From Bacteroidales bacterium OttesenSCG-928-M11 (GTDB lineage Bacteria; Bacteroidota; Bacteroidia; Bacteroidales; Azobacteroidaceae): a stretch of DNA of 64,000 bases. The notes under the pieces were generated by a model. It did not search any database and had not been told where the DNA came from. It saw only the letters and a program-made list of their open reading frames with translations. Positions 1 to 64,000 of this stretch are shown here, one piece after another (the first letter of the stretch is position 1; each line of letters opens with the position of its first letter). The stretch is from assembly GCA_030265685.1 (NCBI GenBank), contig JAJDGO010000001.1, forward strand, positions 1 to 64,000, written 5' to 3'. The position numbers and the translations under genes were made by a program.

Positions 1-2007
1 GACATTGGAGTCAATGAATTTCAAACCCTTTTTGAACGGTATTTAGAAAACGCAAAAGCGCAAAACCCAGAGGGAACAATTTCCGAAATCCAAGAGAATC
101 AAATAAGAAATGATGTCCTCAATTCTTTAATCTCACAAAAAATAACAGAAAGTTTAACTTCAACTGTTGGATTTGCAGTCGGAGAAGACGAATTAACCGA
201 TTTATTTTTAGGAAATAACGTATCTCCTATTATTCAATATCATTTTTCTAACCCAAATACTGGCGTTGTAGATAAAGATGCAATACGAAACTTCATTATT
301 GCAATGGAAGATGATACTGATTACTCAAACGATCCTCAAGCTGCTTATGACCATGCTTTACAAAAAGCACAATGGGTTGAATTGAGCGATCAAGTAAAAT
401 TACAACAAATCAGCTCAAAATTAAATTCATTCCTAAGTAGTGCTATTGTTTATAACTCGATAGACAGAAAAGCTTTACACGAGAAAAACAAAGTAAAAGT
501 AGACTTTGACTATGTTTCTAAACTATATTCTACTATTCCAGATGAAGGAATTGAAGTATCTGACGCTGAGATCAAAAATCTTTACAACAAAAAGAAAAAT
601 CTTTACCCTCAAGAAGATGCAAAAGTGATTGACTATATCAGAGTACAATTAACTCCAAGTCAAAACGACATCATGGCGGAAAGAGAAAAATTGATGGAAG
701 TTAAAACTCAACTTGAAAATCCGGAAAGAGTAGCTGCTTTAGTTTCCCACACATCAATAATTCCTTACAAAGCAGGTTATCGTTCTTATAGCAGTTTAAC
801 TTCAGAAGAAAAAAGAGTTGTGGATAATAATTCTATCGGCACAATAACTAATCCTACTTTATCGGGTGTATATCTATCAATGTATAAATTCGAAGATAAA
901 AAAAGTGCTCCGGATTCGGTAACATTCAGTATATTACCATTGGGTTCTGCGGTTAACGGTGTTGACTTAACAGCAAAAGCCGACAGTTTAACAAAAGAAA
1001 TCAAAGCAAAATCATTTGCAGAAGTAGCAAAAGTTGAATATGGCGGACAGTTTGATGGATCTTATGGAACACATACTGAACAATCTCTTTTAGAATCTGA
1101 AAACGGATTCTTTACAGTTGCATTCAAAGATGCTTTATTCAATGCTCCATTAAACGAGCCGGTGATGATTAGCATGGATATGAAGGGAACTTTCCTTGTT
1201 CAAGTTACAGAAAAAACCAAACCGGTTGACAAATATAAAGTAGCTTCTATCCGTAAAGAAGTCAGAGCAAGCAGAGAAACAAGAAACGAAGCATATAATA
1301 ATTTGAGTCGTTACATCTCCGAGCACCAAGATCTTCAATCATTCAGAGATAGTGCATCCGTTGCAGGCTATACTGTATATCAAGATGTACAAGTAACGAA
1401 GTCAACTACTAATATTTCCGGAGTTGAATACACTCGCCAAATTGTACAATGGGCTTTCAACAACGAAAAAGGAGCTGTTTCAAATATATTTGAAACGCAA
1501 GACTATAACAATTTGATTGTTGCTGCCGTTAGAGATTTCTATCCAGAAGGAAATCAACCGGTAGAATTAGTACAAGAAACTTTGAAAAGAGAGATCATCA
1601 ATCAAAAGAAAGGCGAAAAGTTAGTTGCCGAGTTGAACGGAAAGAAAGTATCAGATATGCAACAAGCTGCAGAAGCTTTGAACTCGACACCGTCTTCAGT
1701 GAAAGATGTTTCTTTCGGATTAGAATCTCGCATAGCAAATATTGGTAACGAACCTATTATTTATGCAGAAGCTCCTCTTGCTCCGGTAGGTGAAGTTTCT
1801 AAACTTCTAACAGGAAAAAGTGGGGTATATCTACTTTATGTTACTGATAAGAGAGCTAACGATGAAGAGTACAACGACGAACTCATGAAAGCACAAACAG
1901 AAATGCAAAACCAAATGAGATTGAGAAGTATTTTTTCTAACAGCAAGTTCTTGGAAAGCAATCATAAAATTGAAAACAACTCAATCAACTTCCCAATATA
2001 TAGATAA
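1..2007 (+). CDS. SurA/PpiD-like peptidylprolyl isomerase (5'-truncated by window edge)
   Basis: Frame of ORF 304..2007 is open back to base 1 (DIGVNEFQTLFERYLENAKAQNPEGTISE...); protein resembles Bacteroidetes PpiD/SurA_N-type foldases with repeated rotamase-like segments. Confidence 0.85.
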   Translation, partial: DIGVNEFQTLFERYLENAKAQNPEGTISEIQENQIRNDVLNSLISQKITESLTSTVGFAVGEDELTDLFLGNNVSPIIQYHFSNPNTGVVDKDAIRNFIIAMEDDTDYSNDPQAAYDHALQKAQWVELSDQVKLQQISSKLNSFLSSAIVYNSIDRKALHEKNKVKVDFDYVSKLYSTIPDEGIEVSDAEIKNLYNKKKNLYPQEDAKVIDYIRVQLTPSQNDIMAEREKLMEVKTQLENPERVAALVSHTSIIPYKAGYRSYSSLTSEEKRVVDNNSIGTITNPTLSGVYLSMYKFEDKKSAPDSVTFSILPLGSAVNGVDLTAKADSLTKEIKAKSFAEVAKVEYGGQFDGSYGTHTEQSLLESENGFFTVAFKDALFNAPLNEPVMISMDMKGTFLVQVTEKTKPVDKYKVASIRKEVRASRETRNEAYNNLSRYISEHQDLQSFRDSASVAGYTVYQDVQVTKSTTNISGVEYTRQIVQWAFNNEKGAVSNIFETQDYNNLIVAAVRDFYPEGNQPVELVQETLKREIINQKKGEKLVAELNGKKVSDMQQAAEALNSTPSSVKDVSFGLESRIANIGNEPIIYAEAPLAPVGEVSKLLTGKSGVYLLYVTDKRANDEEYNDELMKAQTEMQNQMRLRSIFSNSKFLESNHKIENNSINFPIYR

Positions 2008-2025
2008 TATTTCAAAACTATAATA

Positions 2026-2082
2026 ATCATCCCGGACTTGGATTCGACAATATTCGGCCATTTCCGGGATGATATGTTTTTT
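2026..2082 (+). terminator. Rho-independent terminator after ppiD-like gene
   Basis: ATCATCCCGGA ... TCCGGGATGAT followed by ATGTTTTTTG. Confidence 0.75.
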
Positions 2083-2089
2083 GTAATCC

Positions 2090-3103
2090 ATGAATCAACA
2101 ACCACTAATAGGAAAAACACTCGACGAACTAAAAGAAATCGTCAAAGATTTAAGCTTGCCTTCTTTTACGGCTAAACAAATAGCCGATTGGTTATATGTA
2201 AAAAATGTTTCAACAATCGACGAAATGACTAATCTTTCTCTCTCAACAAGGGAGAAGTTAGGACAAGAATACGCAGTTGGGAAAACAGATTATTTACAGA
2301 AACAAACCTCACGAGATGGAACTGTTAAATATTTATTCCCAACATCAAACGGAAAATCTATTGAAGCTGTCTATATTCCCGACAAAGAAAGAGCCACATT
2401 GTGTATTTCAACTCAAGTTGGTTGCAAAATGAACTGTATGTTTTGTATGACTGGCAAACAAGGTTTTTCCGGTCAACTCTCTTCATCCGAGATTATCAAC
2501 CAAATTCTTTCTTTACCTGAAAAAAACGAGCTTACTAACATTGTCGTTATGGGTATGGGAGAACCGATGGATAACACAAAAGAACTATTCAAAGTATTAG
2601 AAATCATTACCGCCGGCTATGGATTTGCCTGGAGTCCTAAACGAATTACAGTATCAACAGTGGGATTAATACCCGGACTTCGCAGTTTCTTAGACGAATC
2701 AAACTGTCACTTGGCTATCAGTCTACACTCTCCTTATCCGGAAGAACGCTTACGTTTGATGCCGGTAGAAAAAGCTTATCCGACAACTAAAGTATTAGAG
2801 TTGATCAAACAGTACGACTTTGCCCATCAACGAAGAGTATCTTTTGAATACATCTTATTCGGTGGACTAAATGATAGTCTGCGCCATGCAAAAGATTTGG
2901 CGAATCTATTAGAAAGTATTCCTTGCCGTGTCAATCTTATTAAGTATCATGCCATTCCGGGCATTGATCTTCCGGCAACAAACATAGAAATGATGGAACC
3001 TTTCCGTGATTATTTATCTTCGAAAGGGATAATTTCCACAATTAGAACATCAAGAGGCGAAGATATATTAGCAGCCTGCGGCATGTTATCCTCCAAAAAG
3101 TAA
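2090..3103 (+). CDS. rlmN: 23S rRNA (adenine2503-C2)-methyltransferase RlmN
   Basis: Radical SAM CKMNCMFC motif, GMGEPMDN, C-terminal SRGEDILAACGML. Confidence 0.95.
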   Translation: MNQQPLIGKTLDELKEIVKDLSLPSFTAKQIADWLYVKNVSTIDEMTNLSLSTREKLGQEYAVGKTDYLQKQTSRDGTVKYLFPTSNGKSIEAVYIPDKERATLCISTQVGCKMNCMFCMTGKQGFSGQLSSSEIINQILSLPEKNELTNIVVMGMGEPMDNTKELFKVLEIITAGYGFAWSPKRITVSTVGLIPGLRSFLDESNCHLAISLHSPYPEERLRLMPVEKAYPTTKVLELIKQYDFAHQRRVSFEYILFGGLNDSLRHAKDLANLLESIPCRVNLIKYHAIPGIDLPATNIEMMEPFRDYLSSKGIISTIRTSRGEDILAACGMLSSKK

Positions 3104-4240
3104 TGAAAGAAGCTTATCTTCATATTATTTCATTCAATATCCCTTATCCTCCTAATTATGGTGGAGTCATTGACGTGTTTTACAAATTAAAAACACTTTC
3201 TGAAAACGGAATCAATATTATTCTTCATACTTACGAATATGGTAGAAAACAGGCGCCGGAATTGGAGAAATATTGCAAAAAAGTGTATTACTATAAACGA
3301 AAAAACAGGATGGAAAAAACAACTTTCCCTCCTACCCTATATAGTTAATAGTAGAAAAGACCCGTCGCTCCTTGCCAACTTGCAAAAAGACGACTATCCT
3401 ATTCTCTTCGAAGGACTACATACTACCTATTTTATCAATCATACTTCGTTAAAGAATAGAATAAAATTGGTAAGAGCACACAATATTGAGCACCATTATT
3501 ACAAAGGACTTTTCCGGAATGAACAATCAATATATCGGAAAACATATTTTCTGATCGAAGCTTTGAAGCTGAAACGATACGAACACAAGCTTATTTACGC
3601 CGATACAATCTTGGCTCTTTCTACTTCGGAAAAAGACTATTTTGCCAAGTATTACGGAAAAGACAAAACAGTTTACCTACCTCTTTTTGCCGACTTACCC
3701 AAACAAGCTCCGACTACAAAAGAAATCGTTCCTCAAGTACTTTATCATGGCGATCTTAGTACTCCGGAAAATATCAACGCAGCAAGTTTTCTTATGCAAA
3801 ATGTAGTACCTCTTGACCAATCGATTTCTTGGATTTTTGCCGGACTAAATCCTGATCCGAAACTTATTCGATTAGCATCACAATATTCGAATATATCTCT
3901 TCGGGCAAATCTTCGGAAAGATGAAATGGATACTTTGATCAAAGAATCGGCAGTCAATATTCTTTACACAAAACAAGTATCCGGAGTCAAACTTAAATTA
4001 CTTAATGCCCTTACGAAAGGCAATCATTGTTTGGCAACAAAAGAAATGACCGAAGGTTCTGGGCTTTCTCGTCTGTGCATAGAAATCTCTCATAATCCGG
4101 AAGAAATAATCCGTACCATCCAATCTTCTCTTATTCAAAAAATAAGCCCCGAAGAAAAAGGCTCTCGCTATTCTACTCTATCTGCCATCTATGATAACAA
4201 TAAGAATGCCCAAATACTGATACGGAATATAAAAGAATAG
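3103..4240 (+). CDS. Glycosyltransferase (GT4-like), interrupted by a 1-nt frameshift at the A6 run 3300-3305
   Basis: ORFs 3103..3348 and 3239..4240 are N- and C-terminal parts of one protein: ...KKVYYYKRK | TGWKKQLSLLPYIVNSRKDPSLL... Confidence 0.8.
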
Positions 4241-4311
4241 CCGGATAGCTGACAGTACAATCCCCCCAACAACTAAATGAACTCGTCTTGCTTTATTATA
4301 TATTTAAATAG

Positions 4312-4371
4312 TTTTCTGTACAGAGAATTAAACTTTTCTGTACAGAGAATTAAACTTTTCTGTACAGAAAA
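4312..4371. repeat. Family B 22-bp tandem repeat, 3 units
   Basis: TTTTCTGTACAGAGAA-TTAAAC x2 then TTTTCTGTACAGAAAA; units start at 4312, 4334, 4356. Confidence 0.9.
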
Positions 4372-4476
4372 CTATCCAGAAGATTATATAACTTCATCAA
4401 CATCATACAATCTATCGAATCAATTATATTGAGAAAATATTATCAACTATGTTATTGACGAGGAAGATAAATAAAA

Positions 4477-4518
4477 AAAGGACTTGTATCTGTTTATATT
4501 CAAGATACAAATCCTTTT
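4477..4518 (-). terminator. Terminator downstream of tRNA-Arg
   Basis: AAAAGGACTTGTATCT ... AGATACAAATCCTTTT stem; T-run on minus strand. Confidence 0.7.
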
Positions 4519-4529
4519 ATTTTTATTAG

Positions 4530-4603
4530 TGACCCCGACAGGACTCAAACCTGTGACCTTCAGAACCGGAATCTGACGTTCTATTCAACTAAACTACGGA
4601 GCC
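4530..4603 (-). tRNA. tRNA-Arg (anticodon CCG)
   Basis: Reverse complement GGCTCCGTAGTTTAGTTGAATAGAACGTCAGATTCCGGTTCTGAAGGTCACAGGTTTGAGTCCTGTCGGGGTCA folds as a cloverleaf; anticodon loop TTCCGGT. Confidence 0.92.
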
Positions 4604-4613
4604 TTTGCGACTG

Positions 4614-4621
4614 CAAAGATA
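4614..4621 (-). promoter_or_regulatory. Bacteroidetes-type -7 element (TATCTTTG) for tRNA-Arg
   Basis: caaagata on + strand = TATCTTTG, matches TAnnTTTG. Confidence 0.6.
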
Positions 4622-4723
4622 GGCAAAAAATAAAAACCAATAAGTAAAACATAATCTTTTTTATAATATTTGACATTTATACTTATAAAATCATTTTTTG
4701 CTTGCATAATGAAAATAAATAAC

Positions 4724-4731
4724 TAACTTTG
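4724..4731 (+). promoter_or_regulatory. Bacteroidetes-type -7 element (TAACTTTG) for asnA
   Basis: TAnnTTTG match ~20 bp upstream of asnA with TTG upstream. Confidence 0.6.
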
Positions 4732-4751
4732 CATATCAATTTTATATAATT

Positions 4752-5786
4752 ATGAGCTATTTAATAACACCAAAAGAATATCAATCAACTCTTAGTAAGA
4801 TTGAAACCGAAAAAGGAATTAAAAAGATCAAAGATTTCTTTCAACAAAATCTTTCTTCCGAATTAAGACTCAGAAGAACTACTGCTCCTCTGTTCGTTTT
4901 GAAAGGACAAGGAATAAACGATGACTTAAACGGAGTAGAAAGAGCCGTATCTTTTCCCATAAAAGAACTTGATGATTCGAAAGCAGAGATCGTACATTCT
5001 TTAGCTAAATGGAAAAGATTGACATTGGCCGACTACGGGATAGAAAAAGGATACGGTATTTATACCGATATGAACGCTATTCGTGCCGACGAAGAACTTG
5101 GAAATCTACACTCTTTATACGTAGACCAGTGGGACTGGGAGCTTATCATTGAAGAATCGGAGCGTAACGTTGCATTTCTTAAGAGCATTGTTGAACGAAT
5201 TTATTCGGCTATTCTTCGAACAGAATACATGGTTTATGAACTTTATTCAAAATTTAAACCCCAACTTCCCCGTAAAATTCATTTTATTCACGCCGAAGAA
5301 TTACTACAATTATATCCTAACTTGACCCCAAAAGAACGAGAAGATAAAATTACGAAAGAAAAAGGTGCCGTATTTATTATTGGTATCGGAGGCAAGTTAA
5401 GCAATGGAGAGAAGCATGATGGACGGGCTCCCGACTATGATGATTGGTCTACTGTAGAAAACGGACTACCAGGTCTGAACGGAGATATTCTTCTTTGGAA
5501 CGATATATTAGGAAGAGCGTTCGAAATATCCTCGATGGGCATCCGAGTTAGCCCAAAAGTATTGGAACATCAACTTAAAGAAGCGGGAATGGAAGATCGT
5601 AAAAATCTTTATTTTCACAAACGCTTACTCAAAGGAGAGCTTCCACTTACTATCGGCGGAGGGATAGGTCAGTCACGTTTATGTATGCTTTTTCTACGAA
5701 AAGCTCATATCGGAGAAATACAGGCAAGTATTTGGCCGGAAGAAATGCGCGAAGAGGCAAGAAAGTACGGGATGAATTTATTTTGA
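4752..5786 (+). CDS. asnA: Aspartate--ammonia ligase
   Basis: MSYLITPKEYQ...LRLRRTTAPLFV...GINDDLNGVERAV...GGGIGQSRLCMLFL typical of AsnA. Confidence 0.95.
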   Translation: MSYLITPKEYQSTLSKIETEKGIKKIKDFFQQNLSSELRLRRTTAPLFVLKGQGINDDLNGVERAVSFPIKELDDSKAEIVHSLAKWKRLTLADYGIEKGYGIYTDMNAIRADEELGNLHSLYVDQWDWELIIEESERNVAFLKSIVERIYSAILRTEYMVYELYSKFKPQLPRKIHFIHAEELLQLYPNLTPKEREDKITKEKGAVFIIGIGGKLSNGEKHDGRAPDYDDWSTVENGLPGLNGDILLWNDILGRAFEISSMGIRVSPKVLEHQLKEAGMEDRKNLYFHKRLLKGELPLTIGGGIGQSRLCMLFLRKAHIGEIQASIWPEEMREEARKYGMNLF

Positions 5787-5842
5787 TATTCTTTCACTCT
5801 CGGAAAATATACTTACCTTTGGATTTTCTAAAACTAAATTCA

Positions 5843-6722
5843 ATGAAGAAGATTATCTTATTATTCGCATTTCTACTTACTCTTAATGCATTCTCACAAG
5901 AAAACAACTCCAGCAAAGAACAAATATACAAAGCTGATATGGAGAAGTTGACTATTTTAACAGCTCCTGTTCAAGCCAAAGCAAATGTATTGAATCAAGA
6001 AATAGGAAAACAAGGCGACCGAATCAAAACAGACGAAGCATATCAAAGCGAGATGATTGAAAAGTTCTCGGAACTTAATGCGGAAATATCTGTTATTTTG
6101 ATTCAATTTATAAAAGACAATCCTAATTCGCCCGTAAGTCTTGAAGTACTAAGTAGTCTTTCTTCAAGTGAAATCCCGTTTCCGGAGATCGAGTCTCTGT
6201 ACGAATCGCTGAGCAACGAACTAAAAAGCTCGGCAGAAGGTATGGATTTAAAGAAACGCCTCACAAGTATTAAGGCCACAGCCATTGGTTCTATTGCTCC
6301 GGAATTTGTACAACTCGACCCGGATGATAAGCCGATTTCACTAACAGATTTTCGCGGGAAATATGTTTTAATTGACTTTTGGGCCAGCTGGTGCGGACCT
6401 TGTCGCCGAGAAAACCCACATTTAGTCAAAGCTTATGAGCAATTCAAGGGCGAAAGATTTGAGATTTTAGGAGTTTCGTTAGACAATCCCGGACAAAAAC
6501 AAACTTGGCTAAAAGCAATAGAAAAGGATAATCTTACCTGGACTCAAGTATCCGACCTAAAAGGATGGCAAAATGCGGCCGCTCTTCAATACGGTGTAAA
6601 ATCTATTCCTCAAAACTTTTTGATAGATCCCAATGGTGTTATCATCGCGAAAAAACCTAAGAGGGCAAGAACTAATCAAAAAACTGGAAAAAATATTGAG
6701 TAAAAAAGTAAAGACTGACTAA
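5843..6722 (+). CDS. TlpA-like thiol-disulfide reductase / thioredoxin-fold protein; C-terminus frameshifted at A6 6650-6655 (uncorrected ORF stops at 6703)
   Basis: Signal peptide MKKIILLFAFLLTLNAFSQ; redox motif WASWCGPCRREN; removing one A restores ...IIAKNLRGQELIKKLEKILSKKVKTD*. Confidence 0.85.
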
Positions 6723-6724
6723 CC

Positions 6725-6754
6725 GTTTGGCACAAATCCTAATTTGTGCCAAAC
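6725..6754. terminator. Bidirectional terminator-like hairpin between convergent genes
   Basis: GTTTGGCACAAAT-CCTA-ATTTGTGCCAAAC, 13-bp perfect stem, no strong U-run. Confidence 0.5.
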
Positions 6755-6758
6755 CGTT

Positions 6759-7319
6759 TCAAACCTTAGGAGAGATAATATAGTTTTTCAGCTCCCTTCT
6801 TAGTTCGCGAGAATCCCGTTTCAAATGACTATCCAGCAAACTCCAAAAAGCAGGACTATGATTCATCTCTACAGTATGGCAAAGTTCGTGTAAAATTACG
6901 TATTCGATTAAGTGTTCGGGCAATATCATCAAAAAGAAAGAAAGATTAATACTTTTCTTAGACGAACAAGAACCCCAACGAGTACGACTACCTCTAACAC
7001 TAAGTGAGGCATATTCGAAGCCATGAGTTTCGGCCAGATGAGCTATTTTGCCCGGCAAATACGCTTTTGCTTGTTTCCTGAGAGCTTTTTCATCGTAAGG
7101 CGAAGCTACTTTTACCGATTCTTTTTTTAGAGCTTCAATCACTTTTGCCTTATTCTTAAACAAAAAGACTTTAGCAATCAAATAACTTCCTTGTTTCGGA
7201 ACAACAACTATAACCCGATTTTCTTTCACCTTGATGATATAGTTTTTCGCCTTTTCGCTTCTTCGAAACAAAATCTCGCCTAAATCTTTATCCTCTACAA
7301 GCTTTTTTGTTAGCCTCAT
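6759..7319 (-). CDS. YgjP-like M48-family metal-dependent hydrolase (DUF45)
   Basis: VILHELCHTVEMNHSPAFW zinc motif; RTRWGSCS motif. Confidence 0.85.
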   Translation of the reverse strand: MRLTKKLVEDKDLGEILFRRSEKAKNYIIKVKENRVIVVVPKQGSYLIAKVFLFKNKAKVIEALKKESVKVASPYDEKALRKQAKAYLPGKIAHLAETHGFEYASLSVRGSRTRWGSCSSKKSINLSFFLMILPEHLIEYVILHELCHTVEMNHSPAFWSLLDSHLKRDSRELRRELKNYIISPKV

Positions 7320-9133
7320 CGCTTAGGATATATTTTAGAAAGAAGATCAGTACGCCGAAGTCGGTTGAGCGATTGAACAATATTCTGTCTATATTCCGGC
7401 TTATACCAAAAAAAGTACTTACGTTGATTTAGTTTTTCCTCCTTACTTTTAGCAGTATAGACCGGTTTCATTGTATAAGGATCTACACCTGTATAATAAA
7501 TTTCGGTAGCTAAAGTCATCGGCGTGGGAGTAAAATCTTGTACTTGCTCTAAGTGGAAGTTTAATTTTTTCGAAACTACAGCCAATTCTGCCATATCAAT
7601 TTCCGAACAAGCCGGATGCGAGCTGATAAAATAAGGAATCAACTGCTGATTGAGCGAAGTTTCTTTATTAATCTTATCGAATTGTTTCTTAAAATCGTAA
7701 AATTGTGCGAATGGAGGCTTACGCATACACTTCAACACGTCGTTAGAAATATGTTCAGGAGCAACTTTTAAGCGGCCAGATACATGACGAGATATTAATT
7801 CTTTCGTATAGTCTCGGGCAGTTTTGTTCAATTCGCCGTCTTCGTATTGCGTAACCAGCAAATCATAGCGGACACCACTTCCTATAAACGATTTTTTTAT
7901 CCCCTTTACTTTATCTACTTCTTTGTATAAAGCCAATAGCGGAGCATGATCTGCATTCAGGTTCTTGCATATTACGGGGAAAATACAAGACGGTTTTTTA
8001 CACGACTCGCATATTTTTTTATTCTTTCCCTCCATTGCGTACATATTAGCCGAAGGACCTCCAAGATCACTCAAATAACCTTTGAAATCAAACATTTCGG
8101 TTACCGCTTTTACTTCTTTAAGTATAGACTCTTTCGAGCGAGAAGCAATGTACTTTCCTTGATGTGCCGATATAGTACAAAAAGCACATCCCCCAAAACA
8201 TCCTCGATGAATGTTGACCGAATGGCGAATCATTTCATAAGCCGGTATATGTTTGCCCTTGTACTTGGGATGAGGGAGTCGAGTAAAAGGCAAATCGAAA
8301 CAAGCATCGATCTCTTTTGTCGACATCGGAGGATAAGGTGGATTCACTATTACATAGTTTTCGCCCGTTTTCTGAATTATACGATCGGCATACATACGGT
8401 TTGATTGCTCTTCTATATAACGAAAATTTTCGGCTTGTTTCCTTTTATCCTTCAAGCAATGCTCATAAGAATGTAATAATATATCTCCTTTTTTTTCTTT
8501 ATATTGATTTCTCAAATAAGCTGTTTGTGGAACATCGTCGAGGTCAGCAATCAACTTGCCTTTATTCAAACTATCAGCGATAGCAGCTATCGGCTTTTCT
8601 CCATTACCATAGATTAATAAATCGGCTTTTGAAGGAATTAAAATAGATGGCAATAACTTATCTTGCCAATAATCATAGTGCGACAAGCGCCGCATAGAAG
8701 CTTCGATAGCCCCAACAACAACAGGAACATCGGGATAAATACTTTTCAATATTTCAGAATAAACAACCGTTGGATAATCCGGACGCATATCGATGCGCGC
8801 ATCCGGAGTATAAGCGTCGTCGGAACGCAAACGTTTGTTGGCAGTATACTTATTTACCATCGAATCCATAGCTCCTGCCGACACGCCGAAAAACAAACGT
8901 GGGCGACCTAACTTCTTAAAATCGCGCAAGTCGTCCCTCCAGTTCGGTTGAGAAACAATAGCTACCCGATAGCCCAAAGCTTCTAAATAGCGACCAAGAA
9001 CTGCAACTCCAAAAGAAGGATGGTCAACATAAGCATCTCCACTAAAGAAGATAATATCCAACTCGTCCCATCCGCGAAAGTCGGTTTCTTTCTTTGTCGT
9101 AGGAAGAAAATCACTCAATCTATATTCTTTCAT
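7316..9133 (-). CDS. YgiQ family radical SAM protein
   Basis: MKEYRLSDFLPTTKKE...FFSGDAYVDHPSFG...HRGCFGGCAFCTISAHQGK. Confidence 0.93.
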   Translation of the reverse strand: MKEYRLSDFLPTTKKETDFRGWDELDIIFFSGDAYVDHPSFGVAVLGRYLEALGYRVAIVSQPNWRDDLRDFKKLGRPRLFFGVSAGAMDSMVNKYTANKRLRSDDAYTPDARIDMRPDYPTVVYSEILKSIYPDVPVVVGAIEASMRRLSHYDYWQDKLLPSILIPSKADLLIYGNGEKPIAAIADSLNKGKLIADLDDVPQTAYLRNQYKEKKGDILLHSYEHCLKDKRKQAENFRYIEEQSNRMYADRIIQKTGENYVIVNPPYPPMSTKEIDACFDLPFTRLPHPKYKGKHIPAYEMIRHSVNIHRGCFGGCAFCTISAHQGKYIASRSKESILKEVKAVTEMFDFKGYLSDLGGPSANMYAMEGKNKKICESCKKPSCIFPVICKNLNADHAPLLALYKEVDKVKGIKKSFIGSGVRYDLLVTQYEDGELNKTARDYTKELISRHVSGRLKVAPEHISNDVLKCMRKPPFAQFYDFKKQFDKINKETSLNQQLIPYFISSHPACSEIDMAELAVVSKKLNFHLEQVQDFTPTPMTLATEIYYTGVDPYTMKPVYTAKSKEEKLNQRKYFFWYKPEYRQNIVQSLNRLRRTDLLSKIYPKR

Positions 9134-9320
9134 ATCTACAAAAGTAATAAATTCAACGTTACACTCCTAAAGAGGAATTTTTATTTTTTCATTTTATCAA
9201 TAAATCGCAGTTGCCTTGTGTGAACTTTATTTAAAGATTGTTATTTATCACTTTCTAATTAAACTTACATCCTGTTTCCAACTCTAAGCTCATAAGTTGA
9301 ACATATAAAAAGGAAGAAAG

Positions 9321-9845
9321 ATGAAAAACATAGCAAGAATAAGTTTACTATTGGCCGCAGCATTCCTATTTTCGTTAAATATATCGGCACAAGACAACAA
9401 AAGAGAAAGGATTGAAGAGAAAAAAGAAAAAATAGCTGAAAGGAAGATTGAAAGAATAAATAAGAAATTGGAATTGGACGACAAACAACAAAAGAAACTC
9501 AAAGAAGCCGAAAAGAAATATTCCAAAAAATTGATCCAACAGAAAAAAGCCGAAAAGAAACAAAGAGAAAAAATGAGGGCCGAAAGGAAAAAACTTCATG
9601 AATCTCGCGAAAAAGAAATAAGAAACATTCTTTCGAAAGAACAATATGCTAAACTAAAAGCCGAAAGAGAGAAAGAAAATAAGTTCAGAAAAGAAAAATT
9701 GAAAGAAATAGACAGCCAAAAAAAATACAGAAAACGAATGGAAATAAAAGATGTTTCTAAACACGACAAAGAAAAGAAACAACATCATAAAGAAAAAAAA
9801 GAAAAAGAAAAGAAGAAAAACAAAGAAAAAAAGTCTCTTGAATAG
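9321..9845 (+). CDS. Secreted Lys/Glu-rich coiled-coil protein, Spy/CpxP-like
   Basis: Signal peptide then highly charged helix; LELDDKQQKKLKEAEKKY ... IRNILSKEQYAKLKAEREK resembles LTxxQ-type segments. Confidence 0.6.
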   Translation: MKNIARISLLLAAAFLFSLNISAQDNKRERIEEKKEKIAERKIERINKKLELDDKQQKKLKEAEKKYSKKLIQQKKAEKKQREKMRAERKKLHESREKEIRNILSKEQYAKLKAEREKENKFRKEKLKEIDSQKKYRKRMEIKDVSKHDKEKKQHHKEKKEKEKKKNKEKKSLE

Positions 9846-9926
9846 ATTTAATCCTTACAATTAAAAGAACAACAATAATAAATCTGACCAGATCCATAAG
9901 GTAAAAAATTAGTTTTTAGGGTGAAC

Positions 9927-9964
9927 GAAGGCCGCTTGTAGTTTAATACGACGGCCTTCTTTTA
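9927..9964 (+). terminator. Rho-independent terminator
   Basis: GAAGGCCG ... CGGCCTTC TTTT. Confidence 0.75.
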
Positions 9965-10028
9965 GATTAATTAAGGAGTTGCCTATCTAAATGTATTTAT
10001 TTATCTTTGTCTTCTCAACTATATACAA

Positions 10029-10583
10029 ATGAATCTTTACAACGAAGAAGAGACCCTGAGAAATATCCGAAGCAACGACCCGGCTAAACAGCATAAGGCA
10101 TTCGAACAGATTGTCAATTATTATGGAGAAAAGCTTTATTGGCAGATAAGAAAGATGGTACTCTCGCACAATGATACAAACGACATACTCCAAAATACTT
10201 ATATTAAGGCATGGATGAATATAAGTCTGTTTCGGGGAGAAGCCAAATTATCAACCTGGCTTTATAAGATCGCAATCAACGAATCAATTACGTTCTTAAA
10301 CAAACAACGAGCTCTCCATAATATTTCTATGGACAACGAAGATGTTTTTTTAGCCGAGAAACTCGAATCCGATTCTTATTTCGACGGAGACGAAGCTCAA
10401 CTAAAACTACAAAAAGCAATCCTAACTTTGCCCGAAAAACAACGATTAGTTTTTAATATGCGGTATTTTGACGAAATACCTTACGACGAAATGTCGGAGA
10501 TAATGGGAACTTCGGTGGGTGCATTAAAAGCCTCGTACCATCATGCAGTAAAAAAAATAGAAAATTTCCTGCAAAAGGATTAA
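10029..10583 (+). CDS. ECF-type RNA polymerase sigma factor
   Basis: sigma2 NDTNDILQNTYIKAWMNISLFRGEAKLSTWLYKIAINE; sigma4 LPEKQRLVFNMRYFDEIPYDEMSEIMGTSVGALKASYHHAVKKIE. Confidence 0.93.
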   Translation: MNLYNEEETLRNIRSNDPAKQHKAFEQIVNYYGEKLYWQIRKMVLSHNDTNDILQNTYIKAWMNISLFRGEAKLSTWLYKIAINESITFLNKQRALHNISMDNEDVFLAEKLESDSYFDGDEAQLKLQKAILTLPEKQRLVFNMRYFDEIPYDEMSEIMGTSVGALKASYHHAVKKIENFLQKD

Positions 10584-10630
10584 ACCTTTTAATAATAAAT
10601 AAGTCTACTCTATACACAAAAAAGATAACC

Positions 10631-11023
10631 ATGACAAAAAAATCAAGTCAATTGGATCAAATAAGCCGAGAAAATCCATTTAAAGTTCCCGAAGGATATT
10701 TTGAAGGATTATCTACGCAAATATTATCAAATCTTCCGGAAAGAGAAGAAGAAACAAAAGTGGTAAGTCTATGGGAAAGAATAAAACCTTGGACTTATAT
10801 GGCAGCCATGTTTATCGGAATAGCATTGATGGTAAAAGTATTTGTCGGGACATCTCCTGAGAAAAGTTCCGGCAACATATTAAATCTATCATCGTCTGCC
10901 GACATAGAAGAATTTTATAATTACTACGAAGAGCAATCAATTCGCAACGAATATCGCGAAACAATCTATTCTGATAGCTTTACTACCGAAGAAGAAAAAG
11001 AAGAAAATTACAATTATTTTTAA
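10631..11023 (+). CDS. Single-TM protein, candidate anti-sigma factor
   Basis: Directly downstream of ECF sigma; N-terminal cytoplasmic region, TM WTYMAAMFIGIALMVKVFV. Confidence 0.5.
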   Translation: MTKKSSQLDQISRENPFKVPEGYFEGLSTQILSNLPEREEETKVVSLWERIKPWTYMAAMFIGIALMVKVFVGTSPEKSSGNILNLSSSADIEEFYNYYEEQSIRNEYRETIYSDSFTTEEEKEENYNYF

Positions 11024-11037
11024 TTCAATATAAAAAG

Positions 11038-11511
11038 ATGAAGAAAGTATTATTATTTTCCGTTTTATTCATATTCACAACTTTAAGTTCGAACGCTTTT
11101 GCACAGAACGACTCGGACAACAAAAGAAAAGAAAGTTTTGAAAAGTTCAAGAAAGAACGAAGAGATTACATCGTAAAAGAAGTCGGTTTGACCGAAGATG
11201 AAGCAGAAACTTTCCTCCCTCTTTGCGACGAGTTGCAAATAAAAAAGTTTGAAGCCGGGAAAGATTTACGAGAAATGCGACACAAAATCCGCGAAAACTC
11301 GAGAAATGGAAATAAAACAACCGAAGCGGAATACGAAAAATTAGTCAAATTAAATGCATCCGTAAAAGTAAAAGAAGCAGAATTGGAAAAAGAATACATA
11401 GATAAATTCCTAACTGTTGTTTCGTCCGAAAAAGTTTACCGCTATCAACGAGCCGAACAAGAATTTGCTCGCAAAATGGTAGAACAACGAAGCCATAAAG
11501 ATAGAAGATAA
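11038..11511 (+). CDS. Periplasmic Spy/CpxP-like protein
   Basis: Signal peptide MKKVLLFSVLFIFTTLSSNAFAQ; ~130-aa charged helical mature domain (VGLTEDEAETFLPLCDELQ). Confidence 0.6.
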   Translation: MKKVLLFSVLFIFTTLSSNAFAQNDSDNKRKESFEKFKKERRDYIVKEVGLTEDEAETFLPLCDELQIKKFEAGKDLREMRHKIRENSRNGNKTTEAEYEKLVKLNASVKVKEAELEKEYIDKFLTVVSSEKVYRYQRAEQEFARKMVEQRSHKDRR

Positions 11512-11540
11512 AAAACAAAAGATAATCAATATTTATCAAG

Positions 11541-11575
11541 GAAGCGTTTCGTTCGAGACGCTTCTTTTTTTATCT
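11541..11575 (+). terminator. Rho-independent terminator
   Basis: GAAGCGTTTCG TT CGAGACGCTTC TTTTTTT. Confidence 0.85.
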
Positions 11576-11644
11576 AAACAAACTTCGACGAAGAAAAATC
11601 AATCAATATTCGAATCGCCGGAGAAAGATACCGGAACTTCGATG

Positions 11645-11727
11645 AAGTTATAGTAAAACTTAGGCAAAGTTGTAGTAGAACTTGAGCAAAGTTATTGTAG
11701 AACTTGAGCGAAGTTATAGTAAAACTT
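11645..11727. repeat. Family A 22-bp tandem repeat, 4 units
   Basis: Units at 11645, 11667, 11689, 11711: AAGTTATAGTAAAACTT / AAGTTGTAGTAGAACTT / AAGTTATTGTAGAACTT / AAGTTATAGTAAAACTT with 5-bp linkers. Confidence 0.9.
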
Positions 11728-11763
11728 CGGAGCAGACTCAAAGACAAACGAAATAAAACAAAA

Positions 11764-11793
11764 TTGGGCTGATAGTTTATTCTATCAGCCCAA
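11764..11793 (-). terminator. Terminator of the 11813..12256 gene
   Basis: TTGGGCTGATAG-TTTATT-CTATCAGCCCAA, T-rich on minus side. Confidence 0.7.
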
Positions 11794-11812
11794 TCATTTA
11801 TAGAAACTTTAT

Positions 11813-12256
11813 TTACTTCGTAAACTTCACAACGAATTGATATTCGGTATACATCGGATCAAAATTCGTATTATGGTCGTCCATTTTCAAAATAAAAGTG
11901 ATATATCCCGGTTCGAACTCAACAGTTAGATGTTCTTCCCATTTATAATCGCCATCAACATAGAAATCGCTGAAAGGTAAAGCGCTTAAAATACTTACTC
12001 CGTTCAAAGAATAGTAAAAATAACCGATCAACATACCGTCGTTTATCACTTTCCTTGTCAATTGCGCCTCCGGGAAAGTACAATATAAATAGGATCCCGA
12101 ATCATCATAACCCGTTTCCCACATACTATTTTTAACAGTAAATACTTCGCTGTAAATCTCTACAGTTTCAGTAATAAAATAATCTTCATAATACTTTTCT
12201 GTAGTACATGCAGAAAACACTACAGCCATCAATAGAAATAAAAATACTTTCTTCAT
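11813..12256 (-). CDS. Hypothetical lipoprotein
   Basis: MKKVFLFLLMAVVFSACTTEK lipobox. Confidence 0.7.
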   Translation of the reverse strand: MKKVFLFLLMAVVFSACTTEKYYEDYFITETVEIYSEVFTVKNSMWETGYDDSGSYLYCTFPEAQLTRKVINDGMLIGYFYYSLNGVSILSALPFSDFYVDGDYKWEEHLTVEFEPGYITFILKMDDHNTNFDPMYTEYQFVVKFTK

Positions 12257-12348
12257 ACTATCACTTTTTTTTAAGTTAATTTTATCATTATAATATAAAG
12301 TTAGAACAAGACGAGCGTCGAATGGTTTAAATTGTCTGTTCTACTTTT

Positions 12349-13839
12349 TCAATTTTGTTTTGGTGCATTTTTCAATATAGTTATCAAATAGTTCCAAAAC
12401 TTCTCAACTGAAGGGATGTTAACCTTTTCGTCGGGAGAATGAGGAAATTTAATTGTCGGCCCAAAAGACACTGCGTCCAACTTCAAGTCGGGAACATTCG
12501 ACATAATAATTCCACATTCCAAACCGGCATGAATAATTTCAATTTTTAAGTCTTCTCCTTCTAAATCTTTATAGATCTTCTCCATAGCCGGAACAATCTT
12601 TGTGTTCGGATCTGGGTCCCAACCCGGATAGCCATTGCTTGTTTCTACAAAATCGGCCATTGCCAATTTGAATAAACTTTCTTCGCTGCTGCAAAGAGCT
12701 TCTTTTTTGCTCTGAGAACTACTTCGAGCCAAGAATCTTACCTCTGCCATGCTATCACATGTTTCGATTGTTGCCAAATTAATAGAGGTTTGAACAGCAG
12801 TAGTTACTTGCGGCGACATATTAATTATGTTATTCGGTGCCGCCATTATAGCATGAGTTAATCGTTCTTGAATCAAACGTGGTATTAATACCATATCTTT
12901 TTCGATTTCTACAAACTCGGCTTTGAAAGAAAGAGCGTTTATATCCTCTATTCCATCAAATTCTTCGCGGAAAATCTGCTCGTAACCGGCCACCATTGCT
13001 TTTACTTTTTCATAACGCTCTTGGCTATCTACTATAATAATAGCAAAAGCTTCGCGAGGAATAGCATTACGTAGCGAACCTCCTTTTACGGAAGACAAAC
13101 GAATATCATAAGTTTCCATTGCTTCTTTTAAGAAACGGAACATTAGTTTGTTTGCATTGGCGCGTCCTAAATGAATATCGACACCACTGTGTCCTCCTTT
13201 TAGTCCGGTTAAGGAAACTTTCATCGCCACATCTTCTTTCGGAACAAATGTTTCGTTCTGAAACTGGAAGCGAGCCGTAACATCTGCGCCTCCCGCACAA
13301 CCAATGTACACTTCTCCGTATTCTTCTCCATCCAAGTTTAACAATATCTTTCCGTTAATAAAGCCCGGACGGATAGCTAAAGCTCCAAACATGCCCGTTT
13401 CTTCGTCGGTTGTAAACAAAGCTTCAATAGGTCCGTGCTGAATATCTTTATCTTCCAAGATCGCCATCATAGCTGCTGCCCCAATACCATTATCTGCTCC
13501 CAAAGTTGTTCCTTTAGCTTTTACCCAATCACCATCAACGTAGGGCTGAATAGGATCTTTTTCAAAATCTATCCGAACATCGGAGTTGGCTTGAGGAACC
13601 ATATCTAAATGAGATTGTAAAACAATGGGCTGTATGGTTTCGCAACCCGGAGTAGCAGGCTTGCGAATGCATATGTTATTTGCAGAGTCACGCAGAGTTT
13701 CCAAACCTAATCGTTTTCCGAAATCTTCTACAAACTGAGTTATTTCTTCCTGGCATCCGGATGGATGAGGAATTTGAGTTAAATCAAAGAAATGCTTCCA
13801 AAGACTGGAAGGCTTTAGATTGACAAAAGGATTTTCCAT
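12349..13839 (-). CDS. pepD: Aminoacyl-histidine dipeptidase (PepD, M20 family)
   Basis: Start at MENPFVNLKPSSLWKHFFDLTQIPHPSG; LQSHLDMVPQ, GTTLGADNGIGAA, TTDEETGMFGA. Confidence 0.93.
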   Translation of the reverse strand: MENPFVNLKPSSLWKHFFDLTQIPHPSGCQEEITQFVEDFGKRLGLETLRDSANNICIRKPATPGCETIQPIVLQSHLDMVPQANSDVRIDFEKDPIQPYVDGDWVKAKGTTLGADNGIGAAAMMAILEDKDIQHGPIEALFTTDEETGMFGALAIRPGFINGKILLNLDGEEYGEVYIGCAGGADVTARFQFQNETFVPKEDVAMKVSLTGLKGGHSGVDIHLGRANANKLMFRFLKEAMETYDIRLSSVKGGSLRNAIPREAFAIIIVDSQERYEKVKAMVAGYEQIFREEFDGIEDINALSFKAEFVEIEKDMVLIPRLIQERLTHAIMAAPNNIINMSPQVTTAVQTSINLATIETCDSMAEVRFLARSSSQSKKEALCSSEESLFKLAMADFVETSNGYPGWDPDPNTKIVPAMEKIYKDLEGEDLKIEIIHAGLECGIIMSNVPDLKLDAVSFGPTIKFPHSPDEKVNIPSVEKFWNYLITILKNAPKQN

Positions 13840-14033
13840 GATATAAATATTTGAATAGTTGATTGAATAGAAACTATATTTTTTCACAAATATAAGAAAA
13901 AGGGCGATACTTGAGAAATAAGTTCTAATTTATTCACGCTATTCTATCATTTATACCGCACAATAAAGAAGATTGCGACGTACAAAAGAGAAGAAAACAA
14001 CAAGAAAGTATTCTTATTTTGAAGACAGCAGGA

Positions 14034-15041
14034 TTAAATCTTTGTTTGTTTCCGGTTTACGATAGGCAAAGCCAAAACCCCAAACAAACCAAAGGCTGCG
14101 GTAAATATTAATTGTTGAACGGTATGAACACAGAATGCAAAAGCACCGGCGTCGATCGAACTCAAACCAAAGCCCATTAAGACCGCAATAACCATTGCAT
14201 GCCAAGTTCCTATACTACCTTGTACGGGGATTCCTACTGCAACACTGCTCATTCCGAAAGCAATCAGACCACGATTCCAGCCCAAGTGTTCTGTAAAAGG
14301 AAAGGCATAGAAGCAAATATAAAAATAAAGATAGTAACCGAGCCAAATAAGAACAGTATAAAAAATAAACAAACGGCGCTCTTTCATTTGTCCGATCGTT
14401 TTAATTCCACTCCAAACATTCGACAAAGTTTCGGTTATTTTTCTCACAAAACCGTTATTCTTAAAGATTCGATAAAATATCCAAATGAAAACAACAACAG
14501 ATGCAAGTGCTACATAAAGCCAAACGGAAGAAAAGATATTATAAAATGCATCGAAAATATCAGGATGTTGTTCTAAGAAAGACTTAAAATAAGGGATATT
14601 CATAATGAATGAGGCAACAACAATCAAAAAGACAGACACTAAATCCGCTAAACGATCCGTAATCAGTGTTCCTAACAGTTTAGTAAATGGTATCTTTTCG
14701 TATTGTTTGATCATTGTACAGCGCCAAACTTCGCCCAAACGAGGAAAAACTAAATTAACTCCGTAATTACCTAAAACAGCATATATCAAATTAATCTTTC
14801 TGGGTTTATAACCAAGCGGACGAATCAACAAATCCCAACGATAAGCTCGAACAATATTAGCTAAAAGTCCGAAAGGTAAAGAAAGAGCAATGATCAACCA
14901 ATTTACATCTTGCTTCAAGATAGTCATGATTTCATTAAAGTCGAGAGTTCTAAATATCAAGACAAAGACCAAAATGCCGAAAACCAAAGGGATAATGGTT
15001 TTTAAGAGTTTCAAAGTAATTTCCTTTATTTGAGCGGACAT
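14034..15041 (-). CDS. Lysylphosphatidylglycerol synthase-type TM / UPF0104 flippase-like membrane protein
   Basis: Multiple TM helices; RAYRWDLLIRPLG ... NLVFPRLGEVWRC ... QGSIGTWHAMVIAVL pattern. Confidence 0.8.
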   Translation of the reverse strand: MSAQIKEITLKLLKTIIPLVFGILVFVLIFRTLDFNEIMTILKQDVNWLIIALSLPFGLLANIVRAYRWDLLIRPLGYKPRKINLIYAVLGNYGVNLVFPRLGEVWRCTMIKQYEKIPFTKLLGTLITDRLADLVSVFLIVVASFIMNIPYFKSFLEQHPDIFDAFYNIFSSVWLYVALASVVVFIWIFYRIFKNNGFVRKITETLSNVWSGIKTIGQMKERRLFIFYTVLIWLGYYLYFYICFYAFPFTEHLGWNRGLIAFGMSSVAVGIPVQGSIGTWHAMVIAVLMGFGLSSIDAGAFAFCVHTVQQLIFTAAFGLFGVLALPIVNRKQTKI

Positions 15042-15066
15042 ATGCTATGGGTTATTATTTTTTTAA

Positions 15067-15091
15067 TTACTTTTGCAAAGCGCAAAGGTAA
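15067..15091. promoter_or_regulatory. Overlapping face-to-face -7 elements for 14034..15041 (-) and rsmA (+)
   Basis: TTACTTTTGCAAAGCGCAAAGGTAA: TACTTTTG on +, TACCTTTG on -. Confidence 0.55.
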
Positions 15092-15130
15092 ATAATAATT
15101 CATTACTAAACATTAATAATTGCTTATTAA

Positions 15131-15910
15131 ATGCAATATCGCCGCGAAATACGTCCTAAAAAAACTCTTGGCCAACATTTTTTGAAAGATTTTTCAGTTG
15201 CAAAGAATACAGCCGATACTATTGAGATATTTCCGGAACTTCCCGTATTAGAAGTTGGTCCGGGAACAGGAGTTCTAACCCGTTATCTTTTAGAAAATAA
15301 CAGAAACTTAAAGGTAGTTGAAATAGATCAAGAATCAATCGCCCATCTCGAAAAACATTTTCCCGAATTAAATGAAGGAAGAATAGTAAATGGCGACTTT
15401 CTTCAACTGAACTTAGACGACCTCTTCCCCACCCCGTTTTGTGTTATCGGCAATTATCCTTATAATATCTCCAGCCAAATATTTTTTCGCGTATTGGATT
15501 ATAAAGATAAAATTCCATGTTGCGCCGGTATGTTACAAAAAGAAGTTGCCGAACGATTGGCTTCAAAGCCCGGAAAGAAAGCTTACGGAATTATTACTGT
15601 CTTGCTGAACGTTTGGTACGACATAGAATACTTATTTACCGTCGGACCGGAAGTATTTGATCCGCCCCCCAAAGTACAATCGGCCGTTATTCGTATGACT
15701 CGCAATCAGCGAACAACAATGGAATGTGATGAAACATTGTTCAAAACGGTAGTAAAAACAGCATTTAATCAACGAAGAAAAACAATGCGAAACTCACTTC
15801 GTTCTATGATTGGGAAAGAATCCGAATTATTAAAAAATTCGATCTTTGATAAACGACCCGAGCAATTAAGTGTTGAAGAATTTATAGAGTTGACTCTTCT
15901 GCTACAATAA
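15131..15910 (+). CDS. rsmA: 16S rRNA (adenine1518-N6/adenine1519-N6)-dimethyltransferase
   Basis: RPKKTLGQHFLKD, LEVGPGTGVLT, GNYPYNISSQI. Confidence 0.96.
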   Translation: MQYRREIRPKKTLGQHFLKDFSVAKNTADTIEIFPELPVLEVGPGTGVLTRYLLENNRNLKVVEIDQESIAHLEKHFPELNEGRIVNGDFLQLNLDDLFPTPFCVIGNYPYNISSQIFFRVLDYKDKIPCCAGMLQKEVAERLASKPGKKAYGIITVLLNVWYDIEYLFTVGPEVFDPPPKVQSAVIRMTRNQRTTMECDETLFKTVVKTAFNQRRKTMRNSLRSMIGKESELLKNSIFDKRPEQLSVEEFIELTLLLQ

Positions 15911-16039
15911 AAGATTAATAAACTTGGGATATTTCCTTTTTTATTTGTACTTTTGTTCGATTGTTCAGATAGAGGGCTCCGGTCTCTATTAAAATCACTG
16001 AGATAGATAGCAGATTTGCATACCATTAAAAAAGAAAGT

Positions 16040-16981
16040 ATGTCAGAATTCAGACTCTTTTACCGGAAAGACGGCTCGATAAAGATTAGCCGAAGTTTAG
16101 AAATTCTAAAAAAAATACCAACCGAAGACTTCCTTTGGATTGACCTTAACAATGTAGATGAAGAAGTAGAATCTCAATTAGAAGATTTCCTTAAAATATA
16201 TATTCAAGAAGAAGAAGAGATGATCGAAATCGAAACTTCTTCTCGTTATATCGAAACTACAGACACATTAGTTATTAATGCCAACTTCTTAACAGACACA
16301 TACGATAGAAATCCCGTATCGTTTATCTTAAAGAATAATATTTTGGTTTCTGTTCGGAGTAATGATTTGAGTTCATTTACCGAAGCTACTAAAAAAATAT
16401 TTGCTAATCCTCACAACTACCCAACCGGTTATCATGTCTTCTTGCTTTTGTTCGAAACAAGAATTGAATTCGACGCAGATATGATTGAGGACATAACCTT
16501 GAGGATTACTAATCTTTCGAATACAATTCAGAACGCAGGCGACGAAGCTCTTTTAGAAATAAAGAACTTACAGGAAAAGACGATGATGTTTCGAGAAAAT
16601 ATCATAGATAAACAACGCGCCGTGTCAAATATGATTAGAAGCAGCCTCGTTCCGCAAGATATACAACCCAAGTTAACCATCTTAATCAAAGACATCAATT
16701 CACTGTTGGAGCATATTCGGTTTAGTTTCGACAGATTGGACTATCTACAAGATACTTTCTTGGGGTTATTGAATATCGAACAAAATAAAATCATCAAGAT
16801 ATTTACCATTGTCTCCGTTATCTTTATGCCTCCCACATTAATTGCCAGTGTATATGGGATGAATTTTGATGCAATGCCGGAATGGGATTGGGGAATTTGG
16901 GGTTATGTATTTGCTTTAAGCCTCATGTTAATTTCATCTTTGGCTATCTTATTCTTCTTTAAGAAAAAGAAATATCTGTAA
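16040..16981 (+). CDS. CorA-family Mg2+/Co2+ transporter
   Basis: C-terminal YGMNFDAMPEWDWGIWGYVFAL (GMN motif) and two TM helices. Confidence 0.9.
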   Translation: MSEFRLFYRKDGSIKISRSLEILKKIPTEDFLWIDLNNVDEEVESQLEDFLKIYIQEEEEMIEIETSSRYIETTDTLVINANFLTDTYDRNPVSFILKNNILVSVRSNDLSSFTEATKKIFANPHNYPTGYHVFLLLFETRIEFDADMIEDITLRITNLSNTIQNAGDEALLEIKNLQEKTMMFRENIIDKQRAVSNMIRSSLVPQDIQPKLTILIKDINSLLEHIRFSFDRLDYLQDTFLGLLNIEQNKIIKIFTIVSVIFMPPTLIASVYGMNFDAMPEWDWGIWGYVFALSLMLISSLAILFFFKKKKYL

Positions 16982-17023
16982 CAACTCTCTTTTTTTTAGA
17001 TAATCATTAAAATATAAAGAACC

Positions 17024-18142
17024 ATGAAAAAAAGTATTTCATTTATTATAGCTATTAGTTTACTATTTACTTTATCTTGCAAAAAAGAATCAGCAGTAGT
17101 ACTTACTGATTCCGGATTGAACCCAATTTTATTTCAATCAATAAATAGCGATGGGAAGAAAAGTGATCTATTTGTACTGAAGAATAAAAACGGGATGGAA
17201 ATTTGCGTCACTAATATCGGAATGCGTATTGTATCTCTTATGGTACCAGATAAAAATGGAGAAAAGAAAGATATTGTATTAGGATTTGACAGATTAGAAC
17301 AATATGAAAATTCGGACAATTATTTCGGTGCAGTTACCGGACGTTATACAAATAGAATAGCTAATGCCAAATTTGTATTAGATAGAGTAAGCTATGAATT
17401 AAGAAAAAAATTCGATGATCCAAACTCACTACACGGAGGTCCTAATGGATTCCACACACAATATTTCACAATAACACAAGAAAACGAAACAGAAATAAAA
17501 GGAAATTATTTCTCTAAGAATAAAGAAGAAGGTTTTCCGGGAGATTTAAGCATTACGGTTACATATAAACTTGCCGACGATAACACTTTATCTATTCATT
17601 ACGAAGCAGAAACCAATATGCCTACGGTTTTCAACCCTAGTAATCACTCTTACTTTAATTTATCCGGCGATCTTAGTCAATCTGTTCTCGACCATCAAAT
17701 CTATATCAATGCAAGTACTTATACTCCATTAAATGAAAATATGATTCCGACAGGAGAGTTTAAGGATATAAAAGATACTTGTTTTGACTTTACTCAGGCA
17801 AAAACACTTGAAAGTGGAATTGCCGAATGTGGAAATTACGATCTAAACTACGTTCTTGGTAGCGAAGGAGATATAAGTGTACTTGCCGCAAAAGCATTTA
17901 GTCCAACTTCCGGTATAACAATGGAGGTATATACTACCGAACCGGGCATTCAATTATATACACCCGAAGACCTTCAGGTAACAGGAAAGAAAGGTATAGT
18001 ATATAAAGGGAATAATTCTTTTTGTTTAGAAACGCAACACTATCCCGATTCTCCTAATCAACCAAACTTCCCTACAACAGTACTTAGACCAGGCGAGCCG
18101 TTTTCTACTACTACTATCTATAAATTTAGCACAAATAAATAA
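17024..18142 (+). CDS. galM: Aldose 1-epimerase (lipoprotein form)
   Basis: GAVTGRYTNRIANAKF, NPSNHSYFNLSG, lipobox TLSCKKE. Confidence 0.93.
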   Translation: MKKSISFIIAISLLFTLSCKKESAVVLTDSGLNPILFQSINSDGKKSDLFVLKNKNGMEICVTNIGMRIVSLMVPDKNGEKKDIVLGFDRLEQYENSDNYFGAVTGRYTNRIANAKFVLDRVSYELRKKFDDPNSLHGGPNGFHTQYFTITQENETEIKGNYFSKNKEEGFPGDLSITVTYKLADDNTLSIHYEAETNMPTVFNPSNHSYFNLSGDLSQSVLDHQIYINASTYTPLNENMIPTGEFKDIKDTCFDFTQAKTLESGIAECGNYDLNYVLGSEGDISVLAAKAFSPTSGITMEVYTTEPGIQLYTPEDLQVTGKKGIVYKGNNSFCLETQHYPDSPNQPNFPTTVLRPGEPFSTTTIYKFSTNK

Positions 18143-18334
18143 ATGGACGCTGTAGCTTGGAAGCAAATAATCTCTCTTGGAGCCGTAGTTATACTTATGT
18201 ACTTTGCTCTTCGTATAATGAAAAAAGTACAAGATCCTCCAAAAGAGCAAGAAGAATGGGAAGATGAAGTGGAGTCGGAAAACGAATTCGAAAAAGACGA
18301 GACTGAAGAAGAATTGAAAGAAAATAAAGAATGA
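18143..18334 (+). CDS. Small membrane protein with acidic tail, hypothetical
   Basis: 63-aa ORF tightly between galM and murF-alr; one TM helix. Confidence 0.6.
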   Translation: MDAVAWKQIISLGAVVILMYFALRIMKKVQDPPKEQEEWEDEVESENEFEKDETEEELKENKE

Positions 18335-20759
18335 TAACTAAAGAACTTGATTTAGTTCGAATAAATAAAGAACAACCATTACTCCTTACCGATAGTCGAT
18401 CTTTGACTGATCCGGACAGATCTTTATTTTTTGCTTTAGTAACTGCACACAACGATGGGCACAGATATATAACTGACTTATATAATAAAGGTGTCAGGCA
18501 GTTTGTTATTCAACACGATTTTGTCGGGATGGATGTAATTCCCGACGCCATTTGCTATCGAGTTGAAAATACACTCAAAGCATTACAGGAGATTGCGGCT
18601 TATCATCGCCAACTATTCAATATTCCAATTATAGGTATTACGGGAAGTAACGGCAAAACAATTGTTAAAGAATGGCTTTATCAGTTACTTCACGACAGGA
18701 AATCAATAGTTCGTTCTCCAAGAAGTTATAATTCTCAAACAGGAGTACCGCTTTCTGTTTGGCAGTTAAACAAAGAAACCGAATTAGGAATCTTTGAAGC
18801 CGGCATATCTCTTCCCGGAGAAATGGAAAGATTGCAAAAGATCGTCCAACCTACCATTGGAATTTTCACAACTTTAGGAGAAGCTCATCAAGAAAACTTT
18901 CTTTCGCGCGAAGAAAAGTGCTTAGAAAAGCTATCTCTCTTCGAATCGTCGGATACAATTATTTATAATGAAGATCAAGACTTGGTTAAATACTGTATTG
19001 AAAAGAATGGCTGGACAAATAAAGCCTTTTCTTGGTCTCAAAAAAACACGGAAGCTAACATTTATATTTCTCAAATAGAAAAAAACGTTGATCATACGCT
19101 GATTTCTTTGGAGAAAAATAACGTCCGGATCAAGATCCCTTTTACCGACGAAGCTTCTATTGAAGATGCTATACACTGTTTAGTCCTACTTCTATACCTA
19201 TTTCCCGAAGAACAATTCGAACATCGCTTCGAGAAGTTAGATCCTGTGGCAATGCGCTTAGATGTCAGCAAAGGAGTACTTAATAATATGTTGATTAACG
19301 ATACATATAATTCAGACATTAACTCTCTTTCTATTGCTCTCGACTTTATGTCGCGCCGTTCGGTAGACAAATCTCAAAAACAAGTATTGATTCTTTCCGA
19401 CATATTACAATCAGGTATGGTTCCTGCTGCTTTTTATCGGAAAGTAGCCGAATTAGTAACACAAAAAGGAGTGGAACACATTATCGGTATTGGGCCTAAC
19501 TTGATGTCACATTCCAATCTTTTTGCGATGGAGAAGGAATTTTATCCCAATACGGAAAGTTATTTACAATCGGGACGTTGGCGCAACTTGAAAGATTCGA
19601 TTATTTTAATAAAAGGATCACGTAAGTTTCGGTTCGAACAAATTTCGGAACGATTAGAAGAAAAAGCACATCAAACCGTTTTAGAAGTCGATCTTGATGC
19701 AGTAATATACAATCTAAAACATTTCAAATCATTACTCCGCCCGGAAACCAAAATCATTTGCATGGTAAAAGCCTTTGGCTATGGAGTTGGGTCGTATGAA
19801 TTAGCCAAAACATTACAAGAAAGAGGCGCAGATTATTTGGCAGTAGCCTTAGTTGACGAAGGAGTTGAGTTGCGTCGTGAAGGAATTACGATGCCTATTA
19901 TGATTATGAATTTGGAAGAACACGCTTTCAATTTATTATTCGAATATAACTTGGAACCAGAGATTTACAACATGAAAATGTTGGAAGCAATTATCCGCGA
20001 AACAGAACGGCGTGGTATCCTAAATTATCCTATTCATATCAAATTAGACACAGGAATGAACCGTTTAGGTTTTTCCAAAGAAGAAATAATAAACTTAGCA
20101 CAGACGATAAATAGTCAGACCGGAGTAAGTGTCAAGTCTGTTTTTCGCATTTAGCAGGAAGCGATTCGGAGTTATTAGACACATTCACTCAAGAACAAAT
20201 TACTCTTTTCGAAGAAGAAACAAAAAAATTGAAAGATTTATTAGGAACATCCTTTCAACAACACATACTAAATTCGGCAGGAATTGAACGATTCCCCAAA
20301 GCACAGTTCGACATGGTTCGTCTTGGAATAGGACTTTACGGAATATCAACTATCGACAGCCAATCATTAAAACCAGTTGCTTCACTTAAAACACGTATTT
20401 TACAGATTCGGCAAGTAAAACAAGGAGAAACAATTGGATACAATCGCAACGGAACTCTATCAAGAGACTCAATTATAGCTTGTATTCCAATCGGATATGC
20501 TGATGGTTTGGATAGAAGATTAGGAAACAAAGTTGGACAAGTATTTATCAACGGGCAGCTTTGCCCTATTATCGGAAATATTTGTATGGATACTTGCATG
20601 ATCGACATTACAGACATTTCAGCTTCGGAGGGAGATAAAGTAATTGTATTTGGCGAAGGGATCAGTATTACCGAAATAGCCGATCAACTCGGAACTATAC
20701 CTTACGAAATCTTAACTTCAATTTCGCCCCGAGTCAAACGGATTTATTTCAAAGAATAA
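18331..20759 (+). CDS. Bifunctional UDP-MurNAc-tripeptide:D-Ala-D-Ala ligase / alanine racemase, frameshifted at T5 20141-20145
   Basis: MurF part ITGSNGKTIVKEWL; Alr part EVDLDAVIYNLKHFKS...MVKAFGYG; second ORF has IGYADGLDRRLG; adding one T restores VKSVFSHLAGSDSELLDTF. Confidence 0.93.
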
Positions 20760-20760
20760 T

Positions 20761-21594
20761 ATGTTTATCCGATTTATCATTTGTTTATTTCTCTTTCCGC
20801 TTGCAGCTTCTTGCCAAACAAGCATTGATCAAGAAATACTTAATCAATATTTCCAGGATTCTGAGGAATGCAATTGTAGTCCTATAATAAAAACAGCCTT
20901 GTATTTTGTTAATACGCCTTATGTTGCCGGAACATTAGAAAAAAACGAAGGGAAAGAAGAAAAGTTAATTATTAATCTTCGGGAAATGGACTGTACAACT
21001 TTTGTCGAATACTGTTTAGCCATTTCGCAAATAGAGTCTGCGCATGAAAACCCCACCTATGAGTTATTCTCAAAACAATTGCAAAAGATTCGTTATCGCA
21101 ACGGAATTATCGAAGATTATTCTTCTCGTCTTCATTATATAAGCGATTGGTTGATAAACAATGAAGAAATGGGACTCATAATTAATGAAACTAATCTAAT
21201 CAGCGACAAGCTTTTGCATATCAATGTAAATTACATGTCGTCTCATCCTCAATATTATCCGGCACTTAAAAGTAATCCGGGATTAATTGCAAAAATAAAA
21301 AAACAGGAAGAAGCTATTAACCAAGCTCTCTCTTCCTATTTTTTCATTCCCAAAGAAGATATTAATCAAAAATCAACCGAAATAAATAGCGGAGATATTG
21401 TTTTTTTCACAACAGCAATACAAGGACTTGATGTTCAACATGCCGGAATTGCCTATCACCATAACGGAATAGTGGGATTTATTCACGCCTCTTCTAAAGC
21501 CGGAAATGTAATTATCGAACCAGTATCCATTGCTGATTATTGTGCGAAACAAAAAAACATCACAGGTATCCTTATTGCTACACCGGTTTATTGA
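20761..21594 (+). CDS. DUF1460 (N-acetylmuramoyl-L-alanine amidase-like) secreted protein
   Basis: LREMDCTTFVEYCLAIS, VQHAGIAYHHNG, signal sequence. Confidence 0.85.
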   Translation: MFIRFIICLFLFPLAASCQTSIDQEILNQYFQDSEECNCSPIIKTALYFVNTPYVAGTLEKNEGKEEKLIINLREMDCTTFVEYCLAISQIESAHENPTYELFSKQLQKIRYRNGIIEDYSSRLHYISDWLINNEEMGLIINETNLISDKLLHINVNYMSSHPQYYPALKSNPGLIAKIKKQEEAINQALSSYFFIPKEDINQKSTEINSGDIVFFTTAIQGLDVQHAGIAYHHNGIVGFIHASSKAGNVIIEPVSIADYCAKQKNITGILIATPVY

Positions 21595-21635
21595 ATTTCT
21601 TTAATCGAATTGAATATCAATTTCGATTATAGGAT

Positions 21636-24332
21636 TCATTCATGATGTCCCCGATCAAAAAACTTACCATTTTTATCAAACAAACGAATGATCAACTTTG
21701 CACTTTCAATAATCGGAAGCGGCGCAATAGACAAAAGAACTACCCAAAGCCACTGAGAAGAAGAAAGATTTGCGATATGGAAAAGATCATGTAGATAAGG
21801 AATCTCAATTACCATCATCATTAAACCGGCAGATATGGCAATCGCCAACAATAAGACTTTATTTGTAAAGATATTTGTTATTGCAGACTTTGATGCAGAT
21901 CGAATATTAAATACATGAATCAATTGAGCAAAAGCAAGAACAGCAAAACACATAGCGCGTCCGGACTCGATTGCATCAAATCCTGCCGGCGTAGTTCTTA
22001 AACCTATCTGATAAGCCGACAAAGCTAAAGCGCCAATCATAAAACCTTGCAGTAAGATCAGAATCGAAAAATTCTTATTTAATATGGCTTTCTTGGTATT
22101 GGTTGGCTTTCTCTTCATAATATCTTTGTCGGCCGGATCAACCGCCAAAGCTAAAGCCGGCAAAGAATCGGTAACAAGATTAATCCATAAAATATGAATC
22201 GGCAACAAAGGAGTAGCCCAATTGGCAATTACTGCAATAAAGAGGACAAACAATTCGCCAATATTGGTAGAAAGAAGAAACTCAATGGCTTTCATAATAT
22301 TATCATAAATCCGACGACCTTCTCCAACTGCGGTAACAATAGTGGAAAAATTATCATCAGTCAAAACAATATCGGCAGCATCTTTTGAAACATCGGTCCC
22401 CGTAATTCCCATTGCGGTTCCAATATCAGCTAACTTTAACGCCGGAGCATCATTTACTCCATCACCTGTCATTGCAACTATATCGCCATTGACTTGAAAA
22501 GCCTTCACTATCCTTACTTTTAATTCAGGAGAAACTCTCGCGTAGACCGAAATAGAGTGTATCTTTTCCCGTAACTCTTCATCTGATAGTTTTTCTACTT
22601 CCAAACCTGTCAAAGCTAAATCACCTTCTTGCATAATGTTTAGCTCTTTAGCGATAGCCATAGCCGTTATTTTATGATCTCCGGTAATCATTACCGGCTT
22701 AATACCTGCTTGTCGGCAAGTTTTTACCGCATCATATATCTCAGGTCTGGGCGGATCAATCATACCAACCATCCCGACAAAGATCAAGTTCTTTTCCAAA
22801 TCGTTTACCATTGGCTTTGAGTCTACCGGTTTATATGCCATTGCTAAAACGCGAAGAGCTTCTTTTGCCAAATTATTATTGATTTGTTTAATCTGTTCTT
22901 TGTGTTGGCTTGTCAGAGTCTTAATATCTCCCCTATCCAATATCCTATCACAGCAGTCCAATAATTCATCTAATCCTCCCTTTGTGCAAACTTCATAGGT
23001 ATTGTTTCCGTTATCAATCACCGAAGTCATAAGCTTTCGTTCCGAATCAAAAGGGATTTCGTCTACACGAGGAAAGTCATGATACAGATCATTCTTATTG
23101 ATCTTAAATTTCAAGCCAAGATCGATCAAGGAAGTTTCCGTAGGATCTCCATTAACAATCGGTTTTCCATCGGTAATAGATAATGTGGCATCGTTTGCAA
23201 AAATAGAAACTTGAATCAATTTCTTTTGAGTTTCCGAAAGTATTAACTCTTCCTTTGATGATAAAGCAATTACTTGGTCGTCTGCAAACAACTTAACTAC
23301 CGTCATCTTATTTTGAGTTAGCGTTCCCGTCTTATCAGAACAAATAACTGTAACACTTCCTAAGGTTTCTACAGAAGGTAAAGTTTTCACAATAGCGTGA
23401 TTCTTTGCCAATTTTTGCACTCCCATCGCCAAAACAATAGTAGATACCGCCGGAAGACCTTCGGGAATAGCTGCAGCAGCTAAACTAACTGCGATCATAA
23501 ACATAGTAAGAAGATCGTTCCCATACAATAACCCGACAACAAATATCAACAAACAAATAATAATTGCCGCTAAACCTAAGTGCTTTCCTAATTTATCTAA
23601 CTTCTTTTGAAGGGGAGTTTTTTGATTTGGAACCGACTGAATCATCGAAGCTATTTTACCAACTTCGGTATGTATCCCTGTTGCTGTCACAATTCCGGCT
23701 CCTCTTCCATAAACAACTATGCCGGAAGAGTAGACCATATTGTTTCTATCGCCCAAAGAAACTTCATCTTTTCGAATCGTTTCGATTGTTTTTTCCGAAG
23801 GTAAGGATTCTCCTGTAAGCGCTGCTTCTTGAACTTTCAGATTAACTGCTTCGATTAGCCGGGCATCAGCCGGTAACAAGTCTCCGGTTTCCAAAATAAT
23901 TACATCTCCCGGAACTAATAATCTCGATTCTATTACTACTACTTGCCCGTCGCGTAGTACTTTACACTTTGGAGCCGACATCTTTACCAAAGATTCTAAA
24001 GATTGTTCTGCTTTATTCTCTTGAATTAATCCTATAATAGCGTTTAATAAAACAATTGCTAATATAATTATGGCATCGGCAAAACCTTCTCCTTGCAAAT
24101 AACCGGTTATTCCCGATATAAATGCAGCGATTAAAAGAATCACAATCATAAAACTCTTGAACTGATCGCCAAACTTCGCCAACAAACTTCGCCCTTTCTT
24201 TTTCGGAAATTCATTGTATCCGAATTGTGTTATACGAGAAGTTGCCTCTTGGCTGGTCAAACCGTCATAGGAAGTTTTTAGTTCTTCAATCACCTCATCG
24301 AGAGATTGGTTATAAAAAAGCACGTTCTTCAT
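21636..24332 (-). CDS. Calcium-translocating P-type ATPase (PMCA-like)
   Basis: VICSDKTGTLTQNKMT, MTGDGVNDAPALKLADIGTAMGITGTDVSK, multiple TM helices. Confidence 0.95.
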   Translation of the reverse strand: MKNVLFYNQSLDEVIEELKTSYDGLTSQEATSRITQFGYNEFPKKKGRSLLAKFGDQFKSFMIVILLIAAFISGITGYLQGEGFADAIIILAIVLLNAIIGLIQENKAEQSLESLVKMSAPKCKVLRDGQVVVIESRLLVPGDVIILETGDLLPADARLIEAVNLKVQEAALTGESLPSEKTIETIRKDEVSLGDRNNMVYSSGIVVYGRGAGIVTATGIHTEVGKIASMIQSVPNQKTPLQKKLDKLGKHLGLAAIIICLLIFVVGLLYGNDLLTMFMIAVSLAAAAIPEGLPAVSTIVLAMGVQKLAKNHAIVKTLPSVETLGSVTVICSDKTGTLTQNKMTVVKLFADDQVIALSSKEELILSETQKKLIQVSIFANDATLSITDGKPIVNGDPTETSLIDLGLKFKINKNDLYHDFPRVDEIPFDSERKLMTSVIDNGNNTYEVCTKGGLDELLDCCDRILDRGDIKTLTSQHKEQIKQINNNLAKEALRVLAMAYKPVDSKPMVNDLEKNLIFVGMVGMIDPPRPEIYDAVKTCRQAGIKPVMITGDHKITAMAIAKELNIMQEGDLALTGLEVEKLSDEELREKIHSISVYARVSPELKVRIVKAFQVNGDIVAMTGDGVNDAPALKLADIGTAMGITGTDVSKDAADIVLTDDNFSTIVTAVGEGRRIYDNIMKAIEFLLSTNIGELFVLFIAVIANWATPLLPIHILWINLVTDSLPALALAVDPADKDIMKRKPTNTKKAILNKNFSILILLQGFMIGALALSAYQIGLRTTPAGFDAIESGRAMCFAVLAFAQLIHVFNIRSASKSAITNIFTNKVLLLAIAISAGLMMMVIEIPYLHDLFHIANLSSSQWLWVVLLSIAPLPIIESAKLIIRLFDKNGKFFDRGHHE

Positions 24333-24422
24333 CCTTAATCAATATAAAATATCATCAATATTCAAATAATATCTATATTAACGGGGAAATATCGCTTTTG
24401 TTTTTCATTAACCTCAATAAAG

Positions 24423-24956
24423 TTATTGATTCATTGCCCTATACTTGGCGGGAGAAATTTCGTACTTCTTTTTATAGAGGCGATAAAAGTTTCTAAGTGT
24501 TGTAAATCCGGAATCTGCCGCCACCTGTTCAATAGTATAATCCGGGTAGTCTACTAATAGTTTTTTAGCGTGCTCGAGCCTTTGGTTGTTAATATATTCG
24601 TGCGGCGTCATATCGGCACCGTATCTAATAGCCATCGCCAAGTAAGTTTCGTTCGTATTTACATCTCGAACCAAATTTTTCCTATTATATTCACAATTCA
24701 AATAAGCTTTGGTTTCCTCCATGTGTGCTTTCACCCGGATAAATATATCCTGGTTCTGTTTCTCTTTTTCCGAAAGAACTTTTTCTTGTTCTTGTTTGTT
24801 CGTTTCATGTGATTTGACCAACTCGTTTACTTCGTCGGTATAAAGATATTTAGAAACGAGATTCATGTTTTGTTTTTTCATCGATTTGTCTATCCGGTAA
24901 ATAATAAAACAGATTATAACAGCTAAAAGGACCAATAGTAACAACAGTACTAACAT
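24423..24956 (-). CDS. Membrane-anchored AraC-family transcriptional regulator without sensor domain
   Basis: N-terminal TM (MLVLLLLLVLLAVIICFIIY), C-terminal AraC HTH (EQVAADSGFTTLRNFYRLYKKKYEISPAKYR); first ATG is at 24956, the ORF track used TTG at 24983. Confidence 0.85.
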   Translation of the reverse strand: MLVLLLLLVLLAVIICFIIYRIDKSMKKQNMNLVSKYLYTDEVNELVKSHETNKQEQEKVLSEKEKQNQDIFIRVKAHMEETKAYLNCEYNRKNLVRDVNTNETYLAMAIRYGADMTPHEYINNQRLEHAKKLLVDYPDYTIEQVAADSGFTTLRNFYRLYKKKYEISPAKYRAMNQ

Positions 24957-25170
24957 AATAACATATATTTGAGCTGAGAACAATCCTTACTTAATTAACG
25001 GGATAAAAGAAATTTAGTTTATCTTGGAATTAGAGATCGGGTTGATTTTTGAAATATGTCATGTTTTTTTTGATAAATATGGCTCATTTTCACATAATTA
25101 GCTAATTAACCTATACTATATTCGTCATCTATTTTCTTAAATATGGCAGTTTATCTTATTCGATGTAGAG

Positions 25171-25178
25171 TAACTTTG
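25171..25178 (+). promoter_or_regulatory. Bacteroidetes-type -7 element (TAACTTTG) for putative ncRNA
   Basis: TAnnTTTG match, TTTA about 20 bp upstream. Confidence 0.4.
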
Positions 25179-25184
25179 CACTGC

Positions 25185-25290
25185 AATTAAACAGGTACTA
25201 TAGACTATACTGAATAGTTTCTATAAGTATTGTTAAGTGTGTAATGTTTGGAATGGTTTTCTCGTGAGAGACGACCATTCTTTTTTTCTT
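25185..25290 (+). ncRNA. Putative small structured RNA
   Basis: Promoter-like TAACTTTG, hairpin ACTATAGACTAT...ATAGTTTCTATAAGT, then strong terminator; no ORF. Confidence 0.4.
25251..25290 (+). terminator. Rho-independent terminator
   Basis: GAATGGT TT TCTC GTGA GAGA CG ACCATTC TTTTTTTCTTTTT. Confidence 0.75.
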
Positions 25291-25448
25291 TTTATACAGA
25301 AAAACATAAACTCACTCAAAAAAGCTTCTCAATATCCTCAAAAGAAAAAAAGTCAGGATTCGAGAAATATCTCAACCTAAAACAATAAATTTAAGACTTA
25401 GTGAGAGTTATAATTGATCTTTTGCCAAAAGATTAAATCTTTTTTTAA

Positions 25449-25486
25449 TTTTCTGTACAGATAATTAAACTTTTCTGTACAGAAAA
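25449..25486. repeat. Family B 22-bp tandem repeat, 2 units
   Basis: TTTTCTGTACAGATAA-TTAAAC-TTTTCTGTACAGAAAA. Confidence 0.9.
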
Positions 25487-25736
25487 TATATCAAGTCTTA
25501 GTATCTTTTTAATCAACAGATTCTGATACTCTAAAAAAAACAATAAGTATTTTTTAGAAAATAATACTCTTTTTTATATTTGACACCTAAAAAAAATAAA
25601 TTTAGCACATAAAACAGGCGTCATATATATACTTTTGTCTGGTCTTTTCTATGAATTAACGATGGATAACTAAAATCTTTAAATGAGCAAAAAACAACCC
25701 TTTTCATCAATAAATAGAGAAAGGCTATTAAAGTAA

Positions 25737-25775
25737 GAGGCTATCTGAAAAGTCAGACAGCCTCTTTATGATAAG
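25737..25775 (-). terminator. Terminator of S9 peptidase gene
   Basis: AGAGGCTATCTGA ... TCAGACAGCCTCT stem just after the stop codon. Confidence 0.7.
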
Positions 25776-25786
25776 TATAAATATTA

Positions 25787-28339
25787 TTATTTGGAGGGAT
25801 ACAATTCATCCCACCATTCCGGTTGATCTTTTAGCCAGCGAGCAAACCAAGCTTGAATAGACTTAACCCATTCCATCCGTCTTTTAGGATCAGCTATTCC
25901 ATGATTCTCATCTTTTAGTTGAACAAACTCAACTTCTTTTCCTAAAATGCGTAAAGCATTAAACATTTGAATACTTTCTCCGATAGGAACATTTGTGTCT
26001 ACGGTTCCGTGAAGAAGTAAAAGCGGCGTGTTAACTTTATCCGCACTGAAGAGAGGACTTTGCCCGACATAAAGATCTTGGTTGTTCCAGGGATAACTAT
26101 CTGCACTTGCTATCGAACCATAAGAATATCCCCAAAATCCTTCGCCCCAATAACTTGCAATATTACTTATCCCGGCATGTGATACTGCTGCTGCAAAAAC
26201 ATCGGTTCGCGTAATTAAATATTGAGTCATAAATCCGCCATAAGATGCACCCATACAACCGATCTTCTTTGAGTTAACGAACGGATGTTCTTCGCAGAAT
26301 TTTTTTGTTCCCTCTATTATTTCATCTGCAGTATATTTTCCCCAAGCATTAACATGACGAGCCGAAAATTCTTGACCCCAACCTGTAGTTCCGGAAGGAT
26401 TTAATACTAAAACAACATAGCCGGACGAAGCATATACTTGTAAAGGATAAGACGATTCGAAAACTCGGGAGGTCGGATTTGTTCCTCCATAATAATAAAC
26501 AATCATCGGATATTGTTTAGTTATATCATAATCGTATGGAAGACAATAGAATCCTTCGATAGTCATTCCTGTAGAAGAATCAAAAGACCAAGGAGTTACG
26601 TCGCTAATATTCAACTGGTTCAATTGATCTGCAAAAGGATCTGCAATTAATGTTGACTTTTGCGACTTAGTATCATACGAATATAAGCGATATGCATTGG
26701 TTGAACTTTCGCCTCTGAATAAAGCTACCTTACCATCGTTTGACAATTGGAAAGAAGAAATAATATATTCCGGCAAAGGCAACAAAGAAAAAGTCGAAGT
26801 CTTTAAATCATAACGATATACTTGCATCTTATCTTTGACTTGAGCTTTGAAATAAATGCTATTATCAGACTCCATCCATTGATAAGAATCTATCGACGGA
26901 TCAAAATCAATTGTTATAGGTGTAACTTCTCGGCTCTGAAGATCGTAAATATAGGCCTGTTTGTCGAAATAATTAGATATTTGTCCTTCTTTAATTTTTA
27001 GACCTATACCATCAAAAGCCTCTGCCCCACCTGTGATTAATAATTTTTTTCCATCCGGAGAATATTTTCCTCCCGAGATAAAATTACTTTTAGCAAGCGT
27101 ATCAATATTAAGCGTTGATAAATCAAGCTCCATCAACGTTGTTGAAGAGAAAGGCCGGTCATTAACAAAATCAGAAGAAGAAATAAGAGCTTTTTTTCCA
27201 TCTTTAGCAATATCATTTACTCGAATACTTGTTTTTCCAAAAGTAAGTCGTTGTGTTATACTCTCATCATCAAGCCTTAATAAATAAATAGAAGAGCGTC
27301 CTCTGAATGCACCGGAACGATCGCTTGGATCAAGAAGTCTTTTCAAATCGCCTTTATCTGCTGGAATTTCTTCACGTTGCGAAAGAATTAAAAAATCATT
27401 CGTTGGAGAAATGGTGAAATAATCGAACTTAATATCCTTAGCTATTTGTTTTTCTTCTAACGTATTTACGTCAAAAACAAATAAGTCTCGATTGGTAATG
27501 CCGGATTTAGAATAAATAAATTTGTCTTCTTTGTGAAACCAGCTTGGATTGATAGCAGTAGAGAAGCGATAAACCAATCGATTTGTTTTAAGTTCTCTTA
27601 GTTGAATTTCATCACGTCCTTTTCCTCCCGGCCAAACATCCTTTGTATGAATAATATAAAACTTACCGGATGGAGATAAAGAACCCGAACGCAGACGATT
27701 TCCTTCTATTATATCATTAATCGTAACACGTCTTTTGCTGTCTGAAGAAATAATAAACTCGACATCTTCAAAGCCTTTCTTCGGTTCTAAAGATATTTTC
27801 ATCGAAGCTTCATCTTCTTTTTGTTGCTGAGCCAAACGTTTGATAATAACTTCGTGTCGTTTTGGCTCTAATGTCAAATCAATTGTTATCTTTTTCGCAT
27901 TGGATAAGCTGTCTTGTTTTTCTTCTTTACTTTTTTCTTTTTTCCCATTAACATAAAGTTCAAAACAATCGGTTGCAGTTACGTTCAAAGTTGCTTTACA
28001 AAGACGGTCGGCGTCGATAGTAAACGACATTAATTGAAGAGCATTTGCTTGATTATTGTCTTGTTTTTCTTCTGCAAAAGGCAAAGAAAATATACCTTCC
28101 TGATCCGAGATCAAACTAGAAGCCGATTCTCTTACTAAAGAAAAGTCGATAGAAGTTTGAAGCAAACTCTTTTTATCGTAAGCCTTTTTATTAACATCCA
28201 AGCTGTCAATAATAATAGGCTCGAAAAGAGGCTTCAAGTTAGTCACTTTTAATTCTTTGATTTTAATTTCGCTCTCCGCGAACAAGGAAGTTGCAACAAA
28301 AAGGAATATTGCAACAAGGATAAATTCTGTTTTTTTCAT
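25787..28339 (-). CDS. S9 family peptidase (DPP-IV / prolyl oligopeptidase-like), secreted
   Basis: Catalytic GCMGASYGGFMTQYL, HGTVDTNVP, DENHGI; signal peptide. Confidence 0.93.
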   Translation of the reverse strand: MKKTEFILVAIFLFVATSLFAESEIKIKELKVTNLKPLFEPIIIDSLDVNKKAYDKKSLLQTSIDFSLVRESASSLISDQEGIFSLPFAEEKQDNNQANALQLMSFTIDADRLCKATLNVTATDCFELYVNGKKEKSKEEKQDSLSNAKKITIDLTLEPKRHEVIIKRLAQQQKEDEASMKISLEPKKGFEDVEFIISSDSKRRVTINDIIEGNRLRSGSLSPSGKFYIIHTKDVWPGGKGRDEIQLRELKTNRLVYRFSTAINPSWFHKEDKFIYSKSGITNRDLFVFDVNTLEEKQIAKDIKFDYFTISPTNDFLILSQREEIPADKGDLKRLLDPSDRSGAFRGRSSIYLLRLDDESITQRLTFGKTSIRVNDIAKDGKKALISSSDFVNDRPFSSTTLMELDLSTLNIDTLAKSNFISGGKYSPDGKKLLITGGAEAFDGIGLKIKEGQISNYFDKQAYIYDLQSREVTPITIDFDPSIDSYQWMESDNSIYFKAQVKDKMQVYRYDLKTSTFSLLPLPEYIISSFQLSNDGKVALFRGESSTNAYRLYSYDTKSQKSTLIADPFADQLNQLNISDVTPWSFDSSTGMTIEGFYCLPYDYDITKQYPMIVYYYGGTNPTSRVFESSYPLQVYASSGYVVLVLNPSGTTGWGQEFSARHVNAWGKYTADEIIEGTKKFCEEHPFVNSKKIGCMGASYGGFMTQYLITRTDVFAAAVSHAGISNIASYWGEGFWGYSYGSIASADSYPWNNQDLYVGQSPLFSADKVNTPLLLLHGTVDTNVPIGESIQMFNALRILGKEVEFVQLKDENHGIADPKRRMEWVKSIQAWFARWLKDQPEWWDELYPSK

Positions 28340-28402
28340 GATTTTTTATTATTACCTCAAAGGTAAAACAAAAAACAAAAACAGCAAAGAATATTAAATG
28401 GA

Positions 28403-28849
28403 TTAATTAACTACCCGATAGGTATTGTTTCCGGCATAGGTTACCGAATAGGTTTTCAAACCTAAGGAGGTTCCGGATATAGGATTGCCTAATCCACTTG
28501 ATATATTAAATTTGGCTCCGCATCTTTCGCAACAAGCTTCACCATAATCATTCGGAACTACTCTTATATTTCGCATCGCTTCTACCGGACAAGATAAATC
28601 ATAAGCGTATAAGTTTAGCACTCCAGTACCAATACCATTGGTAACTAATATCCCGCCATAACCAATACGGTCTGTATCATATCTCCTTTGAGTAAATGTT
28701 TTATAAGATAAGATAGGAATCAAATCATAATCTTGTGTAAGAGTATTTAATTCAAGATTAACTTTTGCATAGGGAATATTGGAAACATATTCCTCTTCGC
28801 AAGAAGAATAAAAACAAACCAACAACAAGAGTATCCAAACCTTTTTCAT
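28403..28849 (-). CDS. Lipoprotein with degenerate Rieske-like fold
   Basis: Lipobox CFYSSCEE; YDLSCPVE ... CCERCGAKFNISSGLGNPISG ... LKTYSV. Confidence 0.55.
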   Translation of the reverse strand: MKKVWILLLLVCFYSSCEEEYVSNIPYAKVNLELNTLTQDYDLIPILSYKTFTQRRYDTDRIGYGGILVTNGIGTGVLNLYAYDLSCPVEAMRNIRVVPNDYGEACCERCGAKFNISSGLGNPISGTSLGLKTYSVTYAGNNTYRVVN

Positions 28850-28909
28850 ATCTATAATAACGAACCGGGAAAGTATATATTATATAGCCTCTTGAGAAAA
28901 AACACTCAA

Positions 28910-29722
28910 TTAATCATTGCATTGATCAATATCTATTGATTCATGAACAGGCTCTTCTTCCCGAACACTAAGTATCTGTTCTTCAAAGCCTTTTTCATAT
29001 TTAATCTTCTTCATCGCAAGTCGGGAAGCATGTTGTTGCGATTCTTTCTTCGAGTATCCTATTCCGACTCCGGATATAACTCCATTCAGTAAAACTTGAC
29101 TTTGAAACACCGTATTGTGATCTTGATCTTGGAAAGAGTCTAATAGTTCATAATCTAAATTAACTTTGTATTTCTGAGACCATTCCAAAAGCTTCGATTT
29201 GAAATTAACTTCCTGCTTAACCAAAGTCTCTATATCAATATGATTTTCTATTATCTTCTTCTTGATAAATTTATAGGTTTTATCATAACCTTTATCTAAA
29301 TAAACTGCCCCGATAAATGCTTCGAGTGCATTACCTAGTATATGATTCTTCTGAGAATGTAAACGAGTAGAAGAAGTTATAAGGTCTTTTAATCCAAGTT
29401 CGGTAGCTACTTTGTCAAGAGTTTCACGTTTTACAATTTTAGATCGTGTATTAGTAAGAAAACCTTCGCTCCTACTGGGATATTTCTTGTATAAAATATC
29501 CGCAACAACAGTATCTAATACTGCATCGCCCAAAAATTCCAAGCGTTCATTATTAGTATATCGTCCATCTGCGTTTTCGCGAGAGGAGGATTTATGAATC
29601 AAAGCCTCTTCATAAAGGACAATATTTCCCGGAAAAAAGCCGAGTATATTTTTTAAAGAAAAACAAAACTCCCTCTTTGAGCCAAGAGAGAGTTTTATTC
29701 TATTGCTTATTACACGAATCAC
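28910..29722 (-). CDS. rnc: Ribonuclease III
   Basis: NERLEFLGDAVLDTVVADILY signature, C-terminal dsRBD. Confidence 0.95.
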   Translation of the reverse strand: MIRVISNRIKLSLGSKREFCFSLKNILGFFPGNIVLYEEALIHKSSSRENADGRYTNNERLEFLGDAVLDTVVADILYKKYPSRSEGFLTNTRSKIVKRETLDKVATELGLKDLITSSTRLHSQKNHILGNALEAFIGAVYLDKGYDKTYKFIKKKIIENHIDIETLVKQEVNFKSKLLEWSQKYKVNLDYELLDSFQDQDHNTVFQSQVLLNGVISGVGIGYSKKESQQHASRLAMKKIKYEKGFEEQILSVREEEPVHESIDIDQCND

Positions 29723-30987
29723 TTATTGTCTTCAAATTTCTTTACAATAATACATGCATTGTGACCTCCAAAACCAAACGTGTTAGACAAAGCTGCTCTA
29801 ACTAAACGTTTTTGAGCTTTATTAAATGTAAAATTTAATTTACTATCAAGTTCTGGATCATCATCACCTTCTTCATGATTAATTGTCGGAGGAACAATAT
29901 CATTTTTCACAGACAAAACACAAGCCAACGCTTCTACCGCTCCGGTAGCTCCTAACATATGACCTGTCATCGATTTAGTAGAACTAATATTTAATTTATA
30001 TGCATGATCTCCAAATATTTCTTTGATAGCTTTTACCTCCGAAGGGTCACCTACAGGAGTAGAAGTACCATGAACATTTATATAATCAATCATATCCGGT
30101 TCCATATTAGCATCTTCCAATGCATTTTGCATTACTAATTTTGCACCTAAGCCTTCCGGATGAGAAGCTGTTAAATGATAAGCATCTCCAGAACCTCCTC
30201 CTCCAACTACTTCTGCGTATATTTTGGCTCCACGAGCACGTGCATGTTCTAATTCTTCAAAAATCAAACAAGCAGCTCCTTCGCCCATTACAAAACCATC
30301 ACGGCTTGCGCTGAACGGTCTTGAAGCAGTTTCCGGCGAATCATTACGAGTAGATAGTGCATTCATTGAATTAAATCCTCCAACTCCTGCTATTGTAATA
30401 GCAGCTTCAGCGCCTCCGGTAACAACAGCATTGGCTTTTCCTAGACGAATTAAGTCAAAAGCATTAACAGCTCCTGTTGTAGATGAAGCACAAGCTGAAA
30501 CAGTTCCGTAATTAGGACCTCTGAATCCGTAAAGTATCGAAATATGTCCGGCTGCTATATCGCTAATCATTTTAGGAATAAAGAATGGGTTAAATTTAGG
30601 ACCCAAATCTTCATGTTTAAAGTAAGAACCTACTTCCTGATCGAAAGTATCAATACCTCCGATACCTGAAGAAAATACAACTCCTACTTTGTCCCGATTG
30701 ATTGATTCATTGTCTAAACCGGCATCAACGATTGCTTCTTTCGCAGCAACTACTGCCAACTGTGAATATCTATCCAGTTTTCTTGCTTCCTTTCTATCAA
30801 AATGATCGGTAGGTACAAAATTCTTTACTTCGCAAGCAAACTTTGTCTTGAATTTTTCTGCGTCAAATAAAGTAATAGGCCCAGCCCCACTTACTCCGTT
30901 AAGCATGTTATTCCATGTAGTTTCTACATCATTTCCTAACGGCGTAATGGCACCTAGGCCTGTTACTACAACTCTTTTTAATTCCAT
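29719..30987 (-). CDS. fabF: Beta-ketoacyl-ACP synthase II
   Basis: RVVVTGLGAITPLGNDVETTW, VSACASSTTGAVNAF, NVHGTSTPVGD. Confidence 0.96.
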   Translation of the reverse strand: MELKRVVVTGLGAITPLGNDVETTWNNMLNGVSGAGPITLFDAEKFKTKFACEVKNFVPTDHFDRKEARKLDRYSQLAVVAAKEAIVDAGLDNESINRDKVGVVFSSGIGGIDTFDQEVGSYFKHEDLGPKFNPFFIPKMISDIAAGHISILYGFRGPNYGTVSACASSTTGAVNAFDLIRLGKANAVVTGGAEAAITIAGVGGFNSMNALSTRNDSPETASRPFSASRDGFVMGEGAACLIFEELEHARARGAKIYAEVVGGGGSGDAYHLTASHPEGLGAKLVMQNALEDANMEPDMIDYINVHGTSTPVGDPSEVKAIKEIFGDHAYKLNISSTKSMTGHMLGATGAVEALACVLSVKNDIVPPTINHEEGDDDPELDSKLNFTFNKAQKRLVRAALSNTFGFGGHNACIIVKKFEDNK

Positions 30988-31005
30988 ATAAAGGAAAAAT
31001 TAAGT

Positions 31006-31242
31006 TTAAGCTTGATTAGCTTCAATGTAAGTGACTGCGTCACCAACTGTTGTGATTTTTTCTGCTTGATCATCAGGAATAGACATTCCGAATTCTTTTT
31101 CAAATTCCATGATCAATTCAACTGTATCTAAAGAGTCTGCACCTAAATCGTTAGTAAAACTAGCTTCATTGGTAACTTCAGATTTTTCTACGCTTAATTT
31201 ATCAGCGATAATATCTTTAACTCTTTCTGCAATTTCTGACAT
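31006..31242 (-). CDS. acpP: Acyl carrier protein
   Basis: [21 protein letters not shown] phosphopantetheine site. Confidence 0.97.
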
Positions 31243-31384
31243 AACTTTAATCTTTTAAGTTAATAATATAAATATAAGTTTTATTTTTGCAGTGCAAAGT
31301 AAATCATTTTTATTGAAACCAACAAAGAATTTAGTAAAAAACTGCACAAATCAACAAATATTGTGCACAAACATATATAATAAG

Positions 31385-31960
31385 ATGGGAAGAATAGCAA
31401 TATTAGCTTCGGGATCAGGTTCTAATGCCGAAAACATTATCAAATATTTCAGGGAAAATAATAGTGAAACTGAGTTTCCTATTATCTTAAGTAATAAAAA
31501 AGATGCCTATGTACATGAACGAGCCGCGAAGTTAGGAATCCCTTCTTATACTATTAATAAAGTCGGGTTTGAGAGTGGAGACGCCTTAGAAATACTAAAA
31601 GAACATCAAATTGATTTTATTGTCTTAGCCGGGTTCTTGCTTAAAGTGCCGGAAAATATATTAAAATCGTATCCGAACCGTATTATTAATATACATCCAG
31701 CCTTATTACCCAAATATGGAGGCAAAGGAATGTACGGATTACACGTTCACGAAGCGGTAGTTGCCGCTAAAGAAAAAGAATCCGGAATTACTGTACATTA
31801 TGTTAATGAACATTATGATGAGGGAGAAGTTATTTTTCAAGCTAAGTGCGACGTATTGCCTTCCGACTCGCCGGAAGATGTGGCCAACAAAGTTCACGAC
31901 TTGGAATATAAACATTTCCCAAAAGTAATTTCCGACATATTAAATACAAACATTAAATAA
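31385..31960 (+). CDS. purN: Phosphoribosylglycinamide formyltransferase
   Basis: Start at MGRIAILASGSGSNAENI; AGFLLKVPENIL, NIHPALLPKYGGKGMYG. Confidence 0.93.
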   Translation: MGRIAILASGSGSNAENIIKYFRENNSETEFPIILSNKKDAYVHERAAKLGIPSYTINKVGFESGDALEILKEHQIDFIVLAGFLLKVPENILKSYPNRIINIHPALLPKYGGKGMYGLHVHEAVVAAKEKESGITVHYVNEHYDEGEVIFQAKCDVLPSDSPEDVANKVHDLEYKHFPKVISDILNTNIK

Positions 31961-31973
31961 ATACATTTATCAC

Positions 31974-33173
31974 ATGGAGTCAATAAAACAAATATTTCGT
32001 ATCGGACATGGTCCTTCAAGTAGTCATACTATGGGACCGAGAAGGGCTGCGCTTATGTTCTTGGAGCGTAACAAAGAGGCCGCCCGGTTTCAAGTCACAT
32101 TATACGGAAGTTTAGCGGCAACGGGAAAAGGACACATGACCGACATTGCCATATTAGAAATATTAGAACAAGTGGCTCCTACTACTATTCTTTGGGAACC
32201 TAAGATCACTCTTCCTTTTCATCCGAACGGAATGTTTTTCAAAGCGTTTGATAAAACGGATGAAGAACTGGAATCATGGTATGTTTACAGTATAGGAGGA
32301 GGAACTTTAGCCAACGAAGAGTTCAATGAGCAACAAACCGAAAAGATATATGACAAGCATACCATACGAGATATACAACAATGGTGTGAAAAATCCGGAT
32401 ATTCTTATTGGGAATACGTACAAGAATGCGAGGGAAATTCCATCTGGGAGTATCTGGCCGAAGTATGGAAAACTATGCAGGAGGCAATTGAACGCGGATT
32501 AGAGTCGGAAGGTATTATTCCCGGAGGATTAGGTATTCGCCGAAAGTCGTCAGATTATTTGATTCGAGCCAAAGGATACGAAGGAAGCGTTCAAGGAAGA
32601 GGGAAAGTCTATGCCTACGCCTTAGCAGTTTCGGAAGAAAATGCTTGCGGTGGAAAGATTGTAACAGCACCTACATGCGGTTCTTGTGGTGTATTGCCTG
32701 CGGTGTTGTATCACTTGAGAGAAAGCAGGGATTTTACCGACTCCCGTATTCTTCGCGCGTTAGCAACAGCAGGACTTTTTGGTAATGTTGTACGAACAAA
32801 TGCATCAGTTTCAGGCGCTGAAGTTGGATGTCAAGGCGAAATTGGAGTCGCTTGTGCAATGTCTGCTGCCGCTGCGAACCAACTTTTTGGAGGAAGTCCG
32901 GCTCAAATCGAATACGCTGCCGAAATGGGATTAGAACATCACTTGGGTCTTACCTGCGATCCTGTTTGCGGATTAGTTCAAATACCTTGCATCGAACGGA
33001 ATGCATTCGCAGCAGCTCGAGCCTTAGATGCTAATACTTTCTCCACTTTCTCGGATGGAAGACACCGAGTTAGTTTCGATCAAGTGGTAGAAGTAATGAG
33101 ACAAACGGGGAAAGATTTGCCCAGCCTGTACAAAGAAACGTCCGAAGGAGGCTTGGCAAAGCATTATGAATAA
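31974..33173 (+). CDS. sdaA: L-serine ammonia-lyase
   Basis: GHGPSSSHTMGPRRAA, TAPTCGSCGVLPAVL, GLTCDPVCGLVQIPCIERNAF. Confidence 0.93.
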   Translation: MESIKQIFRIGHGPSSSHTMGPRRAALMFLERNKEAARFQVTLYGSLAATGKGHMTDIAILEILEQVAPTTILWEPKITLPFHPNGMFFKAFDKTDEELESWYVYSIGGGTLANEEFNEQQTEKIYDKHTIRDIQQWCEKSGYSYWEYVQECEGNSIWEYLAEVWKTMQEAIERGLESEGIIPGGLGIRRKSSDYLIRAKGYEGSVQGRGKVYAYALAVSEENACGGKIVTAPTCGSCGVLPAVLYHLRESRDFTDSRILRALATAGLFGNVVRTNASVSGAEVGCQGEIGVACAMSAAAANQLFGGSPAQIEYAAEMGLEHHLGLTCDPVCGLVQIPCIERNAFAAARALDANTFSTFSDGRHRVSFDQVVEVMRQTGKDLPSLYKETSEGGLAKHYE

Positions 33174-33239
33174 AACCCGAACAAGGAACCGGAGCAACAA
33201 AATAAATCTTTGTCTCAAAAAGATTTTATAATTTAAATA

Positions 33240-33277
33240 TTTTCTGTACAGAGAATAAAAGTTTTCTGTACAGAAAA
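33240..33277. repeat. Family B 22-bp tandem repeat, 2 units
   Basis: TTTTCTGTACAGAGAA-TAAAAG-TTTTCTGTACAGAAAA. Confidence 0.9.
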
Positions 33278-33347
33278 CTTCAAAAAGATAAAATAACTTG
33301 CGCCAAGTATTTGTATTAATCGAATAAAGAGATATTATCAATCGGCA

Positions 33348-34565
33348 TTAAAGCCATTTACGGGAAAGATACCTTACGGGATAGAGAACAGCTAAGAGTC
33401 CGATCAATAATACAGAGAAAAGAACTATGACCAAATCACTAAAGCTGACGAGGACAGGATAAGACTCGATAGCAAAAGCTCCGGCTGTTCCTAACTTTAA
33501 CCAACCGAAATATTGTTGACCGAGACAAATCAATACACCAACAACAATTCCGAAAATGGCACCAAAAGCGGAGATCATCCATCCTTCTAACAAAAAGATA
33601 CGGGATATAACTTTATTATCCGCCCCCAAATTACGTAAAGTTATGATGTCTTTTTGTTTATCTACGATCAACATCGAAAGAGATCCGATAACATTAAAGA
33701 TAGCAATCAGAATAATAAAGCACAAGATAAGAAAAGCAACCCACTTTTCGATCGCAACCATTTTAAGAGCTGCCTCTTGTTGTTCGTAACGATTTTTGAC
33801 AGAATAGTTATCTCCTAATATTTGTTTGATTTTCTTTTGTACGGTTTTAATATTTGTTTCGTCAACCAGCTTTATTTCCAGAGCGGATACTTCGTTCGAA
33901 TATTGGAAAAGTTCACGAGCAAGGGAGATTGGAACAAGAAGATAGTTCTCGTCATAAATTGCCTGACCCACCATAAAAGCTCCTCCTACGTAAGTATATT
34001 CAGAAATGAGTGAAGAAGAAGGGTTAACTAAGTTGACAGGAGTATTTCTTTTCGGAACATTAATTTCGATCGGGAAACGTTGATTGGGATATATGCCCAA
34101 ATTACTCATCAACCCAACCCCCATAACCGCATAATTATTTACTTCATCGCGAAGAATATAATCACCTGCATATATAATACTCTCTATCGGAACTATTTGG
34201 CTGAAATTGTCTTCAACTCCTTTCATCACTGCAGGAGCTTGTCTGTCGCTATTTAATATCCAAACATTATCTTCCAAAACCTCTACTATGGAAATAACAT
34301 CTTCCATTTCGTAGAGTTCTCGAAAATCATCGGTCGTAGGATCAAAGACTTTGCCTTGAGTTGTTGTTATTTTTAGTTCGGGATCAAAGTGACTGAACAT
34401 ATCAGTTACTAAATCTTGAAACCCATTAAGCACCGAAAGGACACAAATTGTAGCCATTGTAGCCACAGCAATACCACAAACAGCAATCATTGATATTATA
34501 TTGATGGCATTGTGCGACTTTTTAGAGAATAAATATCGCCGAGCTATATAGAAAGAGAAGTTCAC
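33348..34565 (-). CDS. LolC/LolE-like ABC transporter permease
   Basis: MNFSFYIARRYLFSKKSHNAINIISMIAVCGIAVATMA; FtsX/MacB-type C-terminal TM segments. Confidence 0.9.
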   Translation of the reverse strand: MNFSFYIARRYLFSKKSHNAINIISMIAVCGIAVATMATICVLSVLNGFQDLVTDMFSHFDPELKITTTQGKVFDPTTDDFRELYEMEDVISIVEVLEDNVWILNSDRQAPAVMKGVEDNFSQIVPIESIIYAGDYILRDEVNNYAVMGVGLMSNLGIYPNQRFPIEINVPKRNTPVNLVNPSSSLISEYTYVGGAFMVGQAIYDENYLLVPISLARELFQYSNEVSALEIKLVDETNIKTVQKKIKQILGDNYSVKNRYEQQEAALKMVAIEKWVAFLILCFIILIAIFNVIGSLSMLIVDKQKDIITLRNLGADNKVISRIFLLEGWMISAFGAIFGIVVGVLICLGQQYFGWLKLGTAGAFAIESYPVLVSFSDLVIVLFSVLLIGLLAVLYPVRYLSRKWL

Positions 34566-34900
34566 CCTTGATTGAGTAGCTTATCTATATTATCCAAATA
34601 ATCGAGCGAATCGTCCAAAAAGAATGTTAGTTCCGGAACGCGACGAAGTTGTTTTCCCACTCGTTCGCCCAATTCCCAGCGAATAGATTTAACATTTGTG
34701 TTGACATTGCTTATAATCTCTTCTGCTTTTTCCGAAGGAAATATACTAAGGTATCCTTTTGCTAAACTTAAATCCGGACTTACTCTCACTCTTGTTACCG
34801 AAACCATTACACCTTGCATCTTTTTTGTTTCGAGTAAGAATATTTCACCCAAGTCTTTTTGTATTTGTCGTTCTATCTTTTGTAATCTTTTTCCTTCCAT
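34562..34900 (-). CDS. rbfA: Ribosome-binding factor A
   Basis: RLQKIERQIQKDLGEIF, VRVSPDLSLAKGYLSIFP, LRRVPELTFFLDDSLDY. Confidence 0.93.
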   Translation of the reverse strand: MEGKRLQKIERQIQKDLGEIFLLETKKMQGVMVSVTRVRVSPDLSLAKGYLSIFPSEKAEEIISNVNTNVKSIRWELGERVGKQLRRVPELTFFLDDSLDYLDNIDKLLNQG

Positions 34901-34903
34901 ATT

Positions 34904-35533
34904 TTATTTTTTATATATGATAGTCAAACCATCGCGCAAAGGTACAATAACTTTTTCGATTCGGGAGTCTTGCTTTATCATTTCGTTAAACCTTAAGATG
35001 CCAATTGTTTGTTTATCATTCGGATGAACTTCTTCAATTACCTTTCCATCCCAAAGTGTATTATCGGCAATAATAATTCCTCCCTTCTTTGTTTTATCAA
35101 ATATCAGATCGTAATACTCGCAATACAAACGCTTATCTGCATCTATAAAAACCATATCAAATTCTTCTTCAAGACGAGGAATAATCTCCATTGCATCTCC
35201 AATATGAAGTTTTATCCTTTCGTTTAACAAGGAAGTGTTGATTTGCTTTTGAATAAAGTCTTCTAATTCGTCATTTATTTCAATAGTATGTACTTTTCCT
35301 CCCTCAGGAAGAGCTTCTGCCAAGCAAAGAGTAGCATATCCTGTGTAAGTTCCTATTTCTAAAATGCGTTTTGGTTGACACATTCTAACAAACATCTTTA
35401 ATATACGTCCCTGTAAATGCCCCGAAAGCATTCGAGGTCTAAGAAGATTTACGTGAGCTTCTCGGTCGAGATTTGCCAATTGTTGTGGTTCGTCATCAAT
35501 GTGCGACAAGATATATTCTTCGAGATTTATCAT
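34904..35533 (-). CDS. Class I SAM-dependent O-methyltransferase
   Basis: ILEIGTYTGYATLCLAEALP, FDMVFIDADKR, GGIIIADNTLWDGKV. Confidence 0.9.
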   Translation of the reverse strand: MINLEEYILSHIDDEPQQLANLDREAHVNLLRPRMLSGHLQGRILKMFVRMCQPKRILEIGTYTGYATLCLAEALPEGGKVHTIEINDELEDFIQKQINTSLLNERIKLHIGDAMEIIPRLEEEFDMVFIDADKRLYCEYYDLIFDKTKKGGIIIADNTLWDGKVIEEVHPNDKQTIGILRFNEMIKQDSRIEKVIVPLRDGLTIIYKK

Positions 35534-35946
35534 TTCAAAAAAGCTTCGATACCCAAACGATAAGAATCTAATCCGAATCCGGCAATTACGCCTTTACATG
35601 CGGAAGTTATCAAAGAAGTATGCCTAAATTCTTCCCGAGCATGAACATTAGATATATGAATTTCGATCACAGGAGTTAAGATCGCTTTAATTGCGTCATG
35701 AATAGCAACCGAAGTATGAGTATATCCTCCGGCATTTAACAATACGCCATCGAAACCAGCATTTGTTTCGTGCAGACAATTAATAATCTCTCCTTCTACA
35801 TTCGACTGATAGTAACTGATTATTAGTTCCGGATATTGTTTTTTAAGTATATCTAAGTAGTCATCAAATGAGGCATATCCATAGACATCCGGCTCTCTCG
35901 ATCCTAACAAATTCAGATTTGGGCCATTAATAATTTGAATCTTCAT
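35530..35946 (-). CDS. aroQ: Type II 3-dehydroquinate dehydratase
   Basis: IINGPNLNLLGSREPDVYG, NAGGYTHTSVAIHDAI. Confidence 0.95.
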   Translation of the reverse strand: MKIQIINGPNLNLLGSREPDVYGYASFDDYLDILKKQYPELIISYYQSNVEGEIINCLHETNAGFDGVLLNAGGYTHTSVAIHDAIKAILTPVIEIHISNVHAREEFRHTSLITSACKGVIAGFGLDSYRLGIEAFLK

Positions 35947-35961
35947 ATCGGAATAATTATG

Positions 35962-35969
35962 TATCTTTG
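35962..35969 (+). promoter_or_regulatory. -7 element (TATCTTTG), probable xerD promoter
   Basis: TAnnTTTG match upstream of xerD. Confidence 0.5.
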
Positions 35970-36034
35970 TATGGAATAGTAATATTTCGCAATTTCATAC
36001 ACATTCGATTGCGTTTCGTCTTACTATCTTGACA

Positions 36035-36042
36035 CAAAAGTA
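36035..36042 (-). promoter_or_regulatory. -7 element (TACTTTTG), probable aroQ promoter
   Basis: CAAAAGTA on + = TACTTTTG on -. Confidence 0.5.
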
Positions 36043-36057
36043 ATAATAATAATCCAA

Positions 36058-36963
36058 ATGCAATCCGACACTCCTCATTTATTATCCGGATTCCGGACAT
36101 ATTTACGTCTCGAAAAGTCGCTTTCTGATAATTCGGTAAAAGCATATATAGAAGATGCAAAAAAATTGACCGATTATTTGGAAAGTAACAACATTAACCC
36201 CGTCGATGCCGAATTGCAAGATCTACAAAACTTTCTTATTTCTTTGCATGATCTAAGTATAAGTCCTCGTTCTCAATCTCGTATTTTATCCGGAATCCGG
36301 TCTTTTTTTCATTACTTAGAATTAGAAAAATACATAACTAAAGATCCAACCGAGTTACTTGAATCACCTAAAATAGGATTAAAACTTCCCGAATTTTTAT
36401 CATTAGACGAGATCGATCGAATTATAGGAAGTATTGATCTTTCACATCCACAAGGACAACGGAACAAAGCTATACTCGAAACTCTATATAGTTGTGGTTT
36501 GCGAGTATCAGAGCTTATTGGTTTGAAATTTTCGGATTTATATTTAGACGAAGGATTTATTAAAGTTGACGGCAAAGGAGGAAAACAACGCTTAGTTCCA
36601 ATTTCATCCACAGCCATCAAGGAGATTAATCTATATCTTCTTGACAGAAATTTGATTCCTGTAAAAAAAGAATTCGAAGATGTTTTATTTCTCAGTCGAA
36701 GAGGAAGTGCTTTATCTCGAATAATGATTTTTCACATGATTAAGGAACAAGCAGAAATTGCAGGAATATCAAAAAACATCAGTCCACATACATTCCGACA
36801 TTCTTTTGCCACGCACTTATTAGAAGGAGGAGCCAACCTTCGTGCAATACAACAAATGCTTGGTCATGAAAAAATAACAACAACTGAAATATATACGCAC
36901 TTAGACAGACAATTTTTGCGTTCGGAGATACAAGAACATCATCCTCGCAATAAAAAGAATTAG
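36058..36963 (+). CDS. xerD: Site-specific tyrosine recombinase XerD
   Basis: ATLYSCGLRVSELIGL-type box (ETLYSCGLRVSELIGLK), SPHTFRHSFATHLLEGGANLRAIQQMLGHEKITTTEIYTHLD. Confidence 0.93.
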   Translation: MQSDTPHLLSGFRTYLRLEKSLSDNSVKAYIEDAKKLTDYLESNNINPVDAELQDLQNFLISLHDLSISPRSQSRILSGIRSFFHYLELEKYITKDPTELLESPKIGLKLPEFLSLDEIDRIIGSIDLSHPQGQRNKAILETLYSCGLRVSELIGLKFSDLYLDEGFIKVDGKGGKQRLVPISSTAIKEINLYLLDRNLIPVKKEFEDVLFLSRRGSALSRIMIFHMIKEQAEIAGISKNISPHTFRHSFATHLLEGGANLRAIQQMLGHEKITTTEIYTHLDRQFLRSEIQEHHPRNKKN

Positions 36964-37634
36964 AATTTCCGTCTAAAACCTACACCAAAGGAGATCACGC
37001 GAGGATCATCGTCTACCAAGTATTCGTCCCAACGCATGTAAAAGTCAAGATAGTCGGTTCTATTTAAGCGCCAACTGGTTCCGCCTTGAAAACGAACTCG
37101 AGTAAGATCATTTCCCATAGGGTCGTTTAATTCCGTAGAAAAATCACAAGAGAAATAAGGTTTCCAAGGTCTTCCCCAAATAGAGTATTCAACTTCGAAC
37201 TTATTTTTCATTATGTATTTAGGATTAATTTTGTATCGACCTCTATTTTCGTCACGAGTTGTACCTTGTACGCGTCCTCTCCAAGAAAGAGTAAATTGAT
37301 CAATAGTTTCTTTATACGACAAATTAAAATAATAACGATGCCTAAACTCATATAGATTATCGTTATTATAGTTATAAATCAAAGCATAATACAAGCCTAT
37401 TTTAATCTTTTTTTCCCAAAAAGGATAATCCAAGCCAAGAGAAGTAACACTTCTATCAAAAATATTCGAACTTGTAATAAAACGAACCTCTTCTTCAAAT
37501 GAAAGGCTTAAATCCCTATATACGCTTTTTTCGCCTTCTAAAGAAAGTATCGCACCAACGTCTGTTTCTCTTTCCTGCGCATAAGAAAAGGCAGGAAAAA
37601 GAAGCAGTAAGCATAATATTTTAATTCCTTTCAT
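36960..37634 (-). CDS. DUF2490 domain-containing outer-membrane-like protein
   Basis: Signal peptide, beta-rich FRHRYYFNLSYK..., terminal aromatic (RRKF). Confidence 0.75.
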   Translation of the reverse strand: MKGIKILCLLLLFPAFSYAQERETDVGAILSLEGEKSVYRDLSLSFEEEVRFITSSNIFDRSVTSLGLDYPFWEKKIKIGLYYALIYNYNNDNLYEFRHRYYFNLSYKETIDQFTLSWRGRVQGTTRDENRGRYKINPKYIMKNKFEVEYSIWGRPWKPYFSCDFSTELNDPMGNDLTRVRFQGGTSWRLNRTDYLDFYMRWDEYLVDDDPRVISFGVGFRRKF

Positions 37635-37655
37635 AAAAAAAATCGTATCAATTCA

Positions 37656-38363
37656 TTACGAGAATTTTGTTATATGATCAATTGTATTGATTTGATCTGA
37701 AGTAGCTCTATAATATACTTTCAAGAAAGCAACGTCTCTAAGAAAATCAATATGACCAACTTCTACTTTTTGAATATCCAAACCGGTTCGATCTTTCAAG
37801 TCTGCTAACAAATCATCGTAGCGTTCCGGTTTAATCAAGGCTATTTTTTCATAAAGAACAATTTTAGTCGATGCAGATTTAAGGAATTGATTGCTTTCTA
37901 ATACCCATATAATAGCAACAAATAAAAGATTTGCAGCCAAGAGTGTAATATAATCAACATCCATAGACAATCCGTTAACCGCCGAGATACCAATAATCAC
38001 AAACAAATAAGTCATTTCTCTAATCTGGACAGTCTCCGTTCGATAACGAATCATTCCGAAAATACAGAATAACCCAAGAGCGAATCCAAATTCCATCGAT
38101 AAGTTTTGAAGAATAAACAACAATAAGAAAATGGTTACGCTAAATAGAACAAAAGTAAAGTAGTAATCTTTACGTTTACTTTTCTTGTAATAGAAAATAT
38201 GGATAATAATCCAACAAACTAAAAAATTAGCTGCGAATCGGATTAAAAGCATTAATAGCATATTAGGATCAAATACGGTAACTCCCATGAAAGAAGGTCC
38301 TTTTTCTGCCAGGTTTTGTGCAAACTCTTGCGCAATAGCTGTATCAATAGTTGACTGAATCAT
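37656..38363 (-). CDS. DUF4956 domain-containing membrane protein
   Basis: FALGLFCIFGMIRYRTETVQIREMTYLFVIIGISAVNGL. Confidence 0.85.
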   Translation of the reverse strand: MIQSTIDTAIAQEFAQNLAEKGPSFMGVTVFDPNMLLMLLIRFAANFLVCWIIIHIFYYKKSKRKDYYFTFVLFSVTIFLLLFILQNLSMEFGFALGLFCIFGMIRYRTETVQIREMTYLFVIIGISAVNGLSMDVDYITLLAANLLFVAIIWVLESNQFLKSASTKIVLYEKIALIKPERYDDLLADLKDRTGLDIQKVEVGHIDFLRDVAFLKVYYRATSDQINTIDHITKFS

Positions 38364-38370
38364 TGTTTAG

Positions 38371-39156
38371 TTATTTATTGTTAGTTAATAATAGTATCTG
38401 CTTATTAATCAGCGCCCAGCGCCTCTTAAATCGATTGTATTTAATTTGCGGATTCGTTACTACGGTACCCATACAATATTTACTGAATGACATTTTCTTT
38501 ATTCTGAAATTCATTAATATATCCAAGAAATCAGAATGTTGCATTCCATCTTGTTTCAATTCTATTATGACTAAATCGCCCAACGAACGAGTTTCGTTGG
38601 TTAGATAGTTATGAAAAGAAAGATCAAGGTCGATTGTTATCCGCTCAGTAGCACGATTATTAACCAAAGTAATTCGTTTAAATTCGTTTGCTAAAGAGGG
38701 CACCAAAGTATTAGAATTAAATAAGGAATGTTCGTCAAGAAAAGATTTTTTTTCTTTTAGATCTTGAACCGATTTCACATGAGAATCATCAATCGAGACT
38801 CTCACTTTTTTTGTTCGCCCTTTATTATTCTTATTTTTAACCTCCAGATGCGACTGACTTACATCAATATAAGTTCGGATCCTTATTTTCTGACGATTTA
38901 GTTTGCCATTTTGGTGCATTACAAACATTCCTAAATCCGGCGTATCAAAATATTGAGTCGAATAAGGAGCAATTCTGTTGCCTATATCGTTTATCTGAAC
39001 TTTAAAAAAAGGAGACATTTCTTTTAATAGTTCCGGCAATATAGAGACAGGAGCTACAAATTTAGAGTCAATACGATCCATTAGACGAATACATTTCATC
39101 TCCTGCAAAGTGATTGGCTTCATTGTATCTATTATCGGGCGTATTGTGCTTTCCAT
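38371..39156 (-). CDS. VTC-type polyphosphate polymerase domain protein
   Basis: LMDRIDSKF, QYFDTPDLGMF, IRIRTY, LEVKNKNNKGRTKKVR, ERITID, VIIELKQDG, SKYCMG: triphosphate-tunnel fold residues. Confidence 0.8.
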   Translation of the reverse strand: MESTIRPIIDTMKPITLQEMKCIRLMDRIDSKFVAPVSILPELLKEMSPFFKVQINDIGNRIAPYSTQYFDTPDLGMFVMHQNGKLNRQKIRIRTYIDVSQSHLEVKNKNNKGRTKKVRVSIDDSHVKSVQDLKEKKSFLDEHSLFNSNTLVPSLANEFKRITLVNNRATERITIDLDLSFHNYLTNETRSLGDLVIIELKQDGMQHSDFLDILMNFRIKKMSFSKYCMGTVVTNPQIKYNRFKRRWALINKQILLLTNNK

Positions 39157-39184
39157 TGAACTATTAAAGTGTCAAATTAAAGAA

Positions 39185-40018
39185 TTAATCTTTGAACGAA
39201 TAATCGTATACCTTAGTCGAATATAATTTTCCGTCGGGATTATAGTTATATTGAACTTTCTTTTTCCCTTCGGTATTATAATCGAATTTGCGGATACGGT
39301 AAAGTTTGTTTTTATCATTATAAACATTCTCGCGAACACATACCCAATTCTCGTCGTATTCGTAAGTAGTTCTTTCTTTTTGTCCGTAAACGGCGTATTC
39401 AATGTCTTCGATCTTATAACCTTGTTCGTTCCAAACAGTTAAATGATCCATCCATTGTCTTTTTCCTTTAGCATCCGTATTGATTTCTTTGATCACTAAA
39501 TTCTTCCGAATCTCGCGTCTTTCTTGATCGTTGCGAGGAGGATTTTTCAACTGGGCTGAAGGCGAGTCCGAAGAGTAAGAATATTCAAATATTTTTGTAG
39601 AAAACAATTTCCCGTCGGGATTATAATTATATTGAATTTTCTTTCTTCCGTCTTCATTGTATTCGAATTTACGGATACGGTAACGTTTATTCTTGTCGTT
39701 ATAAACATCTTCACGAATACATTTCCAATTTTCATCGTATTCGAAAGTTACTCGCTCCTTTTGTCCGTATACGGCATATTCGATTTCTTCTATCTTATAT
39801 CCATACTCGTTCCAAACAGTCAAATGATCCATCCATTGCCTTTTTCCTTTGGCATCGGTATTGACTTCTTTTACAACTAAATTCTTCTTTTCATCTCGCC
39901 GTTCTTGTTCCGTACGAGGAGGAGCTTGATATTCCGGAGGAAGAGTTTCGGCAAATGCTAACATTCCTCCCAGTATCATAAAAACCAGGACAAACAATTT
40001 GTCTTTTATTAACTTCAC
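39185..40018 (-). CDS. Secreted protein with two ~118-aa tandem repeats
   Basis: Signal peptide; PPR[TN][ED]QERR..KNLV[VI]KE[VI]NTDAKGKRQWMDHLTVWNE... twice. Confidence 0.75.
   Translation of the reverse strand: MKLIKDKLFVLVFMILGGMLAFAETLPPEYQAPPRTEQERRDEKKNLVVKEVNTDAKGKRQWMDHLTVWNEYGYKIEEIEYAVYGQKERVTFEYDENWKCIREDVYNDKNKRYRIRKFEYNEDGRKKIQYNYNPDGKLFSTKIFEYSYSSDSPSAQLKNPPRNDQERREIRKNLVIKEINTDAKGKRQWMDHLTVWNEQGYKIEDIEYAVYGQKERTTYEYDENWVCVRENVYNDKNKLYRIRKFDYNTEGKKKVQYNYNPDGKLYSTKVYDYSFKD
39188..39922 (-). repeat. Intragenic tandem duplication (~354 bp units 39188-39541 and 39569-39922)
   Basis: Encodes the two near-identical domains of the 39185..40018 protein. Confidence 0.85.
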
Positions 40019-40022
40019 AATC

Positions 40023-40754
40023 TTATATATTTATAGAGATGTAAAAAACTTCGCCCAAATCATATATCTTTTGATCTTCTACAACTTCTATAAATTGAGA
40101 TTCTGAGGGGAAGAGTATATTCTTATAATTATCACCCTGTTTTTCTGTTTCGGTATATATTTCATATACTCCGGGACGAAGTCTTTCGAAAACAAAAACG
40201 CCATGATTATCTGTACGAACATCATCCGTAACAATATCCTGATCTTTGTGTTTTAGATAAACGCGCTGCCCAATAGCCGGGAATAAGTTTTGTCCGCTAA
40301 TAGTAACTAAGCGGTCGTTATCGTAGTAATTAACTGCTACCGAACCTCTAATCATAGATGTTCCGTTTGCTTTCCCCGTATGGATAAAGATTGTATCTGC
40401 TTTGTTTGTATTTCCGCTTACTTTAACTTTTTGAGAAACGCTTTCTCTTGTTCCGTCATCATAAGTAGTGTAAGCATAAACGGTATAATTTCCTTTCCGT
40501 AGATAATCGAATTTGTAAAATCCATTGTCATTCGTTTCAATATCATCTCCGAAATAGTCGTCATCTCCGTAAACAATATATACATCATGCTTTACTGCAG
40601 GAAAAGTATCTGCTGGAAAAAGAGAATTTCCACTCGGATGACGAACTTCATATACATAACCTTCTAAAGAAGAAGAACCTCCTGGACCCTCTCCGTCGTT
40701 ACAAGAAAAAAGGGCAAGGGATAGCAGCACAAATAAAATTTGATATGTTTTCAT
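40023..40754 (-). CDS. Lipoprotein with two SpaA/SdrD-B-like beta-sandwich repeats
   Basis: Lipobox LALFSCNDG; two DDxxTxxxGxYxFxxLRxGxYxVY segments. Confidence 0.65.
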   Translation of the reverse strand: MKTYQILFVLLSLALFSCNDGEGPGGSSSLEGYVYEVRHPSGNSLFPADTFPAVKHDVYIVYGDDDYFGDDIETNDNGFYKFDYLRKGNYTVYAYTTYDDGTRESVSQKVKVSGNTNKADTIFIHTGKANGTSMIRGSVAVNYYDNDRLVTISGQNLFPAIGQRVYLKHKDQDIVTDDVRTDNHGVFVFERLRPGVYEIYTETEKQGDNYKNILFPSESQFIEVVEDQKIYDLGEVFYISINI

Positions 40755-40810
40755 GGGTTACATTTGTTTCTAACGGATGCAAAGATAAAACTATATTTTA
40801 TATATTACTA

Positions 40811-40847
40811 AAAAAGCATCCCTCTTTTATCAAGAAGGATGCTTTTT
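40811..40847 (-). terminator. Terminator of eno
   Basis: AAAAAGCATCC ... GGATGCTTTTT. Confidence 0.85.
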
Positions 40848-40866
40848 AATATTTTTTATTCTATTG

Positions 40867-42207
<1,341 letters not shown>

Positions 42208-42342
42208 TCAAACAAGACTAATAAATCGAACGCAAAATTACAAAAAATAAATGATTTACTATCTTATTTGGTGCTTAAATATAGGATGAATTTAACTTTT
42301 AAAGTTTAATAAAAAACATAATATTCGTTTCGAAAAAAGCAA

Positions 42343-42350
42343 TACCTTTG
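42343..42350 (+). promoter_or_regulatory. -7 element (TACCTTTG) upstream of S41-like peptidase
   Basis: TAnnTTTG match. Confidence 0.5.
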
Positions 42351-42429
42351 CGACTGGGTAGAAAAACGGATGTAAATTTACCTATCAGAAGTTATTTAAT
42401 AGAGTTGATCGATTCAAAAAAACGAGAAA

Positions 42430-43683
42430 ATGATAAAACTAAATTTATTAATTATCGGAATTTTATTGTCCTTGACGGTACATTCACAAACTAAAAACAT
42501 CGATTGGGATGCTGATTTGGATTATTTAGCGAATGAATTACCCCAAAAACACTACAATTTTTTCACTCTAAAAAGCAAAAATGATTTCCTATCAGGTATA
42601 GATGCAATTAAAGAAGAGAATATAGGCGTGAGTGATTTTCAGGTTGCCTTGAAAACTCAACAATTAATTGCAAAATTTGGCGATTCTCACACAATGCTGA
42701 ATTTTAGTCAGCTACTAAATCCCAATCAAATACTTCCAATTCATTTATTTTGGGCAAGCGATGGGCTTTATATTTTGCGAACAACAAAAGAAAATGAAAA
42801 AATATTGGGTTGCCAATTGCTATCAATCAATAACATTCCGATAGCTACGGTAATAGATAGTTTGAGCACACTATTTGCTGTCGACAATCAAGCTATGATA
42901 AAAACACTTGTCCCTCAAACATTTCCTTCTTTGCAAATCTTAGAATATTTTGGCTTTGCAAATACAGAGCAAGTAGTACTTGGTTTAAAGACAGAAACAA
43001 TGCAAAACCAGGAATATACATTAAAATCATCGCTGGCAAAACGGGAGGATCTAGTTTTTTTCAAGCCCGATTCTATTGCTTTTTGCCTAAAAAATGAAAA
43101 ACAAATTTTTACGGATCATTATTACAATGAGGAAAAAATTTATCATATACTATATAATAAATGCTTTAGTAAAGAAATTGCGTTGGAGTATGGAAATAAA
43201 GAACTGGCCGAAACCCTACCATCATTCAAAGAATTTGAAGAGAAAATATTGAATACTTTAGCCTCTGAACCTGTTACTAAAATAATATTCGACATGAGAT
43301 TTAATGGCGGGGGAAATTCTGCGCAAGGTACAAGATTCATAGAAAAGTTGGCCGAATTTTTAGAATCGAATCCCACGATTAAGACCTATGTTGTTATTGG
43401 CAGATCTACTTTTTCTTCAGCCATATTGAACACTATGGATTTCAAACGATTAACTAATGCTATATTTATAGGGGAAGAAACCTCCGGCAAACCCAATCAT
43501 TTTGGAGAAATAAAAAAACTCCAACTACCTTCTTCTAAAATATCTATCAACTATTCCACCAAATATTTCAAAGTAACAGAAACAGATGTGAACACCATCA
43601 CTCCCGACATTACAATAGAAATGAGTTTTTCTGATCTAAAAAAAGGTATTGATCCTATTTTTGAATGGGTAAAAGAACAGTAA
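42430..43683 (+). CDS. S41-family peptidase-like secreted protein
   Basis: FGDSHTML, IFDMRFNGGGNSAQG, VIGRSTFSSAILN, FIGEETSGKPNHFGE. Confidence 0.85.
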   Translation: MIKLNLLIIGILLSLTVHSQTKNIDWDADLDYLANELPQKHYNFFTLKSKNDFLSGIDAIKEENIGVSDFQVALKTQQLIAKFGDSHTMLNFSQLLNPNQILPIHLFWASDGLYILRTTKENEKILGCQLLSINNIPIATVIDSLSTLFAVDNQAMIKTLVPQTFPSLQILEYFGFANTEQVVLGLKTETMQNQEYTLKSSLAKREDLVFFKPDSIAFCLKNEKQIFTDHYYNEEKIYHILYNKCFSKEIALEYGNKELAETLPSFKEFEEKILNTLASEPVTKIIFDMRFNGGGNSAQGTRFIEKLAEFLESNPTIKTYVVIGRSTFSSAILNTMDFKRLTNAIFIGEETSGKPNHFGEIKKLQLPSSKISINYSTKYFKVTETDVNTITPDITIEMSFSDLKKGIDPIFEWVKEQ

Positions 43684-43722
43684 ACGACAACCAGTCAAAC
43701 ACAAATCAATACAACTCACCTA

Positions 43723-43827
43723 AAAAAATACTATAACTTGTGATAAGTTATTGTAGAACTTCGATCAAGTTATACTAAAACTTGAAGCAAGTTATACTAA
43801 AACTTGGGGAAAGCTATACTATCTTGG
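43723..43827. repeat. Family A 22-bp tandem repeat, 5 units (first and last degenerate)
   Basis: Units at 43723, 43745, 43767, 43789, 43811; core AAGTTATACTAAAACTT. Confidence 0.9.
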
Positions 43828-43916
43828 CGGCAATACAAAAAAATGGCTGATGAAGTTATCTAATTAACCGGTTGAGTCATTTCCAAAGTTAGATATTTTC
43901 TAAAAAATTGGCATAC

Positions 43917-43950
43917 AAAAAACCGATGAATATAAATCCATCGGTTTTTT
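43917..43950 (-). terminator. Terminator of the rplQ operon
   Basis: AAAAAACCGATG ... CATCGGTTTTTT. Confidence 0.85.
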
Positions 43951-44001
43951 ATTTGTAAAATAAATCTCATCATCACTCTGACGAGATATTATTCTATCAG
44001 A

Positions 44002-44529
44002 TTATTCTTCTGTTTTTTCCTCAGCTGGAGTTTCTTCAACTACAGGAGCTACAACTTCTTCAACTTTTGCAGCTGGAGTTTCAACCGCAGCAGCTTTCTC
44101 TGTAGCACCCGAGCGACGAGAACGACGAGTTTTTGTTGATTTTTTAGAAGTTTTTTCTTTCAACATTAACTCATTATAGTCAACCAACTCGATAAAACAC
44201 ATAGATGCATTATCACCTAAACGGTTTCCTGTTTTGATGATACGAGTATAACCTCCCGGACGATCTGCTATTTTTTGAGAAATCTCTTGGAATAACTCCG
44301 TAACTGCATATTTGTTATGCAATTGTTGGAATACCAAACGTCTTGAATGAGTTGTATCTGTTTTTGACTTATTAATGATCGGCTCCACATAAACACGAAG
44401 CTCCTTAGCTTTAGCTACAGTCGTAAAAATTCGTTTGTGCATAATCAAAGAAGTAGCCATATTTGAAAGCATGGCAGCTCTATGAGAATATGTACGACCT
44501 AAATGATTTACTTTTTTATTATGTCTCAT
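44002..44529 (-). CDS. rplQ: 50S ribosomal protein L17
   Basis: [29 protein letters not shown]; acidic/Ala-rich C-terminal extension. Confidence 0.96.
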
Positions 44530-44535
44530 CGTTAA

Positions 44536-45528
44536 TTATTCTTTATCTAATTTATACTTAGAAATATCCATTCCGAAAGTTAAATTGAGATGCTCAAGCA
44601 AATCGTCTAATTCGGTCAATGATTTTTTACCGAAGTTTCGGAATTTCAATAAATCATTTTTATGATATTTCACTAACTCACCTAAAGTTTCTACGTCTGC
44701 AGCCTTCAAACAATTCAAAGCACGTACCGAAAGATTCATTTCCGATAATCTAGTCTTTAGAAGTTGTCTCATATGCAATAACTCTTCATCAAATTCTTCT
44801 TCCATATGATTATCAACCGGTTCAAAGTTGATTTTTTCATCAGAAAATAACATAAAATGATAAATAAGGATGCGAGCTGCTTCTTTCAAAGCTTCTTTCG
44901 GGTGAATAGATCCATCTGTAGTAATTTCGAAAACCAACTTTTCATAGTCAGTTTTTTGTTCTACACGAAATGGTTCTACTTGATATTTTACGTTCCTAAT
45001 CGGAGTAAATATTGAATCAATAGCAATTTGATTGATATCATCATTTTCTGTTCGATTTTCTTCAGCCGGAACATATCCTCTACCCTTTCCGATTGTTAAT
45101 TCAATACGTAGATTCGCAGATTTATCCAAGTTACAAATTACAAATTCCGGGTTAAGAACTTCAAATCCGGCAGTTTGCTTTTCAATTGCTTCTGCCTTAA
45201 ATTCAGTAGTTCCCGAAACGTTAATAGTTACTTTCTCTGTTTCAATATCTTTCACTATTTGTTTAAATCTTACTTGCTTCAGATTAAGGATAATATTGGT
45301 TACATCTTCCATAACACCGGGAACAGAAGAAAACTCATGATCCACGCCATCAATCTTGACAGATGTAATAGCAAATCCTTCTAGTGAAGATAAAAGAATA
45401 CGGCGAAGAGAATTACCAATAGTAATTCCATACCCGGGCTCTAACGGACGGAATTCGAATTTACCGAACTTGTTGTCCGCTTCCAACATAATTACTTTAT
45501 CGGGTTTTTGAAATGCTAATATCGCCAT
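44536..45528 (-). CDS. rpoA: RNA polymerase alpha subunit
   Basis: [26 protein letters not shown]; alpha-CTD. Confidence 0.97.
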
Positions 45529-45538
45529 AGTAACTTTA

Positions 45539-46144
45539 TTATTTAGAATATAATTCTACGATTAATTGTTCTTTGATATTTTCCGGAATATCTTCTCTTG
45601 TCGGAATATGCAAAAATTTTGCACTCATAGAAGCGTTATCATATTCAATCCAAGAATATTTACTGTGATTAAATCCTGATACGCTATCCAAGATTACTTC
45701 CATTGATTTATCTTTCTCACGAACAGAAATAATCTGTCCTGGTTTAACACTGTAAGATGGAATGTTTACAACTTTTCCGTCTACAACGATGTGACAGTGA
45801 TTCACTAATTGACGAGCACCTGCACGTGTTTTAGCTAATCCCATACGATAAACAATATTATCCAAACGGCATTCTAACAATTGAAGTAGTACTTCCCCTG
45901 TAATACCTTTTGAACGTTGTGCTTTTTCAAACAAATTACGGAATTGTTTTTCTAATACACCGTATGTATATTTTGCTTTTTGTTTTTCACGTAACTGAAT
46001 ACCGTACTCAGAAGTTTTTTTCTTTCTTCCGTTACCATGTTGTCCCGGAGGATAATTCTTTTTAGAAAGAACTTTATCCGGTCCAAATATGGCTTCGCCA
46101 AACTTACGGGCGATTCTTGTTTTAGGTCCTGTATATCTAGCCAT
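45539..46144 (-). CDS. rpsD: 30S ribosomal protein S4
   Basis: [25 protein letters not shown]4 domain. Confidence 0.97.
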
Positions 46145-46163
46145 TTTACTTTTAATTTAATTA

Positions 46164-46553
46164 TTATACTCTTCTTCTCTTTGGAGGACGACAACCATTG
46201 TGTGGCAATGGAGTAACATCAATAATTTCTGTTACTTCAATACCAGCTCCATGTACTGTACGGATAGCTGATTCGCGACCGTTACCTGGTCCTTTTACAT
46301 AAGCTTTTACTTTTCTCAATCCAAGATCATAAGCAACTTTAGCACAATCTTGAGCAGCCATTTGTGCTGCATAAGGAGTGTTCTTTTTAGAACTTCTAAA
46401 GCCCATCTTACCAGCAGAAGACCAAGATATTACTTGTCCTTCGCTGTTTGCAAGAGATATAATAATGTTATTAAATGAAGAGTGAACGTGTAATTGGCCA
46501 TTTGCGTCCACTTTCACGACTCTTTTCTTTGCTGCGACTTGTTTTTTTGCCAT
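46164..46553 (-). CDS. rpsK: 30S ribosomal protein S11
   Basis: [44 protein letters not shown]. Confidence 0.97.
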
Positions 46554-46566
46554 AATCTAATTTTTA

Positions 46567-46947
46567 TTACTTAGTAGCTTTTTTCTTGTTAGCAACTGTT
46601 TTCTTGCGACCTTTACGGGTACGCGCATTGTTTTTTGTACTTTGACCTCTTACGGGGAGTCCGATACGGTGACGCACGCCGCGGTAGCATCCTATATCCA
46701 TCAAACGTTTGATATTCAACTGAACCTCAGAACGAAGATCCCCTTCTACTTTGAAAGTAGTACCAATAACCTCACGTACTTTAGCAGCTTGGTCATCTGT
46801 CCAATCTTTCACTTTAATATCTCGATCAATACCTGCTTCTAACAGGATTTTATTGGCAGCGCTGCGACCAATTCCATAAATATAAGTCAACGCTATCTCG
46901 CCTCTTTTATTTTGAGGTAAATCTACCCCTACTATTCTTATAGCCAT
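46567..46947 (-). CDS. rpsM: 30S ribosomal protein S13
   Basis: [27 protein letters not shown]. Confidence 0.97.
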
Positions 46948-46977
46948 TCGATTAAAAATTTCGCAAAGATAATAAAA

Positions 46978-47094
46978 TTATCCTTGACGTTGTTTAAATT
47001 TAGGATTCTTTTTATTGATCACATACAAACGACCTTTTCTGCGAACGATTTTGCAATCTGCAGTACGTTTTTTCAATGAAGCTCTTACTTTCAT
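46978..47094 (-). CDS. rpmJ: 50S ribosomal protein L36
   Basis: Read manually (absent from ORF track): [38 protein letters not shown]. Confidence 0.96.
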
Positions 47095-47109
47095 ATTTTT
47101 ATTATTTAT

Positions 47110-47328
47110 TTATTTGTATCTGAAAGATATGCGCCCTTTAGTCAAATCATAAGGAGACATTTCTACCTTAACCTTATCTCCTGGCAAAATACGGATATAA
47201 TGCATTCTCATTTTACCGGAAATATGAGCAGTTATTTCATGTCCATTCTCCAACTCGACCCGAAACATTGCATTAGACAATGCTTCGATAATGGTTCCAT
47301 CTTGTTCTATTGCTGACTGTTTAGCCAT
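47110..47328 (-). CDS. infA: Translation initiation factor IF-1
   Basis: [51 protein letters not shown]. Confidence 0.97.
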
Positions 47329-47340
47329 AAATTTAACTTA

Positions 47341-48114
47341 CTAATTATTTAAAACTTTTTCAATCAATTCAAACGATGATAAAATATCGGCCTTTCCTTT
47401 ACGGATGGCAACAGTATGTTCAAAATGAGCAGATGGTTTCCGATCAGCTGTTCTAATAGTCCAAGCATCTTTTTCCATTACTACATTTTTAGTACCCATG
47501 TTAATCATAGGTTCAATAGCAATACACATACCATCTTTTAATAATGGTCCAGCTCCTTTTTTACCATAATTAGGTACTTCTGGAGCCTCATGCATTTCTC
47601 GCCCTATTCCATGACCAACCAATTCTCTCACTACGCTATATCCTCTTTCTTGACAATAAGTCTGAATAGCGTTTCCAATATCTCCTATTCTCTTTCCATC
47701 AACAGCCATCGCTATTCCATGATATAAAGACTCTTTTGTCGTTTCCAACAATTGCTTTGTTTTAGGATCAACTTCTCCAACTTGAAAAGTATAAGCAGAA
47801 TCTCCACAAAAACCATTTATTTTTGTTCCGCAATCAACAGAAACGATGTCTCCATTTTGAAGACGATAATCTCCTGGAATACCATGAACCACTTGTTCAT
47901 TAACAGAAATACAGAGAGATGAAGGAAAGCCGTTATATCCTTTGAAAAGAGGGATAGCCCCGTGATCGCGAATAAACTCCTCTGCTATTTTATCTAATTG
48001 AAGCGTAGCAACGCCCGGTGTAATATGTTTCGCAACTTCAGCCAAAGTTGCACCTACCAACAGGTTCGCTGCTCGCATCAATTCTATTTCTTCGTCTGTT
48101 TTGAGATAAATCAT
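47341..48114 (-). CDS. map: Type I methionyl aminopeptidase
   Basis: HGIPGDYRLQNGDIVSVDCGTKINGFCGDSAYTF; VGHGIGREMHEAPEVPNYG. Confidence 0.96.
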   Translation of the reverse strand: MIYLKTDEEIELMRAANLLVGATLAEVAKHITPGVATLQLDKIAEEFIRDHGAIPLFKGYNGFPSSLCISVNEQVVHGIPGDYRLQNGDIVSVDCGTKINGFCGDSAYTFQVGEVDPKTKQLLETTKESLYHGIAMAVDGKRIGDIGNAIQTYCQERGYSVVRELVGHGIGREMHEAPEVPNYGKKGAGPLLKDGMCIAIEPMINMGTKNVVMEKDAWTIRTADRKPSAHFEHTVAIRKGKADILSSFELIEKVLNN

Positions 48115-48115
48115 T

Positions 48116-49468
48116 TTATCTGTAAGCTGTGCCTTGTCTTCCTTTTATTCTTCCTGATTTCAAAAGACCATCATAATGACGCATCAACAAATGACTTTCC
48201 ACTTGTTGTAAAGTATCTAATACGACACCTACGAGAATTAATAATGATGTTCCTCCAAAAAACTGAGCAAAACCTTGAGATATTCCTAATAAACTAGCAA
48301 AAGCAGGTAATATAGCTACAATTGCAAGGAAGAAAGATCCAGGTAACGTAATCCGAGACATTACATCATCTATGTAATCAGCCGTTTTCTTTCCTGGCTT
48401 AACTCCCGGTATAAATCCATTATTACGTTTCAAGTCTTCAGCCATTTGCTTTGGATTGATTGTAATTGCAGTATAAAAATAAGTAAACGCAATAATTAGA
48501 ACAGCGAATACAAAGTTATACCAGAATCCATTCGAGTCGGCAAGAGGAGAAAGGAGTTTGAACCAAAAACCACCACCACCTTCTGGATTCATATCAAAAC
48601 CAATCAAAGAAATAGGAATGAACATAATTGCTTGAGCAAATATGATAGGCATTACGTTTGCAGCATTTACTTTCAACGGAATGTATTGACGAGCTCCACC
48701 ATACTGACGGTTTCCAACCATTTGTTTTGCATATTGAACCGGGATTCGTCTTGTTCCTTGAACTAAAAGAATTGCACCCGCAATAACTAGAAGAAGGAAG
48801 ATGATTTCCAATAAAAGCATGATCAAACCTCCAGAAGCTTCACTTATCTTAGATACAAATTCTTGAACGAAAGATTCCGGGAAGCGAGCCAAAATACCGA
48901 CCATAATGATAAATGAGATACCATTGCCAATACCTTTATCTGTTATTCTTTCTCCCAGCCATAATACAAACATAGAGCCAGCAGATAAAATAATGGTAGA
49001 GGAAATTGTGAACCACAATCCACCCGTCATTTCAGCACCAGCTTGTGCCATTTGTACATTTAGGTTTACTAAGTAAGCCGGAGCTTGGAAGATCAAAATA
49101 GCTACTGTCAAATAACGAGTATACTGATTTATTTTTCTTCTTCCACTCTCACCTTCTCTTTGTAATTTCTGAAAATAAGGAATAGCAATAGACAACAACT
49201 GAATTACGATAGACGCCGAGATATAAGGCATGATCCCTAAAGCCACAATAGAAGCATTAGAAAATGCACCTCCCGAAAACATATCCAACAAGGACATCAA
49301 ACCACCTGCAGTTTGAGCCTGCAAATGGGTTAGAGCCTCAGGATTTATTCCAGGCAAAATTATGACTGATAGAAATCTATATACCGTAATCAAAAGAAGA
49401 GTAACAAGGATTCTGTTTTTCAGATCCTCAATCTTCCATATATTTTTAATTGTTTGTATAGCTCTCAT
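48116..49468 (-). CDS. secY: Preprotein translocase subunit SecY
   Basis: GIMPYISASIVIQLL; 10-TM pattern; location between rplO and map. Confidence 0.97.
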   Translation of the reverse strand: MRAIQTIKNIWKIEDLKNRILVTLLLITVYRFLSVIILPGINPEALTHLQAQTAGGLMSLLDMFSGGAFSNASIVALGIMPYISASIVIQLLSIAIPYFQKLQREGESGRRKINQYTRYLTVAILIFQAPAYLVNLNVQMAQAGAEMTGGLWFTISSTIILSAGSMFVLWLGERITDKGIGNGISFIIMVGILARFPESFVQEFVSKISEASGGLIMLLLEIIFLLLVIAGAILLVQGTRRIPVQYAKQMVGNRQYGGARQYIPLKVNAANVMPIIFAQAIMFIPISLIGFDMNPEGGGGFWFKLLSPLADSNGFWYNFVFAVLIIAFTYFYTAITINPKQMAEDLKRNNGFIPGVKPGKKTADYIDDVMSRITLPGSFFLAIVAILPAFASLLGISQGFAQFFGGTSLLILVGVVLDTLQQVESHLLMRHYDGLLKSGRIKGRQGTAYR

Positions 49469-49474
49469 TATTCA

Positions 49475-49921
49475 TTATAGTTTTACTACAGTTCCTCCTG
49501 CTTTTGTTATAGCTTCCTCTGCTGTTTTAGAGAATGCATGCGCTGAGACTTCCAAAGCCGAAGTAACATTACCTTTTGCAAGAACTTTAACTAAATGCTT
49601 TGCAGAAACAAATCCAGCATCAATTAACTCTTGAACTCCTATTTTGGTCATTTGTTGAGCATCGGCTAATTGTTGGATCGTATCAAGATTTATCGCTTTA
49701 TATTCAACTCGATTAATATTCTTGAATCCAAACTTAGGCAAACGTCTTTGAATAGGCATCTGACCTCCTTCAAAACCGATTTTTTTAGAATAGCCGGATC
49801 TTGATTTCTGACCTTTATGACCTCTTGTTGAAGTTCCTCCCAATCCAGAACCAGAACCACGTCCTATTCTTTTGCGAGTTTTTACGGAACCTTCAGCAGG
49901 CTTTAAATTTGACAAATTCAT
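49475..49921 (-). CDS. rplO: 50S ribosomal protein L15
   Basis: MNLSNLKPAEGSVKTRKRIGRGSGSGLGGTSTRGHKGQKSRSG. Confidence 0.97.
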   Translation of the reverse strand: MNLSNLKPAEGSVKTRKRIGRGSGSGLGGTSTRGHKGQKSRSGYSKKIGFEGGQMPIQRRLPKFGFKNINRVEYKAINLDTIQQLADAQQMTKIGVQELIDAGFVSAKHLVKVLAKGNVTSALEVSAHAFSKTAEEAITKAGGTVVKL

Positions 49922-49952
49922 ATTTTTATGTTTTTTTTATTTACAAAATGAA

Positions 49953-50129
49953 TTATTCTACTACGGTTACCAAGTGTTTTACTTTAGCGACCATACCTCT
50001 AACAGCTGGAGTATCTTGTAACTCTACAACTTTATTTAATTTTCTCAAGCCTAAAGCATCTAAAGTTCTTTTTTGATCAATTGGAGACCCGATGCGGCTC
50101 TTAACTTGTTTAATTTTAATAGTTGCCAT
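49953..50129 (-). CDS. rpmD: 50S ribosomal protein L30
   Basis: Read manually: MATIKIKQVKSRIGSPIDQKRTLDALGLRKLNKVVELQDTPAVRGMVAKVKHLVTVVE*. Confidence 0.96.
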   Translation of the reverse strand: MATIKIKQVKSRIGSPIDQKRTLDALGLRKLNKVVELQDTPAVRGMVAKVKHLVTVVE

Positions 50130-50146
50130 ATTATAGTTCCTCCTTT

Positions 50147-50662
50147 TTATCCTTTAAAAACTTTTTCTACAGACACTCCTCTGTTTTGAGCCACCATAGC
50201 TGGATCTCTCAATTCTCCTAAAGCAACGATTGTTGCTTTTACTAAGTTATGAGGGTTAGACGAGCCTTTTGACTTAGCCAAAACATCAGTAATTCCAACA
50301 CTTTCTAAAACAGCACGCATAGCACCACCAGCTTTTACTCCGGTACCTGTAGTTGCAGGTTTTAAGAAAACTTGAGCTCCTCCAAATTTAGCAACTTGTT
50401 CGTGAGGAATAGTTCCTTTATATACAGGAACTTTTATCAAATTTTTCTTTGCTGCTTCAACTCCCTTTGCAATAGCTGCTGTAACTTCACCGGCTTTTCC
50501 AAGTCCCCAGCCAATGATTCCATCTTCATTTCCAACAACCACGATAGCCGCAAAGCTGAAGGTACGCCCCCCTTTGGTAACTTTCGTTACTCGGTTGATG
50601 GCAACCAATCTGTCTTTTAATTCCAAGTCGTTAGTCGACTTAACTTTATTATTTATTGCCAT
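50147..50662 (-). CDS. rpsE: 30S ribosomal protein S5
   Basis: [31 protein letters not shown]. Confidence 0.97.
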
Positions 50663-50667
50663 TTCTC

Positions 50668-51012
50668 TTAAAATTTAAGTCCACCTTTACGGGCAGCATC
50701 TGCCAATTCCTTTACTCTACCATGATATAGATAGCCGTTACGATCAAAAACAACAGTATCAATACCTGCTTCTTTTGACTTTTGAGCTATCAATTCTCCA
50801 ACTTTAGAAGCTATTTCTTTTTTAGGAGCAGTTTCTTTGATTGCTAAAGACGATACTGCGGCAAGAGTTTTTCCTGTCAAATCATCAATAACTTGTGCAT
50901 AAATCTGCTTATTACTTCTAAACACAGTCAAACGAGGACGTTGAGCAGTTCCAGAGATATGCTTACGTACCCGTTGTTTTATTTTGATTCTTCTTAATTC
51001 CTTTATTGTCAT
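50668..51012 (-). CDS. rplR: 50S ribosomal protein L18
   Basis: [40 protein letters not shown]. Confidence 0.97.
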
Positions 51013-51030
51013 GATAATTCTTTTTAGAGA

Positions 51031-51582
51031 TTATTTACTTGCTGACTTTCCAGACTTGCGACGAACAACCTCTCCAACAAAACGAATACCTTTTCCTTTG
51101 TAAGGTTCAACCTTGCGGAAAGAACGGATTTTCGCACAAATTTGTCCTAGTAATTGTTTATCAGCCGATTCTAAGATAATAAGAGGGTTTTTATTACGCT
51201 CCGACTTAGTCTCAACTTTAATCTCCGGTGGCAATTGCATATATATATTGTGGGTATATCCTAATGCAAAATCTAAAAGATTTCCTTGATTTGAAACGCG
51301 GTATCCAACCCCAACCAATTCAAGTTCCTTTTTATATCCTTCAGATACACCTACAACCATATTATTAAGTAAAGAACGATATAAACCGTGAAAAGCACGA
51401 TTCTGACGTTCATCATTCGGTCTGCTCACAGTTAATTCATTACCATTGATTTCAATAGTGATGGCAGGATCAACATTTTGAGTTAATTCACCTTTAGGCC
51501 CTTTTACTGTAATCACATTATCATTGTTTGTTACAGTAACACCAGCTGGAATTGTTATGGGTAATTTTCCTATTCTAGACAT
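51031..51582 (-). CDS. rplF: 50S ribosomal protein L6
   Basis: MSRIGKLPITIPAGVTV; PYKGKGIRFVGEVVRRKSGKS. Confidence 0.97.
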   Translation of the reverse strand: MSRIGKLPITIPAGVTVTNNDNVITVKGPKGELTQNVDPAITIEINGNELTVSRPNDERQNRAFHGLYRSLLNNMVVGVSEGYKKELELVGVGYRVSNQGNLLDFALGYTHNIYMQLPPEIKVETKSERNKNPLIILESADKQLLGQICAKIRSFRKVEPYKGKGIRFVGEVVRRKSGKSASK

Positions 51583-51598
51583 ACTTCTTCCTCCTTAA

Positions 51599-51994
51599 TT
51601 AATAAACATAACATACTACCTCTCCGCCAATCTTAAGATCGCGAGCTTCTTTGTCAGTTATAACACCTTTAGAAGTAGAGAGTACGGCTATACCCAAACC
51701 ATTCAAAACTCGTGGCATATCTTTATATCCCACATATTTACGCAAACCTGGAGTAGATACTCTCTTTAGGCATTTAATTGCGTTTACTTTATTAACAGGG
51801 TCATATTTCAAGGCTATTTTAATAGTGCCTTGTGGACCCTCTTCTACAAACTTGTAATTCAAGATGTAGCCCTTGTCAAAAAGGATTTTAGTAATTTCCT
51901 TTTTTAAATTTGACGCAGGAACCTCTACCACTCTATGCTGAGCTTTAATAGCGTTCCTTAATCTCGTCAGATAATCTGCAATTGGATCTGTCAT
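51599..51994 (-). CDS. rpsH: 30S ribosomal protein S8
   Basis: MTDPIADYLTRLRNAIKA; GIAVLSTSKGVITDKEARDLKIGGEVVCYVY. Confidence 0.97.
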   Translation of the reverse strand: MTDPIADYLTRLRNAIKAQHRVVEVPASNLKKEITKILFDKGYILNYKFVEEGPQGTIKIALKYDPVNKVNAIKCLKRVSTPGLRKYVGYKDMPRVLNGLGIAVLSTSKGVITDKEARDLKIGGEVVCYVY

Positions 51995-52087
51995 TTTTTA
52001 ATTAAAATTAAATTGATCCTCACTACGAGGACAATATTTAAAACTCTATGATTTTAACACGATAATACGAATATCATCGATCGTTAT

Positions 52088-52357
52088 TTACCAGCTAGCT
52101 TTTTTTACTCCTGGAATTAATCCATTAGATGCCATTTCTCTAAATTGAATACGAGAAATACCAAACTGACGAATATATCCTTTAGGACGGCCTGTTATTT
52201 TACAACGATTATGCAAACGAACAGGAGAAGCATTTTTCGGCAAAGCTTGTAAAGCGTCATAGTTGCCTTCTTTTTTCAACTGTGCTCTTTTCTCTGCATA
52301 CTTTACAACCATTTTAGCACGCTTTACCTCACGGGCTTTCATTGATTCTTTAGCCAT
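52088..52357 (-). CDS. rpsN: 30S ribosomal protein S14 (zinc-independent type)
   Basis: Start [46 protein letters not shown]. Confidence 0.96.
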
Positions 52358-52358
52358 A

Positions 52359-52919
52359 TTATTGTTCTTTTTTTGCGTTTTTAAAAGGTAAGCCAAATTC
52401 TCTTAGAAGAGCATAACCTTCCTCATCTGTTTTCGCAGAAGTTACAAAGGTAATATTCATTCCCAAAATTTTAGTAATATTATCAATATTTATTTCAGGA
52501 AAAATGATTTGCTCTTGAATTCCAAGAGTATAGTTACCTCTTCCATCTAATTTACTTTCAATCCCTTTGAAGTCACGAATACGAGGTAAAGCTACACGTA
52601 CCAATCTTTCTAGAAATTCGTACATTTGCTCTCTACGCAATGTTACCATAACTCCAATAGGCATTTTCTTTCTCAACTTAAAATTAGAGATATCTTTTTT
52701 AGAAATAGTTGCAACCGCTTTTTGTCCAGTGATTGTTGACAATTCTTGAATTGCGACATCAATGATTTTCTTATCTGCCACTGCCGAACCAATTCCTTGA
52801 TTTAAGACTATTTTTTTCAATACAGGCACTTGCATTATTGAAGAATAATTAAATTCCTTCATTAAAGCAGGAACAATCCTTTCCTGATAGTCTTTCTTAA
52901 GATTTGCTGTATTACTCAT
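52359..52919 (-). CDS. rplE: 50S ribosomal protein L5
   Basis: [34 protein letters not shown]. Confidence 0.97.
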
Positions 52920-53239
52920 TACTTGATCTCCTCTCCTGATTTTTTAGATACACGAACTAATACTCCTTTCGCATTCAACTGACGACCAATACGAGTTGGT
53001 TTACCTGTTTTAGGATCTAAAACATTCAAATTAGAAATATGAATGGGAGCTTCTTTTTTAACGATACCTCCTTGAGGGGTCTTAGCTGTTGGCTTTGAAC
53101 TTTTAGAAACCATATTAACACCTTCAACAAGTGCTCTTTGTTTATCAATATAAACTCTTAGGACTCTACCTGTCTTACCTTTATCTTCTCCGGCATTAAC
53201 ATAAACTGTATCGCCTTTTTTAATATGTAATTTACTCAT
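52919..53239 (-). CDS. rplX: 50S ribosomal protein L24
   Basis: [25 protein letters not shown]. Confidence 0.97.
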
Positions 53240-53257
53240 TTCCTATAGTTATTATAA

Positions 53258-53623
53258 TTATAGTACTTCCGGTGCTAAAGAAACGATTTTCATATTAACT
53301 GCACGAAGTTCACGAGCAACTGGCCCAAAGATACGACTAGCACGGATTTCTCCGGCATTATTTAATAACACACACGCATTATCGTCAAATCTAATATAAG
53401 ATCCATCTTGACGACGGATTTCTTTCTTCGTACGTACAATAATCGCTTTTGATACTGCACCTTTTTTAACATCACTAGAAGGGATCGTATCTTTAACTGC
53501 TACCACAATTACATCCCCAACAGAAGCATAACGTCTTCTTGTTCCACCTAATACTCTAATACAAAGAACTTCCTTTGCTCCAGAATTATCGGCTACTTTC
53601 AGTCTTGATTCTTGTTGTATCAT
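53258..53623 (-). CDS. rplN: 50S ribosomal protein L14
   Basis: [27 protein letters not shown]. Confidence 0.97.
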
Positions 53624-53625
53624 AA

Positions 53626-53883
53626 TTATTTAGCTTTTTCTACGATTTCAACCAATCTCCATCTCTTTGTTTTGCTCAATGGGCGAGTTTCCATAATTTT
53701 TACAGTATCGCCAATATTGCATTCATTTTTCTCATCATGAGCATGGAATTTTTTCGTTTTATTCACGAATTTTCCATATATGGGGTGTTTTTCTTTCCAT
53801 TTCACAGCAACTGTAATAGATTTGTCCATCTTGTTACTGAAAACAACACCAATTCTTTCTTTTCTTAAATTTCTAGCTTCCAT
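53626..53883 (-). CDS. rpsQ: 30S ribosomal protein S17
   Basis: [34 protein letters not shown]. Confidence 0.97.
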
Positions 53884-53892
53884 TGTTGCTGA

Positions 53893-54090
53893 TTATTTCT
53901 GATTAAGTACCCGACTACGTAATTCTGTTTTAATACGCGCGATCTCTTTTCTCGATTTAGTAATCTCTGCAGGACTATCCAATGGAGAAATACTATGATT
54001 GATTTTCTTTTGCTCGAAAGCTTTCACTTCAGCGTCCAATCTTTCTTTCAAATCAGGAGTAGCTAAATCTCTAATTTCTGCAATTTTCAT
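53893..54090 (-). CDS. rpmC: 50S ribosomal protein L29
   Basis: MKIAEIRDLATPDLKERL; KEIARIKTELRSR. Confidence 0.95.
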   Translation of the reverse strand: MKIAEIRDLATPDLKERLDAEVKAFEQKKINHSISPLDSPAEITKSRKEIARIKTELRSRVLNQK

Positions 54091-54095
54091 AACGA

Positions 54096-54530
54096 TTACA
54101 TATTTTGGTTATTAAGATCATAATCACGTCTTACGACGAACTTAGTAGTCACAGGAAGTTTTTGAGCAGCTAATCTCAAAGCTTCTTTTGCAACATCAAA
54201 AGGAACACCTTCTATTTCAAAGATGATTCTTCCAGGAGTAACAGGAGCGACAAATCCTTCCGGAGCACCCTTTCCCTTACCCATACGTACTTCTGCAGGT
54301 TTCTTAGTAATTGGTTTGTCTGGGAAAATACGCACCCAAACTTGTCCTTGACGTTGCATGTGGCGAGTTACAGCGATACGAGCAGCTTCAATCTGACGAC
54401 CTGTAATCCACTTATTTTCAAGCGTCTTTATACCAAAAGAACCGAAGGCCAATTGACTACCCCTTTGGGCATTCCCTTTCATACGACCTTTTTGCGATCT
54501 TCTGTATCTAGTTTTTTTCGGTTGTAACAT
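54096..54530 (-). CDS. rplP: 50S ribosomal protein L16
   Basis: [53 protein letters not shown]. Confidence 0.97.
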
Positions 54531-54598
54531 TTTTTCTTTGAATTAATAACGATACTTTAATAACAAATGTCATTTTAGTATTCGTTATTCATTAAATT

Positions 54599-55348
54599 TT
54601 AATTACTTCTCTCTCTTGGAGCTCTACGATTGCGTCTATCTCCTCTATCGCCACGAGGGCCTCTATCATGTCCAGATCGTCCAGTTTCTTTTTGTTGAGC
54701 AAAGTTAGGAGCAAGATCTCTCTTTCCGTAAACTTCACCACGACAAATCCAAACTTTCACTCCTAACAAACCTACTTTAGTTAAAGCTTCAGCCAAAGCA
54801 TAATCAATGTCAGCACGAAGAGTATGTAACGGTGTTCTTCCTTCTTTGTACATCTCAGAACGAGCCATTTCAGCACCGTTTAGACGTCCGGATATTTGCA
54901 CCTTTATACCTTCAGCTCCCATTCTCATTGTTGAAGCTATCGCAGTTTTGATAGCACGACGATAGGCCATTTTTCCTTCCAATTGACGCGCAATCGTATT
55001 TGCGACAATAGTAGCGTCTAATTCAGGTCTTTTTACTTCAAAGATATTGATTTGAATTTCCTTATCGGTAATTTTCTTCAATTCTTCTTTCAATTTATCA
55101 ACTTCTTGACCACCTTTACCTATAATAATACCCGGACGGGCAGTACATACAGTAATTGTAACCAATTTTAATGTACGTTCAATAACAATGCGAGATACAC
55201 TTGCTTTGGCGAGACGGGCATTCAAATATTTACGGATCTTGCTGTCTTCATACAATGTATCACCATAATTATTGCCACCATACCAATTGGAATCCCATCC
55301 TCGGATGATTCCTAAACGATTACTTATTGGATTTACTTTTTGTCCCAT
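54599..55348 (-). CDS. rpsC: 30S ribosomal protein S3
   Basis: [27 protein letters not shown] domain [17 protein letters not shown]. Confidence 0.97.
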
Positions 55349-55354
55349 TAGCAA

Positions 55355-55759
55355 TTAATTTTCTACTTCGTTTTTTGTATCTACAAACAATGTTACGTGA
55401 TTTGAACGTTTACGAACTCTATATCCTCTACCTTGAGGAGCAGGGCGTAAACGCTTCAGCATTGTTGCCGAATCTACGTTTATTGATGTTACATATAATT
55501 CACCATGTTCTGCTTTTCTTTCGTTCTTTTCTTCCCAATTGGCAATAGCTGAACGAAGCAGTTTTTCGACTTTTGCAGCAGCTTCTTTGTTTGAAAACTT
55601 CAAAACACCAAGAGCCCGAAAAGCTTCCATTCCTCTAATCATATCTGCTACCAAACGCATTTTACGAGGAGATGTTGGTACATTTCGCAATTTAGCGAAA
55701 TACATGGTCTTTTGTGCTTCTTTTCTTTGCTCTGCTGATATTCTTTTTCTAGCACCCAT
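55355..55759 (-). CDS. rplV: 50S ribosomal protein L22
   Basis: [43 protein letters not shown]. Confidence 0.97.
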
Positions 55760-55796
55760 TGTTTATTTTTTTATTTCAATTTGCTTGAATATCCTG

Positions 55797-56066
55797 TTAT
55801 TTTTTCTTATTCCCAGCATGACCACGGAACTGACGAGTAGGAGAAAATTCACCTAACTTATGTCCTACCATGTTTTCGGTAACGTAAACAGGAATAAATT
55901 TATTTCCATTGTGAACTGCAATTGTATGCCCAACAAAGTCAGGCGAAATCATTGAAGCTCTAGCCCATGTTTTCACGACAGTTTTCTTGCCGCTCTCATT
56001 CATATCGAGAATTTTTTTCTCCAATTTGATATTAATATAAGGGCCTTTTTTTAATGAACGACTCAT
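55797..56066 (-). CDS. rpsS: 30S ribosomal protein S19
   Basis: [38 protein letters not shown]. Confidence 0.97.
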
Positions 56067-56088
56067 AATTTACTCTTAATTAATCAGG

Positions 56089-56913
56089 TTATTTTTTTCT
56101 TCTCTCAATAATATACTTAGAAGAATGTTTCTTCGGAGCTCTTGTTTTCAAGCCCTTAGCATACAATCCTTTTCGAGACCGTGGGTGTCCTCCAGAGGCA
56201 CGTCCTTCTCCACCACCCATAGGGTGATCAACAGGGTTCATTACAACTCCCCGAACGCGAGGACGACGTCCTAACCAACGAGTTCTACCCGCTTTACCTG
56301 ATCTTTCCAAAGCATGATCCGAGTTACCGACACTACCAACTGTAGCTTTACAAGCTGATAATATCTTACGAGTTTCACCTGATGGCATTTTGATAATTGC
56401 ATAATCACCTTCACGTGAAACGATCTGAGCAAAAGCTCCAGCAGAGCGAACCATTTTAGCCCCTTGTCCTGGACGTAATTCTATATTATGAATTACAGTA
56501 CCTAAAGGAATGTTCGCTAAAGGAAGAGCATTACCTATTTCCGGAGCAGCATCTTTTCCTGACATCACTGTTTGGTTTACTTCCAAACCGTTTGGAGCAA
56601 TAATATACGCTTTTTCTCCATCGGCATAAAACAATAAAGCAATACGAGCAGAACGATTAGGATCATACTCAATTGTTTTAACTGTTGCAGGAATACCATC
56701 TTTCTTTCTCTTGAAGTCTATAATACGATATTTGCGTTTGTGTCCACCGCCAATATATCGCATAGTCATGTGTCCTTCAGCATTACGTCCTCCGGACTTA
56801 CGTTTACCGTAAACAAGAGATTTTTCCGGAACACTAGCAGTGATTTCACTAAATGTCCCGATAATTTTGTGTCTTTGCCCCGGTGTTGTGGGGTTTAATT
56901 TACGAATTCCCAT
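56089..56913 (-). CDS. rplB: 50S ribosomal protein L2
   Basis: [42 protein letters not shown]. Confidence 0.97.
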
Positions 56914-56921
56914 TGTATCTA

Positions 56922-57215
56922 TTATATATTACTAAAGAAATCAATCGTTTCGCCTTCTTTCAAAGTAACTATTGCTTTTTTGAAAGCGGCTTCTTTTCCT
57001 GTTACTACTCCAGACTTTGTATATCTTGATTTTCTTTTGCCACTGTAATTCATTGTATTAACACTTACTACAGTAACGCCATAAAGATCTTCAATAGCCT
57101 TTTTTATTTCAATTTTATTAGCATCCGGAGATACCCGAAAACCTACACGATTCGGTTTCTTATCCGTAATCATCGTTTGTTTTTCTGTCACGATAGGTTT
57201 AATAATAATTCCCAT
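56922..57215 (-). CDS. rplW: 50S ribosomal protein L23
   Basis: [36 protein letters not shown]. Confidence 0.96.
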
Positions 57216-57232
57216 GTCTAATCCTCCTTCTG

Positions 57233-57853
57233 TTAAAAGTTATTCATCATTGCAACAGAACTTTCCAAAATCACAACGTGACCAGCATTCATAACTTTAT
57301 ATGTATTAAGTTCTGAAATTGTCACGATAGTTGCTTTTTGCAAGTTACGCGCAGATAAGAAAATATTTTCATTATTTTCAGGTAGTACAACTAAGACTTT
57401 TTTGTCTTCGATCTTAAGATTTTTAGTCATTGCTAAAAAATCTTTAGTTCTTGGAGTCTCAAATGTAAAATCTTCAACTACAGTTATTGCATCTTCTTGA
57501 ATTTTATAAGACAATGCAGATTTACGAGCCAAAGCTTTTTCCTTTTTATTCAATTTAAACTCATAATCTCTTGGCTTAGGTCCAAATACTCTTGCACCAC
57601 CAACCAAAACAGGAGAGTTTATATCGCCACGACGAGCACCACCTCCACCTTTTTGACGGCCAAGTTTACGTGTTGATCCTGACATTTCACTTCTTTCTTT
57701 GGATTTTGCAGTTCCCTGACGACGATTAGCCAAGTGTTGTTTTACATCTAAGTAAATCACATGGTCGTTCGGCTCAATTCCAAATACTCCATCTTTAAGA
57801 GTTACCTTTTTACCGGTATCTTCCCCTTTAATGTTATATACGTTTTTTTCCAT
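57233..57853 (-). CDS. rplD: 50S ribosomal protein L4
   Basis: [38 protein letters not shown]. Confidence 0.97.
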
Positions 57854-58467
57854 TACTTTTGAACGATTACAATTGAACCTTTTGCTCCGGGAACAGAACC
57901 TTTTACTAAAAGAAGGTTATGTTCTGGAATTAACTTAATAATTTCCAAGTTTTGAGTAGTTACTCTTTGATCACCCATTTGTCCACCCATACGTGTTCCT
58001 TTGAATACTTTCGCAGGATATGAACAGGCTCCAATTGATCCCGGGTGACGTTGACGGTCACTTTGTCCCAAAGTTGCTTCTCCAACTCCGGCAAAACCGT
58101 GACGTTTTACAACTCCTTGAAATCCTTTACCTTTAGAAGTTCCAGTTACATCTACATAAATTTCTCCATCGAAAAAATCGACAGTAATTACATTTCCGGG
58201 TTTATAATCACCCTGCTCTTTGAACTCGGCCAAGTGTCTCTTGGGAGTTACACCAGCTTTTTTGAAGTGTCCTTGCATAGGTTTTGTAGTATGCTTTTCT
58301 TTTTTGTCTTCAAAACCTAACTGAACAGCTTCATAACCATCTTTCTCGATAGTTTTCACTTGAGTAACAACACAAGGACCTACTTCAATAACAGTACATG
58401 GAAGATTTTTTCCATCAGCACTGAAAACGGATGTCATTCCGATTTTTTTTCCAATTAATCCTGGCAT
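57853..58467 (-). CDS. rplC: 50S ribosomal protein L3
   Basis: [61 protein letters not shown]. Confidence 0.97.
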
Positions 58468-58544
58468 TTCACTTTTATTTATTTATTATTCACTTGAAAA
58501 GACTCTCCTTACAACCTTGTAACGGTTAGCTATAAGGGTTTTCT

Positions 58545-58850
58545 TTATACTTTAATTTCTACTTCAACACCTGATGGTAATTCCAATTTCATCAAAGCAT
58601 CTACTGTTTTTGCTGTAGAGCTATAAATGTCAATCAATCTCTTATATGAACACAATTCAAATTGTTCACGAGATTTTTTATTTACGAATGTTGAACGGTT
58701 TACAGTAAAAATTCTCTTATGAGTAGGTAATGGAATAGGTCCACTTACTACGGCACCTGTAGCTTTTACTGTTTTTACGATTTTCTCAGCTGATTTATCA
58801 ACCAAGTTGTAATCGTAAGATTTTAATTTAATTCTAATTTTTTGGCTCAT
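58545..58850 (-). CDS. rpsJ: 30S ribosomal protein S10
   Basis: [44 protein letters not shown]. Confidence 0.97.
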
Positions 58851-58915
58851 GTTGATTAATTATATATTATAAATAAAGAATGGAGAAAGAGCCATTCTCT
58901 CCTCCATTCATTTTT

Positions 58916-61045
58916 TTATTTTATTAAGTCTACTCTACCTTTAACCTCAGTCAATACACTTTTCGCAACATTAGAAGAAACCTCTTCATAGTGAGAGAAA
59001 GTCATTGTGCTTGTAGCACGTCCCGAAGTAATTGTACGTAATGCAGTTACATATCCAAACATTTCAGAAAGAGGCGCTTTTGCTTTTACAACTCTTGCTC
59101 CGGTACGACTTGTATCCATACCTTCTACTTGTCCGCGACGTTTGTTCAAGTCTCCAATTACATCACCCATACTTTCTTCCGGAGTGATCACTTCAATCTT
59201 CATTATTGGTTCTTTCAAAACTGGAGTTGCTTTTTCACAAGCACTCTTGAATGCTTGAATAGCACATATTTCGAAAGACAATTGGTCAGAGTCAACAGCG
59301 TGATAAGAACCATCAATCACTGTTACTTTCAAATTATCTAATGCATAACCTGCCAATACACCATTTTTCATAGCGCGTTGGAAACCTTTCTGAATAGAAG
59401 GGATATATTCTTTTGGAATGTTACCACCTTTTACTTCATCAACAAATTGCAAATCGCCTTCAAATTCTGTAGTGATTGGTTCTACACGAACAATCATATC
59501 AGCATATTTACCACGACCCCCAGTTTGTTTCTTATATGTCTCACGTAATTCAACAGCTTGAGTAATAGCTTCCCGGTAAGATACCTGTGGACGACCTTGA
59601 TTACATTCTACTTTAAACTCACGTTTCAAACGATCAATAATAATTTCCAAGTGAAGCTCACCCATTCCGGAAATAACTGTTTGACCAGAATCCTCATCTG
59701 TTTTTACTGTAAATGTTGGATCCTCTTCGGCCAATTTTGCTAATCCCATACCCAAACGATCTAAGTCTTTTTGAGTTTTAGGTTCGATAGCAATACCAAT
59801 TACTGGTTCTGGGAAATCCATTGATTCCAATACAATAGGATGATCTTCACTACATAGAGTATCTCCTGTACGAATATCCTTAAATCCTACACCAGCACCA
59901 ATATCTCCACAACCGATAAATTCTTTCGGATTTTGTTTATTAGAGTGCATTTGGAACAAACGAGAAATACGTTCTTTTTTTCCTGAACGTGCATTGTACA
60001 CATAAGAACCGGCTTCTAATTCTCCTGAATAAACACGGAAGAAACAAAGACGTCCTACATATGGGTCTGTTGCAATCTTGAATGCTAAAGCACAAAATGG
60101 CTCCGAAGAACTTGGTTTGCGAGTAAGAGTTTTATCAGGATCTGAAGGATCTATACCTTCAACAGCATCCGTATCAACCGGACTAGGAAGATAAGCACAA
60201 GCTGAATCCAACAAACATTGAACTCCTTTGTTTTTGAAAGAAGAACCACAGATCATCGGATTGATTTGCATAGCTAATGTTCCTTTGCGGATAGCCGCTC
60301 TGATTTCATCTTCTGAGATAGAAGAAGGATCATCAAAGTATTTTTCCATTAATACTTCATCAACTTCAGCTAATGTTTCGAGCATTTTATCTCTCCATTC
60401 TTCAGCTTCGCTTAGAAGTTGTGCTGGAATTTCTTCTATTGAGTAATCGGCACCCATTGTTTCATCGTGCCAAAAGTAAGCTTTCATCGTAACCAAGTCC
60501 ACAACTCCACGGAAAGTTTCCTCTGCTCCGATAGGAATTTGAATAGGACAAGGATTAGCTCCTAAAACATCCTTTACTTGACGAACTACTTCGAAGAAGT
60601 TTGCTCCCGAACGGTCCATTTTGTTTACATAACCGATACGAGGAACTTGATATTTATCAGCTTGACGCCAAACAGTCTCAGACTGTGGCTCAACTCCACC
60701 TACCGCACAGAATGCAGCAATAGCTCCATCCAAAATACGTAGAGAACGTTCTACTTCAACAGTAAAGTCAACGTGTCCCGGAGTATCAATCAAGTTAATT
60801 TTATATGTTTCGCTATTGTATTTCCAATTAGCAGTTGTTGCAGCTGAGGTAATTGTAATACCACGTTCTTGCTCTTGTTCCATCCAGTCCATAGTAGCAG
60901 CACCATCATGTACCTCCCCTATTTTGTGAGTAAGTCCTGTGTAAAACAAGATACGTTCCGAAGTTGTGGTTTTACCGGCGTCAATATGAGCCATAATCCC
61001 TAAGTTGCGAGTATATTTTAACGTATTATCTGAGCCTTTTGCCAT
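58916..61045 (-). CDS. fusA: Elongation factor G
   Basis: [54 protein letters not shown]. Confidence 0.97.
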
Positions 61046-61067
61046 CTTTCTTTTTACCTATTTAATA

Positions 61068-61544
61068 TTAAAATCTGAAATGAGCGAATGCTCTGTTTGC
61101 TTCCGCCATTCTGTGCATATCTTCTTTTCTCTTGTATGCACCACCTTGGTTGTTAAAAGCATCAACAATTTCTGCCGACAACTTATCTGCCATAGATTTA
61201 CCACCTCTTTTACGAGAGTAACCAATCATATTTTTCATTGATATGGATTCCTTTCTATCCGGACGAATTTCCGTAGGAACTTGGAATGTAGCACCACCAA
61301 TACGACGTGATTTTACTTCTACAAGCGGTGTAATGTTATCAAGAGCTTGTTTCCAAATTTCAAGAACTGATTTTTCTTCGTTAGGTAATTTGGTTTTAAC
61401 TTTCTCAAGTGCAGTATAAAAGATATCGAAGGCTGTACTTTTTTTGCCATCATACATCAAATGGTTAACAAATCTTGTTACCTTTTGATCACCAAATACA
61501 GGATCCGGAAGGATCTGTCTCTTTTTTGGCTTAGTTTTTCTCAT
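61068..61544 (-). CDS. rpsG: 30S ribosomal protein S7
   Basis: Start [30 protein letters not shown]. Confidence 0.95.
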
Positions 61545-61746
61545 TTCTCTTACTAATTTGTGTTTTTGTTCTTGGTTGCCATCTTTTGTGTCTTCAATGA
61601 ATTCCTCCGAATTCATTTACTCAACCTATAATTAATTATAAAATACGAGGAAACTGATTTGAATCTGAAACTCTCTTTTTATTTATAATTTTAATTTATT
61701 CTAGCTTTTCCAAAAACCTCAAACGGGTTTCTAAATAAATTTACTA

Positions 61747-62130
61747 TTATTTCTTAGCGGCTTTAGGACGCTTTGCTCCATACTTAGAGCGACGTTGGGT
61801 ACGACCATTTACACCTGCAGTATCTAATGTACCGCGAACGATGTGATAACGAACACCCGGAAGATCTTTTACACGACCTCCTCTTACCAATACGATACTA
61901 TGCTCTTGTAAGTTATGTCCTTCTCCTGGAATGTAAGCATTTACTTCCTTTGAACTGGTTAAACGAACACGAGCAACTTTACGCATAGCAGAGTTAGGTT
62001 TCTTTGGAGTTGTAGTATATACCCGAACACAAACACCTCTTCTTTGAGGACATGCATCTAATGCCGGAGATTTACCTTTTTCAACCAAAGTTGTTCTTCC
62101 TTTTCTTACTAATTGCTGAATTGTTGGCAT
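61747..62130 (-). CDS. rpsL: 30S ribosomal protein S12
   Basis: [49 protein letters not shown]. Confidence 0.98.
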
Positions 62131-62282
62131 TTTTTTGTTTTAATTTTAACTATATGTTTATTAATATCAAATTCGTTTTAGCTTTTTTCGACTCTATAAA
62201 ACCAATATAAAAATGAGTCTTAATCTTCGAATAAACAGTAATTTATTCTAAATCAGACTGGCTTTCAAGCCAAAAAGCGGGG

Positions 62283-62290
62283 CAAAGATA
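62283..62290 (-). promoter_or_regulatory. -7 element (TATCTTTG) for the rpsL supercluster
   Basis: CAAAGATA on + strand; TTG -33-like element about 20 bp upstream on minus strand. Confidence 0.6.
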
Positions 62291-62411
62291 CAAATAATTT
62301 ATTGAATTACCAATAGATACTGTAAAAAACTTCGTAAAAGATCGAATAATAGAGTTGCTCGGTTTGTGATTTTTTATTTCGTTATAAAATAAATATTTTA
62401 GACCATTACAA

Positions 62412-62516
62412 AAAAGATACTATAACTTGTCCAAAGTTATTAGGAAACTTGCATCAAGTTATAGTAGAACTTTATACAAGTTATAGTAATACTTTAGTCA
62501 AGTTATACGGAAACTT
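62412..62516. repeat. Family A 22-bp tandem repeat, 5 units
   Basis: Units at 62412, 62434, 62456, 62478, 62500; core AAGTTATAGTAGAACTT; ends 1 bp from a stop codon. Confidence 0.9.
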
Positions 62517-62517
62517 T

Positions 62518-63999
62518 TCACAGAGCTTCTATATTCTTATCGTTAAGAATGTGTTTTCCCTCCGGAGTATATAAATAATCCAGGCGATCTTTATATTTTT
62601 GTTCGATTTTGCCACGTACCATTTTCATCGAAGAATTTAACAATTGGTTTTGTTCGGTAAATGCTTCCGGAAGAATTGCAATAGAAGCCGGTAACCAACG
62701 TTCGGGATATTCGCCGGCATAAATACCTTTTCCTTTGTAATCTGCTATAACTTCTTGTATTTTCAACAAGGCCATTTCTTTTGCCTCTCGAGTATCCCAC
62801 AATAAATTAGGATTTGTTTGTTTTACGTAAGCTTTTAGTTGTTCTTTGTTAGGAACAATAAGTCCAACCGTATAAGGATCTTGGTTATTGTGTAATAGTA
62901 TCTGATCAATATATTTGGTTTTATCGGCTATCCCCTCCTCTATTCCTTCCGGACTATATTTTTCACCATCGCTACTAATTAATAAACTTTTGAAACGTCC
63001 TAAGACATAAAGAAATCCATCCGAATCTACATAACCCATGTCTCCTGTATATAACCAGCCGTCTTTAATTGTTTCTGCCGTAGCTTCTTGATTTTTCCAG
63101 TAACCTAACATTACATTTTCGCCCTTAACTACAATTTCTCCCCTCTTTCCTAAAGGAAGTGCATTACCTTCGAGGTCACATATTTTGAGATCGAGGTTTG
63201 ACACCAATATTCCCGAAGATCCCAGTTTGTGTTTATGTACTGTATTTGCCGAAATAATAGGCGTTGCTTCCGATAATCCATAACCTTGAAACATAGGAAT
63301 CCCTACTGCATAAAAGAAACGTTGTAGTTCAATATCGAGCAAAGCTCCGCCGCCAATAAAAAACTTCAATCGGCCACCCAATCCTTCTCTTATTTTAGAA
63401 AAGATCAGCTTGTCGTAAATAGAAAGTAATATTTTTTTGTGAAATTGCGAGACACCCCCTTTATTGTATCCTTCTTTATTATATTCATAAGCCGTTTTAA
63501 GGGCATGGCGAAAAAGCTTTTCTGTTGTTTTTCCTTTCTTTTGAATCGTCGATTCAATATTTTTACGAAAATTTTTAGCCAAAGCCGGCACACTCATCAG
63601 TACCGTAGGCTTAAACTCTTTGATATTCATCGGGATATTCTTCAACGACTCGATAGGAGTTTTACCAGTTTGCACTGTGGCTACATTGGCTCCGTAAGCC
63701 ATAAATGAATAAAATCCGGCAACATGTCCAAAACAATGGTCAAGAGGAATTATAATCAAGTTGCTATCTTCGGGATCTATTTTGATCAAAGACATGGCTT
63801 GTTCTACATTCGCCGTATAGTTTCGATGAGAAAGCATAATTCCTTTTGGGTCGGCAGTAGTTCCCGATGTATAAGAAATGTTTGCCATATCATTTCCTTT
63901 TACTGCTTTGCTTCTTTTTACGACATTATCTAAATTGTTTTCCAGATACTCATCGCCCATTTTCAAAACCATCTCCAGAGAGATTTCTTTTTCTTCGTA
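62518..63999 (-). CDS. AMP-dependent synthetase / long-chain acyl-CoA ligase (5'-truncated by window edge)
   Basis: ISYTSGTTADPKGIMLSHRN; GYGLSEATPIISAN; WLYTGDMGYVDSDGFLYVLGR; frame open beyond 63972 to the edge. Confidence 0.92.
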   Translation of the reverse strand, partial: YEEKEISLEMVLKMGDEYLENNLDNVVKRSKAVKGNDMANISYTSGTTADPKGIMLSHRNYTANVEQAMSLIKIDPEDSNLIIIPLDHCFGHVAGFYSFMAYGANVATVQTGKTPIESLKNIPMNIKEFKPTVLMSVPALAKNFRKNIESTIQKKGKTTEKLFRHALKTAYEYNKEGYNKGGVSQFHKKILLSIYDKLIFSKIREGLGGRLKFFIGGGALLDIELQRFFYAVGIPMFQGYGLSEATPIISANTVHKHKLGSSGILVSNLDLKICDLEGNALPLGKRGEIVVKGENVMLGYWKNQEATAETIKDGWLYTGDMGYVDSDGFLYVLGRFKSLLISSDGEKYSPEGIEEGIADKTKYIDQILLHNNQDPYTVGLIVPNKEQLKAYVKQTNPNLLWDTREAKEMALLKIQEVIADYKGKGIYAGEYPERWLPASIAILPEAFTEQNQLLNSSMKMVRGKIEQKYKDRLDYLYTPEGKHILNDKNIEAL

Positions 64000-64000
64000 A

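Follow-up and report, generated by a model that had tools for sequence, protein, structure and literature searches.

What is the 22-bp repeat at positions 43723-43827, and what might it do on the chromosome that carries it? The window, that is, the whole 64-kb stretch of DNA analysed here, forms the start of an 82-kb contig from a genome (G000) of 1.48 Mb in 83 contigs that is 52% complete. By ribosomal protein L2, whose nearest matches by a wide margin are chains 9i5t and 7jil (7jil being the Flavobacterium johnsoniae ribosome), the organism is probably a Bacteroidota. Arrays were counted in 1.243 Mb of G000, read in stretches, and gene positions were taken from a simple greedy ORF method, which limits the spacing null given below. 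The comparison set comprised 40 further congener genomes of 1.0–5.4 Mb each, including G028, which is 99% complete in ~50 contigs.

Architecture of the arrays

A sequence-only reading had described the locus as units starting exactly every 22 bp (43723, 43745, 43767, 43789 and 43811), with the same element at 11645-11727 and 62412-62516 and always in intergenic DNA. The spacing is exact at all three loci, and all three are intergenic. The unit at 43811, which had been taken for a fifth core, is instead the right end module of a complete type-A array on the plus strand, consisting of a left end module (43723-43739, AAAAAATACTATAACTT), three core units (43745-43761, 43767-43783 and 43789-43805) and the right end module (43811-43827, AAGCTATACTATCTTGG), joined by the linkers gtgat, cgatc, gaagc and gggga. 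The array lies between convergent genes for a peptidase S41 (42430-43683, +) and ribosomal protein L17 (44002-44529, −). A second type-A array (11623-11727, +) has a degenerate left end (11623-11639, GAAAGATACCGGAACTT) followed by four units at 11645, 11667, 11689 and 11711, and is flanked by convergent ORFs (11038-11511, + and 11813-12256, −). The third (62412-62516, +) consists of a left end (62412-62428, AAAAGATACTATAACTT) and units at 62434 (the variant AAGTTATTAGGAAACTT), 62456, 62478 and 62500, directly downstream of the minus-strand gene of an AMP-binding enzyme (62518-63972).

The defined left end proposed earlier for 43723-43827 and 62412-62516 proved to be a terminal module found across the genome, AAAARATACTATAACTT, with 44 matches on both strands at up to 2 mismatches; it is not confined to those two arrays, since the degenerate copy opens the array at 11623. 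Type-A arrays are closed on one or both sides by AAAARATACTATAACTT or its reverse complement, and a T-run follows the end module.

The A unit is AAGTTNTASTANAACTT plus a 5-bp linker. Its core had been described as self-complementary at 13 of 17 positions; comparing AAGTTATACTAAAACTT with its reverse complement gives 14/17, the exceptions being the centre and positions 6/12. The window holds 11 matches to the core at up to 2 mismatches, against 1.26 expected. The A array is real and genome-wide, extending well beyond the three loci noted before: a scan of the whole of G000 for two adjacent units (up to 3 mismatches) returned 159 matches per strand and none for the reversed pattern, the arrays being symmetric and hence alike on both strands. 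At the core centre, 111 of 112 well-matched units have C or G. Purines predominate at linker position 2, where T hardly ever occurs, and pyrimidines at position 4, where A and G are seldom seen, a constraint (NRNYN) that is itself symmetric under reverse complement. The lattice therefore has two dyad axes 11 bp apart, one at the core centre and one at the linker centre, a dyad signature at the DNA level.

A palindrome unrelated to A, TTTTCTGTACAGAAAA (B), occurs at 82 places in G000 compared with 2 for the control, and its family core can be written CTGTACAG. Its period is again 22 bp, its linkers include TTAAAC, GTTTAA and TATATA, and it frequently enters A arrays in register, taking the place of A on the same 22-bp beat to give a mosaic. 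Three B arrays, none assigned to a strand, lie in the window: three TTTTCTGTACAGAAAA palindromes 22 bp apart with the linker TTAAAC at 4312-4371, where the right arm is GAGAA in two of the three units; a pair of units at the same 22-bp distance and then an A-type end-like unit, AAGTCTTAGTATCTTTT, at 25449-25509; and a further pair with this spacing, flanked by convergent genes, at 33240-33277. In total, the 1.243 Mb contain 87 arrays, of which 43 are type A, 29 type B and 15 mixed. Autocorrelation further revealed a rare third family, C (CTCATTAGATGAG, 22 bp), at four loci (C12:43762, C23:48108, C56:44921 and C78:17297). At 2.4 kb, the distance from the C12 copy to an A array is shorter than that of any A/B pair.

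Gene context and spacing in G000

In DNA that is 91% coding, none of the 87 arrays lies inside an ORF of at least 100 aa. Gaps that hold arrays are tandem in 38 cases, convergent in 27 and divergent in 17 (n = 82), compared with 132, 46 and 57 among all gaps of at least 150 bp (n = 235), so that convergent gaps are enriched (27/82 vs 46/235). Of the 38 arrays in tandem gaps, 33 are closer to the upstream stop (median 70 vs 176 bp), and the T-run end ignores gene orientation, being correctly directed in 4 tandem cases and wrongly in 6.

The completeness of the array at 43723-43827, the B palindrome in the same register and the over-dispersion of the arrays had all been overlooked by the sequence-only reading. 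G000 carries about a hundred arrays, roughly one per ~11 kb. The 43 within-contig intervals between arrays of at least two recognised A or B units, a set that left out the rare family C, range from 5152 to 28221 bp with a CV of 0.40. When an equal number of arrays was dropped randomly into the same intergenic gaps, 12–13 intervals fell below 5 kb with a CV of ~0.78, and 0 of 5000 trials were as even. Evenness persisted when weak single-unit matches were included (5 intervals below 5 kb vs 15–16 expected). The minimum A-A distance is 9.4 kb, compared with 5.15 kb for A-B. A and B seemed to alternate on the chromosome (21 A-B neighbours vs 14.3 expected, P = 0.017), but this pattern disappeared with within-contig shuffles (P = 0.41) and was discarded. 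Arrays within 1 kb of contig ends number 11 vs 5.3 expected; we rejected an assembly artefact as the source of the even spacing, as these are too few to explain the loss of every close pair and the G028 assembly has no more than ~50 contigs.

Unrelated palindromes in a related genome

Pattern scans found A absent from 36 congeners and B from 40, with G028 lacking both; judged by these scans, the arrays are species-specific. The exact two-unit A pattern had no match in GTDB contigs, a set from which the array's own genome was possibly left out, and no plasmid or phage copies of the 43.7–44.0 kb region were found. Rfam matches above the gathering threshold were limited to tRNAs, one in the window and one across four G028 loci, and our search of open-access papers returned none on these sequences or this layout. 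Within Rfam and that literature, the earlier statement that no named repeat family has this consensus stands.

The intergenic DNA of G028 carries four other palindrome families with periods of 21–23 bp (loci L072, L073, L122-L129 and L182-L201): f1 (TCTTAGTAGA, 23 bp), f2 (AAATWWATTT with ACGTRCG, 22 bp), f3 (GTTTCA-N6-TGAAAC, 23 bp) and f4 (AAACTCASTGAGTTT, 21-22 bp). The f3 and f4 patterns were not found in any other congener; family C of G000 resembles f3 except that its core is one base shorter. The f1 family is a collinear multi-unit dispersed element, with a mean column identity of 84% over 17 aligned loci and a constant 3' end that has 86 matches in G028. At L072 13079-13162 (contig C1 of G028), 5.5 kb from an f1 array, we also noted ACGTACGT-like palindromes with AAATTTATTT linkers.

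Spacing was analysed in these two genomes, G000 and G028. After arrays less than 1 kb apart were merged, which affected three cases, all confined to a single intergenic region or spanning a probably spurious 62-aa ORF, the intervals in G028 number 34, the shortest being 4129 bp, with a CV of 0.40, compared with ~8–9 intervals below 4 kb and a CV of 0.83–0.91 under random placement, and again 0 of 5000 trials were as even. For f1 alone across the whole of G028, 1 of 51 intervals is below 10 kb vs 17–20 expected; f1-f1 distances mostly exceed 10.9 kb, and close inverted and direct f1 pairs are both excluded. Short samples of other congeners contain few arrays. TTAGTA arrays with a 23-bp period, intergenic by eye, occur at L092 ~1350-1700 (G030) and L096 ~1480-1620 (G008), and these short arrays suggest that the phenomenon may be wider.

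Complementarity at positions 6/12 of the A core was rejected as proof of a hairpin, as pairing there is avoided: the two positions are Watson-Crick paired in 15 of 172 units vs 49.7 expected after shuffling. Pairs are few because an asymmetric centre, RTASTAR, occurs both ways between inverted arms. Some aligned f1 copies have TCT-TAGT-AGA as their last unit and others TCT-ACTA-AGA, the flanks being unchanged, and f3 centres likewise occur in both orientations, with positions 2/5 paired in 1 of 33 units vs 10.3 expected. Flipped centres of this kind would arise if a short spacer between inverted arms were itself turned round, for example by template switching.

Possible roles and comparison with known systems

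We read the arrays, tentatively and at somewhat less than an even chance, as BIME-like interspersed intergenic mosaic repeats that are predicted to be bound by protein and to serve as evenly spaced architectural or insulating chromosome marks. Half-sites of opposite orientation follow one another at steps of ~11 bp, which would present a half-site on the same face at each helical turn. A DNA-binding protein, or several paralogues, would bind cooperatively along the array by means of two dimer interfaces, and the coated arrays would act as marks placed once per ~11 kb. Among the three roles suggested earlier, a protein-binding array on one helix face fits best, and we favour it because of the two dyads 11 bp apart, the G:C/C:G centre, the symmetric linker constraint and the unrelated palindromes in one register; the mobile repeat is half supported and the RNA hairpin weakly. 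Counting against protein-bound marks are the species specificity of the arrays, the restriction of the spacing analysis to two genomes, the good RNA folding of the units described below and the putative status of the binding protein. Insertion immunity is another possible source of the even spacing, as is selection against nearby repeats.

Those two processes are central to the possible, if doubtful, explanation that the arrays are non-autonomous selfish elements, dispersed in the manner of MITEs or BIMEs and playing no role for the host. The collinear f1 element with its constant 3' end, the defined end modules of A arrays and the restriction of families to single species all suit such elements, as does the wider spacing within a family (A-A and f1-f1) than between families. 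However, unrelated families also keep apart, both A from B and the families of G028 from one another, and the exclusion of inverted as well as direct f1 pairs makes deletion between direct repeats insufficient. No target-site duplication was recognised by eye, and no Y1 transposase (PF01797) was found in G000 (52% complete) or G028 (99% complete), so the mobile-repeat suggestion gains a dispersed element from f1 and still lacks a REP transposase. PF01797 exceeds the cut-off in 19 of 41 congeners, with up to 13 matches in one, and none of these 19 has A, B, f3 or f4 arrays. Improbable, in our view, are RNA elements at gene ends, namely hairpins in tandem or terminators working in both directions, which would protect transcripts or end them. 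The proximity of arrays to upstream stops, the enrichment of convergent gaps and the T-run after the end module are in line with the REP-like 3'-end hairpin suggested earlier. As AT-rich near-palindromes, the units also form good RNA folds (z −2.6 to −5.7), better than shuffles because they are palindromic. Against this stand the 17 arrays in divergent gaps and the unoriented T-run, which do not fit the hairpin and T-run of intrinsic terminators, oriented downstream of genes, as well as an f1 covariation term of only −0.45, almost nil, and the avoidance of pairing at positions 6/12; nor does an RNA role predict even spacing.

DNA uptake sequences, which competent cells take up preferentially, are short oligomers that occur singly and in large part within genes. 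The passage that deals with them in PMC1939737, citing Karlin et al., reports them as evenly spaced and in both orientations in Haemophilus and Neisseria and agrees with many lying in genes. Evenly spaced uptake or exchange signals able to form inverted pairs near gene ends would match the spacing and the symmetry by which arrays read alike on both strands. Unlike uptake sequences, however, the arrays are tandem rather than single oligomers, never lie in genes (0/87) and belong to several unrelated families that coexist in one genome, making this explanation very improbable.

Returning to protein-bound marks, even spacing, intergenic placement, a symmetric lattice and a two-turn register are common to unrelated sequences, which suggests that a shared constraint falls on geometry and position and not on one sequence. 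By extension, the arrays may be punctuation that depends on geometry and is independent of sequence, in which any two-turn (21–23 bp) palindrome would serve, families would turn over between species, and one array per ~11 kb would be selected, with exclusion of ~5 kb between any two arrays and ~10 kb within a family; we consider this extension rather unlikely. Evenly spaced unrelated families in two genomes make an old question testable, namely whether such repeats are domain marks or a by-product of spread. If they are domain marks, the 22-bp lattice could be used as bait for its protein.

Among known systems, CRISPR arrays have cas genes and long unique spacers between their direct repeats; judged by spacers, the arrays here do not match, theirs being 5 bp long with the symmetric constraint NRNYN. 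The BOX elements of pneumococcus combine terminal modules with a variable number of internal modules; the arrays described here likewise have end modules and variable internal units, and differ in their 22-bp palindromic internal module, and they are not known to be related to BOX in sequence. SlmA, Noc and MatP sites are dispersed palindromic chromosomal marks, each set bound by one protein. Those sets are single conserved sites common to relatives, whereas here the marks are arrays that differ between species.

BIMEs and REPs of E. coli, Pseudomonas and Stenotrophomonas are intergenic, high-copy, species-specific palindromes with a proposed chromosome-organising role (PMC2817692), and REPs are marked by a tag and a RAYT (PMC2817692, PMC3733652). 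REPs and BIMEs also bind gyrase, IHF or DNA polymerase I. The GTAG/CGTC tag, conserved at one end of the REP palindrome, is absent from A AAGTTNTASTANAACTT and B TTTTCTGTACAGAAAA, with GTAG present only in the minority of A units that have G at position 12, and RAYT-driven REPs were rejected, as no RAYT gene was found in G000 or G028. Failed membership of the REPs is no argument against a REP-like role. High-copy intergenic palindromic units are what we find (159 pair matches; no array in an ORF of at least 100 aa), and the likeness to BIMEs extends to species specificity, palindromic units in alternating orientation and a mosaic of motif types. Unlike BIMEs, the arrays keep a strict 22-bp register with 5–6-bp linkers, are evenly spaced along the chromosome and accommodate several unrelated palindromes per register.
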